IMG/VR virus record: IMGVR_UViG_3300034073_002123
Span: 1 to 35,253 of that record
DNA from: a virus
Strand: one strand, 5' to 3'
DNA length: 35,253 bases
This document shows, piece after piece, positions 1 to 35,253 of the stretch (its first letter is position 1; each line of letters opens with the position of its first letter). The position numbers and the translations under genes were made by a program. The notes beneath the pieces are model-generated. The model was not told the DNA's origin. It searched no databases and was given only the letters and a program-made list of their open reading frames with translations.

Positions 1-127
1 CAAAGGCTGCTTTCAATACTGCAAATGCTCGATAAAACAAAGACCATTACAAAGATTAAAAAGGTCTATGTTCATAATGAAAAGGAAGCGGAGCATGATG
101 AAAAAAGGTTAGATCTGATTGAGGAAG
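1..127. repeat. Terminal direct repeat, left copy (assembly overlap of a circular genome)
   Basis: Bases 1-127 are identical to bases 35127-35253. The repeat begins and ends inside one open reading frame, which continues in frame from the right end into the left end. A length of exactly 127 is a common largest k-mer in short-read assemblers, so this is best read as the overlap left when a circular or circularly permuted genome is written as a line. The unique genome length would be 35,126 bp. A true short terminal repeat of the packaged DNA cannot be excluded but is less likely. Confidence 0.93.
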
Positions 128-369
128 CGCAAAGGATCGCTGACATGTACGGAACTACTTTACAGGAAATGAAAGGCAAAAGAAAGTTTCACAATATTGT
201 AGCCGCACGTGCGCACTTTTGCAGATATGCCAGACTGCATTCAGATATAAGCCTTAGCCAGTTAGGTAGGTTTTTAAAAAGAGATCACACAACGGTAATG
301 CATCTGGTATATTCAACAAAGCAAAAATGTATTATTTCACCATTACCACGTAAAATTAAAAATTTATGA
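1..369 (+). CDS. DnaA domain IV (Bac_DnaA_C) protein, 3' part of a gene spanning the contig ends
   Basis: This is the 3' part of a 145-residue protein whose ATG lies at 35058 near the right end; position 1 is the first base of codon 24. The C-terminal half looks like DnaA domain IV, the helix-turn-helix part that binds DnaA boxes. It has the diagnostic RDHTTV motif (residues 117-122 of the full protein), preceded by AAxAHFCRYAR and a helix with SLSQLGRFL. There is no AAA+ ATPase domain, so it cannot act as a full initiator. It may recognise the phage origin and recruit host replication proteins, or regulate transcription (inference). The N-terminal 60 residues are charged and not recognised. 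Its stop overlaps the next ATG (ATGA). Confidence 0.88.
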   Translation, partial: QRLLSILQMLDKTKTITKIKKVYVHNEKEAEHDEKRLDLIEEAQRIADMYGTTLQEMKGKRKFHNIVAARAHFCRYARLHSDISLSQLGRFLKRDHTTVMHLVYSTKQKCIISPLPRKIKNL

Positions 370-491
370 TTCACATTATCATTTTACTTGTATGCTTAGG
401 TGTTGGCTTCCTATGGGTAAGCGGCATTGATGCCATGCATGAAGATCATTCAGATTACAAAGGAAACGATTTTTATGAAGAAGATTACTGA
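366..491 (+). CDS. Small single-span membrane protein (41 aa)
   Basis: The ATG overlaps the stop codon of the DnaA-domain gene in an ATGA arrangement, suggesting translational coupling. Residues 2-19 are strongly hydrophobic (HIIILLVCLGVGFLWVSG), followed by an acidic tail rich in D, E and Y. This fits one inner-membrane segment with a short charged tail. The last 17 bases overlap the start of the VRR-NUC gene in another frame. No family is recognised. The tidy overlaps on both sides and the hydrophobic-then-acidic layout support a real gene, though its short length leaves doubt. Confidence 0.55.
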   Translation: MIHIIILLVCLGVGFLWVSGIDAMHEDHSDYKGNDFYEEDY

Positions 492-861
492 AAAGGAAGT
501 ACACACAGCCGTTTGCAAGTACCTTGACGCTCAATATCCTGACGTTATCTACCTATCTGATCCGTCTGGTATGAGGGTAACGGTAGGTCTGCAAATGGAG
601 CTGAAGCGCAAAAGGTGCAAAAGGTATAAAATACCTGATCTGATTATCCTGCATCCTAATAAGCAATACAAAGGACTTGTTATAGAGATTAAGACAGATT
701 TTTCAAAAGTTGTAACAAAGTCAGGGGATTTGCGAAAAGATCCACACGTACAGGAACAGCTTAGGACATTGGAACGGTTGCAAAAGTTAGGATATGCAGG
801 TGTATTCGGATGCGGATTCGATCACATAAAAAGCCTTTTGGATGAATATTTTAAACCATAA
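475..861 (+). CDS. VRR-NUC domain endonuclease (PD-(D/E)XK fold)
   Basis: The 128-residue product matches the VRR-NUC layout: an N-terminal Glu in TEKEVHTAV (E8), a PD pair in KIPDLIIL (residues 54-55), the catalytic strand VIEIKTD (E71, K73), and a helix with a conserved Gln in VQEQLRTLERLQKLGYAGVF (from residue 92). Stand-alone phage VRR-NUC proteins are thought to act as structure-specific or Holliday-junction-type nucleases in replication, recombination or packaging preparation. The ATG at 475 was preferred to one at 427 because it has an AAAGGAAAC purine stretch upstream, removes an unconserved extension and leaves only a 17-base overlap with the membrane ORF before it. It sits among replication genes, consistent with a DNA-processing role. 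Confidence 0.85.
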   Translation: MKKITEKEVHTAVCKYLDAQYPDVIYLSDPSGMRVTVGLQMELKRKRCKRYKIPDLIILHPNKQYKGLVIEIKTDFSKVVTKSGDLRKDPHVQEQLRTLERLQKLGYAGVFGCGFDHIKSLLDEYFKP

Positions 862-872
862 AAACAAATAAC

Positions 873-1163
873 ATGACACGAACACAAGCACTCGCAAAGC
901 ACCTGTTAGCAGGTAAGCCTGTAAGCATTAAAACAGCTTACAAAGACTTCGGAATTAGTAACATAAGCCGTGAAGTTGCAAGGTTAATTGAACGGCCTTT
1001 TGGAGTAACCCTCACCCGTACAAAGAAGGAAGGGAAAACAAAATACGGATCGTATTGCAGTTGGTTAGAATACAGCCTTATGCCTAGCAAAATCAATGCA
1101 TCAGGTATAAAAAAGTTAAAAAAATTATCCCTAGAAAGCCAAAAAAAACAGAAAGTTTCGTAA
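873..1163 (+). CDS. Small basic protein, probable helix-turn-helix DNA-binding
   Basis: The 96-residue product begins TRTQALAKHLLAGKPVSIKTAYKDFGI and continues SREVARLIERPFGVTLT, then a basic C-terminus rich in K and S. This resembles the small winged helix-turn-helix proteins common in phage early operons (LLAGKxVxxxxAxxxFGxxxxxxxIxxLR). A wing may be formed by the GVTLTRTKKEGKTKYGSY segment. It lies 11 bases after the VRR-NUC gene in the replication operon. It may be a transcriptional regulator or a replication accessory factor; the sequence does not decide. The assignment is from pattern only. Confidence 0.6.
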   Translation: MTRTQALAKHLLAGKPVSIKTAYKDFGISNISREVARLIERPFGVTLTRTKKEGKTKYGSYCSWLEYSLMPSKINASGIKKLKKLSLESQKKQKVS

Positions 1164-1174
1164 TTTAGCAACTG

Positions 1175-1246
1175 ATGAGTAACGGCATCATTAATAACTT
1201 TTTAGCCCAGATGGAATGGTCGCGCCCGTTACCGCACTATTCCTGA
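1175..1246 (+). CDS. Possible 23-aa leader peptide before the DUF6291 gene
   Basis: A short ATG-initiated frame starts 11 bases after the previous stop and ends with TGA at 1244-1246, just ahead of a GGGCT-T6 tract. The peptide begins MSNGIINNFLAQMEW. It lies fully inside the potential two-stem structure described for 1179-1257, as leader peptides of attenuators often do. It has no run of one amino acid that would indicate amino-acid sensing. The frame could be a chance ORF. Confidence 0.25.
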   Translation: MSNGIINNFLAQMEWSRPLPHYS

Positions 1247-1257
1247 AGGGCTTTTTT
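1179..1257 (+). promoter_or_regulatory. Interleaved stems with terminator-like tract (possible attenuator or pseudoknot)
   Basis: GTAACGG at 1179-1185 can pair with CCGTTAC at 1226-1232. AGCCC at 1204-1208, inside that loop, can pair with GGGCT at 1248-1252, which runs into six T's (1252-1257). The two stems interleave, so they would form either an H-type pseudoknot or two mutually exclusive hairpins, the second with a terminator-like U tract. The element ends 6 bases before the DUF6291 ATG, so it could tune read-through into the replication genes. Pairing is seen in the sequence; function is inferred. Confidence 0.35.
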
Positions 1258-1263
1258 ATTTTT

Positions 1264-1896
1264 ATGACCAGAAAAGCATTTAATTTTTACAGGTCTTATT
1301 ATGATGTTTTTTTAATGTTAGAATCTGACACAGACAAAGTTCAATTCATAACAGCTTTGTTGAAAAAGCAATTTGAAAACATAGAAACAGACAATTTATC
1401 ACCTATGGCTATGTTTGCTTACAAATCACAGGAGCATAATATAAACTCACAAATAGAAGGTTTTTTGAGTAAAAATAAAGGGGGTAGGCAAGGGGGTTCG
1501 GTAGGGGGTTCGGTAGGGGCTAGGCAAGGGGCTAGGCAAGGGGCTAGGCAAGGGGCTAGGCAAGGGGCTTCGGTACAAGAGAAAGAGAAAGGAGAAGAGA
1601 AAGAGAAAGGAGAAGAGAAAGAGAAAGGAGAAGAAAAAGTACAAGAACAAGAGAAAGAAAAAGAACAATTATTATTACTTGAAAAATGTAAGGAAATAGC
1701 TTTAAAAGATGAGAAATGGATTAACCTAGCAAAAACAAACCATGAAGAGTTAGAAGCTTTTAACGATCACTGCATACTAATCGGAATAAATAATAAATCT
1801 CCAATAGACTATAAAAGACATTTTATAAATTGGAAAAAGCAAAACCCACAAATATTAGTGGATATTAGAAGACGAAACAGAGACGACTCATGGTAA
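1264..1896 (+). CDS. DUF6291 family phage protein with tandem-repeat linker
   Basis: The 210-residue product starts TRKAFNFYRSYYDVFLML, the usual N-terminus of the DUF6291 family of Bacteroidota and Firmicutes phages (FYxSFYxAxxxL, then a two-helix region ending in INSQIEGF). The family is found next to phage replication genes and is suspected to be a replisome organiser; no biochemical role is established. Residues around 77-123 are low complexity: GARQ units followed by EKEKGE units, encoded by exact DNA tandem repeats. A folded C-terminus (INLAKTNHEELEAFNDHC and on to INWKKQNP) follows. ATG 1264 was chosen because an upstream ATG at 1216 would add a segment encoded by the hairpin region. 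The stop overlaps the start of the next gene by 7 bases. Confidence 0.75.
   Translation: MTRKAFNFYRSYYDVFLMLESDTDKVQFITALLKKQFENIETDNLSPMAMFAYKSQEHNINSQIEGFLSKNKGGRQGGSVGGSVGARQGARQGARQGARQGASVQEKEKGEEKEKGEEKEKGEEKVQEQEKEKEQLLLLEKCKEIALKDEKWINLAKTNHEELEAFNDHCILIGINNKSPIDYKRHFINWKKQNPQILVDIRRRNRDDSW
1516..1632 (+). repeat. Two adjacent coding tandem repeats (12 bp x4 and 18 bp x3)
   Basis: Four exact copies of GGGGCTAGGCAA occupy 1516-1563, and three exact copies of GAGAAAGAGAAAGGAGAA occupy 1579-1632. Both periods are multiples of three, so copy-number changes keep the reading frame. They encode the GARQ and EKEKGE linkers of the DUF6291 protein. Degenerate GGGGGTTCGGTA units precede the first array at about 1492-1515. 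Such arrays expand and contract by strand slippage. Confidence 0.9.
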
Positions 1897-3692
1897 CAGC
1901 ATATAGAAATATTTGGGCAAGAGAAGAAAAAGACGCTCACTACATTACAATAGAACAAGCACTTGCAAGAATAAAAAATGGTAGGTCAAAACAGGCTGTG
2001 GAAGAAATACGATTGCAACTAGATAAAGAGCGTAAAAACAGCTTAAAAAATAACCTACCTTGTATCTGCTTTTCAGGTAAGTTTACAAAAAGAGAGGACA
2101 AAGCAATAATCGAGCATTCAGGATTTATTGTTCTTGACTTTGACGAGTTGAAAGATGTAAGGGAAAAGCAGACAGAAATAATTAACCTACCATACATTTA
2201 TGCTTGCTGGCTTTCACCTTCAGGTAATGGCTTAAAAGCACTTGTAAAAATTGCAGATGGTAACAAACATCGTGAACACTTTGCAGCTTTACAGGAAATA
2301 ATGCCTGAAATAGACCCTAGCGGAAAAAACGAAAGTAGGGTGTGTTATGAAAGCTACGATCCTGACATTTACATAAACACAAAAGCCAAACCATTTACAA
2401 AGACGGTTAAGCACGAAAAGATTAAAAGTCAGGAAGTTGTAAGCGATAAAACAGAAATATACCGCAAAATACTGACATGGCTTACAAACAAAGGTGATGC
2501 CTTCCGTACAGGTGAGAGAAACACATTTATTTTTAAACTTGCCTCAGCTTGTTGCAGATTCGGTATAAACCAATCAGAAACTGAATATTTCATCTACAAT
2601 GACTTTGTTCAATCAGATACCAACTTTGCAAAGTACGAATCAGAAAGAGCAATAAAGTCCGCATATAGATCAAACAATTTTAACACCGCTGTATTTGATC
2701 GGGACGTACTTATTGACATCAAAACAAAAAAGGAAATTGAAATAGACCCGGCAATATACGATCTAACCATAAGACCAAAAGATGTAATTTATGGTGAGGA
2801 TGTAAAAGAAAACGCCTTAGAATTGCTTAGAAACGGCTTTGCTAAATTAAAAGGAATTGACTGCGAACTAGACGAATACTTTAAATTTAAGCACGGTGAA
2901 ATAACATGCCTTACAGGAATAGGTAACTATGGGAAAAGCAGCTTTCTGATGTGGTATATCCTAATAAGAGCCATAAAGTACGGAGAGAAATATGCTTTCT
3001 TTTCACCTGAAAACAACCCTGCTGAAGAGTTTTACCATGATTTAACTGAGATATACATTGGTAATCAATGCATTAAACCATACGTTAATGAGATGAAATA
3101 TGAAAAGGCGTACGATTTTATCAGTAAGCACATTTTTTACGTATATCCAAAAGAACTGGCACCGACACCTGAATACATCAAAGAAAGGTTTTTAGAACTG
3201 ATTATAAAAGAAAAAATCACTGGATGCATTATTGACCCATTTAACCAGCTTTCAAATGATTATTTAAGTGCTGGAGGAAGGTCTGATAAATACTTAGAAA
3301 CATTTTTATCTGATTGCAGCCGCTTTGCTCAAATAAACAATATTTACTTTGTGATTGTTGCACATCCCCATAAAATGAGAAAAGAGCCGGACGGTAACTA
3401 TCCTTGCCCGGATGTCTTTGATCTTGCAGACGGTGCAATGTGGAATAACAAAATGGATAATATAATTGTTTATCACAGACCTAATCACCAAAAAGACCCA
3501 AGCAGTAACCTTTGTACTTTCAGCTCCAAAAAGATCAGAAGGCAAAAACAGGTAGGTAAAAAAGGTGAGATTGAATTTGAATACAACAGAAAAGAAAGAA
3601 GATATTATTTTAACGGAAGGGATGTGTTGGCACACTTACTTGCAAGAATGAATCAACAATCCACTTTTGTTTACGAAGAAGCACCATTTTAA
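1890..3692 (+). CDS. VirE_N/BT4734-like primase-type domain fused to a DnaB-like helicase/ATPase
   Basis: The 600-residue protein is probably the main replication enzyme. Residues about 40-170 match the BT4734-like/VirE N-terminal domain: FSGKFTKREDKAI, VLDFDEL and WLSPSGNGLKALVKI. The DFD and SPSGNGLK motifs are reminiscent of primase-polymerase active sites. A helical region (about 190-275, GERNTFIFKLASACCRFGI) resembles primase C-terminal domains. The C-terminal half is a RecA/DnaB-type ATPase: Walker A GIGNYGKSS at 343-351, Walker B strand GCIIDP with Asp449, and a sensor-like IVAHPHK segment. The combination suggests a primase-helicase in one chain; primase activity is inference. Its start overlaps the DUF6291 stop. 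No phage DNA polymerase is present, so elongation is probably by host enzymes. Confidence 0.82.
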   Translation: MVTAYRNIWAREEKDAHYITIEQALARIKNGRSKQAVEEIRLQLDKERKNSLKNNLPCICFSGKFTKREDKAIIEHSGFIVLDFDELKDVREKQTEIINLPYIYACWLSPSGNGLKALVKIADGNKHREHFAALQEIMPEIDPSGKNESRVCYESYDPDIYINTKAKPFTKTVKHEKIKSQEVVSDKTEIYRKILTWLTNKGDAFRTGERNTFIFKLASACCRFGINQSETEYFIYNDFVQSDTNFAKYESERAIKSAYRSNNFNTAVFDRDVLIDIKTKKEIEIDPAIYDLTIRPKDVIYGEDVKENALELLRNGFAKLKGIDCELDEYFKFKHGEITCLTGIGNYGKSSFLMWYILIRAIKYGEKYAFFSPENNPAEEFYHDLTEIYIGNQCIKPYVNEMKYEKAYDFISKHIFYVYPKELAPTPEYIKERFLELIIKEKITGCIIDPFNQLSNDYLSAGGRSDKYLETFLSDCSRFAQINNIYFVIVAHPHKMRKEPDGNYPCPDVFDLADGAMWNNKMDNIIVYHRPNHQKDPSSNLCTFSSKKIRRQKQVGKKGEIEFEYNRKERRYYFNGRDVLAHLLARMNQQSTFVYEEAPF

Positions 3693-3702
3693 AAATACAA
3701 TT

Positions 3703-3966
3703 ATGAATCAATTTACTGATGAAATTTTAAAGACAGAAGTTAATAAGTTGTATGTTTGGACGAATAAAACATATGATAATATTTATGAAACTTCTATTTA
3801 TGATGCAGGCGGTATTCATCCTGTTGAAAGGTACAAAACCGAAACTGACGCTATTATTGGGCATTTAAGATGGTGTTCAATAGCAGATAGATTAAAAATT
3901 GTTATACATTTAGGATATAACACAATAAAAGACAAATTAATTAATATTCAACGCTTTGCCGCATAA
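3703..3966 (+). CDS. Hypothetical protein (87 aa)
   Basis: It is a soluble small protein starting NQFTDEILKTEVNKLYVWTNKTYDN, with a central IYDAGGIHPVERYKTETDAIIGHLRWCSIADR segment. I do not recognise a family. ATG 3703 was preferred over an in-frame ATG at 3667, which would lie inside the primase-helicase gene. It is 10 bases downstream of that gene, so it is probably co-transcribed. A promoter-like sequence begins within its last codons. Confidence 0.65.
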   Translation: MNQFTDEILKTEVNKLYVWTNKTYDNIYETSIYDAGGIHPVERYKTETDAIIGHLRWCSIADRLKIVIHLGYNTIKDKLINIQRFAA

Positions 3967-3988
3967 ATTAACAATCAAGTTAGTTTTG
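3955..3988 (+). promoter_or_regulatory. Candidate Bacteroidota-type promoter (TTTG-N22-TAGTTTTG)
   Basis: TTTG at 3955-3958 and TAGTTTTG at 3981-3988 are separated by 22 bases, within the spacing of the Bacteroidota housekeeping consensus (TTTG, 17-23 nt, TAnnTTTG). Transcription would begin near 3994-3996 and produce a leader with an 8-bp hairpin before the membrane protein gene at 4073. It would separate the accessory block from the replication genes. This is motif evidence only. Confidence 0.45.
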
Positions 3989-3992
3989 AAAA

Positions 3993-4076
3993 ATGAAGAT
4001 GTGGCAAAACCCGGCTGCTTCCCGTAAGATCAGCAGTCGGTTATATTTTAAAAAATTAAAAAAAAATAAATTATGA
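3993..4076 (+). CDS. Possible 27-aa leader ORF coupled to the membrane protein gene
   Basis: A short basic frame begins MKMWQNPAASRKISSRLYF and ends in a TGA that overlaps the ATG of the next gene (ATGA at 4073-4076), as in translational coupling. The same bases hold the hairpin at 4011-4040. If the promoter at 3955-3988 is used, its start codon would be at the very 5' end of the message, so it may not be translated. It could be a chance frame. Confidence 0.25.
   Translation: MKMWQNPAASRKISSRLYFKKLKKNKL
4011..4040 (+). promoter_or_regulatory. Leader hairpin upstream of the membrane protein gene
   Basis: CCGGCTGC (4011-4018) pairs with GCAGTCGG (4033-4040) over 8 bp with one G-U pair and a 14-base loop. 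The local GC content is much higher than the surrounding A/T-rich spacer. It is followed by an A-rich rather than T-rich stretch, so it is not a typical terminator. It may stabilise the message or control translation of the gene at 4073. Confidence 0.4.
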
Positions 4077-4564
4077 AAGGAATTATCTTAACCATTCTAT
4101 GCGTATTATCAATATCAATATTTTGTATTGTAATTACAAAAAGTGTTCAAATTAATCAAAATTGCTTAGGATATTTAGAACGTGCGGCCAATGCTAATAC
4201 TGTTGAAATAGCAAGAAATGAGTTAAAAAAATCAATTGATTATTTAGAAGCAAATAATCTAACAAAAGGTTATACATCTATTTTATTTAAAACACCTGAT
4301 GAAGATATAGAATTTTGGTACAAAAATTTAAAAGAAAGTTATGGCGAATTAATGAAAGTTGATAGCAAAACTTCTTCCATTGAAAAAACAAATTTGCTGA
4401 TGAAATTAAGAGAAACTCTTATTGATAATAGTTCAAAAGATGATAATATAACTGTACCAAATGGCATATCAAGATACCCAAATAATTTAATGTGGGGGAT
4501 ATTGATTTTATTTGCAAGTTTAATAATGCTATTTTTAATATTATTAATAGCTGCAAATTTGTAA
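4073..4564 (+). CDS. Membrane protein with N- and C-terminal spans (163 aa)
   Basis: Residues 3-22 (GIILTILCVLSISIFCIVIT) and about 140-161 (LMWGILILFASLIMLFLILL) are hydrophobic spans. Between them is a charged, mostly helical domain of about 115 residues (ARNELKKSIDYLEANNL and TNLLMKLRETLIDNS). The two spans would place both ends on one side with the domain on the other, most likely in the periplasm. I recognise no family. Its early position and isolation from lysis genes suggest a host-takeover or exclusion role rather than lysis, but this is speculative. Confidence 0.65.
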   Translation: MKGIILTILCVLSISIFCIVITKSVQINQNCLGYLERAANANTVEIARNELKKSIDYLEANNLTKGYTSILFKTPDEDIEFWYKNLKESYGELMKVDSKTSSIEKTNLLMKLRETLIDNSSKDDNITVPNGISRYPNNLMWGILILFASLIMLFLILLIAANL

Positions 4565-4592
4565 AAAATGCAGCTAGTTATATTTAAAAAGA

Positions 4593-4627
4593 TATAAAGT
4601 AATTATACCGGAAGGTATTATACTTTA
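4593..4627 (+). terminator. A/T-rich hairpin after the membrane protein gene
   Basis: TATAAAGTAATTATACC (4593-4609) and GGTATTATACTTTA (4614-4627) form a long imperfect hairpin closed by a GGAA tetraloop; the inner ATACC/GGTAT stem is perfect. No T tract follows, so it would be a weak or RNA-processing signal rather than a classical terminator. It lies about 29 bases after the stop of the upstream gene. Confidence 0.35.
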
Positions 4628-4643
4628 AAGCATATAAAGTAAA

Positions 4644-4673
4644 ATAACGTTTCCGCAGCTTGGCGAGGTGCGG
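4644..4673 (+). repeat. TTGGCGA-loop hairpin repeat, copy 1
   Basis: The sequence ATAACGTTTCCGCAGCTT followed by GGCGAGGTGCGG forms a hairpin: CCGCA (4653-4657) with TGCGG (4669-4673), loop around TTGGCGA. It matches the element at 4917-4944 in its ATAACGTT start and its GCTTGGCGAG loop, while the stem sequences differ but remain paired. It lies upstream of the gene at 4726-4920, whose stop codon sits in copy 2, so that gene is bracketed by two copies. Confidence 0.6.
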
Positions 4674-4725
4674 TAATTGAACCACAAAACTTAAATAGAA
4701 TTACTAACTTTTAAATAACAACAAA

Positions 4726-4920
4726 ATGTCAAACGAAGAACTAAACCCCGACTTGAGGCAAACCGATGTTAGCAGCCGTTTAAATGTTTACGAGTACATT
4801 TGGTCAAAGGTGTTTCCAAATGAGGAATTGAACTATGATGACTTCTATGATTGGTCAAGAGAGAATGCTAATAGAGCCTTAGAGTTAGCTTTGGAATACT
4901 GCGACTTAAATGGCTTATAA
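4726..4920 (+). CDS. Hypothetical acidic protein (64 aa), bracketed by two hairpin repeats
   Basis: The product is acidic, starting SNEELNPDLRQTDVSSRLNVYEY and ending ANRALELALEYCDLNGL. No family is recognised. The stop codon is contained within the second TTGGCGA hairpin repeat, and the first copy lies about 50 bases upstream of the start, so the gene together with one repeat has the layout of a mobile gene cassette. The start is preceded by an AT-rich spacer ending AAATAACAACAAA, typical of Bacteroidota translation starts lacking a Shine-Dalgarno sequence. Confidence 0.6.
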   Translation: MSNEELNPDLRQTDVSSRLNVYEYIWSKVFPNEELNYDDFYDWSRENANRALELALEYCDLNGL

Positions 4921-4944
4921 CGTTTTCGGGCTTGGCGAAGGCTC
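4917..4944 (+). repeat. TTGGCGA-loop hairpin repeat, copy 2
   Basis: ATAACGTTTTCGGGCTTGGC plus GAAGGCTC can fold as GGGCTT with GAGCC-type partner (4928-4944), using G-U pairs, with loop GGCGA. The ATAACGTT start and CTTGGCGA loop are shared with copy 1, while the stem bases have changed in a largely compensating way. The following 100 bases to 5045 hold further short complementary stretches and no convincing ORF. Confidence 0.55.
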
Positions 4945-5045
4945 AAAAGATTGTAGCTTTTTATTAAGAAGCAAAAAACTAAAAGGCTAAGTTTCCTTGC
5001 CTAATCGGTGGGTTTTAGAAGCCTTATTTTTAAAAACAATAAATT

Positions 5046-5282
5046 ATGCAAACATCAATAGAATGGTTATGGGAACAAATACCTGTTGACTACACTTGTA
5101 AAAGGTCTGCATTTGAAGTATTTGAACAAGCCAAAGAAATGCACAAGCAGGAGATAATAGAAGATATAATAGGGTTTCAGATATACTTACACGATAATGG
5201 CTTAATTACTAACCACGATTGGGAATTTGAGAAATTGGCTAAATTGTATGTAAAAAAAGAATATGCAAGACTTAAAAAATAA
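5046..5282 (+). CDS. Small phage accessory protein, HKQEII family (78 aa)
   Basis: The product has an N-terminal SIEWLWEQI helix and a FEQAKEMHKQEIIEDIIGF helix, a pattern very common in small early genes of Bacteroidota phages and elements. It is paralogous to the next gene: both begin MQxSI and share an E-x-HKQEII helix. Function is unknown. It begins the tightly packed accessory operon, with only 3 bases to the following ATG. Confidence 0.7.
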   Translation: MQTSIEWLWEQIPVDYTCKRSAFEVFEQAKEMHKQEIIEDIIGFQIYLHDNGLITNHDWEFEKLAKLYVKKEYARLKK

Positions 5283-5285
5283 TTT

Positions 5286-5513
5286 ATGCAATCATCAATA
5301 CAAATGATAATTGAAGAGGTTAAGAGATTATCTAACCTATATGAAAATAAAATACCTTCTGCTTTATTATTTGAAACACTATTCAAAGCAGAAGAATTGC
5401 ATAAGCAGGAGATAATAGATGCACACGGAGTTAAAAAAATTTATACAGACGAAGTTTATCCAACAATAATTAATGGAGAACAATACTATCAAGAAACATT
5501 TAAAAAAGATTAG
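5286..5513 (+). CDS. Small phage accessory protein, HKQEIID family (75 aa)
   Basis: It is a paralogue of the preceding gene: MQSSIQMIIEEV start, then LFETLFKAEELHKQEIIDAHG, and a C-terminal GEQYYQETFKKD motif that I recognise from many small Bacteroidota phage proteins of unknown role. The final KKD and stop are encoded by the 17-bp junction sequence that recurs before several genes here. The next ATG is 2 bases after the stop, so transcription and probably translation are coupled. Confidence 0.7.
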   Translation: MQSSIQMIIEEVKRLSNLYENKIPSALLFETLFKAEELHKQEIIDAHGVKKIYTDEVYPTIINGEQYYQETFKKD

Positions 5514-5518
5514 TTATG
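5502..5518 (+). repeat. 17-bp gene-junction repeat, copy 1
   Basis: AAAAAAGATTAGTTATG covers the last codons and stop (KKD, TAG) of one gene and the ATG of the next. Exact copies lie at 6259-6275, 6513-6529 and 8094-8110, and a variant at 6881-6897. Confidence 0.85.
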
Positions 5519-5938
5519 GAGATAAAACCAGAATATGTAACATTTGAACAGAGTAAACTTCTTAAAGAAAAAGAGTTTGATGAAGCATGTACTCAATTTT
5601 ATCGTGAAGATGAAAAACTAGAGTTTGTACAATATTATGATTCAGCTGCTAAAAATTCTGTTTTTAATTTAGAAGATACTTGGTTTAGTGGTAGAAAAGA
5701 ATTTAAGCCAATAGCTGCTGCACCTGAACAACACATTGTGGTAGAATGGTTAAGAATTAAACATAATATTTGGGTTGACGTAAGTATTGACCAATTTTCT
5801 AAACCTAAAAACTTACAATGGATGTATTCTATTGTGTTTTTAAAAGATTGTACTTACTCTCATAGTCCTAAAAGTTATAACTCACCACAAGAAGCATATT
5901 CAGCAGCATTTGATTACATTTTAAAACAAATAATATGA
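5516..5938 (+). CDS. Hypothetical phage accessory protein (140 aa)
   Basis: The N-terminus (EIKPEYVTFEQSKLLKEKEFDEACTQFY) resembles the EQALELKELGFDE start of the two paralogues downstream, so it probably belongs to the same wider family. The rest contains IVVEWLRIKHNIWVDVSI and a C-terminal YNSPQEAYSAAFDYIL helix, typical of small Bacteroidota phage proteins of unknown function. It overlaps the next gene by 4 bases (ATGA). No catalytic motif, membrane span or signal peptide is visible. Confidence 0.7.
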   Translation: MEIKPEYVTFEQSKLLKEKEFDEACTQFYREDEKLEFVQYYDSAAKNSVFNLEDTWFSGRKEFKPIAAAPEQHIVVEWLRIKHNIWVDVSIDQFSKPKNLQWMYSIVFLKDCTYSHSPKSYNSPQEAYSAAFDYILKQII

Positions 5939-6270
5939 AAGAATTTATCCCATACGAACAAGCATTAGAACTTAAAGAACTTGGATTTGATGAATATGTT
6001 TTAGAATATTACAACACAGAAACTAAAGACTTTTGTCATGTAATGAAAGAGATTAAAGCACCACTATTCCAACAAGCGTTTCGTTGGTTCAGAGAGAAAT
6101 GTTCATTACATGGAGAAATATTTGGTCAACTAAGACCATCTAATAACTTTATGTATGCTTTAAAAATAGCAGGCACAGACATAATGAATGATGGTTTCAA
6201 AACCTATGAAGAAGCAGAACTTGCTTGTTTGAATAAGTTAATTGAGATTCTTAAAAAGAAAAAAGATTAG
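5935..6270 (+). CDS. EQALELKELGFDE-family accessory protein A (111 aa)
   Basis: It starts KEFIPYEQALELKELGFDE and ends FKTYEEAELACLNKLIEIL, with a variable middle (APLFQQAFRWFREKCSL). It is a close paralogue of the gene at 6527-6892: a 54-bp block near the start has one mismatch (5941-5994 against 6536-6589) and a 53-bp block near the end has three (6202-6254 against 6824-6876), while the centre is diverged. The family is widespread in Bacteroidota phages with no known function. It ends in KKD encoded by the shared junction repeat. Confidence 0.75.
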   Translation: MKEFIPYEQALELKELGFDEYVLEYYNTETKDFCHVMKEIKAPLFQQAFRWFREKCSLHGEIFGQLRPSNNFMYALKIAGTDIMNDGFKTYEEAELACLNKLIEILKKKKD

Positions 6271-6275
6271 TTATG
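6259..6275 (+). repeat. 17-bp gene-junction repeat, copy 2
   Basis: This is an exact copy of AAAAAAGATTAGTTATG, spanning the stop of the gene ending at 6270 and the ATG of the gene at 6273. Confidence 0.85.
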
Positions 6276-6524
6276 AAACCAGACCCAAAATTAATAGACT
6301 CAATGGCTCTAAGATATAGACATGATTTCGCTTTTTTAGACGAACAAACCAAAAATTCCATTAGAACCACTATGACTCAATTATGGGAGGAAGTAGTTGG
6401 GTTAGGATTTTATAGATATAAAAGTCTATATACACAAGAAGAAGTGTTAGAATTATTAAATGATTGCAGAGGAGAAAATCCTATTGATATTAGTAAATGG
6501 TTTGAACAATTTAAAAAAGATTAG
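6273..6524 (+). CDS. Hypothetical protein (83 aa)
   Basis: The product (KPDPKLIDSMALRYRHDFAF start, then TKNSIRTTMTQLWEEVVGLGFY and YTQEEVLELLNDC) is helical and soluble with no family I recognise. It lies between the two EQALELKELGFDE paralogues and is flanked on both sides by exact copies of the 17-bp junction repeat, so it could have been inserted as a module. Its C-terminus, FKKD, comes from the repeat. Confidence 0.65.
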   Translation: MKPDPKLIDSMALRYRHDFAFLDEQTKNSIRTTMTQLWEEVVGLGFYRYKSLYTQEEVLELLNDCRGENPIDISKWFEQFKKD

Positions 6525-6529
6525 TTATG
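6513..6529 (+). repeat. 17-bp gene-junction repeat, copy 3
   Basis: This is an exact copy of AAAAAAGATTAGTTATG, spanning the stop of the gene ending at 6524 and the ATG at 6527. A variant, AAAAATGATTAATTATG, follows at 6881-6897 at the next junction. Confidence 0.85.
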
Positions 6530-6892
6530 CAAACAGAATTCATCCCATACGAACAAGCATTAGAACTTAAAGAACTTGGATTTGATGAAGAATGTTTAGC
6601 ATATTATTTTAATAAGAAATTATCATTTGGTTCTAGAGCTTCATATGGAGAAGTAATTGAATCTCCACTATACCAACAAGCATTTAGATTTTTTCGAGAT
6701 AAAAAGTTATCTGATGCAAGTATTAATAGACACGGAGAAGCTGATGGTGGATATTCTTATAGATGGGAGATAGTGCATGAATATGGGGTGTACGAAGAAA
6801 GGCATTTTAAAATGGGATATAAGACCTACGAAGAAGCAGAACTTGCTTGTTTAAATAAGTTAATTGAGATTGTTAAAGAAAAAAATGATTAA
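6527..6892 (+). CDS. EQALELKELGFDE-family accessory protein B (121 aa)
   Basis: This is the second copy of the family in this block. The first 21 residues (QTEFIPYEQALELKELGFDE) and last 20 (KTYEEAELACLNKLIEIVKE) are nearly the same as in copy A at 5935-6270. The middle (residues about 25-95) differs strongly except for a shared PLYQQAFRxFR motif. The sharp change from near-identity to divergence suggests gene conversion at the ends or selection for change in the centre. Function is unknown. Confidence 0.75.
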   Translation: MQTEFIPYEQALELKELGFDEECLAYYFNKKLSFGSRASYGEVIESPLYQQAFRFFRDKKLSDASINRHGEADGGYSYRWEIVHEYGVYEERHFKMGYKTYEEAELACLNKLIEIVKEKND

Positions 6893-6894
6893 TT

Positions 6895-7161
6895 ATGACA
6901 GTAAAAGAAAAAGCAAAAGAACTGATAAATAAGTTTAAGCCGTTATGTAAAGATGTTAGACATACAGGAATACTTGATGGGCTCGCTACTGTTATGAATG
7001 ATGATATATTAAACCATTTTGCCTCTAAGCAATGCGCATTAATAGCAATTGATGAGATTATGAAACACATAGAAACTTCGTACTATAATGAAGATATTAT
7101 AAAAGGGGCAAAGTTATATTGGAAAGAAGTAAAAAAAGAAATAGAAATTTATGAAAATTAA
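6895..7161 (+). CDS. Small phage accessory protein (88 aa)
   Basis: The layout, TVKEKAKELINKFKPLCKDV, then FASKQCALIAIDEIMKHIE and KLYWKEVKKEIEIYEN, is a familiar one in Bacteroidota phages (KAxELxxKF, AKxCALIAVDEI, YWxxVKxEI). It is probably a small helical protein; its function is unknown. It overlaps the next gene by 11 bases. Confidence 0.7.
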   Translation: MTVKEKAKELINKFKPLCKDVRHTGILDGLATVMNDDILNHFASKQCALIAIDEIMKHIETSYYNEDIIKGAKLYWKEVKKEIEIYEN

Positions 7162-7450
7162 ACTACAAGAGTATTCACTTATCAGTAATGAGTGGATAGA
7201 AGAAAGAATTAAAAAATTAAACAAGTCTTATACGCACTCAAACATCATTGGCAATGTAATAAGATGTAATTTTATTAATGATGAGTTAGAATATTTGGAA
7301 GAACTTAAACAGCAACTAATCCCATTGGAAAAACTTGTTGATAATGTATATGATGAACTTATAGGATGCTCTGGTAATATTGTATCAGAAAAGCTTTTAT
7401 ATGACCAAAGAAAACAAGATTACCTAAACTCTGAAATAGAAATACAATGA
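7151..7450 (+). CDS. Hypothetical helical protein (99 aa)
   Basis: The sequence is mostly charged helix: SNEWIEERIKKLNKSY, then FINDELEYLEELKQQLIPLE and KLLYDQRKQDYLNSE. A short coiled coil is plausible around residues 38-60. No family is recognised. It overlaps the previous gene by 11 bases and the next by 4 (ATGA), consistent with tight operon packing. Confidence 0.6.
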   Translation: MKIKLQEYSLISNEWIEERIKKLNKSYTHSNIIGNVIRCNFINDELEYLEELKQQLIPLEKLVDNVYDELIGCSGNIVSEKLLYDQRKQDYLNSEIEIQ

Positions 7451-7992
7451 AAGGTTATTTACATAAAACAGAACAAGGATGGGTGGTCAAACATTTACAA
7501 ACCGAACCTAAGTATATTGGAGAAAGACAGTCTTTACAAGGAGTCTTTATACATCCACATTATGTAGCACTATGCTCTCATTCATTTTATGAAGGTAAAG
7601 AAATACAATTTGAAATATTACAAGAAGCAAATGGGTTTTTATATGCCCATCTATATAAAAATACGAAAGAACAACAAAAGCAACTCATTACAGAAATAAT
7701 GGAAGAAGATGCTAAGGATGGGTTGTATGAAGATACATCTCATCGAGGTAATCCTCGACCAAATGATGTTCAGAAATTAGCAGAAGAATATATAACCACA
7801 CCTAAACAAAAACCTGAAGAATCAGATGGGTATAATGGATATGATGTATTTAAAGCATATATAGATGGTTATAACAAAGCCAAAGAAACCCTATATACAG
7901 AGAAACAAGTTAAATTCATTGTTGAGAAAAGCAGAGAAACAGGATTAACTGCTAAATACTTAATGTTATCACTTAAACAACCTAAAAAATGA
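7447..7992 (+). CDS. Hypothetical phage accessory protein (181 aa)
   Basis: The N-terminal part (GYLHKTEQGWVVKHLQ and later GKEIQFEILQEANGFLYAHL) looks like a small beta domain. The C-terminal part (DVQKLAEEYI, FKAYIDGYNKAKETLYTEKQ) is a helical motif I have seen in many small Bacteroidota phage proteins. The fusion of the two patterns is typical of this accessory pool. Function is unknown. The 3' end contains a 16-bp sequence (7974-7989) repeated at the end of the next small gene. Confidence 0.65.
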   Translation: MKGYLHKTEQGWVVKHLQTEPKYIGERQSLQGVFIHPHYVALCSHSFYEGKEIQFEILQEANGFLYAHLYKNTKEQQKQLITEIMEEDAKDGLYEDTSHRGNPRPNDVQKLAEEYITTPKQKPEESDGYNGYDVFKAYIDGYNKAKETLYTEKQVKFIVEKSRETGLTAKYLMLSLKQPKK

Positions 7993-8105
7993 TACAAATA
8001 ATAAATGGCAGACTTTATTACTTGGGTGAATATGGCAATTTGTTTATAGATATAACTGACAAATTTGCTAATTATTATTTAGATAAACAACCTAAAAAAG
8101 ATTAG
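7989..8105 (+). CDS. Very small protein (38 aa) between direct repeats
   Basis: The ATG overlaps the preceding stop (ATGA at 7989-7992) and the frame runs for 38 codons to TAG at 8103. The product starts MIQIINGRLYYLGEYGNLFI and continues with an NYYLDKQPKKD tail. TAAACAACCTAAAAAA occurs at 7974-7989 and again at 8084-8099, so the gene lies between 16-bp direct repeats 110 bp apart. Coupled start, absence of gaps and codon use like its neighbours support a real gene. Confidence 0.5.
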   Translation: MIQIINGRLYYLGEYGNLFIDITDKFANYYLDKQPKKD

Positions 8106-8110
8106 TTATG
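8094..8110 (+). repeat. 17-bp gene-junction repeat, copy 4
   Basis: This is an exact copy of AAAAAAGATTAGTTATG spanning the stop of the 38-aa gene and the ATG at 8108. Confidence 0.85.
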
Positions 8111-8377
8111 AAGATACAAGAAGCTATAGATATATTAAAAATTCACCAACAATGGAGGTTAGGAGCTGATATAGAAATGCTAGAACCTAAAAAAATAAGT
8201 GAGGCTATCAATGTAATTATATTACAATTTGCACAAAAAGAAATATCAGATGAAGAAATTTTAAATGCAGCAAAAGAATCAAAACTTGAAGATTTAATTA
8301 TTTCAGTAGGTTCATTTGAATTAGGTGCACGATGGTATAGAGAACAATTAAAAAAACGAGTCGGTTACAAATTGTAA
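8108..8377 (+). CDS. Small phage accessory protein (89 aa), last gene of the early unit
   Basis: The motif IDILKIHQQWRLGADIEMLEPKKISEAINVII is a common one in Bacteroidota phages and conjugative elements (LxxHNxWRRGxxxxMxxPxxIxxAI). A C-terminal LGARWYREQLKKR segment follows. Function is unknown. It is the last plus-strand gene before the convergent late operon; its stop lies inside the palindrome at 8359-8387. Confidence 0.7.
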   Translation: MKIQEAIDILKIHQQWRLGADIEMLEPKKISEAINVIILQFAQKEISDEEILNAAKESKLEDLIISVGSFELGARWYREQLKKRVGYKL

Positions 8378-8387
8378 CCAGTTGACT
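8359..8387. terminator. Palindrome between convergent early and late operons
   Basis: GGTTACAA (8363-8370) and TTGTAACC (8372-8379) form a perfect inverted repeat, extended by AGTC (8359-8362) with GACT (8384-8387). It covers the stop codon of the last plus-strand gene and ends 11 bases before the stop of the endolysin gene on the other strand. Position suggests a bidirectional transcription stop, but neither side has a strong T tract, and the loop would be too tight unless the inner pairs open. Confidence 0.45.
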
Positions 8388-8398
8388 ACAAAATGAAG

Positions 8399-8986
8399 TT
8401 AGCTGTTTAAATACTTCATAAAGCTGCGGAATTTATTAAGCCTATCCTGTAACCCATTAGTGCCGCCGTTAACTCTCCTGCTAACAGTAGGTACATTCTC
8501 CTCGCCTTTATCGCATAAAGTCCACAGTTTATTCCTATCGAAAAACCATAATGCAGAATCTAAGGGATATTTTGTTGAAATTAAATCGGGATGCTTTTCG
8601 CAATCTTCACCGATGTATTCGCTAAATGCTTTGTAATTTGCCCGACCTGTAACCTGTAAATAACCTCTCCCTCTGTAGTTCCATCCGTCACCACTTGCCT
8701 CATTGCCATTGCCGATTCTGTTGGCATATACCCTATTGGCTATCAATTGCGGTTTACGTGCAAATTGTGCGGCTGTAGTTGCATTGAAATAACGAGGAAA
8801 CACCTTAAGCAGACCAGCAGCGGAATAGTTAAGATTCTCATATAACACCTTGAAATTACCAGACTCATGCGCTACCTGACTAAGGAAATGCGCTAACCTA
8901 AAATTGTTAGTAATATTTTTATTACTTTTTGCAAGCGCATCATAAACATTTACAGGGAGAATGTGTTGTAATTTTTGCAAGTTCAT
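8399..8986 (-). CDS. Endolysin, GH19 chitinase-like muramidase
   Basis: The 195-residue enzyme probably cuts the glycan strand of host peptidoglycan at the end of infection. It has the GH19 lysin pattern: FLSQVAHESGNFKVLYENLN with the catalytic Glu at 41 and a second acidic residue at 50, followed by YSAAGLLKVFPRYF, NRIGNGNEASGDGWNYRGRG and YLQVTGRANYKAF, and a C-terminal RRVNGGTNGLQDRL helix. There is no signal peptide or membrane anchor, so release would depend on a holin. It is the last gene of the late operon and overlaps the preceding gene by 4 bases. Confidence 0.9.
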   Translation of the reverse strand: MNLQKLQHILPVNVYDALAKSNKNITNNFRLAHFLSQVAHESGNFKVLYENLNYSAAGLLKVFPRYFNATTAAQFARKPQLIANRVYANRIGNGNEASGDGWNYRGRGYLQVTGRANYKAFSEYIGEDCEKHPDLISTKYPLDSALWFFDRNKLWTLCDKGEENVPTVSRRVNGGTNGLQDRLNKFRSFMKYLNS

Positions 8987-9231
8987 GGCTGTTCTTTTTT
9001 CTGTTCATAATCTTTTACATACTTAAGCAGCTTTCTTTGTGCGGCAAATACTATTCTGTAAGTGTTACGTTTTACAGTATTAACATCTTCCATTTCATCT
9101 TCATAAGTACGGTATTGCGGCTCTGATAATTCTGCAAGGGTAGCGATTACCTCAAGTTGGTTGCTGATAATATCGAGCAACTCAAAGCCCGTATATTCAG
9201 GAAATTCAGGTATCTGTGTTTCTTCACTCAT
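8983..9231 (-). CDS. Hypothetical protein in the lysis region (82 aa)
   Basis: The acidic, helical product starts SEETQIPEFPEYTGFELLDI and ends LKYVKDYEQKKEQP. I recognise no family. It overlaps both neighbours by 4 bases (ATGA at each side), so it is almost certainly translated from the late message between the phosphoesterase and the endolysin. Confidence 0.65.
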   Translation of the reverse strand: MSEETQIPEFPEYTGFELLDIISNQLEVIATLAELSEPQYRTYEDEMEDVNTVKRNTYRIVFAAQRKLLKYVKDYEQKKEQP

Positions 9232-10211
9232 AATACTTTTCCTTTATAGATTCGGTAATTACGAACGTGAAAGTCTTTGCCGTTATCATTTAAGTCAACT
9301 ATTGCAAAACCATGAGACCACTTATTTAATGGCATGTAAGCTGGGTTTAATTCGCATAAACAACCTAGTGACCATGTCGTAACTATCTCACCATTCATAT
9401 CACTTTCAGTGTGTTCACTAGTCTGGTGATTATGCCCTTGCATTGCTGAAACCTTACCTTTCATATAAAGACCACGTGCAATGTTTACGGGACTGAAAAC
9501 AGATGGGTATTCGTGACCGTGAATAATGTTAAGCTTATTCGCCTTTATTATACGCTTTTCACCAATTACTGCCATTCCCCTTTCTTTTGCCTTAAGCAGA
9601 TTCTCAAATTTAAACTCTGGAATGCCTAACAATTCAGGTGCTTTATGCATTAGGTAGTGTTCGTATCTTTCATCATGATTACCTAGCTTGTAATAAATTT
9701 TAGCATTAAATTGCTGCAATACATCTAAAAACTCATTCACCGCCTGTATTTCATGCGCTACCGATCTTTTGCGAGGATCTTTCATAAACCTAGAAAGACC
9801 GTAAAAATCCACCGTATCACCATTCAAAAGGATCGCATCTGGCTTCTCTTCAGCTATTTTATCAAAAGCAGCCGTAACAGCTTCAATAGAATGGTAAGGT
9901 ACGTGTATATCTGAAAGCACCGCTAATTTCTTTGCCTTTAAAATAAAAGGCTCGTATTTACTTTCCTCAGATTCGGGAAGCTTGTAAGGGTTTAAAGGTC
10001 TTGCATGCTCTTTGTAGAACGGCGTATTTATAGCATATTTTTTCCTTTTATCGCCTTGCTTACCTTCAATATATCTTAATGCATATCTAGCATTATCGAC
10101 ATTTTTAAACAGTTCAATATTTTCTTTATACATTATTCTGGCAAGTGTTAGCGTTGCCATATCCATGCCATACTTTGTACGATATTCCCTTGCTACATCT
10201 ATTTTAGTCAT
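9228..10211 (-). CDS. Calcineurin-like metallophosphoesterase
   Basis: All metal-binding motifs of the family are visible in the 327-residue protein: DIH (D101, H103), GD (131-132), GNHD (177-180), HGH (231-233) and GHNH (259-262). The N-terminal 90 residues (AREYRTKYGMDMATLTLARIMY) form a helical domain of unknown role, perhaps DNA- or protein-binding. Substrates in this family range from nucleic acids and nucleotides to phosphoproteins; the sequence does not tell which. Its place inside the lysis and late module, rather than with replication genes, is notable. It overlaps the genes on both sides by 4 bases. Confidence 0.88.
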   Translation of the reverse strand: MTKIDVAREYRTKYGMDMATLTLARIMYKENIELFKNVDNARYALRYIEGKQGDKRKKYAINTPFYKEHARPLNPYKLPESEESKYEPFILKAKKLAVLSDIHVPYHSIEAVTAAFDKIAEEKPDAILLNGDTVDFYGLSRFMKDPRKRSVAHEIQAVNEFLDVLQQFNAKIYYKLGNHDERYEHYLMHKAPELLGIPEFKFENLLKAKERGMAVIGEKRIIKANKLNIIHGHEYPSVFSPVNIARGLYMKGKVSAMQGHNHQTSEHTESDMNGEIVTTWSLGCLCELNPAYMPLNKWSHGFAIVDLNDNGKDFHVRNYRIYKGKVL

Positions 10212-10438
10212 TCTATTAATTTATCAATGTCTATTTTATGTTCCTGTGATTCCTTCCATAAATACTGCCAAACGTCATCTATTGTGGCATTTTTGCCGTA
10301 AATAGATTCACACCGCTTTTTGCCATTCAATAACACTTCAAATATGAAAGCTGCCATGTCTAAGCTGTACATGGCACGCTCCAAAGCCATCCGGTCATCC
10401 CGGTCGCTTAAATCATATTTGATATTGACAATAGCCAT
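10208..10438 (-). CDS. Hypothetical protein (76 aa)
   Basis: The product starts AIVNIKYDLSDRDDRMALERA and continues AAFIFEVLLNGKKR, a pattern I have seen in small Bacteroidota phage proteins next to metallophosphoesterases. It is helical and soluble with no signal peptide. It overlaps the phosphoesterase by 4 bases and the upstream membrane protein gene by 31 bases. Confidence 0.65.
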   Translation of the reverse strand: MAIVNIKYDLSDRDDRMALERAMYSLDMAAFIFEVLLNGKKRCESIYGKNATIDDVWQYLWKESQEHKIDIDKLIE

Positions 10439-10824
10439 AAATACCCAAAAATAATATAAAGAAATAGAGAAATGCCACGTAAAGCCCAGAAACCGCCCAA
10501 ATTTCTGCTTAAATTATCAGTTAAGCTGTTTGTATGGTCTGAAAAATAATCGAATGGTAAGCCTCTAAATGCGTTTAAAAGGACATCATAAAATAAACCC
10601 CGACACCCGATAAAGTACAAAGCATAGTACAAAACGTGGTGAGGCAGGATGTAATCGTAGTAATCGACCGACAAAGCCAAACAAATACCGAAAAAGACAA
10701 AAGCTATCGTAACGCTCCAAAACTTGCTGACATTCTCAACCTTGCCTTTAACGGATTCGATACGCAAATACTCGATTAAGGCACATAAAAGAGCAGCAAT
10801 AATTGGGTAGCCTAATGATAGCAT
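10408..10824 (-). CDS. Multi-span membrane protein in the lysis region (138 aa)
   Basis: About three to four hydrophobic spans are visible: SLGYPIIAALLCALIEYL, FWSVTIAFVFFGICLALSV, HVLYYALYFIGCRGLFYDVL and ISLFLYIIFGYLWLLSI. ATG 10824 was chosen over a TTG at 10833 because that TTG falls inside a perfect palindrome. The position among late lysis genes suggests a membrane-acting role, possibly a holin or antiholin, but there is no family match. Confidence 0.6.
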   Translation of the reverse strand: MLSLGYPIIAALLCALIEYLRIESVKGKVENVSKFWSVTIAFVFFGICLALSVDYYDYILPHHVLYYALYFIGCRGLFYDVLLNAFRGLPFDYFSDHTNSLTDNLSRNLGGFWALRGISLFLYIIFGYLWLLSISNMI

Positions 10825-10826
10825 AT

Positions 10827-10843
10827 TTGACAAATTTTGTCAA
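10827..10843. promoter_or_regulatory. Palindrome TTGACAAA-TTTTGTCAA (possible operator)
   Basis: TTGACAAA (10827-10834) is followed by TTTTGTCAA (10835-10843), a perfect inverted repeat about a single central base, 3 bases upstream of the membrane protein ATG at 10824. A further TTGACAAA lies at 10852-10859, and a related GTTGAC/GTCAAC inverted repeat at 23800-23828. It could bind a dimeric regulator or carry a promoter -35-like element; no clear -10 element was found. Confidence 0.35.
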
Positions 10844-10847
10844 GACA

Positions 10848-11147
10848 TTAATTGACAAACCACACATCTGCATGGTCTGGCCATAACAAAGCGAAAAAGA
10901 AAATAGTTCCTAATATCAGCCATGTTACACCTATATAAAACTGACCAGTTTTCCAAAAGGAAACATTTACATCTGATTCTTTCCACTCATAATAACCTGG
11001 CATATTTTCCCTACCTTTCTTGTATATGCTTCCGCTTTTGGATGCTTTGTAGCCGTAATAAAACCATATAAACGGAGGAATGAAACAAAAAGCAATCGCT
11101 ATAAACATATCAATGCTTTCTGATAATTGTGCTATTTCTAAAAACAT
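10848..11147 (-). CDS. Membrane protein with two or more spans (99 aa)
   Basis: Hydrophobic spans are seen at residues about 13-34 (MFIAIAFCFIPPFIWFYYGY) and 73-92 (VTWLILGTIFFFALLWP), with a basic, polar loop between them (YKASKSGSIYKKGRENM). The layout is compatible with a class II-type holin but is not diagnostic. It lies between the spanin-like gene and another membrane protein gene in the lysis region. Confidence 0.6.
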   Translation of the reverse strand: MFLEIAQLSESIDMFIAIAFCFIPPFIWFYYGYKASKSGSIYKKGRENMPGYYEWKESDVNVSFWKTGQFYIGVTWLILGTIFFFALLWPDHADVWFVN

Positions 11148-11151
11148 ATTA

Positions 11152-11724
11152 TTAAAATTTAGTGACTAATTTAGAAGCTGTCCTTGCAATAGGTTTTCTG
11201 AACAATAACATTAGTAGAATCAATATCCACCAGTAAAGGTTATTCCTTTGCCTTTTATACTTATCCGCCTTTTCTTTTTCTACTGTGTAGTCTTTGTAAG
11301 CGGCTATGTACTCTTTATGTTTATCCTTTACATCTTGAGTCAACATATCAATAATAACTGTCAAGGAATCCTTTACAATCTGAAGTTTACGTGTATTCTC
11401 TACAGTCTTTGTAATGTACTTGTATTTGATAACAGGCACTTTCTTTTCCTGAAATACGGTTACTATTTCACGCTTAACCGAATCTGAAACCTGACTACCT
11501 AACAAAGAATCGAGCATCGAATAAAGGTAAACGAACTCCATTTCGTATGCCTGTAACATTGCAGAATCAATAATAGTAACCGTATCTGTAGTTTCCTTTA
11601 TTGGAAACACCTCCTCACATTTCTTTGCAGCCATAATTGGCTTTTTGTCAAAAAATTTATCCAGCTTTTTAGGAAGCAAGCAGGACTGAAATAAAAGCCC
11701 AAATATCAGAATATACTTAGTCAT
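11152..11724 (-). CDS. Probable unimolecular spanin (u-spanin) lipoprotein
   Basis: The 190-residue protein has a lipoprotein signal with lipobox-like FQSC (Cys15) at its N-terminus, a long charged periplasmic section with predicted coiled coil (DMLTQDVKDKHKEYIAAYKD and KEKADKYKRQRNN), and a C-terminal span LYWWILILLMLLF followed by basic residues. An outer-membrane lipid anchor plus an inner-membrane C-terminal span is the layout of u-spanins, which disrupt the outer membrane in the last step of lysis. No family match is claimed; assignment is by architecture and position. It overlaps the next upstream gene by 8 bases. Confidence 0.65.
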   Translation of the reverse strand: MTKYILIFGLLFQSCLLPKKLDKFFDKKPIMAAKKCEEVFPIKETTDTVTIIDSAMLQAYEMEFVYLYSMLDSLLGSQVSDSVKREIVTVFQEKKVPVIKYKYITKTVENTRKLQIVKDSLTVIIDMLTQDVKDKHKEYIAAYKDYTVEKEKADKYKRQRNNLYWWILILLMLLFRKPIARTASKLVTKF

Positions 11725-11953
11725 CTGCTTTTGTGTTTTTATCCTGCTTAGTGCTACCGAAATAAAAGCCTACTACACCAGCAAGCGCACCGCCATAGAT
11801 AAACCCTGCAACAATGTTAACTATGTCATGATTTTCAGCAGGAATAGCTTTTACTTGTAATAAGTAAACCAAACCAAAACAACCTAAAACAATGATAATT
11901 GCAAGGCTGTTTCTAATGTCTGTCTTCGTTAATCTTTTTAACCACTCTGGCAT
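11717..11953 (-). CDS. Putative holin (two-span small membrane protein, 78 aa)
   Basis: From ATG 11953 the product is PEWLKRLTKTDIRNSLAII, with spans at about residues 15-36 (NSLAIIIVLGCFGLVYLLQV) and 45-68 (IVNIVAGFIYGGALAGVVGF), then a short polar, charged tail. The IYGGALAGVVGFYFGSTK stretch resembles small holin-like proteins of other phages. An upstream in-frame ATG at 11977 would add 8 residues. Position next to a spanin and endolysin region supports a lysis role; function is inferred. Confidence 0.6.
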   Translation of the reverse strand: MPEWLKRLTKTDIRNSLAIIIVLGCFGLVYLLQVKAIPAENHDIVNIVAGFIYGGALAGVVGFYFGSTKQDKNTKADD

Positions 11954-11954
11954 G

Positions 11955-12164
11955 TTATTTGTTTTTTTGTATATCAATTAATTTTTTATGTAATTTTCTT
12001 TTTATATTATATAAAATAATTAAAATTACTTTACAAGCACCTGCAAGGTTGCGGAGTGTTACCGTTACCGATGCAATTACCGACCCCCAAAACATAATAT
12101 CGCTTTTCGTTACTATTGTCATTAAGCTAAATATCCACACAACCCCTAATTCAATCTTTGCCAT
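11955..12164 (-). CDS. Small membrane protein, possible second holin or antiholin (69 aa)
   Basis: One or two hydrophobic segments are present (LGVVWIFSLMTIVTK and about 23-52, IMFWGSVIASVTVTLRN and VILIILYNI), followed by a strongly basic tail (KRKLHKKLIDIQKNK). Small membrane proteins with a basic tail occur as holins or their regulators. It overlaps the upstream gene by 14 bases and ends just before the putative holin. Identity is uncertain. Confidence 0.5.
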   Translation of the reverse strand: MAKIELGVVWIFSLMTIVTKSDIMFWGSVIASVTVTLRNLAGACKVILIILYNIKRKLHKKLIDIQKNK

Positions 12165-12504
12165 ATTCTATCGCTTTTTCAACGTGATCTTTGTCAATTG
12201 CATTTAACAGCCAAGATAATGCTTTGCCTGTAAATGTTAATCTATTTATTTTTTTATTCATCCCCAACACGTGACTGATTGTCACATCTTCATGTCCGAA
12301 CTTGTAACCTTGCTTTTTAATCATTGTATAATTAAATAAGTCCGCACAAACTACATTACCAAGCTGGTCGATACTTTTTGCAATAGTGAAAAGGTATCTG
12401 TTTACGCTTTTAAATAACGTTGTAATTATCTGAAAAGCGAAGCCTACTGGCAATAAAACTATTGCAAGTAACAAAGCGATTATAAGTAAAATAAAACCTC
12501 TCAT
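12151..12504 (-). CDS. Membrane-anchored Bacteroidota phage protein (117 aa)
   Basis: A single N-terminal span (FILLIIALLLAIVLLPVGFA, residues 4-23) precedes a conserved-looking soluble domain: AKSIDQLGNVVCADLFNYTM, KFGHEDVTISHVLG and LLNAIDKDHVEKAI. I have seen the GNVxCxDLFN and GxxxETISxVLG motifs in small proteins near the lysis genes of Bacteroidota phages. Function is unknown. It overlaps both neighbours by 4-14 bases. Confidence 0.65.
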   Translation of the reverse strand: MRGFILLIIALLLAIVLLPVGFAFQIITTLFKSVNRYLFTIAKSIDQLGNVVCADLFNYTMIKKQGYKFGHEDVTISHVLGMNKKINRLTFTGKALSWLLNAIDKDHVEKAIEYGKD

Positions 12505-12983
12505 AGTTCTTCATTTTCAGGAAACCATCCTGCTTCTTTCATTTGTTCATAAGTAAATACCGTTGTTCCCTGTGGTATTATATACTGAAACGGAAAGCTT
12601 TGCTGTGATTTGATAAACGATGCCAACCCATCCTTTTCAGCTTCTGATAACTCAGGGAACAAAGCAATAAGGTTTGTAAGATTGTTATCAGGATGCACAA
12701 TGATATTGTAATTCAAATCCACCATTAAAGCTGCATTTACTGTATCTGTATATGCCGAATCCTGTGTTGGGTGCTTCACCCATCCAAAAAGATAGGTAGT
12801 TACATCATTCGGGTTTCTAATTGCAGGCGGTCTACTTATTGCCCATAGTTCGTAGCTGATAGCCTCCGCTATCTGTTCGCTTGTCAATCCTGCTTGGGGT
12901 AAAACCTTAATGTAGTTTTGTGCGCTCATGGATAATGAAAAAATAATAATTAATAAAGTAAATATGTATTTAATATATGCCAT
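12501..12983 (-). CDS. Secreted tail-region protein with Q-rule signal peptide (160 aa)
   Basis: The N-terminus YIKYIFTLLIIIFSLSMSAQ is a clear Sec signal peptide, with predicted cleavage after SMSA leaving Gln at +1. The mature part (YIKVLPQAGLTSEQIAEAIS, NLTNLIALFPELSEAE, FTYEQMKEAGWF) is soluble and acidic and has no family I recognise. It is the third of three consecutive signal-peptide proteins between the tail tip and lysis genes, and overlaps its upstream neighbour by 14 bases. It could be a fibre accessory protein or a secreted factor. Confidence 0.65.
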   Translation of the reverse strand: MAYIKYIFTLLIIIFSLSMSAQNYIKVLPQAGLTSEQIAEAISYELWAISRPPAIRNPNDVTTYLFGWVKHPTQDSAYTDTVNAALMVDLNYNIIVHPDNNLTNLIALFPELSEAEKDGLASFIKSQQSFPFQYIIPQGTTVFTYEQMKEAGWFPENEEL

Positions 12984-13884
12984 AATAGTTATTTATGTTT
13001 GTTTCAATTCCGGTGCGGTTGGATGATTCATTTGATGTGTAAATTATTATTTCTGACAAATCAATGGAGTTTGGCGAAAAAAAAGTGCTACCAATATTTA
13101 TAGTTGTATTTACCGCAGGAGAATTATTAATATTAGTAAATGAACCATTTGCTGCGCCATTTGTAAAATATCCATAGCTCCAATTACTTGTTGTCCCTGT
13201 TTTAAAATAAGTTAGTAGCTGTTGATTTGTAGTCAATGCATTTGTTGAATTTGATAAATATGCATTATACCATGTTAAAAATTGACGACTGCTTCTACCA
13301 AAACCTAAATAAATTCTTCCTATATTCCCGCCTCCTGATGTTTGCACTAATAATTCTTGTTGAGTAGATACAGTTGACGGTTTTACAGCAGAAAAAACAT
13401 ACCAGCTTTGACTTATATCAAAATAATTAATTCTAATTGAATTATTTAATAAAAACTTTAAAACAACTTTATTATTTAATCTTTCAACCGTTCCAGCATT
13501 AACTATTCTTGGCTGATTAGCTGCGGTTGCTTGTGTTGCATTTCTTATCCCAAACACACCTGCACTATCTGCCTGATTATACCATGTTACTACAAAGGCA
13601 CTGTTAGCCCCTGTGAACGTCTTAAGGGAAGCTGTGTCGAGGTCGCCTGATGAAGTAAACCCAATATCCTGCTCACTATTATCATTCGACCGCCTTACCC
13701 TTATTGCATTTCCAGTATAATCCTTATCTAACTTCCGCAAAGAATAAGCTGCCGCCGCACCACTATAATTATCTAATAAACCACTAAATTGACTTAATGG
13801 CATATAATTAGGATGCGCCTTTATAATCATTTGCGCATCCGCACCTAAACTCAAAAAAAGTAATATTACAAAAGTAAATCTCAT
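12970..13884 (-). CDS. Secreted arabinofuranosidase-like (concanavalin-fold) adhesin or fibre protein
   Basis: The 304-residue protein starts with a signal peptide (RFTFVILLFLSLGADAQ, cleavage after ADA, Gln +1). The rest resembles the alpha-L-arabinofuranosidase B catalytic or lectin-like fold found in phage tail proteins: AAAYSLRKLDKDYTGNAIRV, RRSNDNSEQDIGF, FVVTWYNQADSAG and ATQATAANQPRIVNAG. In phages such domains are usually glycan-binding modules of receptor-binding proteins; whether it has enzymatic activity cannot be told. It follows the long fibre-like gene with a 4-base overlap. A signal peptide on a protein in this position is unusual. Confidence 0.75.
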   Translation of the reverse strand: MRFTFVILLFLSLGADAQMIIKAHPNYMPLSQFSGLLDNYSGAAAAYSLRKLDKDYTGNAIRVRRSNDNSEQDIGFTSSGDLDTASLKTFTGANSAFVVTWYNQADSAGVFGIRNATQATAANQPRIVNAGTVERLNNKVVLKFLLNNSIRINYFDISQSWYVFSAVKPSTVSTQQELLVQTSGGGNIGRIYLGFGRSSRQFLTWYNAYLSNSTNALTTNQQLLTYFKTGTTSNWSYGYFTNGAANGSFTNINNSPAVNTTINIGSTFFSPNSIDLSEIIIYTSNESSNRTGIETNINNYYGIY

Positions 13885-15509
13885 ATTCTCTTTTTATACC
13901 CTAATAAAGTCAAAGTAAAATAAGTCGGCTTTGTAGCCACCGCTGATGTACGAACAAACACCCATACATTTGGCGGAATCTTATTATTGGTGAATGATGT
14001 TACATTTGTATCACCTATCGTCCCTGTCACAGATGTGCCACCGCTTACCAAAATAGTAGCACCGGCCGTAATATTTAAACTATCGTTCCAATAAACCTCA
14101 GTCGTAATACTTGGCGAATTACCCAAAACCCCTGCTCTCATTTGCGTAATTATCAAAGTATCGCTGCCTGCATTATAAAAGCTACCATATACCGCCGATG
14201 TACTAAAAGCAGCCGTATCGCCTGCAGCACCACTACCAGCACCAAAGACCGCCAAAGGAACGGTATCCAATTGCAGTTGGTAAGTAGCAGCCGCTACATT
14301 TGAGCGCAAATAAGGTGAAAGCATTGCAGTTGTGTCAGTAACATTCAAAGGAGTATACCCCAGCGTAGTTATAATGCTTTTATTCTCCCAATACCCTAAA
14401 GTAGAATTGTATCTTATTATCTCATTATTTGCTACGCTTGTAATCCTAACGTCATGCAGCTCGTCTAATTCTACTCCGTTTTGGATTTTAACATACATAA
14501 TACCATTACCAGCGTTCGCCCTTTCAACAACCCCAACAAACACCCCATGCTTTGGAGCAACAGGCTTCGTCTTTGTAAACCCACCCGGCACGCTATCAAG
14601 CCATAAAATATCCCCTGCCGTATAGCTGCCCAAATTTAACCCCGATAATTGCCCTTGTGTTGTAACCCATCCATCACCACCAGCCGGTATGTCATCCCTA
14701 ACAATAGCAAATGTCTTTGAGCTAAATGTATCGCTTGTATTATTGGCTAATTTAACGCTCGCCTTATCACCCGTTGCACTAAAAATATAAACTACCTGAC
14801 CTCTATTTATTTGCACGCTTTCTGCATTGTGTACGTATGCTTTTACTACCGTTGCAGTATCGACATATCCAATATTTGTAATTCCGTTTGTACCTGCCAT
14901 GTAGGTAGTCCCATTGGCTGAAACACCTACTGATAAATTTCCAGTTGTATCAGGAAGCGTTAACGTTCTATTTGCTGTTGCATTTTGGGATTTTACTTTT
15001 ATTGTATTTGACCCTTTAAAAAAAGAAATACTACCACTATCAGTAGTATTTGTTTGTATTGAAACTAGCCCTGATAAAGCTGAATTACCAACTTCAATAA
15101 GACCATCGCTACCATCAGCGGCTAATCTAACAACAACATCTCCAGAGCCCTCAATATATTCAACTCTTATGTCATTAGATGTTGTGTTACCAGCCGTTGT
15201 AACTTGCTGCAAAGTAGGTGTTACACCGCCGAGACTGCCAACTGTATAAATAATACCACCTTTACTATATTTTAAAGTATCTGATTCAATAAAAATGCTA
15301 TCTAATGCAGCATTAACAGCCAAACTATCCAAAAGCTCTAATGTACCATAAACAGTATTTTGCATTCTCCAATTGGTAAAACTTTCAACTGCGCTGTTTT
15401 TTATATACCTTAAAACATAGTTTTTAGCTGAATCTACAGAAGGAAATCTATTTTGTGAAAAAGCAGAAAAGCTTAAAAAAATAAATAAAACTACTAAAAT
15501 ATGCTTCAT
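13881..15509 (-). CDS. Long tail-fibre-like protein with Q-rule signal peptide (542 aa)
   Basis: ATG 15509 gives a textbook signal peptide, KHILVVLFIFLSFSAFSQ, with cleavage predicted at SAFS/Q; an upstream ATG at 15551 would bury it. The mature protein has beta-rich repeats typical of Bacteroidota phage fibres, including NATANRTLTLPDTTGNL and a domain AESVQINRGQVVYIFSATGD, KTFAIVRDDIPAGGDGW, GDILWLDSVPGG and HGVFVGVVERANAGNG that I recognise from several phage structural proteins. The C-terminus (TTEVYWNDSLNITAGATILV) may be a jelly-roll. It follows the tail tip genes, the usual place for receptor-binding proteins. Confidence 0.72.
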   Translation of the reverse strand: MKHILVVLFIFLSFSAFSQNRFPSVDSAKNYVLRYIKNSAVESFTNWRMQNTVYGTLELLDSLAVNAALDSIFIESDTLKYSKGGIIYTVGSLGGVTPTLQQVTTAGNTTSNDIRVEYIEGSGDVVVRLAADGSDGLIEVGNSALSGLVSIQTNTTDSGSISFFKGSNTIKVKSQNATANRTLTLPDTTGNLSVGVSANGTTYMAGTNGITNIGYVDTATVVKAYVHNAESVQINRGQVVYIFSATGDKASVKLANNTSDTFSSKTFAIVRDDIPAGGDGWVTTQGQLSGLNLGSYTAGDILWLDSVPGGFTKTKPVAPKHGVFVGVVERANAGNGIMYVKIQNGVELDELHDVRITSVANNEIIRYNSTLGYWENKSIITTLGYTPLNVTDTTAMLSPYLRSNVAAATYQLQLDTVPLAVFGAGSGAAGDTAAFSTSAVYGSFYNAGSDTLIITQMRAGVLGNSPSITTEVYWNDSLNITAGATILVSGGTSVTGTIGDTNVTSFTNNKIPPNVWVFVRTSAVATKPTYFTLTLLGYKKRI

Positions 15510-15547
15510 ATTGCCAAAATTAACCGCAAAAATGCGATGTTTATAAA

Positions 15548-16195
15548 TCAAATGTCAACCAATGGCACTATAAATAATTTAACAATTTTGCCAATTGGTA
15601 AAGTAGTATCAAAAGTAATAACACCGCTGCCATAACCATTATCTGCAATAAATTCATAAGTATCTGGAGCGTAATATTCATCACCTACAAACACCATCAA
15701 TAATGTTGCATTTAATAAACTAGCTGATGAAAAACTTATATCATATAATGTACTGCTATATTCAAGTAAATAAGGCTCGTTTTCTGTATTTTTTAAATTA
15801 TTTGTACTATATAGTGGACCATCTGCTGTTATTGTGACATCATATTTTGCTAATTCACCTGATGTGCCTGTATTTGTAGCTGATGTTACAATACCAATGC
15901 CGAAATAAAAATCAGATCCATACACAGCCTTTACAGCTACCTTTTTGCCTTTAATTAAATTATCATTAAAATGCAATGGGTTTGTTTTAAATTCTTCACC
16001 TACAGTAATAACACCAGCAGCTTGTATATTCCAATCATAAGCACCGTATTCTCTATTTGTAGCCCTTCCGCTGCCTTTTGTGGTTGTAATTATTTCTGTA
16101 GATGTTAGATTAAGGGTAAAACTTTCCTCACAGCCAATAGGCTCTAAATCCTTATAAGAATATAAAACAAGTTCGTTTCCGTTAAGATTTGCCAT
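15548..16195 (-). CDS. Tail tube-like or tail tip structural protein (215 aa)
   Basis: The start, ANLNGNELVLYSYKDLEP, followed by IGCEESFTLNLTSTEI, TNREYGAYDWNIQAAGVITV and a KYDVTITADGPL strand, resembles the fold of major tail tube proteins (xLYxxxxxPIGCxTSxxLxxS). A separate, shorter tail tube candidate lies at 21502-21921, so this may be a paralogue used at the tail tip or a distal decoration. It sits between the tail tip genes and the fibre-like gene. The assignment to the tube fold is by pattern only. Confidence 0.6.
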   Translation of the reverse strand: MANLNGNELVLYSYKDLEPIGCEESFTLNLTSTEIITTTKGSGRATNREYGAYDWNIQAAGVITVGEEFKTNPLHFNDNLIKGKKVAVKAVYGSDFYFGIGIVTSATNTGTSGELAKYDVTITADGPLYSTNNLKNTENEPYLLEYSSTLYDISFSSASLLNATLLMVFVGDEYYAPDTYEFIADNGYGSGVITFDTTLPIGKIVKLFIVPLVDI

Positions 16196-16197
16196 TT

Positions 16198-16539
16198 TTA
16201 TACGTATTCAAATGTTTGATCGAATGTGCTTCCAAATAAGTTAAAACTTACGTGTTCAGATGATGCCCAAACCCCAATAATATCACCTTGTGCTAGTGTA
16301 ACACCTTTTAACCTTTGAGCCGAACAATTGCCATAAACAACCATGCCATATTCTAAATAATCAGCACTAGCTGGAGATTCTGTTCTATATACCGCTATTC
16401 TTATAGTTGCATCATAACTATCTCGATTGCAAATATTTAACATTGATATTACAGCACCTTTATCCTCACCAACTGTGTAAAGTGTTGTCAATATATTTGC
16501 ACTTGGCGAAGATGTGCCTAATACTCTAATCACCTCCAT
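16198..16539 (-). CDS. Small virion-associated protein (113 aa)
   Basis: The product (EVIRVLGTSSPSANILTTLY, then ISMLNICNRDSYDATIRIAV and GDIIGVWASSEHVSFNLFGS) matches a small beta-sandwich type common in siphovirus and podovirus structural modules (VLGQSxPxAxTLTxLYTVP, VCNR, GDxIxVxASSxxVSFxxFG). It is likely a tail accessory or fibre-tip protein. It overlaps its upstream neighbour by 14 bases. Exact role is unknown. Confidence 0.65.
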   Translation of the reverse strand: MEVIRVLGTSSPSANILTTLYTVGEDKGAVISMLNICNRDSYDATIRIAVYRTESPASADYLEYGMVVYGNCSAQRLKGVTLAQGDIIGVWASSEHVSFNLFGSTFDQTFEYV

Positions 16540-16711
16540 AAAAAAATATTTTTGCCCATTTATTAGAATTATCTGTAGTTATTTCAGTAGGTACGCCGTT
16601 TATATTACCAAAATAATATTTACCATCAGCTAAATCATGCAGTATAAAACGATCTTCCGTTTCACTTAATTCTGTGACACCAACTATTCTTATTAATTTA
16701 ACTTCCTGCAT
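16526..16711 (-). CDS. Small tail-region protein (61 aa)
   Basis: The short product starts QEVKLIRIVGVTELSETEDR and ends NKWAKIFFYGGD, probably a small beta barrel. It sits between the tail hub-like gene (1-base overlap with its stop) and the 113-aa protein (14-base overlap), so it is translated from the late message. No family is recognised. Confidence 0.6.
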   Translation of the reverse strand: MQEVKLIRIVGVTELSETEDRFILHDLADGKYYFGNINGVPTEITTDNSNKWAKIFFYGGD

Positions 16712-18864
16712 TATGAATAATTGTTAAATCTTCTTCTTTTGTTTCTCCTTAATAAGCTGTTTATTACACCTAAATTGCCATATTTCCAATCTATTGGCGT
16801 TCTAGGCTCTTTTATCACTTCATCAAAATTACGGGCTTTAACATTCAAGTATTTAAAATCCTCTGTTCCTGTTTCTGTAAAATCATTATCGTTTGCGGTA
16901 TTCCTTAATTCAACCATTGTGAATTCAGCAGATTCATTTCTAACATCAATATTCATAGTTGTAATCATAAATTCTTTATCTGTAATTGCTGAAAACTTAA
17001 CTGTATTAAGCAAAGATAACAATCTGCTTCCCTGATAAAGGTCGTATAATCTGCCCTCAATTCTTTCAAAATTGCGATACATTGCCCTCCAATATGATCT
17101 TGCTATATATTTAGCAAAAGGAACGGCTGTATTATCGTCTGCACCTGCATATTTCCAGCTATTCACTTGGGCGTAACTATCTGTTAAAATCGCTCCCTGT
17201 GTGCTTATGTTATCAGATTTGCTTACAAATATCTCATTATCATATAAATTCTTTAATTCACTTGTTTGGCTGTTTTTATATTGATAACCATCCACTTCTA
17301 ACATTTCATTATAGTAAGGACGTATTTCAACAGATAAATCCTTAAAATGAACTTCGTTATTAGCTGTTCTGCTATGTCCCCAATTTGTAAACATTATACT
17401 AAGCATACCATTCTCAGGTATTGGCTCTGATTCTATACTATATTCTTCCCAAAATCTGCGATCTTGTGCATTTTCCCATGTAGCTCCTAAATTCGGTATT
17501 CCACCTTGCCCTTGAAATCTCCATCTTCCATTTGCTTCTAAATAATAATAATCCCCATTTGATTTTGTTACTTGAACTCTTACATATTGTACGCCATTTT
17601 TAAATCCTGCATTTTTTTCCCTTGATGCAAAAGACATACTAAAAACATCATCTTTATTAACTGGATATTCTGTTGTTGTTATTGCTTTTATTTCAGATAA
17701 AAAATTCTCAGTACCTGAATAAAAAATTAAATATCTTACTAATTCAGCATTAGTATTTGGGTCAATTTCTACACCAACATAAGGCTCATATGTTACAGTA
17801 GGCAAAGCAGATGGTATAAGATCATTTTCTTCCCAATTTAATAAACTATATACTTGCCTTTGTAAATTATATGAAACTATATTTCCATCCTCTTTTTTTA
17901 ACCTAGTTATAGTACCAGACAAAGGAGCGCTAAACGTACCATCCAATAAATCCCAATTACGGAAAAATATAGGCGGCATTTTAAAACTATATTTTATAAC
18001 AGTTTCTTTAAATTCCCTTTCCCAGCTAGTCAAAGCATCTGCATTTATAAGCTTTGTAACCTTATCCAAACCAATATCAATGCTAAAATTTTGGTTTAAA
18101 TGGTTTTCCTGATATACACCCGAAGCATTACGTCTATTGCCGTCTAAATCGTTTGCTATCCTATCATTGGTTTGTATAATATACCATGCCCCACGTGCTT
18201 GAAACAAAGTACACCCAAAAGCCTGCATAATCTTAGATAATACAGTGTAAGCATCATCAAACTCACGAGGACCTCTTAAAAATGTATGGCTTGTAATATA
18301 AGAATAGAAAAAAGCATCATTATCTAATGTTGTACGTTCAAAGCCAGCCGGGAACATATTAATAAAGCTGTAAAAATCTAATCCTAAGCCTGTTTTATCT
18401 AAGGCATAAGCAATAAATTCTTTTACCCTATATAAACCCCATAACTGATTATTAGATAAATCTGATAAATCAATGCTTTTAGCCAAACTTAACCCATCAG
18501 AAGCTGAAAGTTCAATAATTACAGGCGTATCTAAAAACTCCTCTGTAATGTAATCGTTATCCAACCACCCTACCCATTCAACCGTATTATTTACGTAAAT
18601 CTTTACTTTGTATTGCGTATCTGATGTAATCAAAAAATCTGTTGTATCTACATTTGTAGAAAGCACCCTAATTCTTACTTTGCTTTCCCTTATGCCAGTC
18701 ATTTTATCAAATTCACCATTAGGGTATCTTATTTCCAATGGTGAAGTGCCTGCCGCTGTAAGATTAGTAACACTTCCAGCAAAGTTATCTTCCTCAATAT
18801 CAATTTTTATTGATCTACCCTTTACAGTATCAAATTCAATCCTATATTTAGCTGCATATGCCAT
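16711..18864 (-). CDS. Tail tip/baseplate hub-like protein (717 aa)
   Basis: The N-terminus (AAKYRIEFDTVKGRSIKIDI, then EIRYPNGEFDKMTGIRESKV and VEWVGWLDNDYITEEF) resembles distal-tail and tail-associated proteins that form the ring at the end of the tail tube. A middle section (FDDAYTVLSKIMQAFGCTLF, ARGAWYIIQTND) is the pattern seen in Bacteroidota phage hub proteins, and the C-terminal region contains beta domains. It directly follows the tape measure gene, sharing one base, the standard place for Dit/Tal proteins. No peptidase or lysozyme motif was seen. Confidence 0.75.
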   Translation of the reverse strand: MAYAAKYRIEFDTVKGRSIKIDIEEDNFAGSVTNLTAAGTSPLEIRYPNGEFDKMTGIRESKVRIRVLSTNVDTTDFLITSDTQYKVKIYVNNTVEWVGWLDNDYITEEFLDTPVIIELSASDGLSLAKSIDLSDLSNNQLWGLYRVKEFIAYALDKTGLGLDFYSFINMFPAGFERTTLDNDAFFYSYITSHTFLRGPREFDDAYTVLSKIMQAFGCTLFQARGAWYIIQTNDRIANDLDGNRRNASGVYQENHLNQNFSIDIGLDKVTKLINADALTSWEREFKETVIKYSFKMPPIFFRNWDLLDGTFSAPLSGTITRLKKEDGNIVSYNLQRQVYSLLNWEENDLIPSALPTVTYEPYVGVEIDPNTNAELVRYLIFYSGTENFLSEIKAITTTEYPVNKDDVFSMSFASREKNAGFKNGVQYVRVQVTKSNGDYYYLEANGRWRFQGQGGIPNLGATWENAQDRRFWEEYSIESEPIPENGMLSIMFTNWGHSRTANNEVHFKDLSVEIRPYYNEMLEVDGYQYKNSQTSELKNLYDNEIFVSKSDNISTQGAILTDSYAQVNSWKYAGADDNTAVPFAKYIARSYWRAMYRNFERIEGRLYDLYQGSRLLSLLNTVKFSAITDKEFMITTMNIDVRNESAEFTMVELRNTANDNDFTETGTEDFKYLNVKARNFDEVIKEPRTPIDWKYGNLGVINSLLRRNKRRRFNNYS

Positions 18865-20864
18865 TATCCACCTCTATTTAATAAAAATGAAAAAGTATCG
18901 CCTCTAATAACACCTTGTTGAGCAACATCAACTACCGCACCGCCTGCACCCGGAACTATAGCATTTGCAATTGCTCTTACAACAGTCATCTGTATTACTA
19001 ACTTTACTAAATCCAAAGCTAATCTTTTTATTGAATCTCCCAAAGCCTTAAATACATCTTGACCTTCTACTAAAGCATTAAACACGCTATCAAAAGCATT
19101 TGTCAAACCGCCTTCTATAGCAGATCTTAACGATTCAAAAACCTCTCTTTGTTGCTGCAATGCTTGAAATTGCTCTATAAGTCCATTTAATTGTGCTCCT
19201 AAAACTTGTATTCCTAAATCTTTATCAGTCCATCCCTTAGACCTTAAATCTTGTATTGTGTTTCCAATAAGATCAATTTTGCTTTTAAGTATATCTAAGC
19301 TGCCACGTGTTTTATTAAAATCAAGCTTCTGTACTTGTAAACTATATTTATCCCAAATTCGCCTTATTTCCTCTTGCCTTTTTCTTATTTCTCTTAAACC
19401 AACCTCTGCTTTTAAGTTGTTTAATGTATTTTGTAATTCTTGATATTGAGTTGTGTTATCTTGCCCTTCTTTTTTTAGCTTAATTAAAGCGTCAATAGTT
19501 AAGTTAATCCTAGCATTTAACTGATCCTGATCTGTAATTTCTTCTTTAATGTCAAGTTCCTTAAATGCTAATTTGTAGCTTTCAATAAACTTATTTAATT
19601 CCTGTAGCTTTTGAGCTGATAAATATTTATCAAATTCTTTTCCAAAATCTACAAAATTTGCACTAACTGTTTTCCATGCGTCAGATGATTCTTTTACGCC
19701 TGCTAAATATAAAGTTCTTAAAGTTTCACCAGCTAATTCTAATCTAGCCTTTGTCCCATCTATGCCACGATTTTGCTCATCCCAATTAATAGATTTTAAT
19801 TGCTCATTATATTTTTTTAATATATCAACAATTTCATTTTGATCTTTTTTAGTTTTAGCATTAGAATTTCTTTGATTTTTTGCACTATTGTTAAATGTAA
19901 CAGATTGATTATTAACTAAATCATTTATTTCTTTCCATAGTTCAGATTGTTCTCTTACAGCTGAATTATATTGAAAAACACCTGTAGCGCTTAATGCTTT
20001 TCTTTGTTCATTAGTTAAATTTCTTAAAGAAGCTGATATTTGCTGATTTTGTCTTTGAGCATCTGCTAATGCCTGTCCTGTTAATCCCCTTGTATTTATT
20101 AAAGATAAACCTGATACTTCAGCATCTCTTCCTAATTTAACTATTGTAGATTGTGCTTGAGCTAATCTTTTAACTAACGGATCTAAATCCTGCTCTAATT
20201 GCTTTACTGCTAAAGATTTAACTAAATTATCAATATATGCATTATATGCTTTTTGTAAATCTTCTATAGTGCTTTTCTCGGCAGATAAATTACCAAAATA
20301 TTTATCACTAACTGTATTTAATTGTGATAATATTTCTTTTCTGTCATTTAATGTATTTTGGCTATTTTCATAAGATTTAGCCAATAATAAAACTTCTGTA
20401 TATTGAGATGAAAAACTACTAGTTAAACTATCTTGTTTCTCTTTAGCTTCTTTTGTACTTTGACCCCACCTACTTAATCCTAATTGAGCAAATTGTAAAG
20501 CAGATGTAACTAATGAAATTCCTAGTATTAAACCGCCACCGCCTGCAAGTGATGATGCCAATGCAGACAAAGCAGCCTTTCCGCTCCCTGTTTCTTTACG
20601 TAAACTTACAAATGATTGTACAAGCGGATCTATGTTATTTGCGATACCTATAAGTCCAAAAGGTGCATCTGAAGCTACACGGCTAAAATTTGTTAAGGCA
20701 GCAGAAGCCTGTGAAGTCCCCTTTGTTAATTGATTCATTCCGGCTGTACCTACATTTGCAGCCGTTTGTGTAGTCTTATTTAAAGAGGTATTTAATGTAT
20801 TTAAAGAAGTTACCGCAGACTGTACATCAGCACCTATTTTAATTTGTAAGCCTTCCGTTGCCAT
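18864..20864 (-). CDS. Tape measure protein (666 aa)
   Basis: The protein sets tail length and fills the tube before DNA ejection. It is highly helical and rich in Q, L, N and S: GADVQSAVTSLNTLNTSLNK at the start, a hydrophobic middle (AALSALASSLAGGGGLILGI) and a hydrophobic C-terminal section (LALDLVKLVIQMTVVRAIAN), with long coiled coils between. By the usual relation of about 1.5 Angstrom per residue, the tail would be near 100 nm. It follows the frameshifted tail chaperone genes, exactly where the tape measure is expected in siphoviruses, and overlaps the GT frame by 26 bases. Confidence 0.88.
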   Translation of the reverse strand: MATEGLQIKIGADVQSAVTSLNTLNTSLNKTTQTAANVGTAGMNQLTKGTSQASAALTNFSRVASDAPFGLIGIANNIDPLVQSFVSLRKETGSGKAALSALASSLAGGGGLILGISLVTSALQFAQLGLSRWGQSTKEAKEKQDSLTSSFSSQYTEVLLLAKSYENSQNTLNDRKEILSQLNTVSDKYFGNLSAEKSTIEDLQKAYNAYIDNLVKSLAVKQLEQDLDPLVKRLAQAQSTIVKLGRDAEVSGLSLINTRGLTGQALADAQRQNQQISASLRNLTNEQRKALSATGVFQYNSAVREQSELWKEINDLVNNQSVTFNNSAKNQRNSNAKTKKDQNEIVDILKKYNEQLKSINWDEQNRGIDGTKARLELAGETLRTLYLAGVKESSDAWKTVSANFVDFGKEFDKYLSAQKLQELNKFIESYKLAFKELDIKEEITDQDQLNARINLTIDALIKLKKEGQDNTTQYQELQNTLNNLKAEVGLREIRKRQEEIRRIWDKYSLQVQKLDFNKTRGSLDILKSKIDLIGNTIQDLRSKGWTDKDLGIQVLGAQLNGLIEQFQALQQQREVFESLRSAIEGGLTNAFDSVFNALVEGQDVFKALGDSIKRLALDLVKLVIQMTVVRAIANAIVPGAGGAVVDVAQQGVIRGDTFSFLLNRGG

Positions 20865-21500
20865 TTTCTTTAATCCGTTTTAATTTATCCATCAATCTTT
20901 TTTCCCGGCTGTTTTCTTCTATATTATCATCCGGTAATGGCCAATAGGTTTTATAAAATTGACCCATATTTATCGGTTTACTTAGGTGCGGAGCTAACAT
21001 AAAATAAGCTTGCCTTCTAGCAATTTCGTGATGATCTATGAGCCTTTTATTATACCCTTCTATAAACTGATAAAAGTCATTTGGCTTCATCCACATATAC
21101 TCGTCAGGTTTTAACCCTGCTGCATATGCTGTTACTCTTGTGTTATGCCAATCAGTTTCTTTTTTTTTACCTCATCCATCTGCTCTACAGCATCTTTAAC
21201 ATCTTGAGCCTTTTTCTTTATAGCTTGGCAATTGTTGAAATCCTCAATAACTTTTACAAGTTCATCAACATCATCTTTGCTCATCATTTTGCTTTCCACA
21301 TAATCATAAATCTCCTCAAATGTTACAGGGTAAGGAAGTTGCTTAACCTCGTAATAATTGATCATTCCTGCATAAATGATTTTAGCCATTTGTAAAGAGC
21401 TATAATAAGAAAGGCCGCTATTTTTATCGGCCTCTCCTAAGAATATCTCTACTGAAAGCATCCCAAAACGGAGGCTTACTTCTTTATTGTTTATATTCAT
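20839..21500 (-). CDS. Tail assembly chaperone GT, -1 frameshift fusion product
   Basis: If ribosomes slip back one base at the A-AAA-AAG site (after residue 114 of the G protein), translation continues in the frame that encodes ETDWHNTRVTAYAAGLKPDE and then YMWMKPNDFYQFIEGYNKRL, ending at 20839. The product would be about 220 residues (114 + 106). No stop interrupts the -1 frame between the slip site and the first Met at 21096, which shows this is an extension and not a separate gene. GT-type proteins bind the tape measure and recruit tail tube subunits in siphoviruses and are absent from the final virion. Confidence 0.85.
21132..21500 (-). CDS. Tail assembly chaperone G-like protein (122 aa)
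   Basis: This is the unshifted product, NINNKEVSLRFGMLSVEIFL to KKKKLIGITQE, a helical protein lying between the tail tube gene and the tape measure gene. Position, size and the slippery sequence near the 3' end match lambda gpG. Termination is at 21132-21134. The spacer of 1 base to the tube gene indicates a common message. Confidence 0.85.
   Translation of the reverse strand: MNINNKEVSLRFGMLSVEIFLGEADKNSGLSYYSSLQMAKIIYAGMINYYEVKQLPYPVTFEEIYDYVESKMMSKDDVDELVKVIEDFNNCQAIKKKAQDVKDAVEQMDEVKKKKLIGITQE
21159..21168 (-). promoter_or_regulatory. Programmed -1 ribosomal frameshift site (A-AAA-AAG)
   Basis: The minus strand has nine A's followed by G (GTA AAA AAA AAG in the G frame), giving the in-frame heptamer A AAA AAG, the same as the E. 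coli dnaX slip site. A GATGAGG purine stretch lies directly upstream and could act as an internal stimulator, though Bacteroidota make little use of such pairing. The -1 frame is open for 106 codons. Confidence 0.85.
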
Positions 21501-21501
21501 A

Positions 21502-21921
21502 TTATGGTGTTATGTCTACTGTTCCTGTTAATTGGAAAGATGCTGTAAAAGTAACCGCACCTTCTGCAGGTGAAGTAATACCAAATTCAGTTATATAACC
21601 AGAACCTTGAATATAAAAATTAGAACCACTATCTTCCGGATCTTCATATTTTATATCAAGTAATGTATTACCTTGAAACCATGAAAGCAGATTTTCAACG
21701 CTAACCTGACCAGCAGATGGAGTAGTTTCTGCAACACCCTCTACTGAAAAGGTTACTGTTGGTGCAGATACACTTGTAATAGTGTTACATTTTGTAACCG
21801 CTGTAGTAACAGATGCAGAACCGGAAAGACTTGATGTAGTTTCACAAACTACATTCAAATAAGATCCAGATCCGTACTCTCTAATTTGTAAACTAACTGA
21901 TGTTCCCTGAATTTGTGCCAT
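21502..21921 (-). CDS. Major tail tube protein (139 aa)
   Basis: The product is beta-rich: AQIQGTSVSLQIREYGSGSY, VVCETTSSLSGSASVTTAVT, VTFSVEGVAETTPSAGQVSV and a C-terminal GAVTFTASFQLTGTVDI. This is the small siphovirus tail tube pattern, in which a GTSVxLxxxxxxVxxETSxSL start is usual. The gene lies upstream of the tail chaperone pair and downstream of the tail terminator, the canonical place for the tube subunit. Subunits stack as hexamers around the tape measure. Confidence 0.82.
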   Translation of the reverse strand: MAQIQGTSVSLQIREYGSGSYLNVVCETTSSLSGSASVTTAVTKCNTITSVSAPTVTFSVEGVAETTPSAGQVSVENLLSWFQGNTLLDIKYEDPEDSGSNFYIQGSGYITEFGITSPAEGAVTFTASFQLTGTVDITP

Positions 21922-21922
21922 T

Positions 21923-22366
21923 TTATTTTTCTATTATTAATTGAGTAAATCTTGTTAACCTTCTAACTATCTTTTTAGTGCCTGTATCAATTATCGGGAT
22001 GTGTTGACTTGCTGCTTTTCTTACATCTACAATCTGAAAATCTGCATTACCCAATAATGATGTATTGCCTATCGAAGGTATAATCACATTCAAAATTTTT
22101 GTAGTAATGCTGTCAACTATTGTTTTTACTAAGTCAACCCTAAAATTATTTTGACTAACCACATCTATCAACACCTCCACGTCATTCATAAATTTACCTT
22201 TATTTGGTAAATCTGCATCTGTAATGGTTGATATTAAAATGTAATAATCTCCACCTGTTTCGTCCGCTTCTTCATCATAAACAGGTATAGTTGAGCCATT
22301 GTAAGTAATTGCCCCATTTAATGCCGTAAAATATGCGTCTTTAATAAACTTAATCGGATCTTTCAT
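21923..22366 (-). CDS. Tail terminator/completion protein (147 aa)
   Basis: The product (KDPIKFIKDAYFTALNGAIT, GDYYILISTITDADLPNKGK, NDVEVLIDVVSQNNFRVDLV and VDSITTKILNVII) fits the alpha/beta fold of siphovirus tail terminator proteins, which cap the tail tube at the head end. It sits one base upstream of the tube gene in transcription order, after the HK97 gp10-like gene, with a 4-base overlap. The call rests on order, size and motif pattern. Confidence 0.72.
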   Translation of the reverse strand: MKDPIKFIKDAYFTALNGAITYNGSTIPVYDEEADETGGDYYILISTITDADLPNKGKFMNDVEVLIDVVSQNNFRVDLVKTIVDSITTKILNVIIPSIGNTSLLGNADFQIVDVRKAASQHIPIIDTGTKKIVRRLTRFTQLIIEK

Positions 22367-22887
22367 ATGTCATATATTACTTTTTTAACTCTATCTATTA
22401 ATTCACGTCTTTTTTTAAGGTAAGGATCGAAAAAGTACGGTCTAGGCTCAGATCCATTTTTAATCTTATTTAAAGCCGCTATAAATGCAAGTTTTTCATT
22501 ATATCCTTTTCTTTTTAGCCATTCCCTCATTTTTATCACAAATTCGGCAAATGTGCCTCTTTTTTCACCTCTAAATGTTGCGGCATAAGCTGAAACCTCA
22601 CTAGGCACTTTTACTTTTGCACCTGTTCCGAACTCTATAAATGGAGCATAATAAACATTACTAATTAACTCCACACCATCTGGATTAAGCACGGCTTTTG
22701 TATTCTGCTGCAATGCGCCTAAATCCTGTATTTTCTGTTGGCTAATATTTGCTAATTGTGCGGCATTTACTTCATTCCCCCATGCCTGTATTTCACCTAC
22801 AACCTCTTCTTGTACATCTTTTGGAAGCTCTTTTATACGTGCTTTAAGCTTATCCAAACCTTCTACTTTAAAAGTAAATTGAGCCAT
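22363..22887 (-). CDS. HK97 gp10-like head-tail joining protein (174 aa)
   Basis: From ATG 22887 the product is AQFTFKVEGLDKLKARIKEL, followed by VYYAPFIEFGTGAKVKVPSE and a C-terminal EPRPYFFDPYLKKRRELIDR. This is the standard pattern of HK97 gp10-type proteins (L-x-x-K-L, Y-A-x-x-x-E-F-G-T, R-P-F-x-x-P). An upstream ATG at 22923 would overlap the head closure gene and add an unconserved segment. It follows head closure and precedes the terminator in the connector module. Confidence 0.85.
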   Translation of the reverse strand: MAQFTFKVEGLDKLKARIKELPKDVQEEVVGEIQAWGNEVNAAQLANISQQKIQDLGALQQNTKAVLNPDGVELISNVYYAPFIEFGTGAKVKVPSEVSAYAATFRGEKRGTFAEFVIKMREWLKRKGYNEKLAFIAALNKIKNGSEPRPYFFDPYLKKRRELIDRVKKVIYDI

Positions 22888-23255
22888 TACGCTATATCTT
22901 GTGAGGTTGCCACAATTCGCCAATATTTACCTTCCGGGTTATTCTGCAATTGACTAGCAAATTTATTCTCTGCCCTTACCCTATCCACACGCTCAATGCT
23001 TTGAATCGAATAAAACCTATTGCTATATTCAACCATACACCTAATATCAATAAGCAAAGCAGAATCATAACGGATTAAAAACTCATAAGATGTTTTGTAA
23101 TTAGCTTTCCCGGCATCAAATCCCCTAGATTGGCTAATTGTATTTATTTGCGCCCAAACATTGGCAAGTTCATCGGATGTTACATCTGGACCATCCACAC
23201 CAATAGACTGCCCTACAACTACAATCTTTACCTTTCTCGCAACACCTATACCCAT
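22887..23255 (-). CDS. Head closure (stopper) protein (122 aa)
   Basis: The product starts with a basic GIGVARKVKIVVVGQSIGVD, then NVWAQINTISQSRGFDAGKA, YEFLIRYDSALLIDIRCMVE and FYSIQSIERVDRVR. The final motif (xYxIxxIexxdexxr) is typical of SPP1 gp16/HK97 gp7-like head closure proteins, which seal the portal after packaging. It overlaps the connector gene by 10 bases and shares one base with the gp10-like gene. Confidence 0.75.
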   Translation of the reverse strand: MGIGVARKVKIVVVGQSIGVDGPDVTSDELANVWAQINTISQSRGFDAGKANYKTSYEFLIRYDSALLIDIRCMVEYSNRFYSIQSIERVDRVRAENKFASQLQNNPEGKYWRIVATSQDIA

Positions 23256-23779
23256 GTCAAAACCTTTAAAGTTTTAGCATTACTCATTAACTCTACAGGC
23301 ATTTCATCCGTATCATCTCCTCTATTTTCGTACATCCACAATAAAACACGTTTTAGATCGGTTTTAAGCCCTGAATCTGCATTTGCAGCAGTTGTATATG
23401 TTATTTCATAAGTTGCCGGGAAATGTGGTCTAAATTGCTTGTCATTATATCCTATAACCTGATATTCATCACCATCTAATAAATCCCAATCATTAACGCC
23501 ACTATCTGTAATTTGACCTTTTAAATATTTAACCGCACTAATATTTGAAATAGGAGCATAAGGAAAAAGGAAAGCATGCTCTAAATATCCTGTTAATACT
23601 ATGCTTTTTGACACTAATGATCGTAATGTATATGCCTCGATACGCTTTCTAGCAACGGTAATAAGATCGGTTATAATAGCATCATCATCTTCTGTAGTAA
23701 CCCTTAGCCAATCTTTTGCGGTTTCAAGAGTTATAGGCTCTGAGCCATCCGTAACCTTTATTTCGTAAATATTATTCAT
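23246..23779 (-). CDS. Head-tail connector protein, HK97 gp6-like (177 aa)
   Basis: The N-terminal TLETAKDWLRVTTEDDDAII and DLITVARKRIEAYTLRSL are the hallmark of gp6-like connector (adaptor) proteins that sit under the portal as a dodecamer. The C-terminal part (YEITYTTAANADSGLKTDLK, RVLLWMYENRGDD) is also typical. In most siphoviruses this gene directly follows the major capsid gene; here four glycosyltransferase genes and a 127-base spacer lie between them. Confidence 0.85.
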   Translation of the reverse strand: MNNIYEIKVTDGSEPITLETAKDWLRVTTEDDDAIITDLITVARKRIEAYTLRSLVSKSIVLTGYLEHAFLFPYAPISNISAVKYLKGQITDSGVNDWDLLDGDEYQVIGYNDKQFRPHFPATYEITYTTAANADSGLKTDLKRVLLWMYENRGDDTDEMPVELMSNAKTLKVLTWV

Positions 23780-23799
23780 TTTAGTAAAATTAAAATATA

Positions 23800-23828
23800 G
23801 TTGACTTTAAAATATTCAATTTGTCAAC
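23800..23828. promoter_or_regulatory. Inverted repeat GTTGAC-N17-GTCAAC upstream of the connector gene
   Basis: GTTGAC (23800-23805) and GTCAAC (23823-23828) flank 17 A/T-rich bases, about 20-50 bases upstream of the connector ATG on the minus strand. The minus strand reads TTGACA at the right arm, like a -35 element, with TATATT further on but at too long a spacing (22). It may be an operator or part of a promoter that restarts late transcription after the glycosyltransferase cassette. The rest of the 127-base spacer holds a TACATTTG box (23838-23845, plus strand) and the terminator at 23881. Confidence 0.35.
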
Positions 23829-23880
23829 CAAAGAAATTACATTTGCATATCATTAGTTTGGTTTTAAGTTTACAAATTTC

Positions 23881-23911
23881 CCCGCCTGTCTTTACAGGTG
23901 GGTTTTTTATT
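23881..23911 (+). terminator. Strong plus-sense intrinsic terminator in the late minus-strand operon
   Basis: CCCGCCTGT (23881-23889) pairs with ACAGGTGGG (23894-23902) with one G-U pair and a CTTT loop, followed by TTTTTTATTT on the plus strand. It is better formed for plus-strand transcripts than for the minus-strand glycosyltransferase message, whose stop codon lies in the T tract and which would see A's before and only GGAAATTTG after the hairpin. It may still weakly end the cassette message. What plus transcript it ends is unclear. Confidence 0.75.
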
Positions 23912-24845
23912 TACAAATAAATTCTTCTAATTCTTTCCATTTTGGAAAATGCTCTTTTGCTCTTTTCAACCCTTTATTTGACCATTTTTTATAATATGCT
24001 TCATCATTCATTAATTTATTAATCTCATTAATCCATTTTTGCGTTTCTTTTCTGTTTATGCAAATGCCTGCATCAGCTACATTTTCAAGTAATCCGGGTG
24101 TTGGATTATATATTACAGGTATACCGTTTAGCATGCCTTCACCGGCTACCATACCCCAGCTTTCATAATGGCTAGGTACTAACAAAATCTTTGTCTTTTT
24201 ATATACTTCCCTGATATCTGGTGTATTTGGTATTATTTTAACATTTGGCAAGTTTTCAATATGCTGATTATCATAACTACCTTTTACTCCTAAAAATTTA
24301 TATTGTGGTAATTTTTTAGCCAAACTGTAAAAATACTTACTACCCTTATTTTGATTCAGATTTATTAAAGTGATATATTCCCTTTCATTATCATCTGTTT
24401 TTACCCATTCATCAATGGGAGGAGGAAAAACTATGCTATCCCATTTATAATTTAATGATTTTTTGCACCATTCTGAATTATAGATAACTTTTAAAGGTAT
24501 TGGTGAATCTATTACCGATGGGTAAGGAGTATCATTATGTACTATGTGAATAAATGGCTTATTATATTTTTCACAAGCATGAGTAGTCCATTTATTGTAA
24601 TCTAAATGAGAAACTACTACATCTGCCCAATTAAATAACTTATCTATAATGTATTCATCAGGAGGAAATACATCAACACCCTCATAATTATACATTTCAG
24701 TTATTTTATATTGATTTGCTTGATGTAGCAAAATCTTTATTTCGTGACCTTTGCTTACAAGATGTCTGTTTATATTCCTTACCATAGCTTCAGCACCGCT
24801 GCCATGTCTTGGGAAATACAAATGAATGCTAAATAAAATTTTCAT
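23907..24845 (-). CDS. Glycosyltransferase family 4 (GT-B)
   Basis: The 312-residue protein has the GT4 layout: N-terminal KILFSIHLYFPRHGSGAEAM (glycine loop after the first strand), VSHLDYNKW, a LINLNQNKGSKYFYSLAKKL donor-domain start, and the EX7E motif in HYESWGMVAGEGMLNGIPVI (E228, E236). GT4 enzymes transfer sugars from nucleotide donors with retention. ATG 24845 overlaps the preceding stop (ATGA); another ATG at 24857 would add four residues. It has no membrane span. It is the last gene of the four-gene cassette. Target could be a virion protein or a host surface glycan. Confidence 0.85.
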   Translation of the reverse strand: MKILFSIHLYFPRHGSGAEAMVRNINRHLVSKGHEIKILLHQANQYKITEMYNYEGVDVFPPDEYIIDKLFNWADVVVSHLDYNKWTTHACEKYNKPFIHIVHNDTPYPSVIDSPIPLKVIYNSEWCKKSLNYKWDSIVFPPPIDEWVKTDDNEREYITLINLNQNKGSKYFYSLAKKLPQYKFLGVKGSYDNQHIENLPNVKIIPNTPDIREVYKKTKILLVPSHYESWGMVAGEGMLNGIPVIYNPTPGLLENVADAGICINRKETQKWINEINKLMNDEAYYKKWSNKGLKRAKEHFPKWKELEEFICK

Positions 24846-25597
24846 ATTACTATCCAATTTTGATGATAAATATCTTTTGGTGAAATGTCAACATGAGACC
24901 CAAACCATTTAGATGGTGCAATAACCTTTTTATCTGGATGATCTGCTAATATAGCTGCCATTGCTGAAAAGCTACTATTTGCAATAATAAAATGCTTACA
25001 CCGCTTCATTAATCTAAAATCATCTATGTAATTACCAGATAAATATAAAGCCTCAATCCCTAACCTTTCTTTTGCAAATTCTATATCATCTGAAAAAACG
25101 ATATATTTAGTATTTTCTGGCATAAGCTTAATAGCTTCCTGATAATATTCTTTTGAGCATCTAGGATGGTAAGCATTGGGATCGTCAATATAATCACCCG
25201 CCCTTACATGAATAGCGCAAAACTCATTCTGATATGGCTCATTAATCATTGTAAAATAATGTCTTATTTCATCTATGCAATGCTGAAAAAATTTAGGGCT
25301 TTGTAGATGTGCATCTATATTCCAATCACCATTTGCCAAATCAATATCTCTATAACCCCAAAAATAACCGTAAGTATTCCAATGTCTGCCATCAGGTATA
25401 ACAGGCAATTTATTGACAAAAAACCTCTCCATTGTATCAGCAAAACCGCCAAACAAAGCATTATCATGATTAACCCATTTAGGAAAAGCAAAGTCTATAT
25501 TATTACGTTTTGCAATACCTATAACTCCGGCAATAGTCCAAAGCTGATTTCCAAACCTACCTAATCCACCATTACCTATGCTTAAACTTGTTACCAT
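24842..25597 (-). CDS. GT11 fucosyltransferase-like enzyme (alpha-1,2-type)
   Basis: The 251-residue protein shows the GT11 signature: GGLGRFGNQLWTIAGVIGIA near the N-terminus (GNQLW at 16-20), the donor-binding CAIHVRAGDY (HVRAGDY at 130-136), YIVFSDDIEFAK (168-171) and CKHFIIANSSFSAMAAILAD. In the family the HxRxGDY motif binds GDP-fucose, and most bacterial members add fucose alpha-1,2 to galactose. Arg is kept as HVRAGDY. It overlaps both neighbours. Bacterial GT11 genes are typical of O-antigen loci, so capture from a host surface-glycan locus is likely. Confidence 0.85.
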   Translation of the reverse strand: MVTSLSIGNGGLGRFGNQLWTIAGVIGIAKRNNIDFAFPKWVNHDNALFGGFADTMERFFVNKLPVIPDGRHWNTYGYFWGYRDIDLANGDWNIDAHLQSPKFFQHCIDEIRHYFTMINEPYQNEFCAIHVRAGDYIDDPNAYHPRCSKEYYQEAIKLMPENTKYIVFSDDIEFAKERLGIEALYLSGNYIDDFRLMKRCKHFIIANSSFSAMAAILADHPDKKVIAPSKWFGSHVDISPKDIYHQNWIVI

Positions 25598-26325
25598 TCG
25601 TTATTACGTTTTCTGTGATGATGAAATATTACAGGGTAATGATCATCTTTAAATTGTGGATGTTTGTCGTAAATAAACTGCCCTCCATTATAATGTGCTG
25701 GCCACCAATGTAATTTTATTCCGTATTTATATGCCAAACACGTTAATATAGCTTGATCGTGCCTATGTTCTTGAAAATCTAAATAATTATCTACATTGCT
25801 TTCGCTATCATCTATAAATCCTGGCATTTGACACAATTTAAGCCATTCCCTAACAAACAATCTTGCCGCTAATGTGTTTCTTATAATAATAACAGATGCT
25901 TGCACTTGCCTTGAATCTTCATGATAATTAAACATCCAATCAGGTATAATAAAATCCATTACATTCATTTTACACCAATCTAAATGCCTGTAGTTATTTC
26001 CAAACAGCCAAACATCTGAATCCATAGGCTCTATTATCAACTGTATTGTATTTACAAACTCTACCCCAGCATCACTATAAACTAATATATCATTCTCAGG
26101 TAATTCACTTAATTTTTTTTCTATAATATACGGTTTCCATAACCAATACCCTGCACCTCTTTCTTTGCTTAAAATATCATTATTCATGCGTTTAAATTCA
26201 TCAGAATAGCACGATTTATTGTACATTATAGATATGTCAGCACCATTATTTAATGCACTATTGCGGCATAATATAGCACTTTTTGACATATTCTCATCAC
26301 TAAATGTAACATGGGTAATATTCAT
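25591..26325 (-). CDS. Caps_synth-like glycosyltransferase (244 aa)
   Basis: From ATG 26325 the protein reads NITHVTFSDENMSKSAILCR, with the diagnostic RGAGYWLWKPYIIEKKL (59-65) and ILVYSDAGVEF (SDAG at 84-87, the likely metal- and donor-binding DxG/DxD). Later motifs are VQASVIIIRNTLAARLFVRE and HRHDQAILTCLAYKYGI. This pattern belongs to capsule and LPS glycosyltransferases of the GT-A fold (Caps_synth or similar). An upstream ATG at 26376 would overlap the previous gene; the 26325 start gives an ATGA overlap like the others in the cassette. Sugar specificity cannot be told. Confidence 0.72.
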   Translation of the reverse strand: MNITHVTFSDENMSKSAILCRNSALNNGADISIMYNKSCYSDEFKRMNNDILSKERGAGYWLWKPYIIEKKLSELPENDILVYSDAGVEFVNTIQLIIEPMDSDVWLFGNNYRHLDWCKMNVMDFIIPDWMFNYHEDSRQVQASVIIIRNTLAARLFVREWLKLCQMPGFIDDSESNVDNYLDFQEHRHDQAILTCLAYKYGIKLHWWPAHYNGGQFIYDKHPQFKDDHYPVIFHHHRKRNNEW

Positions 26326-26882
26326 ATTAATTTGCTTTGTGTATGCAATATTCCGTAATCGGTATCTGTCTGCCACAAATCAGAATAGCCGGGTCTTTGT
26401 GTAGTTACAAATGGTTTGCAGATATAAACGTTTAAATTAGGTTGTATTTCACGTAAAAGAAAATCATCATAAATACCGCTTTTATAAGGATCATATCTTT
26501 CTAATATATATTTTGCCGCCTTAGGTGTATAAATTACAGAATGTGTAGTATGTGTATGCTTACAACGCCACCAATGATCTTCTACGTGTTTTAATGAATC
26601 TAATACATGTCCGCTTAAATAAAGTATATCCCATCCCTGAGGTGCAGTATTTATAATATGTTTCAACATATTATTTACAAATAAAACATCATCCTCAAAA
26701 ACTATTGTATTTTCTGTAATGCTTTGCAATATAGCTTGTTGAGATAAATTAAAAGACAAAAACCGATCTTCATGATCAATGGCTAAAAATCTTTCAACTT
26801 CTATATCTTGTTCTTTGAACTGCTTTTGTGCTGATTCCCACCTATCATTTCGGCTTGCAAGGCTAAGGCAAATTGCTTTCAT
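26322..26882 (-). CDS. Glycosyltransferase family 25 (LPS-type)
   Basis: The 186-residue enzyme starts KAICLSLASRNDRWESAQKQ, continues DIEVERFLAIDHED, and has the metal-binding EDD in NTIVFEDDVLF (63-65) and a THSVIYTPKAAKYILERYD segment. These are the standard marks of GT25 (LPS biosynthesis and procollagen-type galactosyltransferases). It is the first gene of the cassette. A TATATTTG box lies just upstream, overlapping the MCP terminator, but without a well-spaced TTTG; a message from it would be nearly leaderless. Confidence 0.85.
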   Translation of the reverse strand: MKAICLSLASRNDRWESAQKQFKEQDIEVERFLAIDHEDRFLSFNLSQQAILQSITENTIVFEDDVLFVNNMLKHIINTAPQGWDILYLSGHVLDSLKHVEDHWWRCKHTHTTHSVIYTPKAAKYILERYDPYKSGIYDDFLLREIQPNLNVYICKPFVTTQRPGYSDLWQTDTDYGILHTQSKLI

Positions 26883-26894
26883 AATTCAAATATA

Positions 26895-26921
26895 CAAAAA
26901 GCCCCCCAAAAATGGAGGGCT
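26895..26921 (-). terminator. Intrinsic terminator after the major capsid gene
   Basis: On the minus strand AGCCCTCC (26921-26914) pairs with GGGGGGCT (26907-26900) around an ATTTTT loop, followed by TTTTTG. The stem has 8 pairs including one G-U. It lies 36 bases after the capsid stop and 13 bases before the GT25 start, so it separates capsid expression from the glycosyltransferase cassette and probably lets only part of the transcription through. Confidence 0.85.
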
Positions 26922-26956
26922 GTAATTGTAAACCAACATTAAACAAAAACGAATGA

Positions 26957-28090
26957 TTAAGTACCGCTTGTACCGTAAACAGCAGCAGTTGGCTGGAAAC
27001 TGAGAAGCTCAATTCTAGCTTCAGCACGATAGGTAATAAGATTCTTTTGGAAATCTGTATCATCAAACTCTGTGCTGCGAACGCTAAGAGCAGAAGCCTG
27101 TGCAATACCGAATGCTTCAGTATTAATAACATAGAAGCGAGAAGGTGTTACCTGAGAATGAGGCACTACAGGAATACCTACAATGCGAGTTTCACCGTTT
27201 GCTCCGATAGTAACACCACCAGGTACGCTGTAATCAGAAGGCTTAGTTTTCATCAAGTTTGCCCATGAAGCATGAGTAGTCAGGATAATGTTAGGCATAC
27301 CCAAACCAAGTGCCATATGCTGTGCAACACCATCGATCATCTTTTCAGCGTTAACTGTAGCAGAAGAAGAAAGAGCAGTTGAGCCGGAAGCGATAGTATT
27401 CAGGAAGCGAGTGTTAACCGCTCTGTTCCAATCTTCAACAAGCGACTGAGAAAGGTAAGCTTGTAAGAAAGGAAGATCCTGCAGCATTTGGCGGCTAACC
27501 TTAGCAAAACCAGCGATGAAAGGAACGGCAACGTTTACCATTGTTACATCATAATCAACTTGTGCTTTTGCTAAACCTTCAGTCTGCACACCAAAAGAAC
27601 CTTCACCTACAGCAGCATTTCCACGAGGGAAAGTTACATTACCTGTAGCGGTAGGGATGATGCGGAAAACATCATAAAGATGTGGGTTATAGAAAGAACG
27701 GAGCAGATTTGAAGGAACATAGCTGATCTGTGAAGTTCCGGTCAAATTATTGCCGAGTGTCATGTCACCAACAACCTTAGTAGCTGTGAAGCCAGTCTCA
27801 GATTTGATCTTGTCAAAGTTTTCAGCAACAATATCCATAATTGCAGCTTTAAACTTGTCAGAATTTGACCAATCCTTTTTAGCTTCACTTTCAATACCTG
27901 ATTTCAAACGATTAGCAGAAGCTGACATTTCTTTTACTTTGCTAGCCAGTTCGCCAATTGTTTCGTTTTTCTTTTGTGCATCCTCATTAAGTTGAGCGAT
28001 GTCAGCAGCCAGCTTTGCATCTACTGACTTAATTTCTGATTTGATACCATCCACAAGTGGATTTAAGGCATCTAAAATTTCATTTGCCAT
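26957..28090 (-). CDS. Major capsid protein, HK97 fold (377 aa)
   Basis: The N-terminal 90 residues (LNPLVDGIKSEIKSVDAKLA, ASKVKEMSASANRLKSG) form a coiled-coil delta domain that serves as scaffold and is normally removed by the protease encoded upstream. The capsid domain follows: YVPSNLLRSFYNPHLYDVFR, VTFPRGNAAVGEGSF, VPFIAGFAKVSRQMLQDLPF and LVEDWNRAVNTRFLNTIASG, with a C-terminal LITYRAEARIELLSFQPTAA. These are standard HK97-family capsid motifs. Codon use differs from its neighbours, with more GC and many GC-rich codons, as expected for the most highly expressed gene. Confidence 0.93.
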   Translation of the reverse strand: MANEILDALNPLVDGIKSEIKSVDAKLAADIAQLNEDAQKKNETIGELASKVKEMSASANRLKSGIESEAKKDWSNSDKFKAAIMDIVAENFDKIKSETGFTATKVVGDMTLGNNLTGTSQISYVPSNLLRSFYNPHLYDVFRIIPTATGNVTFPRGNAAVGEGSFGVQTEGLAKAQVDYDVTMVNVAVPFIAGFAKVSRQMLQDLPFLQAYLSQSLVEDWNRAVNTRFLNTIASGSTALSSSATVNAEKMIDGVAQHMALGLGMPNIILTTHASWANLMKTKPSDYSVPGGVTIGANGETRIVGIPVVPHSQVTPSRFYVINTEAFGIAQASALSVRSTEFDDTDFQKNLITYRAEARIELLSFQPTAAVYGTSGT

Positions 28091-28096
28091 TTTGTG

Positions 28097-28954
28097 TTAT
28101 TTGTAAAATTTTAATAATTGTATGTCTATTGCAGATTTCAGATCGTTTAAACTGGGTGCAGTTTCCTGCGGCTCAATTTCTTTCTGTGCAGTTTCCTGCG
28201 GCATAAATAGATTAGAAACCTCTTGCAATTCGTTTATCAGTAAAGATTCGTTTTCACCGCTATATTTACCTTCTTTCAGCTTTTTTATAACCCATGCCAT
28301 ATAATCAAAAGCTGTTTCTTTTTTTTGCTCCAAAAGGGATTTAACTACCTCAAAAGTAGGTGTGTTAGGATTTGCACCCCACAAAACAGCCGATCCTTCC
28401 CACAAAGCAACCTGTGTAATTACATTGTGATTACTACCTTTTGTTTGGTTTAATGTAGTAAAACCGACACTATGCTGGGTAATATCACCACGCTCATAAA
28501 GAGGCCATGCAACCTCTTTCCACAAGAACATATCCCGGTAGCTGTTTTCACCAACGATATATTTGCCTTCCTTATATAGCTTTTGAAACTTACCTAATGA
28601 AGATTCAAGTTTACGTTCATGGTTGACTAAATGCCAAATCTCATTTGACCCATTAGGACCACGTTCTGCAATCGTTTTATCAAATGCAGACTTTTCAAAT
28701 ACATCTCCATCTCTATCTACTGTTTCCATTTCAGCAATGGCTACTTTTACGCTGCGTTTTGACGTATCTACATCAAGAGCTTTTAAATCGTAAACCTTAT
28801 GCTGAATAGTATTCATTACTTTTTTATTTTGCCAATACGAAACGCAAACCGCATACCTCTGATCGTTTTCTCCAAATTCACCAACCATTTCACTATCACC
28901 CATGCAACGTTCTAAAAACTGATCTCTATTTTCGTTTGCTGTAGGACTTGGCAT
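28097..28954 (-). CDS. Prohead serine protease, HK97 U35 family (285 aa)
   Basis: The protease core has VDRDGDVFEKSAFDKTI (79-95), the His motif in EIWHLVNHERK (H112) and the Ser motif QHSVGF (S162), the usual catalytic elements of U35 proteases, followed by EGSAVLWGANPNTPT. It cleaves the capsid delta domain during maturation. The N-terminal 46 residues (ENRDQFLERCMGDSEMVGEF, RYAVCVSYWQNK) form an extra module seen in some phage head proteins of Bacteroidota. The C-terminal tail includes a repeated PQETA segment. It lies 6 bases from the capsid gene. Confidence 0.9.
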   Translation of the reverse strand: MPSPTANENRDQFLERCMGDSEMVGEFGENDQRYAVCVSYWQNKKVMNTIQHKVYDLKALDVDTSKRSVKVAIAEMETVDRDGDVFEKSAFDKTIAERGPNGSNEIWHLVNHERKLESSLGKFQKLYKEGKYIVGENSYRDMFLWKEVAWPLYERGDITQHSVGFTTLNQTKGSNHNVITQVALWEGSAVLWGANPNTPTFEVVKSLLEQKKETAFDYMAWVIKKLKEGKYSGENESLLINELQEVSNLFMPQETAQKEIEPQETAPSLNDLKSAIDIQLLKFYK

Positions 28955-28986
28955 ATTAACAAAATTGAATTACTATATTGTAATTT

Positions 28987-29823
28987 TTATCTAAATGTGT
29001 CAACTATATTATTTTTTCTTATTAATCTACCGTTTGCATCTCTTTTATTTGTAATGGCAAATGTGCAACGACATCTGATTACATCTACAGCTTGCGCTTG
29101 TGGATCATGTGGATGATCTAATTCTGTTCCCGATCTGCGATCTACAAACTTATCATTAAAATCTACTGTTTGCCCATCTAAATGCCAATGATCTGATTTA
29201 TCCTTTTGACCATTAAAAGGATTTCCCCTCGTTCTATTATCTTTTGCCGCTACCCATATCTTTTGCTTTTTGAATGGTGATTTGTCCGCACCAACAAATG
29301 TGCCTGCATGAATGGCACGCCCAACCTCTGTACGTGCAATCATATCAGCTCTGTTTCTATTCAGTCCGGGTACGTTTTCGCTAATATATTGAGCATAATC
29401 AAAATAACCCCACCCCTCACGATTGCCACGCTCTAATATATCAAACATCATTGTACGGCTAGTCTTTACAATTTGAAGTACACCATTATTGTAAAAATTA
29501 GTGCCTAAATAATCCATTATCAATTGAATCCACTCTTCACTTGTACCGAATTGCTTTTCTTTGCGTAAACTATCATAATTCTGCCTTGCATACCTTACAC
29601 CAATTTCACTAATTAAAGCAGCCATTGCAGCACTTATACCATCGCTAAAAAGCAGATTGTTGATATATCTCCTTGCATGCTGTTCGCTATTGCGTAATGC
29701 ATCTTGAAAGCCTTGCATATCAGACTGCAAAGCATTGTAAAACCTCTTTTGATACTTTGTAATGTATTTAACGGCTTTATTTCTTTCCCGGTTCCAGTAT
29801 ATTCTCCGTTGTCTTGCCGTCAT
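28987..29823 (-). CDS. Minor head protein, Mu F/SPP1 gp7-like (278 aa)
   Basis: The protein has the family motif RADMIARTEVGRAIHAGTF (near residue 157-177), a W-x-A-x-x-D-N-R-T-R patch (WVAAKDNRTRG), HLDGQTVDFNDKF and a C-terminal metal-site-like DHPHDPQAQAVDVIRCRC. Mu F and SPP1 gp7 relatives are minor head proteins bound to the portal that help assembly and DNA delivery. It lies between the portal and the protease. It overlaps the small upstream gene by 47 bases. Confidence 0.87.
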   Translation of the reverse strand: MTARQRRIYWNRERNKAVKYITKYQKRFYNALQSDMQGFQDALRNSEQHARRYINNLLFSDGISAAMAALISEIGVRYARQNYDSLRKEKQFGTSEEWIQLIMDYLGTNFYNNGVLQIVKTSRTMMFDILERGNREGWGYFDYAQYISENVPGLNRNRADMIARTEVGRAIHAGTFVGADKSPFKKQKIWVAAKDNRTRGNPFNGQKDKSDHWHLDGQTVDFNDKFVDRRSGTELDHPHDPQAQAVDVIRCRCTFAITNKRDANGRLIRKNNIVDTFR

Positions 29824-29980
29824 ATTTTGAGATAAAATTAATCAGTTCCTTTGTGAAATGACCACGTTTTATAATCAATTTACCATATTCGTTTATGCAC
29901 TTCTTTTCTTTTTCAGTTTCCGGATATTTACGCTTTGCAATGCTTTCACAATACTTTTTAATTTCTATTGTTTGTAACAT
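29777..29980 (-). CDS. Small hypothetical protein between portal and minor head genes (67 aa)
   Basis: The basic product starts LQTIEIKKYCESIAKRKYPE and ends KTTENILEPGKK. It overlaps the minor head gene by 47 bases in another frame and is separated from the portal by an 89-base spacer. No family is recognised. The spacer has A/T-rich sequence and two nearby TTTG boxes on the minus strand, but no convincing spaced promoter. Confidence 0.5.
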   Translation of the reverse strand: MLQTIEIKKYCESIAKRKYPETEKEKKCINEYGKLIIKRGHFTKELINFISKYDGKTTENILEPGKK

Positions 29981-30069
29981 TGTGTTGTATAGACTTGTAA
30001 AAATTTATTGCTTGAATATTAATAAGTGCTTTGAAAATACAAACGTTTACAAACTGCCACCCATAATCT

Positions 30070-31425
30070 TTAAGCCATATAATCGTTGTATTTTGAGCCG
30101 TTGTCATTGCTTATATCTTCATTTGGTACATCTACATCTTCAATAAGTCCGTAATTACCCGTTATCAAATATTTTTCATGCATTGGCTGTGTGGTAGGCT
30201 CAAAGCCTAACAATTGCCTGTATTCGTTGCCGCTTATAGTACCTCTATCAAACATGCCATTATAAACAGTTGACATTTTGCTGTAATCATCTTGCAATTC
30301 AGGAATAGCAGAAAAATCAAAATCTAAGTATTCACGGCTCTTAAACGATGTCACCAAACCTCTGTTAAGTTCATCCCTTAAGCTGTTGCACATAGGCATA
30401 ATAAGATCAGTAACAAACTTCTTTTGAGCCCATTCTTTGTTAGAATAAGACTGACCCGGCACTAAAATATCAGGATCTACACCTAATGCCATTGCGATAC
30501 GCTCCATTGTTTTATCTTGGCTATCCAATAGCTGCATATCTACAGAATCCTTACCTATATCCAAATAATCCCACTTGCCTTGCAATGTAGCTACAGCCGC
30601 CTTCATGGCTGTATTGTTAATCTTATTATCAATTACAGATTTTAGCTGCCCAGCTTGCTCAGGTGTTAGGTTATCTAATGTTTCGTTTGTTAATACACCT
30701 TTTGCGCCTCCATTTTGAAACATTGCTACTGCCGCCTCCATTGCATCGTTATCTTGTTGCAATCTTCTTTTGAGAGGTATAAACGGATTAAAGCCACGCA
30801 AATGGCTTCTATCAATAGGATCGAATGTAGGGTTAAATGTTTTCCAATGTATAATATCTGTTTTGGCTATAGGTATAAATTTTCCGTTTATCTCTAACAA
30901 ATAACCTGTAACACCATATAAATCAGTAGGATCTGGTACTAATTCAACCTTTGAAGGTGGCAAAACATACATCTCCAATACTTCGCCGTTTTCAATGCCG
31001 CCTCTGTTAAGCCATATAAAGGATTCGCCAAACAAAACATAAAAACTAAATATACCTTCATAAAATGAATCAGCACCCTGTGAAGGGTTAGGGTTATTTA
31101 TAAGCTGTGATAATGCGCTATTGCTTACAACCTCATCTAATGCCTTTATGCGATCTAATTGATACCGTTGCACGTTATTAACAGGGCTGTGTTTATAACG
31201 CTTTAATGATGTTTGATTTTTAGGCAAATAAGAGTAAAGAGGCACATTTGCCGCCTTTTTAGCTATCTTTTTAACAACTGTATAAACACTATCATTTTCG
31301 CTGTAAGCGTTTATATCTTTATCCCATTTTAGGTAAGTAGCTTGTGTGCCTACATAAACGCCCGGGAATGACATTGCCTTCTTTTGTATCTTTTCAATGC
31401 CTAAAAGTTTAGATATCCAACTCAT
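30070..31425 (-). CDS. Portal protein, HK97/SPP1-like (451 aa)
   Basis: The ring protein through which DNA is packaged and ejected. Visible marks are the N-terminal region NDSVYTVVKKIAKKAANVPL, FYVLFGESFIWLNRGG, YVLPPSKVELVPDPTDLYGV, TDIIHWKTFNPTFDPIDRSH with the following LRGFNPFIPLKR, and RIAMALGVDPDILVPGQSYS with the NKEWAQKKF helix. These match HK97-type portals (Phage_portal family). The start is one base beyond the terminase stop. The C-terminal tail is acidic and ends SNDNGSKYNDYMA. Confidence 0.92.
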   Translation of the reverse strand: MSWISKLLGIEKIQKKAMSFPGVYVGTQATYLKWDKDINAYSENDSVYTVVKKIAKKAANVPLYSYLPKNQTSLKRYKHSPVNNVQRYQLDRIKALDEVVSNSALSQLINNPNPSQGADSFYEGIFSFYVLFGESFIWLNRGGIENGEVLEMYVLPPSKVELVPDPTDLYGVTGYLLEINGKFIPIAKTDIIHWKTFNPTFDPIDRSHLRGFNPFIPLKRRLQQDNDAMEAAVAMFQNGGAKGVLTNETLDNLTPEQAGQLKSVIDNKINNTAMKAAVATLQGKWDYLDIGKDSVDMQLLDSQDKTMERIAMALGVDPDILVPGQSYSNKEWAQKKFVTDLIMPMCNSLRDELNRGLVTSFKSREYLDFDFSAIPELQDDYSKMSTVYNGMFDRGTISGNEYRQLLGFEPTTQPMHEKYLITGNYGLIEDVDVPNEDISNDNGSKYNDYMA

Positions 31426-32583
31426 TTAGAATGCTACCCATGAGGGTGATTTAGTTGTTAATTTAGTAAAGATTGCATATCGCATGGCATCCAATAAGTG
31501 GTCATTTTCTTTTACTGGAGCTTCATCTGCTGCTATATTGCCATCTTTATCTGTTTTCCATTTGTACGATTGCAGCTCTGCTTTCAGGTTGCTGCTATTA
31601 TGTACAATATGCAAAGGATATGATTTAACCTTCATAATGCCTGCCCATACATCTTTATCTGCTGGCTTGCAATTAAAACCATTTCGGCTTAATTCTTCAA
31701 TAGTTTTCGGCTCGGCTGCATCACAAAAGATTTCATCACTCCTCGTCAAATTTAGTTCCTTTAATTTGTTTACAAGGTCTGTAATTGTCAACTTAGGTTG
31801 GTATAGTAATTCTTGTACATAGTTATTACCCTCATAATGTTCTATTTTTACAAGTGCTGTAGGTACTGTATAACCAAAATCTAAGCCGTAAAATATTTGT
31901 CCTTTGTTTGGTAATTGACTAACTATTTTCCAATTAGTGTATATTAGTTCTTTTGATGCTCCCCTTTCACCTAATCCATAAACCTTCCACATGAAATCAT
32001 CTGGTAGGTCTTTGTAGCTTTCAATGTAGTCTATTTGCTGTTGTGATAGGTTGTAAATGTTGTCTTTGTATGTTGAATGTATCTTTTTGTTTTTCGGGTT
32101 GTCGGCTATATCGTAAACCCATGAGTTAAATTCAGCAGGGTTCCAGTCCATAAAGATAGTACCAGTAGTCCGCATGGCTAACTGATCGAATAGTATTTTA
32201 CTTATTAGGTTAGCTTCATTTATGAAAAGTATATCACGCCCGGGGCCTCGTGCCTTACCTTCATCTTCAAGTCCGAAAAGTTCGATATAAGAGCCGTTTG
32301 GAAAGTTATAAACGAAATCAGTCCATCTCATCCAATCTTCGTACCAGTTGTCTGTATCTCTTAAAACACTTTGTAAATCCCTAAATGCACCTCTTTTAAT
32401 ATGAGGCAAAGAATGGCTAACTATTGAAATTCTTTTGTTTGGCTGTGTTGTGGCAATGCTAACAAGTATTTGAATAGTAGAATATGATTTTCCTGATCTA
32501 CTACCTCCCTCATTACATATTATCTGATGACCTTTTTCATAGGCATCATATGTTTCCCATATTACTTTGCTAGGTACTGCCAT
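31426..32583 (-). CDS. terL: Terminase large subunit
   Basis: This is the packaging motor ATPase and nuclease. The Walker A motif is GGSRSGKS (26-33), Walker B is ILFINEAN (E123) and the nuclease acidic residues lie in YGLDFGYTVPTALVK (Asp at about 235), FCDAAEPKTIEEL (about 290) and ENDHLLDAMRYAI (about 360). At 385 residues it is slightly short but complete, resembling PBSX/SPP1-type large subunits. It overlaps the small-subunit gene by 14 bases. Confidence 0.94.
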   Translation of the reverse strand: MAVPSKVIWETYDAYEKGHQIICNEGGSRSGKSYSTIQILVSIATTQPNKRISIVSHSLPHIKRGAFRDLQSVLRDTDNWYEDWMRWTDFVYNFPNGSYIELFGLEDEGKARGPGRDILFINEANLISKILFDQLAMRTTGTIFMDWNPAEFNSWVYDIADNPKNKKIHSTYKDNIYNLSQQQIDYIESYKDLPDDFMWKVYGLGERGASKELIYTNWKIVSQLPNKGQIFYGLDFGYTVPTALVKIEHYEGNNYVQELLYQPKLTITDLVNKLKELNLTRSDEIFCDAAEPKTIEELSRNGFNCKPADKDVWAGIMKVKSYPLHIVHNSSNLKAELQSYKWKTDKDGNIAADEAPVKENDHLLDAMRYAIFTKLTTKSPSWVAF

Positions 32584-32935
32584 TTGGTGTAATAAGTACT
32601 TGTTTCATTTCGGGTAGATTAATATCTGCTTTTACATCGCTTTTATTTGTTATTAGCTTACTGAATTCTTCATCATCTGCCATAAGTTTAAAAGCAGCTA
32701 TCTGCAAAGCAGGGGCGGCATCTTCTCGCTGCCAGTTCTTTTTCATTCTGCTTTTGGCCGATACCTTTTGTTTTGCTATAGCCTCTTTTATATCATCCAT
32801 TTTGTCCAAACCCCAATTGTAAAGTGATGATCTACATGGCTTTACATATAAACACATTTCATCAAATGTTGTGCATTTATGCTCTTCAATAGCTTTTAGG
32901 CATTTTTGTAGTATTTCATCTATATCATAAGGCAT
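32570..32935 (-). CDS. Terminase small subunit-like DNA-binding protein (121 aa)
   Basis: The helical product (IDEILQKCLKAIEEHKCTTF, DEMCLYVKPCRSSLYNWGLD) has a helix-turn-helix-like N-terminus of the type that recognises the packaging site, and a C-terminal oligomerisation and TerL-binding region (EDAAPALQIAAFKLMADDEE). It lies directly before terL with a 14-base overlap, as expected. The YNWGLDK motif after the recognition helix is common in Bacteroidota phage small terminases. Confidence 0.8.
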   Translation of the reverse strand: MPYDIDEILQKCLKAIEEHKCTTFDEMCLYVKPCRSSLYNWGLDKMDDIKEAIAKQKVSAKSRMKKNWQREDAAPALQIAAFKLMADDEEFSKLITNKSDVKADINLPEMKQVLITPNGST

Positions 32936-33231
32936 TATATAAGCTTTTTCTTTAACACTTTAATTTCTTCTATAAAATCAAACTTTTTTCTGCGAAAATA
33001 CATTCTTCTAATAACTTGGTAAATAGTCTTTTTGTAGCTATAACAAGTTAGTGTATCTCTTATTACTGATCTAGGTACATTTATTTCGTTAAAGGCATAC
33101 CAAATGTAAAGATACCTAGCTTTATCATAATTTTTTGCTTTAAGCTCACATTTTCGGAAGTCAGGTGCATCATATTCTGCTTCTAAAATAGATGCAATTC
33201 TATCAAGTTGCAGTAATATATGATTTTCCAT
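32935..33231 (-). CDS. Basic helical protein, possibly DnaA domain IV-like (98 aa)
   Basis: First gene of the late operon. Its central region, KNYDKARYLYIWYAFNEINV followed by PRSVIRDTLTCYSYKKTIYQ and VIRRMYFRRKKF, has the length and helix pattern of a degenerate DnaA domain IV or similar helix-turn-helix, with no RDHxTV. It may bind DNA next to the divergent promoter or the packaging site. It shares one base with the small terminase gene. Identification is weak. Confidence 0.45.
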   Translation of the reverse strand: MENHILLQLDRIASILEAEYDAPDFRKCELKAKNYDKARYLYIWYAFNEINVPRSVIRDTLTCYSYKKTIYQVIRRMYFRRKKFDFIEEIKVLKKKLI

Positions 33232-33340
33232 TTAAACATAAAAATAAAATAAAATAATAAAAAAAAATTTGGAATTGTGTAAAAGCTGTGTATATTTGCT
33301 ATGTCATTACGAATTATTGTAAACTTAAAAACTAAGCAGT
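33232..33340. promoter_or_regulatory. Divergent intergenic region between early and late units
   Basis: These 109 bases separate the first late gene (minus) from the first early gene (plus). The left part is almost pure A/T with an A9 run (33260-33268 area). The right part carries the plus-strand promoter at 33268-33298 and two TGTGTA motifs (TGTGTAAAA and TGTGTATAT), similar to half of a DnaA box TGTGnATAA. No TAnnTTTG element is seen for the minus direction, so the late promoter may differ or need a phage activator. Confidence 0.6.
33268..33298 (+). promoter_or_regulatory. Early promoter, Bacteroidota consensus (TTTG-N19-TATATTTG)
   Basis: TTTG at 33268-33271, 19 bases, then TATATTTG at 33291-33298 is a full match to the Bacteroidota housekeeping promoter (TTTG, about 19 nt, TAnnTTTG). 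Transcription would start near 33304-33306, about 35 bases before the first early ATG at 33341. The early genes from here continue round the circle to 8377. Confidence 0.75.
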
Positions 33341-33499
33341 ATGCTACTTTGGATTATCGGAGGTCTTGTTTTCCTATACTTTTATTTAGACAGCTTTAAA
33401 TTTTACGTTGCAAGACCATTTTACAAAGGTCGCCACCTTCGCAACCACAAACAAAAGCAAGCCATTCGTAAATCTAAAAACCTCACACCATGCAAATAA
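33341..33499 (+). CDS. Small single-span membrane protein, first early gene (52 aa)
   Basis: The product is LLWIIGGLVFLYFYLDSF (span, residues 2-19) followed by a basic tail KFYVARPFYKGRHLRNHKQK. The ATG is 35 bases after the predicted transcription start, and the stop overlaps the next gene by 10 bases. A short membrane segment followed by many basic residues fits an inner-membrane peptide with a cytosolic basic tail. As the first gene expressed it may act on host functions. Not a recognised family. Confidence 0.55.
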   Translation: MLLWIIGGLVFLYFYLDSFKFYVARPFYKGRHLRNHKQKQAIRKSKNLTPCK

Positions 33500-33744
33500 G
33501 TATGTACGTAAACATTGAGGATATTAATCATATTAAGTCGATATGCTTTAAAGATGCTGAATGCAGCGAAGAATCAGATTATTGCAGGCTGATAGCTATT
33601 CATCCCGAAAATGCTTTCAGCAGCAGAAAAGTAGAAATTGAGATTAAGAATGTGGATATGTTTTGCAGCGATCTATTTTGGGCAGGTATTCGCATCGGTG
33701 CAAAGAGGCAGCCATTATATAAAAACGAAACCGTAAACTTTTAA
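33490..33744 (+). CDS. Small early protein (84 aa)
   Basis: The product starts QISMYVNIEDINHIKSICFK and ends SDLFWAGIRIGAKRQPLYKN. The LFxAGIxxG motif near the C-terminus is also found in the protein at 34552-34779 (SLFHAGIEYGFDRAN), so the two are probably distant paralogues. Function is unknown. It lies 11 bases before the ERF gene. Confidence 0.65.
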   Translation: MQISMYVNIEDINHIKSICFKDAECSEESDYCRLIAIHPENAFSSRKVEIEIKNVDMFCSDLFWAGIRIGAKRQPLYKNETVNF

Positions 33745-33755
33745 ACCATAAACAC

Positions 33756-34301
33756 ATGAAAGAGTTATTATCAATTCAGGCCGAACTCAAAGCGCCTAAG
33801 AATCAGTTTAACGCATTCGGTAAGTATAAGTACCGGAATGCAGAGGATATTCTAGAAGCTGTTAAGCCGTTATTGTTGAAATACAATTGCACGTTAACGC
33901 TTAGCGATGAAATTAAAGAAACTTGCGGAGGTCTTGTTTATGTCGAATCGACTGCAATATTTAGACATTTTGAAGAAGATTACATTGATGTAAAAGCACA
34001 AGCTGGTATTGACGTAAACCGCAAAGGGATGGATATAGCGCAGAGTTTTGGTAGCTCCTCCAGTTATTCTCGGAAATATGCTTTGCAAGGATTGTTTTTG
34101 TTAGATGACAGCCGAGATCCAGACGCTACAAACACACACGGTAAAGAGCAACCTACAAGGGAAGAGAAAGACGCTTTGATTAGGCAAACTGAAAAGCTAC
34201 CTGAAGAAAGAAGGGCAAAGGCTATTGCTGCCATAAACAAAGCAGAAACTAAGGACGAATTTATTAAACTTGAAACCGCACTTAAACAAATAAAACCTTA
34301 A
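33756..34301 (+). CDS. ERF family single-strand annealing protein (181 aa)
   Basis: The ERF motif is clear: ELLSIQAELKAPKNQFNAFG, the YKYRNAEDILEAVKPLLLKY stretch, and GMDIAQSFGSSSSYSRKYAL followed by QGLFLLDD. ERF proteins bind single-stranded DNA and anneal complementary strands in phage recombination, often helping genome circularisation. The C-terminal part (TREEKDALIRQTEKLPEERR) is helical and charged. No exonuclease partner is adjacent, though the VRR-NUC protein is in the same operon. Confidence 0.9.
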   Translation: MKELLSIQAELKAPKNQFNAFGKYKYRNAEDILEAVKPLLLKYNCTLTLSDEIKETCGGLVYVESTAIFRHFEEDYIDVKAQAGIDVNRKGMDIAQSFGSSSSYSRKYALQGLFLLDDSRDPDATNTHGKEQPTREEKDALIRQTEKLPEERRAKAIAAINKAETKDEFIKLETALKQIKP

Positions 34302-34304
34302 ACA

Positions 34305-34574
34305 ATGGAAACAAAAAAAACAGCAGTCGATATGTTTTGGCTCAAGTTATTAGAAATTGACCATAACATAGCAAAACAAATGTTAGCCGCTTACATGGAA
34401 TGCAAAGCCGTTGAAAGCATACAGATTACAAATGCTTTGATATTCGGTAGGGATAACCTTAAGAATCATATATCCGGGTCGCAATACTATGTAAATACAT
34501 ACGGCGACGGATCGAAAGACATTAATTCAAAACAAACCCCCAAAGTGATATATGAAAACAATAGTAATTCTTAA
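34305..34574 (+). CDS. Hypothetical early protein (89 aa)
   Basis: The product starts ETKKTAVDMFWLKLLEIDHN and has a polar C-terminus rich in N, S and K (INSKQTPKVIYENNSNS). No family is recognised. It lies 3 bases after the ERF gene and overlaps the following gene by 23 bases. It may be a partner of the ERF protein by position only. Confidence 0.6.
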   Translation: METKKTAVDMFWLKLLEIDHNIAKQMLAAYMECKAVESIQITNALIFGRDNLKNHISGSQYYVNTYGDGSKDINSKQTPKVIYENNSNS

Positions 34575-34779
34575 GGATCGAGCCGAATATATCGTAAAGG
34601 AACTCGGCGACAAATGCAAGTATATTGAGGAAGCTGGCTTTCTTGATATTGAAATAGATAATAACGATATTTCAACATTGACCAGTTTATTTCATGCCGG
34701 TATTGAATACGGTTTTGATAGAGCTAATCAAAATATCGAACAGCTATTAAACAAGAAACTCGGAGTATTTAACTATTAA
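34552..34779 (+). CDS. Hypothetical early protein (75 aa)
   Basis: The product (KTIVILKDRAEYIVKELGDK, EAGFLDIEIDNNDISTLTSL, FHAGIEYGFDRANQN) shares the LFxAGIxxG motif with the 84-aa early protein. Its start lies within the preceding gene (23-base overlap). It has no visible signal peptide or span. Function is unknown. Confidence 0.6.
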   Translation: MKTIVILKDRAEYIVKELGDKCKYIEEAGFLDIEIDNNDISTLTSLFHAGIEYGFDRANQNIEQLLNKKLGVFNY

Positions 34780-34797
34780 CCAATAAAATCAAATCAA

Positions 34798-35055
34798 ATG
34801 TCAAATTACGACAACACTAACAAAGGGATCGGTTTTATCCAAAAAAACAAAACCAACGAAAAAGCACCTGATCTTAAAGGTAAAATAAATTGGAAAGGTG
34901 TTGAAATTGAGATAGCTGGATGGTTACGTGAAGGCAAAACAGGTGAGTTTTATTCTTTCACTTTATCAGAGCCTTACCAAAAGTCAACCCTTACCGATCT
35001 TCCTAAGCAAACAACATACAATAAACCAAAAGACACAGGCGACCTGACATTTTAA
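34798..35055 (+). CDS. DUF736-like small protein (85 aa)
   Basis: The sequence NKGIGFIQKNKTNEKAPDLK and GVEIEIAGWLREGKTGEFYS resembles the DUF736 pattern (GxFxKN, KAPDxxG, ExxxAGWxKxxxxGxxYxSL). It is a small beta protein often found next to ERF/recombination genes in phages and may bind single-stranded DNA. A clear match to a named SSB is not seen. It is 2 bases before the DnaA-domain gene and is likely co-transcribed with it. Confidence 0.65.
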   Translation: MSNYDNTNKGIGFIQKNKTNEKAPDLKGKINWKGVEIEIAGWLREGKTGEFYSFTLSEPYQKSTLTDLPKQTTYNKPKDTGDLTF

Positions 35056-35057
35056 CC

Positions 35058-35253
35058 ATGACCGCAAAAGAAGCATTAAAAGAGATAAAAGATTACTTTA
35101 ACCTCGATCTGCTTCCTTATTCAGAGCAAAGGCTGCTTTCAATACTGCAAATGCTCGATAAAACAAAGACCATTACAAAGATTAAAAAGGTCTATGTTCA
35201 TAATGAAAAGGAAGCGGAGCATGATGAAAAAAGGTTAGATCTGATTGAGGAAG
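35058..35253 (+). CDS. DnaA domain IV protein, 5' part (continues at base 1)
   Basis: ATG 35058 begins TAKEALKEIKDYFNLDLLPY and stays open through the end of the window. The last 127 bases duplicate the first 127, and joining 35126 to 1 continues the same frame to the stop at 369, giving a 145-residue protein. The start follows the DUF736-like stop by 2 bases. See the entry at 1-369 for domains. Confidence 0.88.
   Translation, partial: MTAKEALKEIKDYFNLDLLPYSEQRLLSILQMLDKTKTITKIKKVYVHNEKEAEHDEKRLDLIEE
35127..35253. repeat. Terminal direct repeat, right copy
   Basis: This segment is identical to bases 1-127. See the left copy. Only one copy should be counted when genes or composition are analysed. 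Confidence 0.93.

Follow-up and report, generated by a model that had tools for sequence, protein, structure and literature searches.

Results

The window analysed here, an IMG/VR virus record taken at its full length of 35,253 bp, has a G+C content of 34% and an exact terminal repeat of 127 bp. Replication genes lie on the + strand and structural genes mainly on the − strand, and the recognisable products are a primase/helicase, an Erf-like annealing protein, a terminase, a portal and a major head protein. The Erf-like single-strand annealing protein (33756–34301, + strand; phrog_155, E 9.6e-40) is a candidate recombinase. The phage is uncultivated and of the Bacteroidota type. A tblastn search of deposited phages with two proteins of the gene array described below, one query being a composite consensus, returned no relatives, and DNA comparison with deposited phages gave short weak matches only.

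The array consists of small genes on the + strand, whose matches to protein families were confined to PHROGs without assigned function. The 75-aa gene at 5286–5513, which carries the recurrent tail EQYYQETFKKD, and the gene starting at 5046 are paralogues of each other. Next comes a 140-aa gene (5516–5938; phrog_12005, a PHROG without assigned function), which has its N-terminus in common with a 111-aa gene (5935–6270; phrog_25117) and a 121-aa gene (6527–6892); the latter two are paralogues with 49% amino acid identity, and an 83-aa gene (6273–6524) lies between them. Further downstream are an 88-aa gene (6895–7161; phrog_21441) of the M-T-[PA]-KEKA / QCALIAxDEI family, a 181-aa gene (7447–7992) with the recurrent words KEQQKQLITEIM and SLKQPKK, a 38-aa ORF (7989–8105) and an 89-aa gene (8108–8377). 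Assignment of the 88-aa gene to Pfam RTP was dropped, its score of 18.8 bits being below the cut-off of 26.7.

A 17-nt string, AAAAAAGATTAGTTATG, hereafter the linker, occurs in this array in four exact copies, all on the + strand. Copy 1 (5502–5518) covers the end of the 75-aa gene and the start of the 140-aa gene, copy 2 (6259–6275) the end of the 111-aa gene and the start of the 83-aa gene, copy 3 (6513–6529) the end of the 83-aa gene and the start of the 121-aa gene, and copy 4 (8094–8110) the end of the 38-aa ORF and the start of the 89-aa gene. A variant with two mismatches, AAAAATGATTAATTATG (6881–6897, + strand), joins the 121-aa gene to the 88-aa gene. Every exact copy reads AAA AAA GAT TAG TT ATG, that is, the final codons of one gene with its stop, two nucleotides and the start of the next, and the upstream protein ends in KKD because the copy reads AAA AAA GAT TAG. 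In the whole record the exact 17-mer is found four times in the forward and never in the reverse direction, and a control pattern is absent. When up to three mismatches are allowed, the window holds nine matches against 0.91 expected from shuffles, a number reached in none of 100 shuffles. The first-pass annotation had listed the four exact copies and the variant, and had noted that the copies span a gene end with its stop and the next ATG and give proteins ending in KKD; the counts, far above chance, and the codon reading bear this out. Its description of the joined genes as unrelated is only partly right because some neighbouring genes are paralogues: it fails for the 111-aa and 121-aa genes, for the genes starting at 5046 and 5286, and for the 140-aa gene with its shared N-terminus. 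Other junctions in the same array do without the linker, the genes at 5935 and 7447 starting by an ATGA overlap and the start at 7989 overlapping the preceding stop.

The agreement between copies can exceed 17 nt. Positions 5493–5518 and 6504–6529 agree over about 26 nt, and copy 4 belongs to an extended form that begins at 8084 and consists of TAAACAACCT followed by the 17-mer, which matches many other contigs at 93–100%. We detected no stable or significant RNA structure around the four exact copies and no terminator-like site or stem-loop at the window copies. Sigma-70-like promoters in the region were at shuffle level only, in a scan that might overlook a promoter specific to the phage. 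The pattern of Bacteroidota-type promoters occurred in the window no more often than by chance.

All linker copies fall within an accessory island of about 4.3 kb (4035–8367, + strand), with one copy of AGTCGGTTA at each edge and none elsewhere in the window. In contig L062, one AGTCGGTTA copy joins both flanks and the island is absent; in L066, two AGTCGGTTA copies lie just 244 bp apart. The closest relative, L058, has a backbone about 90% identical on both sides of the island, which is itself largely replaced, and its array past the 64-aa gene has only short tracts in common with the window. One tract kept in L058 consists of the tail EQYYQ[ED]TFKKD and the linker, followed by a gene unlike that of the window. 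The region of copy 1 (5478–5518, 41 nt up to the ATG) is 97.6% identical to L058 8996–9036, and the next genes differ. In addition, the 3' part of the 89-aa gene (8240–8356) is fused in L058 to a piece of the 181-aa gene (L058 gene 9034–9303), with breakpoints inside genes, at other conserved words.

In IMG/VR, 53 contigs contain the exact 17-mer, at least 119 the form with a TAA stop and 11 a reversed control, numbers that include chance matches and other phage genes as well as gene junctions. The protein word AKQCALIAVDEI from linker arrays turns up in Flavobacterium, Sediminibacterium and Saprospiraceae MAGs, an indication that array-carrying phages have Bacteroidota hosts. The 61 genomes of the genus of the array-word Flavobacterium MAG held no copies of the TAG form, nine of the TAA form and one match to the control. 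Stretches of 20–70 nt from the window array often recur at 85–100% identity in otherwise different contigs, and their synonymous codon use is far from background (e.g., GCC 86% vs 7%), and this favours copying of DNA over convergence of peptides. Protein tails range far wider than the string: in a junction-blind sample of 112 YYxETFK tails, the TAG form was absent and the TAA form accompanied few. A caveat to reading the string as a linker is that part of its recurrence comes from the common ancestry of two tail families.

Homology edges were compared over 107 non-redundant junctions with genes on both sides, among which homology was confined to the upstream flank in 119 pairs and to the downstream flank in 43, and covered both flanks in 27. 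In L036 and L038, the upstream gene is 92% identical and the match runs to within one base of the linker ATG, after which the genes are unrelated. L033 has the same upstream gene, ending two codons sooner and with a diverged leader, and a third, different gene after it. A leader flanks each end of a 26-aa gene that L017 and L043 have in different surroundings; its two versions are 93% identical, and the match ends within about 20 nt of either leader. For copy 3, the 45 nt downstream match L501 at 87% identity; the linker there is of the TAA form, and the gene upstream of it is unrelated. The edges of homology of exchanged modules thus often fall on the linker, as the junction pairs, the L036/L038/L033 set and the L017/L043 gene illustrate. 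Gene order across these junctions is unstable in L058 and in other contigs, and module borders in related phages coincide with the repeat, with homology ending at the 17-mer and different genes beyond it. As judged from contig comparisons, these cases show exchange of genes right up to the linker in Bacteroidota phages. The 83-aa gene, which had been put forward as a swapped module, does have a linker copy at either end, but the comparisons give no transfer for it; the clear example is the 26-aa gene of L017 and L043.

The suggestion of a recombination hot spot fares differently in its two parts, as the borders do lie at the repeat and an excess of exchange there is not seen. The discordant share at the 17-mer is 0.41/0.61 (downstream-shared/upstream-shared pairs), compared with 0.90/0.39 at ATGA, 0.22/0.17 at TAATG and 0.68/0.59 at other junctions of the same contigs, with sampling uneven between the junction classes and an endolysin control of two sequences only, too few to be of use. 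Because discordance at the 17-mer does not exceed that at other compact borders, the hot spot reading is not supported, and the linker may simply mark ordinary gene borders. The identity profile across the linker was drawn from pairs chosen for the contrast that it displays, and its step is not independent evidence.

Discussion

The explanation that we favour, and hold to be reasonably probable, is that the linker is a self-contained stop, leader and start border that has spread with small accessory genes by recombination in a hypervariable island. The observations behind it are the recurrence of the string, its strand bias, the homology edges that fall on it, its untranslated copies and the linkage of the string as a whole; from there we infer a translational function, coupling to the gene before and crossing-over within the string.

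It seems rather unlikely that the string is a mere conserved 3' end, common to a small set of widespread families of proteins with tails YYxETFK and SLKQPK, and has no role as a border. Many junctions do belong to these two tail families, and these tails are also seen with different endings (e.g., NK*TAAGATG). However, the same string is found on at least 12 other tails, and KKD is not a required C-terminus because the exact ending after a tail varies widely. This reading is weakened further by leaders that come after genes ending before the string. There are 27 cases with an upstream gene that ends outside the KKD frame, and the majority of these have an untranslated string, the upstream gene having already stopped (e.g., L017, L043, L141, L410, L438, L452 and L492). 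In L028 and L236, the upstream gene ends in the second frame, at a TAA formed by a preceding T and the A-run, and in L410 the untranslated stretch still spells the old tail WYRKQLKQPKKD. Several out-of-frame or untranslated copies retain the AACCT extension or come after a terminator-like hairpin. The untranslated copies mark the string as a DNA or RNA element, of which the common KKD ends would be a by-product.

We also regard as unlikely that the string is purely a translation start-context signal, arisen repeatedly by selection with no copying. The other starts of the window phage are A-rich at −14 to −10 and at −3, and in F. johnsoniae stronger initiation goes with A at −12/−13, −6 and −3 (PMC6847099). 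The linker, with A6 at −14 to −9, has the A enrichment of the Bacteroidota initiation region, and the position of its A-rich part fits both; at −3 the TAG form has G, so that the favoured A is absent, and the TAA form and the 6881 variant have A. Under the phage's own start profile, however, the exact 14-nt leader has a p of about 2e-7 per leader. Such a start preference is too weak for the exact leader, and the copies are therefore most likely related by descent. Moreover, among 3778 compact junctions chosen without regard to the string, AAAAAAGAT ends 15 of 101 TARTT junctions against 2 of 3484 at other spacings; the A-rich end is bound to one spacing, and the string thus behaves as one unit. 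Several untranslated copies also carry the same upstream extension, which a start-context signal alone does not favour. A conserved stop-start signal had been offered by the first-pass annotation as the alternative to a hot spot, and it draws support from the context of the phage's other starts and from the untranslated copies; the two readings are compatible with each other.

Local tandem duplication of adjoining genes as the only source of the window copies is improbable. The paralogous 111-aa and 121-aa genes have the 6259 copy and the 6881 variant, respectively, at their 3' ends, i.e., at paralogous positions, and for this one pair duplication holds. However, the starts of the paralogues differ (an ATGA overlap in one, the linker in the other), and the copies at 5502 and 8094 are those of different families. 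In other phages the string stands between other genes, which refutes duplication as a full explanation. A programmed −1 frameshift at the A6 run that fuses the adjoining proteins is extremely improbable: the 2-nt gap does put the downstream gene in the −1 frame, and this frame is open (AAA AGA TTA GTT ATG), but the A-run does not sit in the zero-frame register that a classical slippery heptamer (A AAA AAG) has, structure prediction gives no stimulatory element, and untranslated copies exist.

If the linker is a mobile stop, leader and start border, it would end any gene reading into it, with its TAG or TAA read in the KKD frame, and linkers extended by AACCT or ACATTT would add an extra stop in the second frame. 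It would supply an A-rich non-Shine-Dalgarno leader, as favoured by Bacteroidota ribosomes, and its last bases are the ATG of the next gene, two bases past the stop. This two-base gap between stop and start, together with the unstructured region, should favour re-initiation by the terminating ribosome. With stop, leader and start all supplied by the linker, a small gene that carries it could come after almost any gene without loss of translation, which would probably be coupled to that of the preceding gene. Copies would have spread with small accessory genes via illegitimate or short-homology recombination in the hypervariable island, probably aided by the Erf-like annealing protein of the phage. 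Red-beta requires a pairing minimum of 23–27 bp (PMC3945230); the 17-bp linker lies below it, and only the extended forms of 26–28 bp reach it. A more far-reaching proposal, possible but tentative, is that Bacteroidota phages have a pool of small-gene cassettes with a universal stop-restart linker, within which single-strand annealing between extended linkers of 26–28 bp exchanges single genes precisely. If true, single genes could be exchanged without a dedicated integrase, and every new neighbour would automatically be translated.

T4-type phages reportedly possess promoter-stem-loop (PeSL) cassettes, said to have been described by Arbiol in 2010 and Comeau in 2014. One account presents these cassettes as short repeats at gene borders where modules shuffle (PMC4503421). 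They resemble the linker as a short repeated sequence at the borders of shuffled modules; PeSL cassettes place an early promoter and a terminator stem-loop between genes, whereas the linker, mostly embedded in coding sequence, showed no stem-loop or terminator and promoter-like matches at shuffle level only.

By analogy, the closest known kind of element is the Start-Associated Sequence (SAS) of mycobacteriophages, of which the linker would be a variant and not a member, because its sequence differs and the Shine-Dalgarno core is absent. SAS occur in Cluster K mycobacteriophages (PMC3203893) and in Microbacterium Cluster EF phages (PMC7302621); they are 13-bp GC-rich sequences with a GGGATAGGAGCCC-like consensus and a Shine-Dalgarno core, and about half of the sites have an extended SAS (ESAS) with imperfect 17-bp inverted repeats (PMC3203893, PMC7302621). 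Like the linker, SAS are short, unusually conserved repeats, mostly in one orientation, at the starts of non-structural genes of different families, and are rare outside their own phages. SAS include the upstream stop codon sometimes, whereas the linker holds both the stop, in the KKD frame, and the start. The linker is also AT-rich, has neither an AGGAG/Shine-Dalgarno core nor an inverted repeat, and differs from SAS in that the homology edges of exchanged genes fall on it. The A-rich, Kozak-like initiation region of Bacteroidota (PMC6847099) shares with the linker its A-rich positions at −14 to −9; it is a general compositional preference with A favoured at −3, whereas the linker repeats exactly and is bound to a stop codon, with G at −3 in its TAG form. 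Finally, temperate phages exchange modules through relaxed recombination of the Rad52-like (Erf-type) kind (PMC3945230). The window phage appears similar in its mosaic exchange and in encoding an annealing protein, here recognised from its sequence, although the pairing minimum given there for Red-beta exceeds the length of the linker core.

These findings bear on an old question of modular evolution, namely how phages can exchange individual small genes with no loss of expression. In the linker, stop, leader and start are all carried by the border itself, which can be compared among many phages from the environment in a non-Shine-Dalgarno phylum. It would offer a simple, testable rule for the exchange sites of small accessory genes and would help to set the limits of these genes where the phage is uncultivated.

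The array also holds a pair of exact 16-nt repeats, TAAACAACCTAAAAAA, which span 7974–8099 (+ strand), stand 110 bp apart and surround most of the 38-aa ORF. Minus the 110-bp piece between them, the gene at 7447 would end in the standard SLKQPKKD junction of other contigs.

The short direct repeat AGTCGGTTA flanks the accessory island, with copies at window positions 4035 and 8359, and is a second type of module border, besides the 17-mer stop-start linker. The repeat occurs in single copy in a compared contig that lacks the island (L062); in another (L066), two copies lie at a distance of 244 bp. L058, the closest relative of the window, carries it at 6243, 6778, and 9945, with the third copy located 3' of a 163-aa gene. 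Directly 5' of the left island border, a strong hairpin is predicted at window 4011-4041 (-14.6 kcal/mol, z -2.4), and its sequence is mostly kept in L058, L062, and L066.

Eight stretches of the window (5114-5161, 5474-5518, 7117-7162, 7666-7734, 7867-7912, 7968-7989, 8226-8259, and 8332-8357) are short DNA "words" shared at high identity with many otherwise unlike contigs, and their codon choices are far from background. The small phage proteins thus appear to be assembled from a limited vocabulary of such words. The L058 gene at 9034-9303 is a composite of a piece like window 7657-7731 (gene 7447-7992) and a piece like 8240-8356 (gene 8108-8377), a case of exchange within genes.

Since window 1-127 and 35127-35253 form an exact 127-bp terminal repeat, the record probably represents a complete genome that assembled as a circle, with a size of about 35.1 kb.

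A second exact junction, AAAAACAAATAAGATGAAA, ending NK*, was seen in five contigs (L168, L177, L190, L194, and L219), among which the genes 3' of it look different. On the minus strand of contig L141, at about 11350-11470, the 3' end of the gene before a 26-aa-type cassette (MNSYIVVLALFLGFVLG..) recurs untranslated behind the cassette (WYREQLKQRQ), as though insertion had duplicated that end. Finally, contig L044 contains an apparent mini-gene of ~20 aa, in which the head AVEWLV is fused straight to the tail KQYYNETFKKD.
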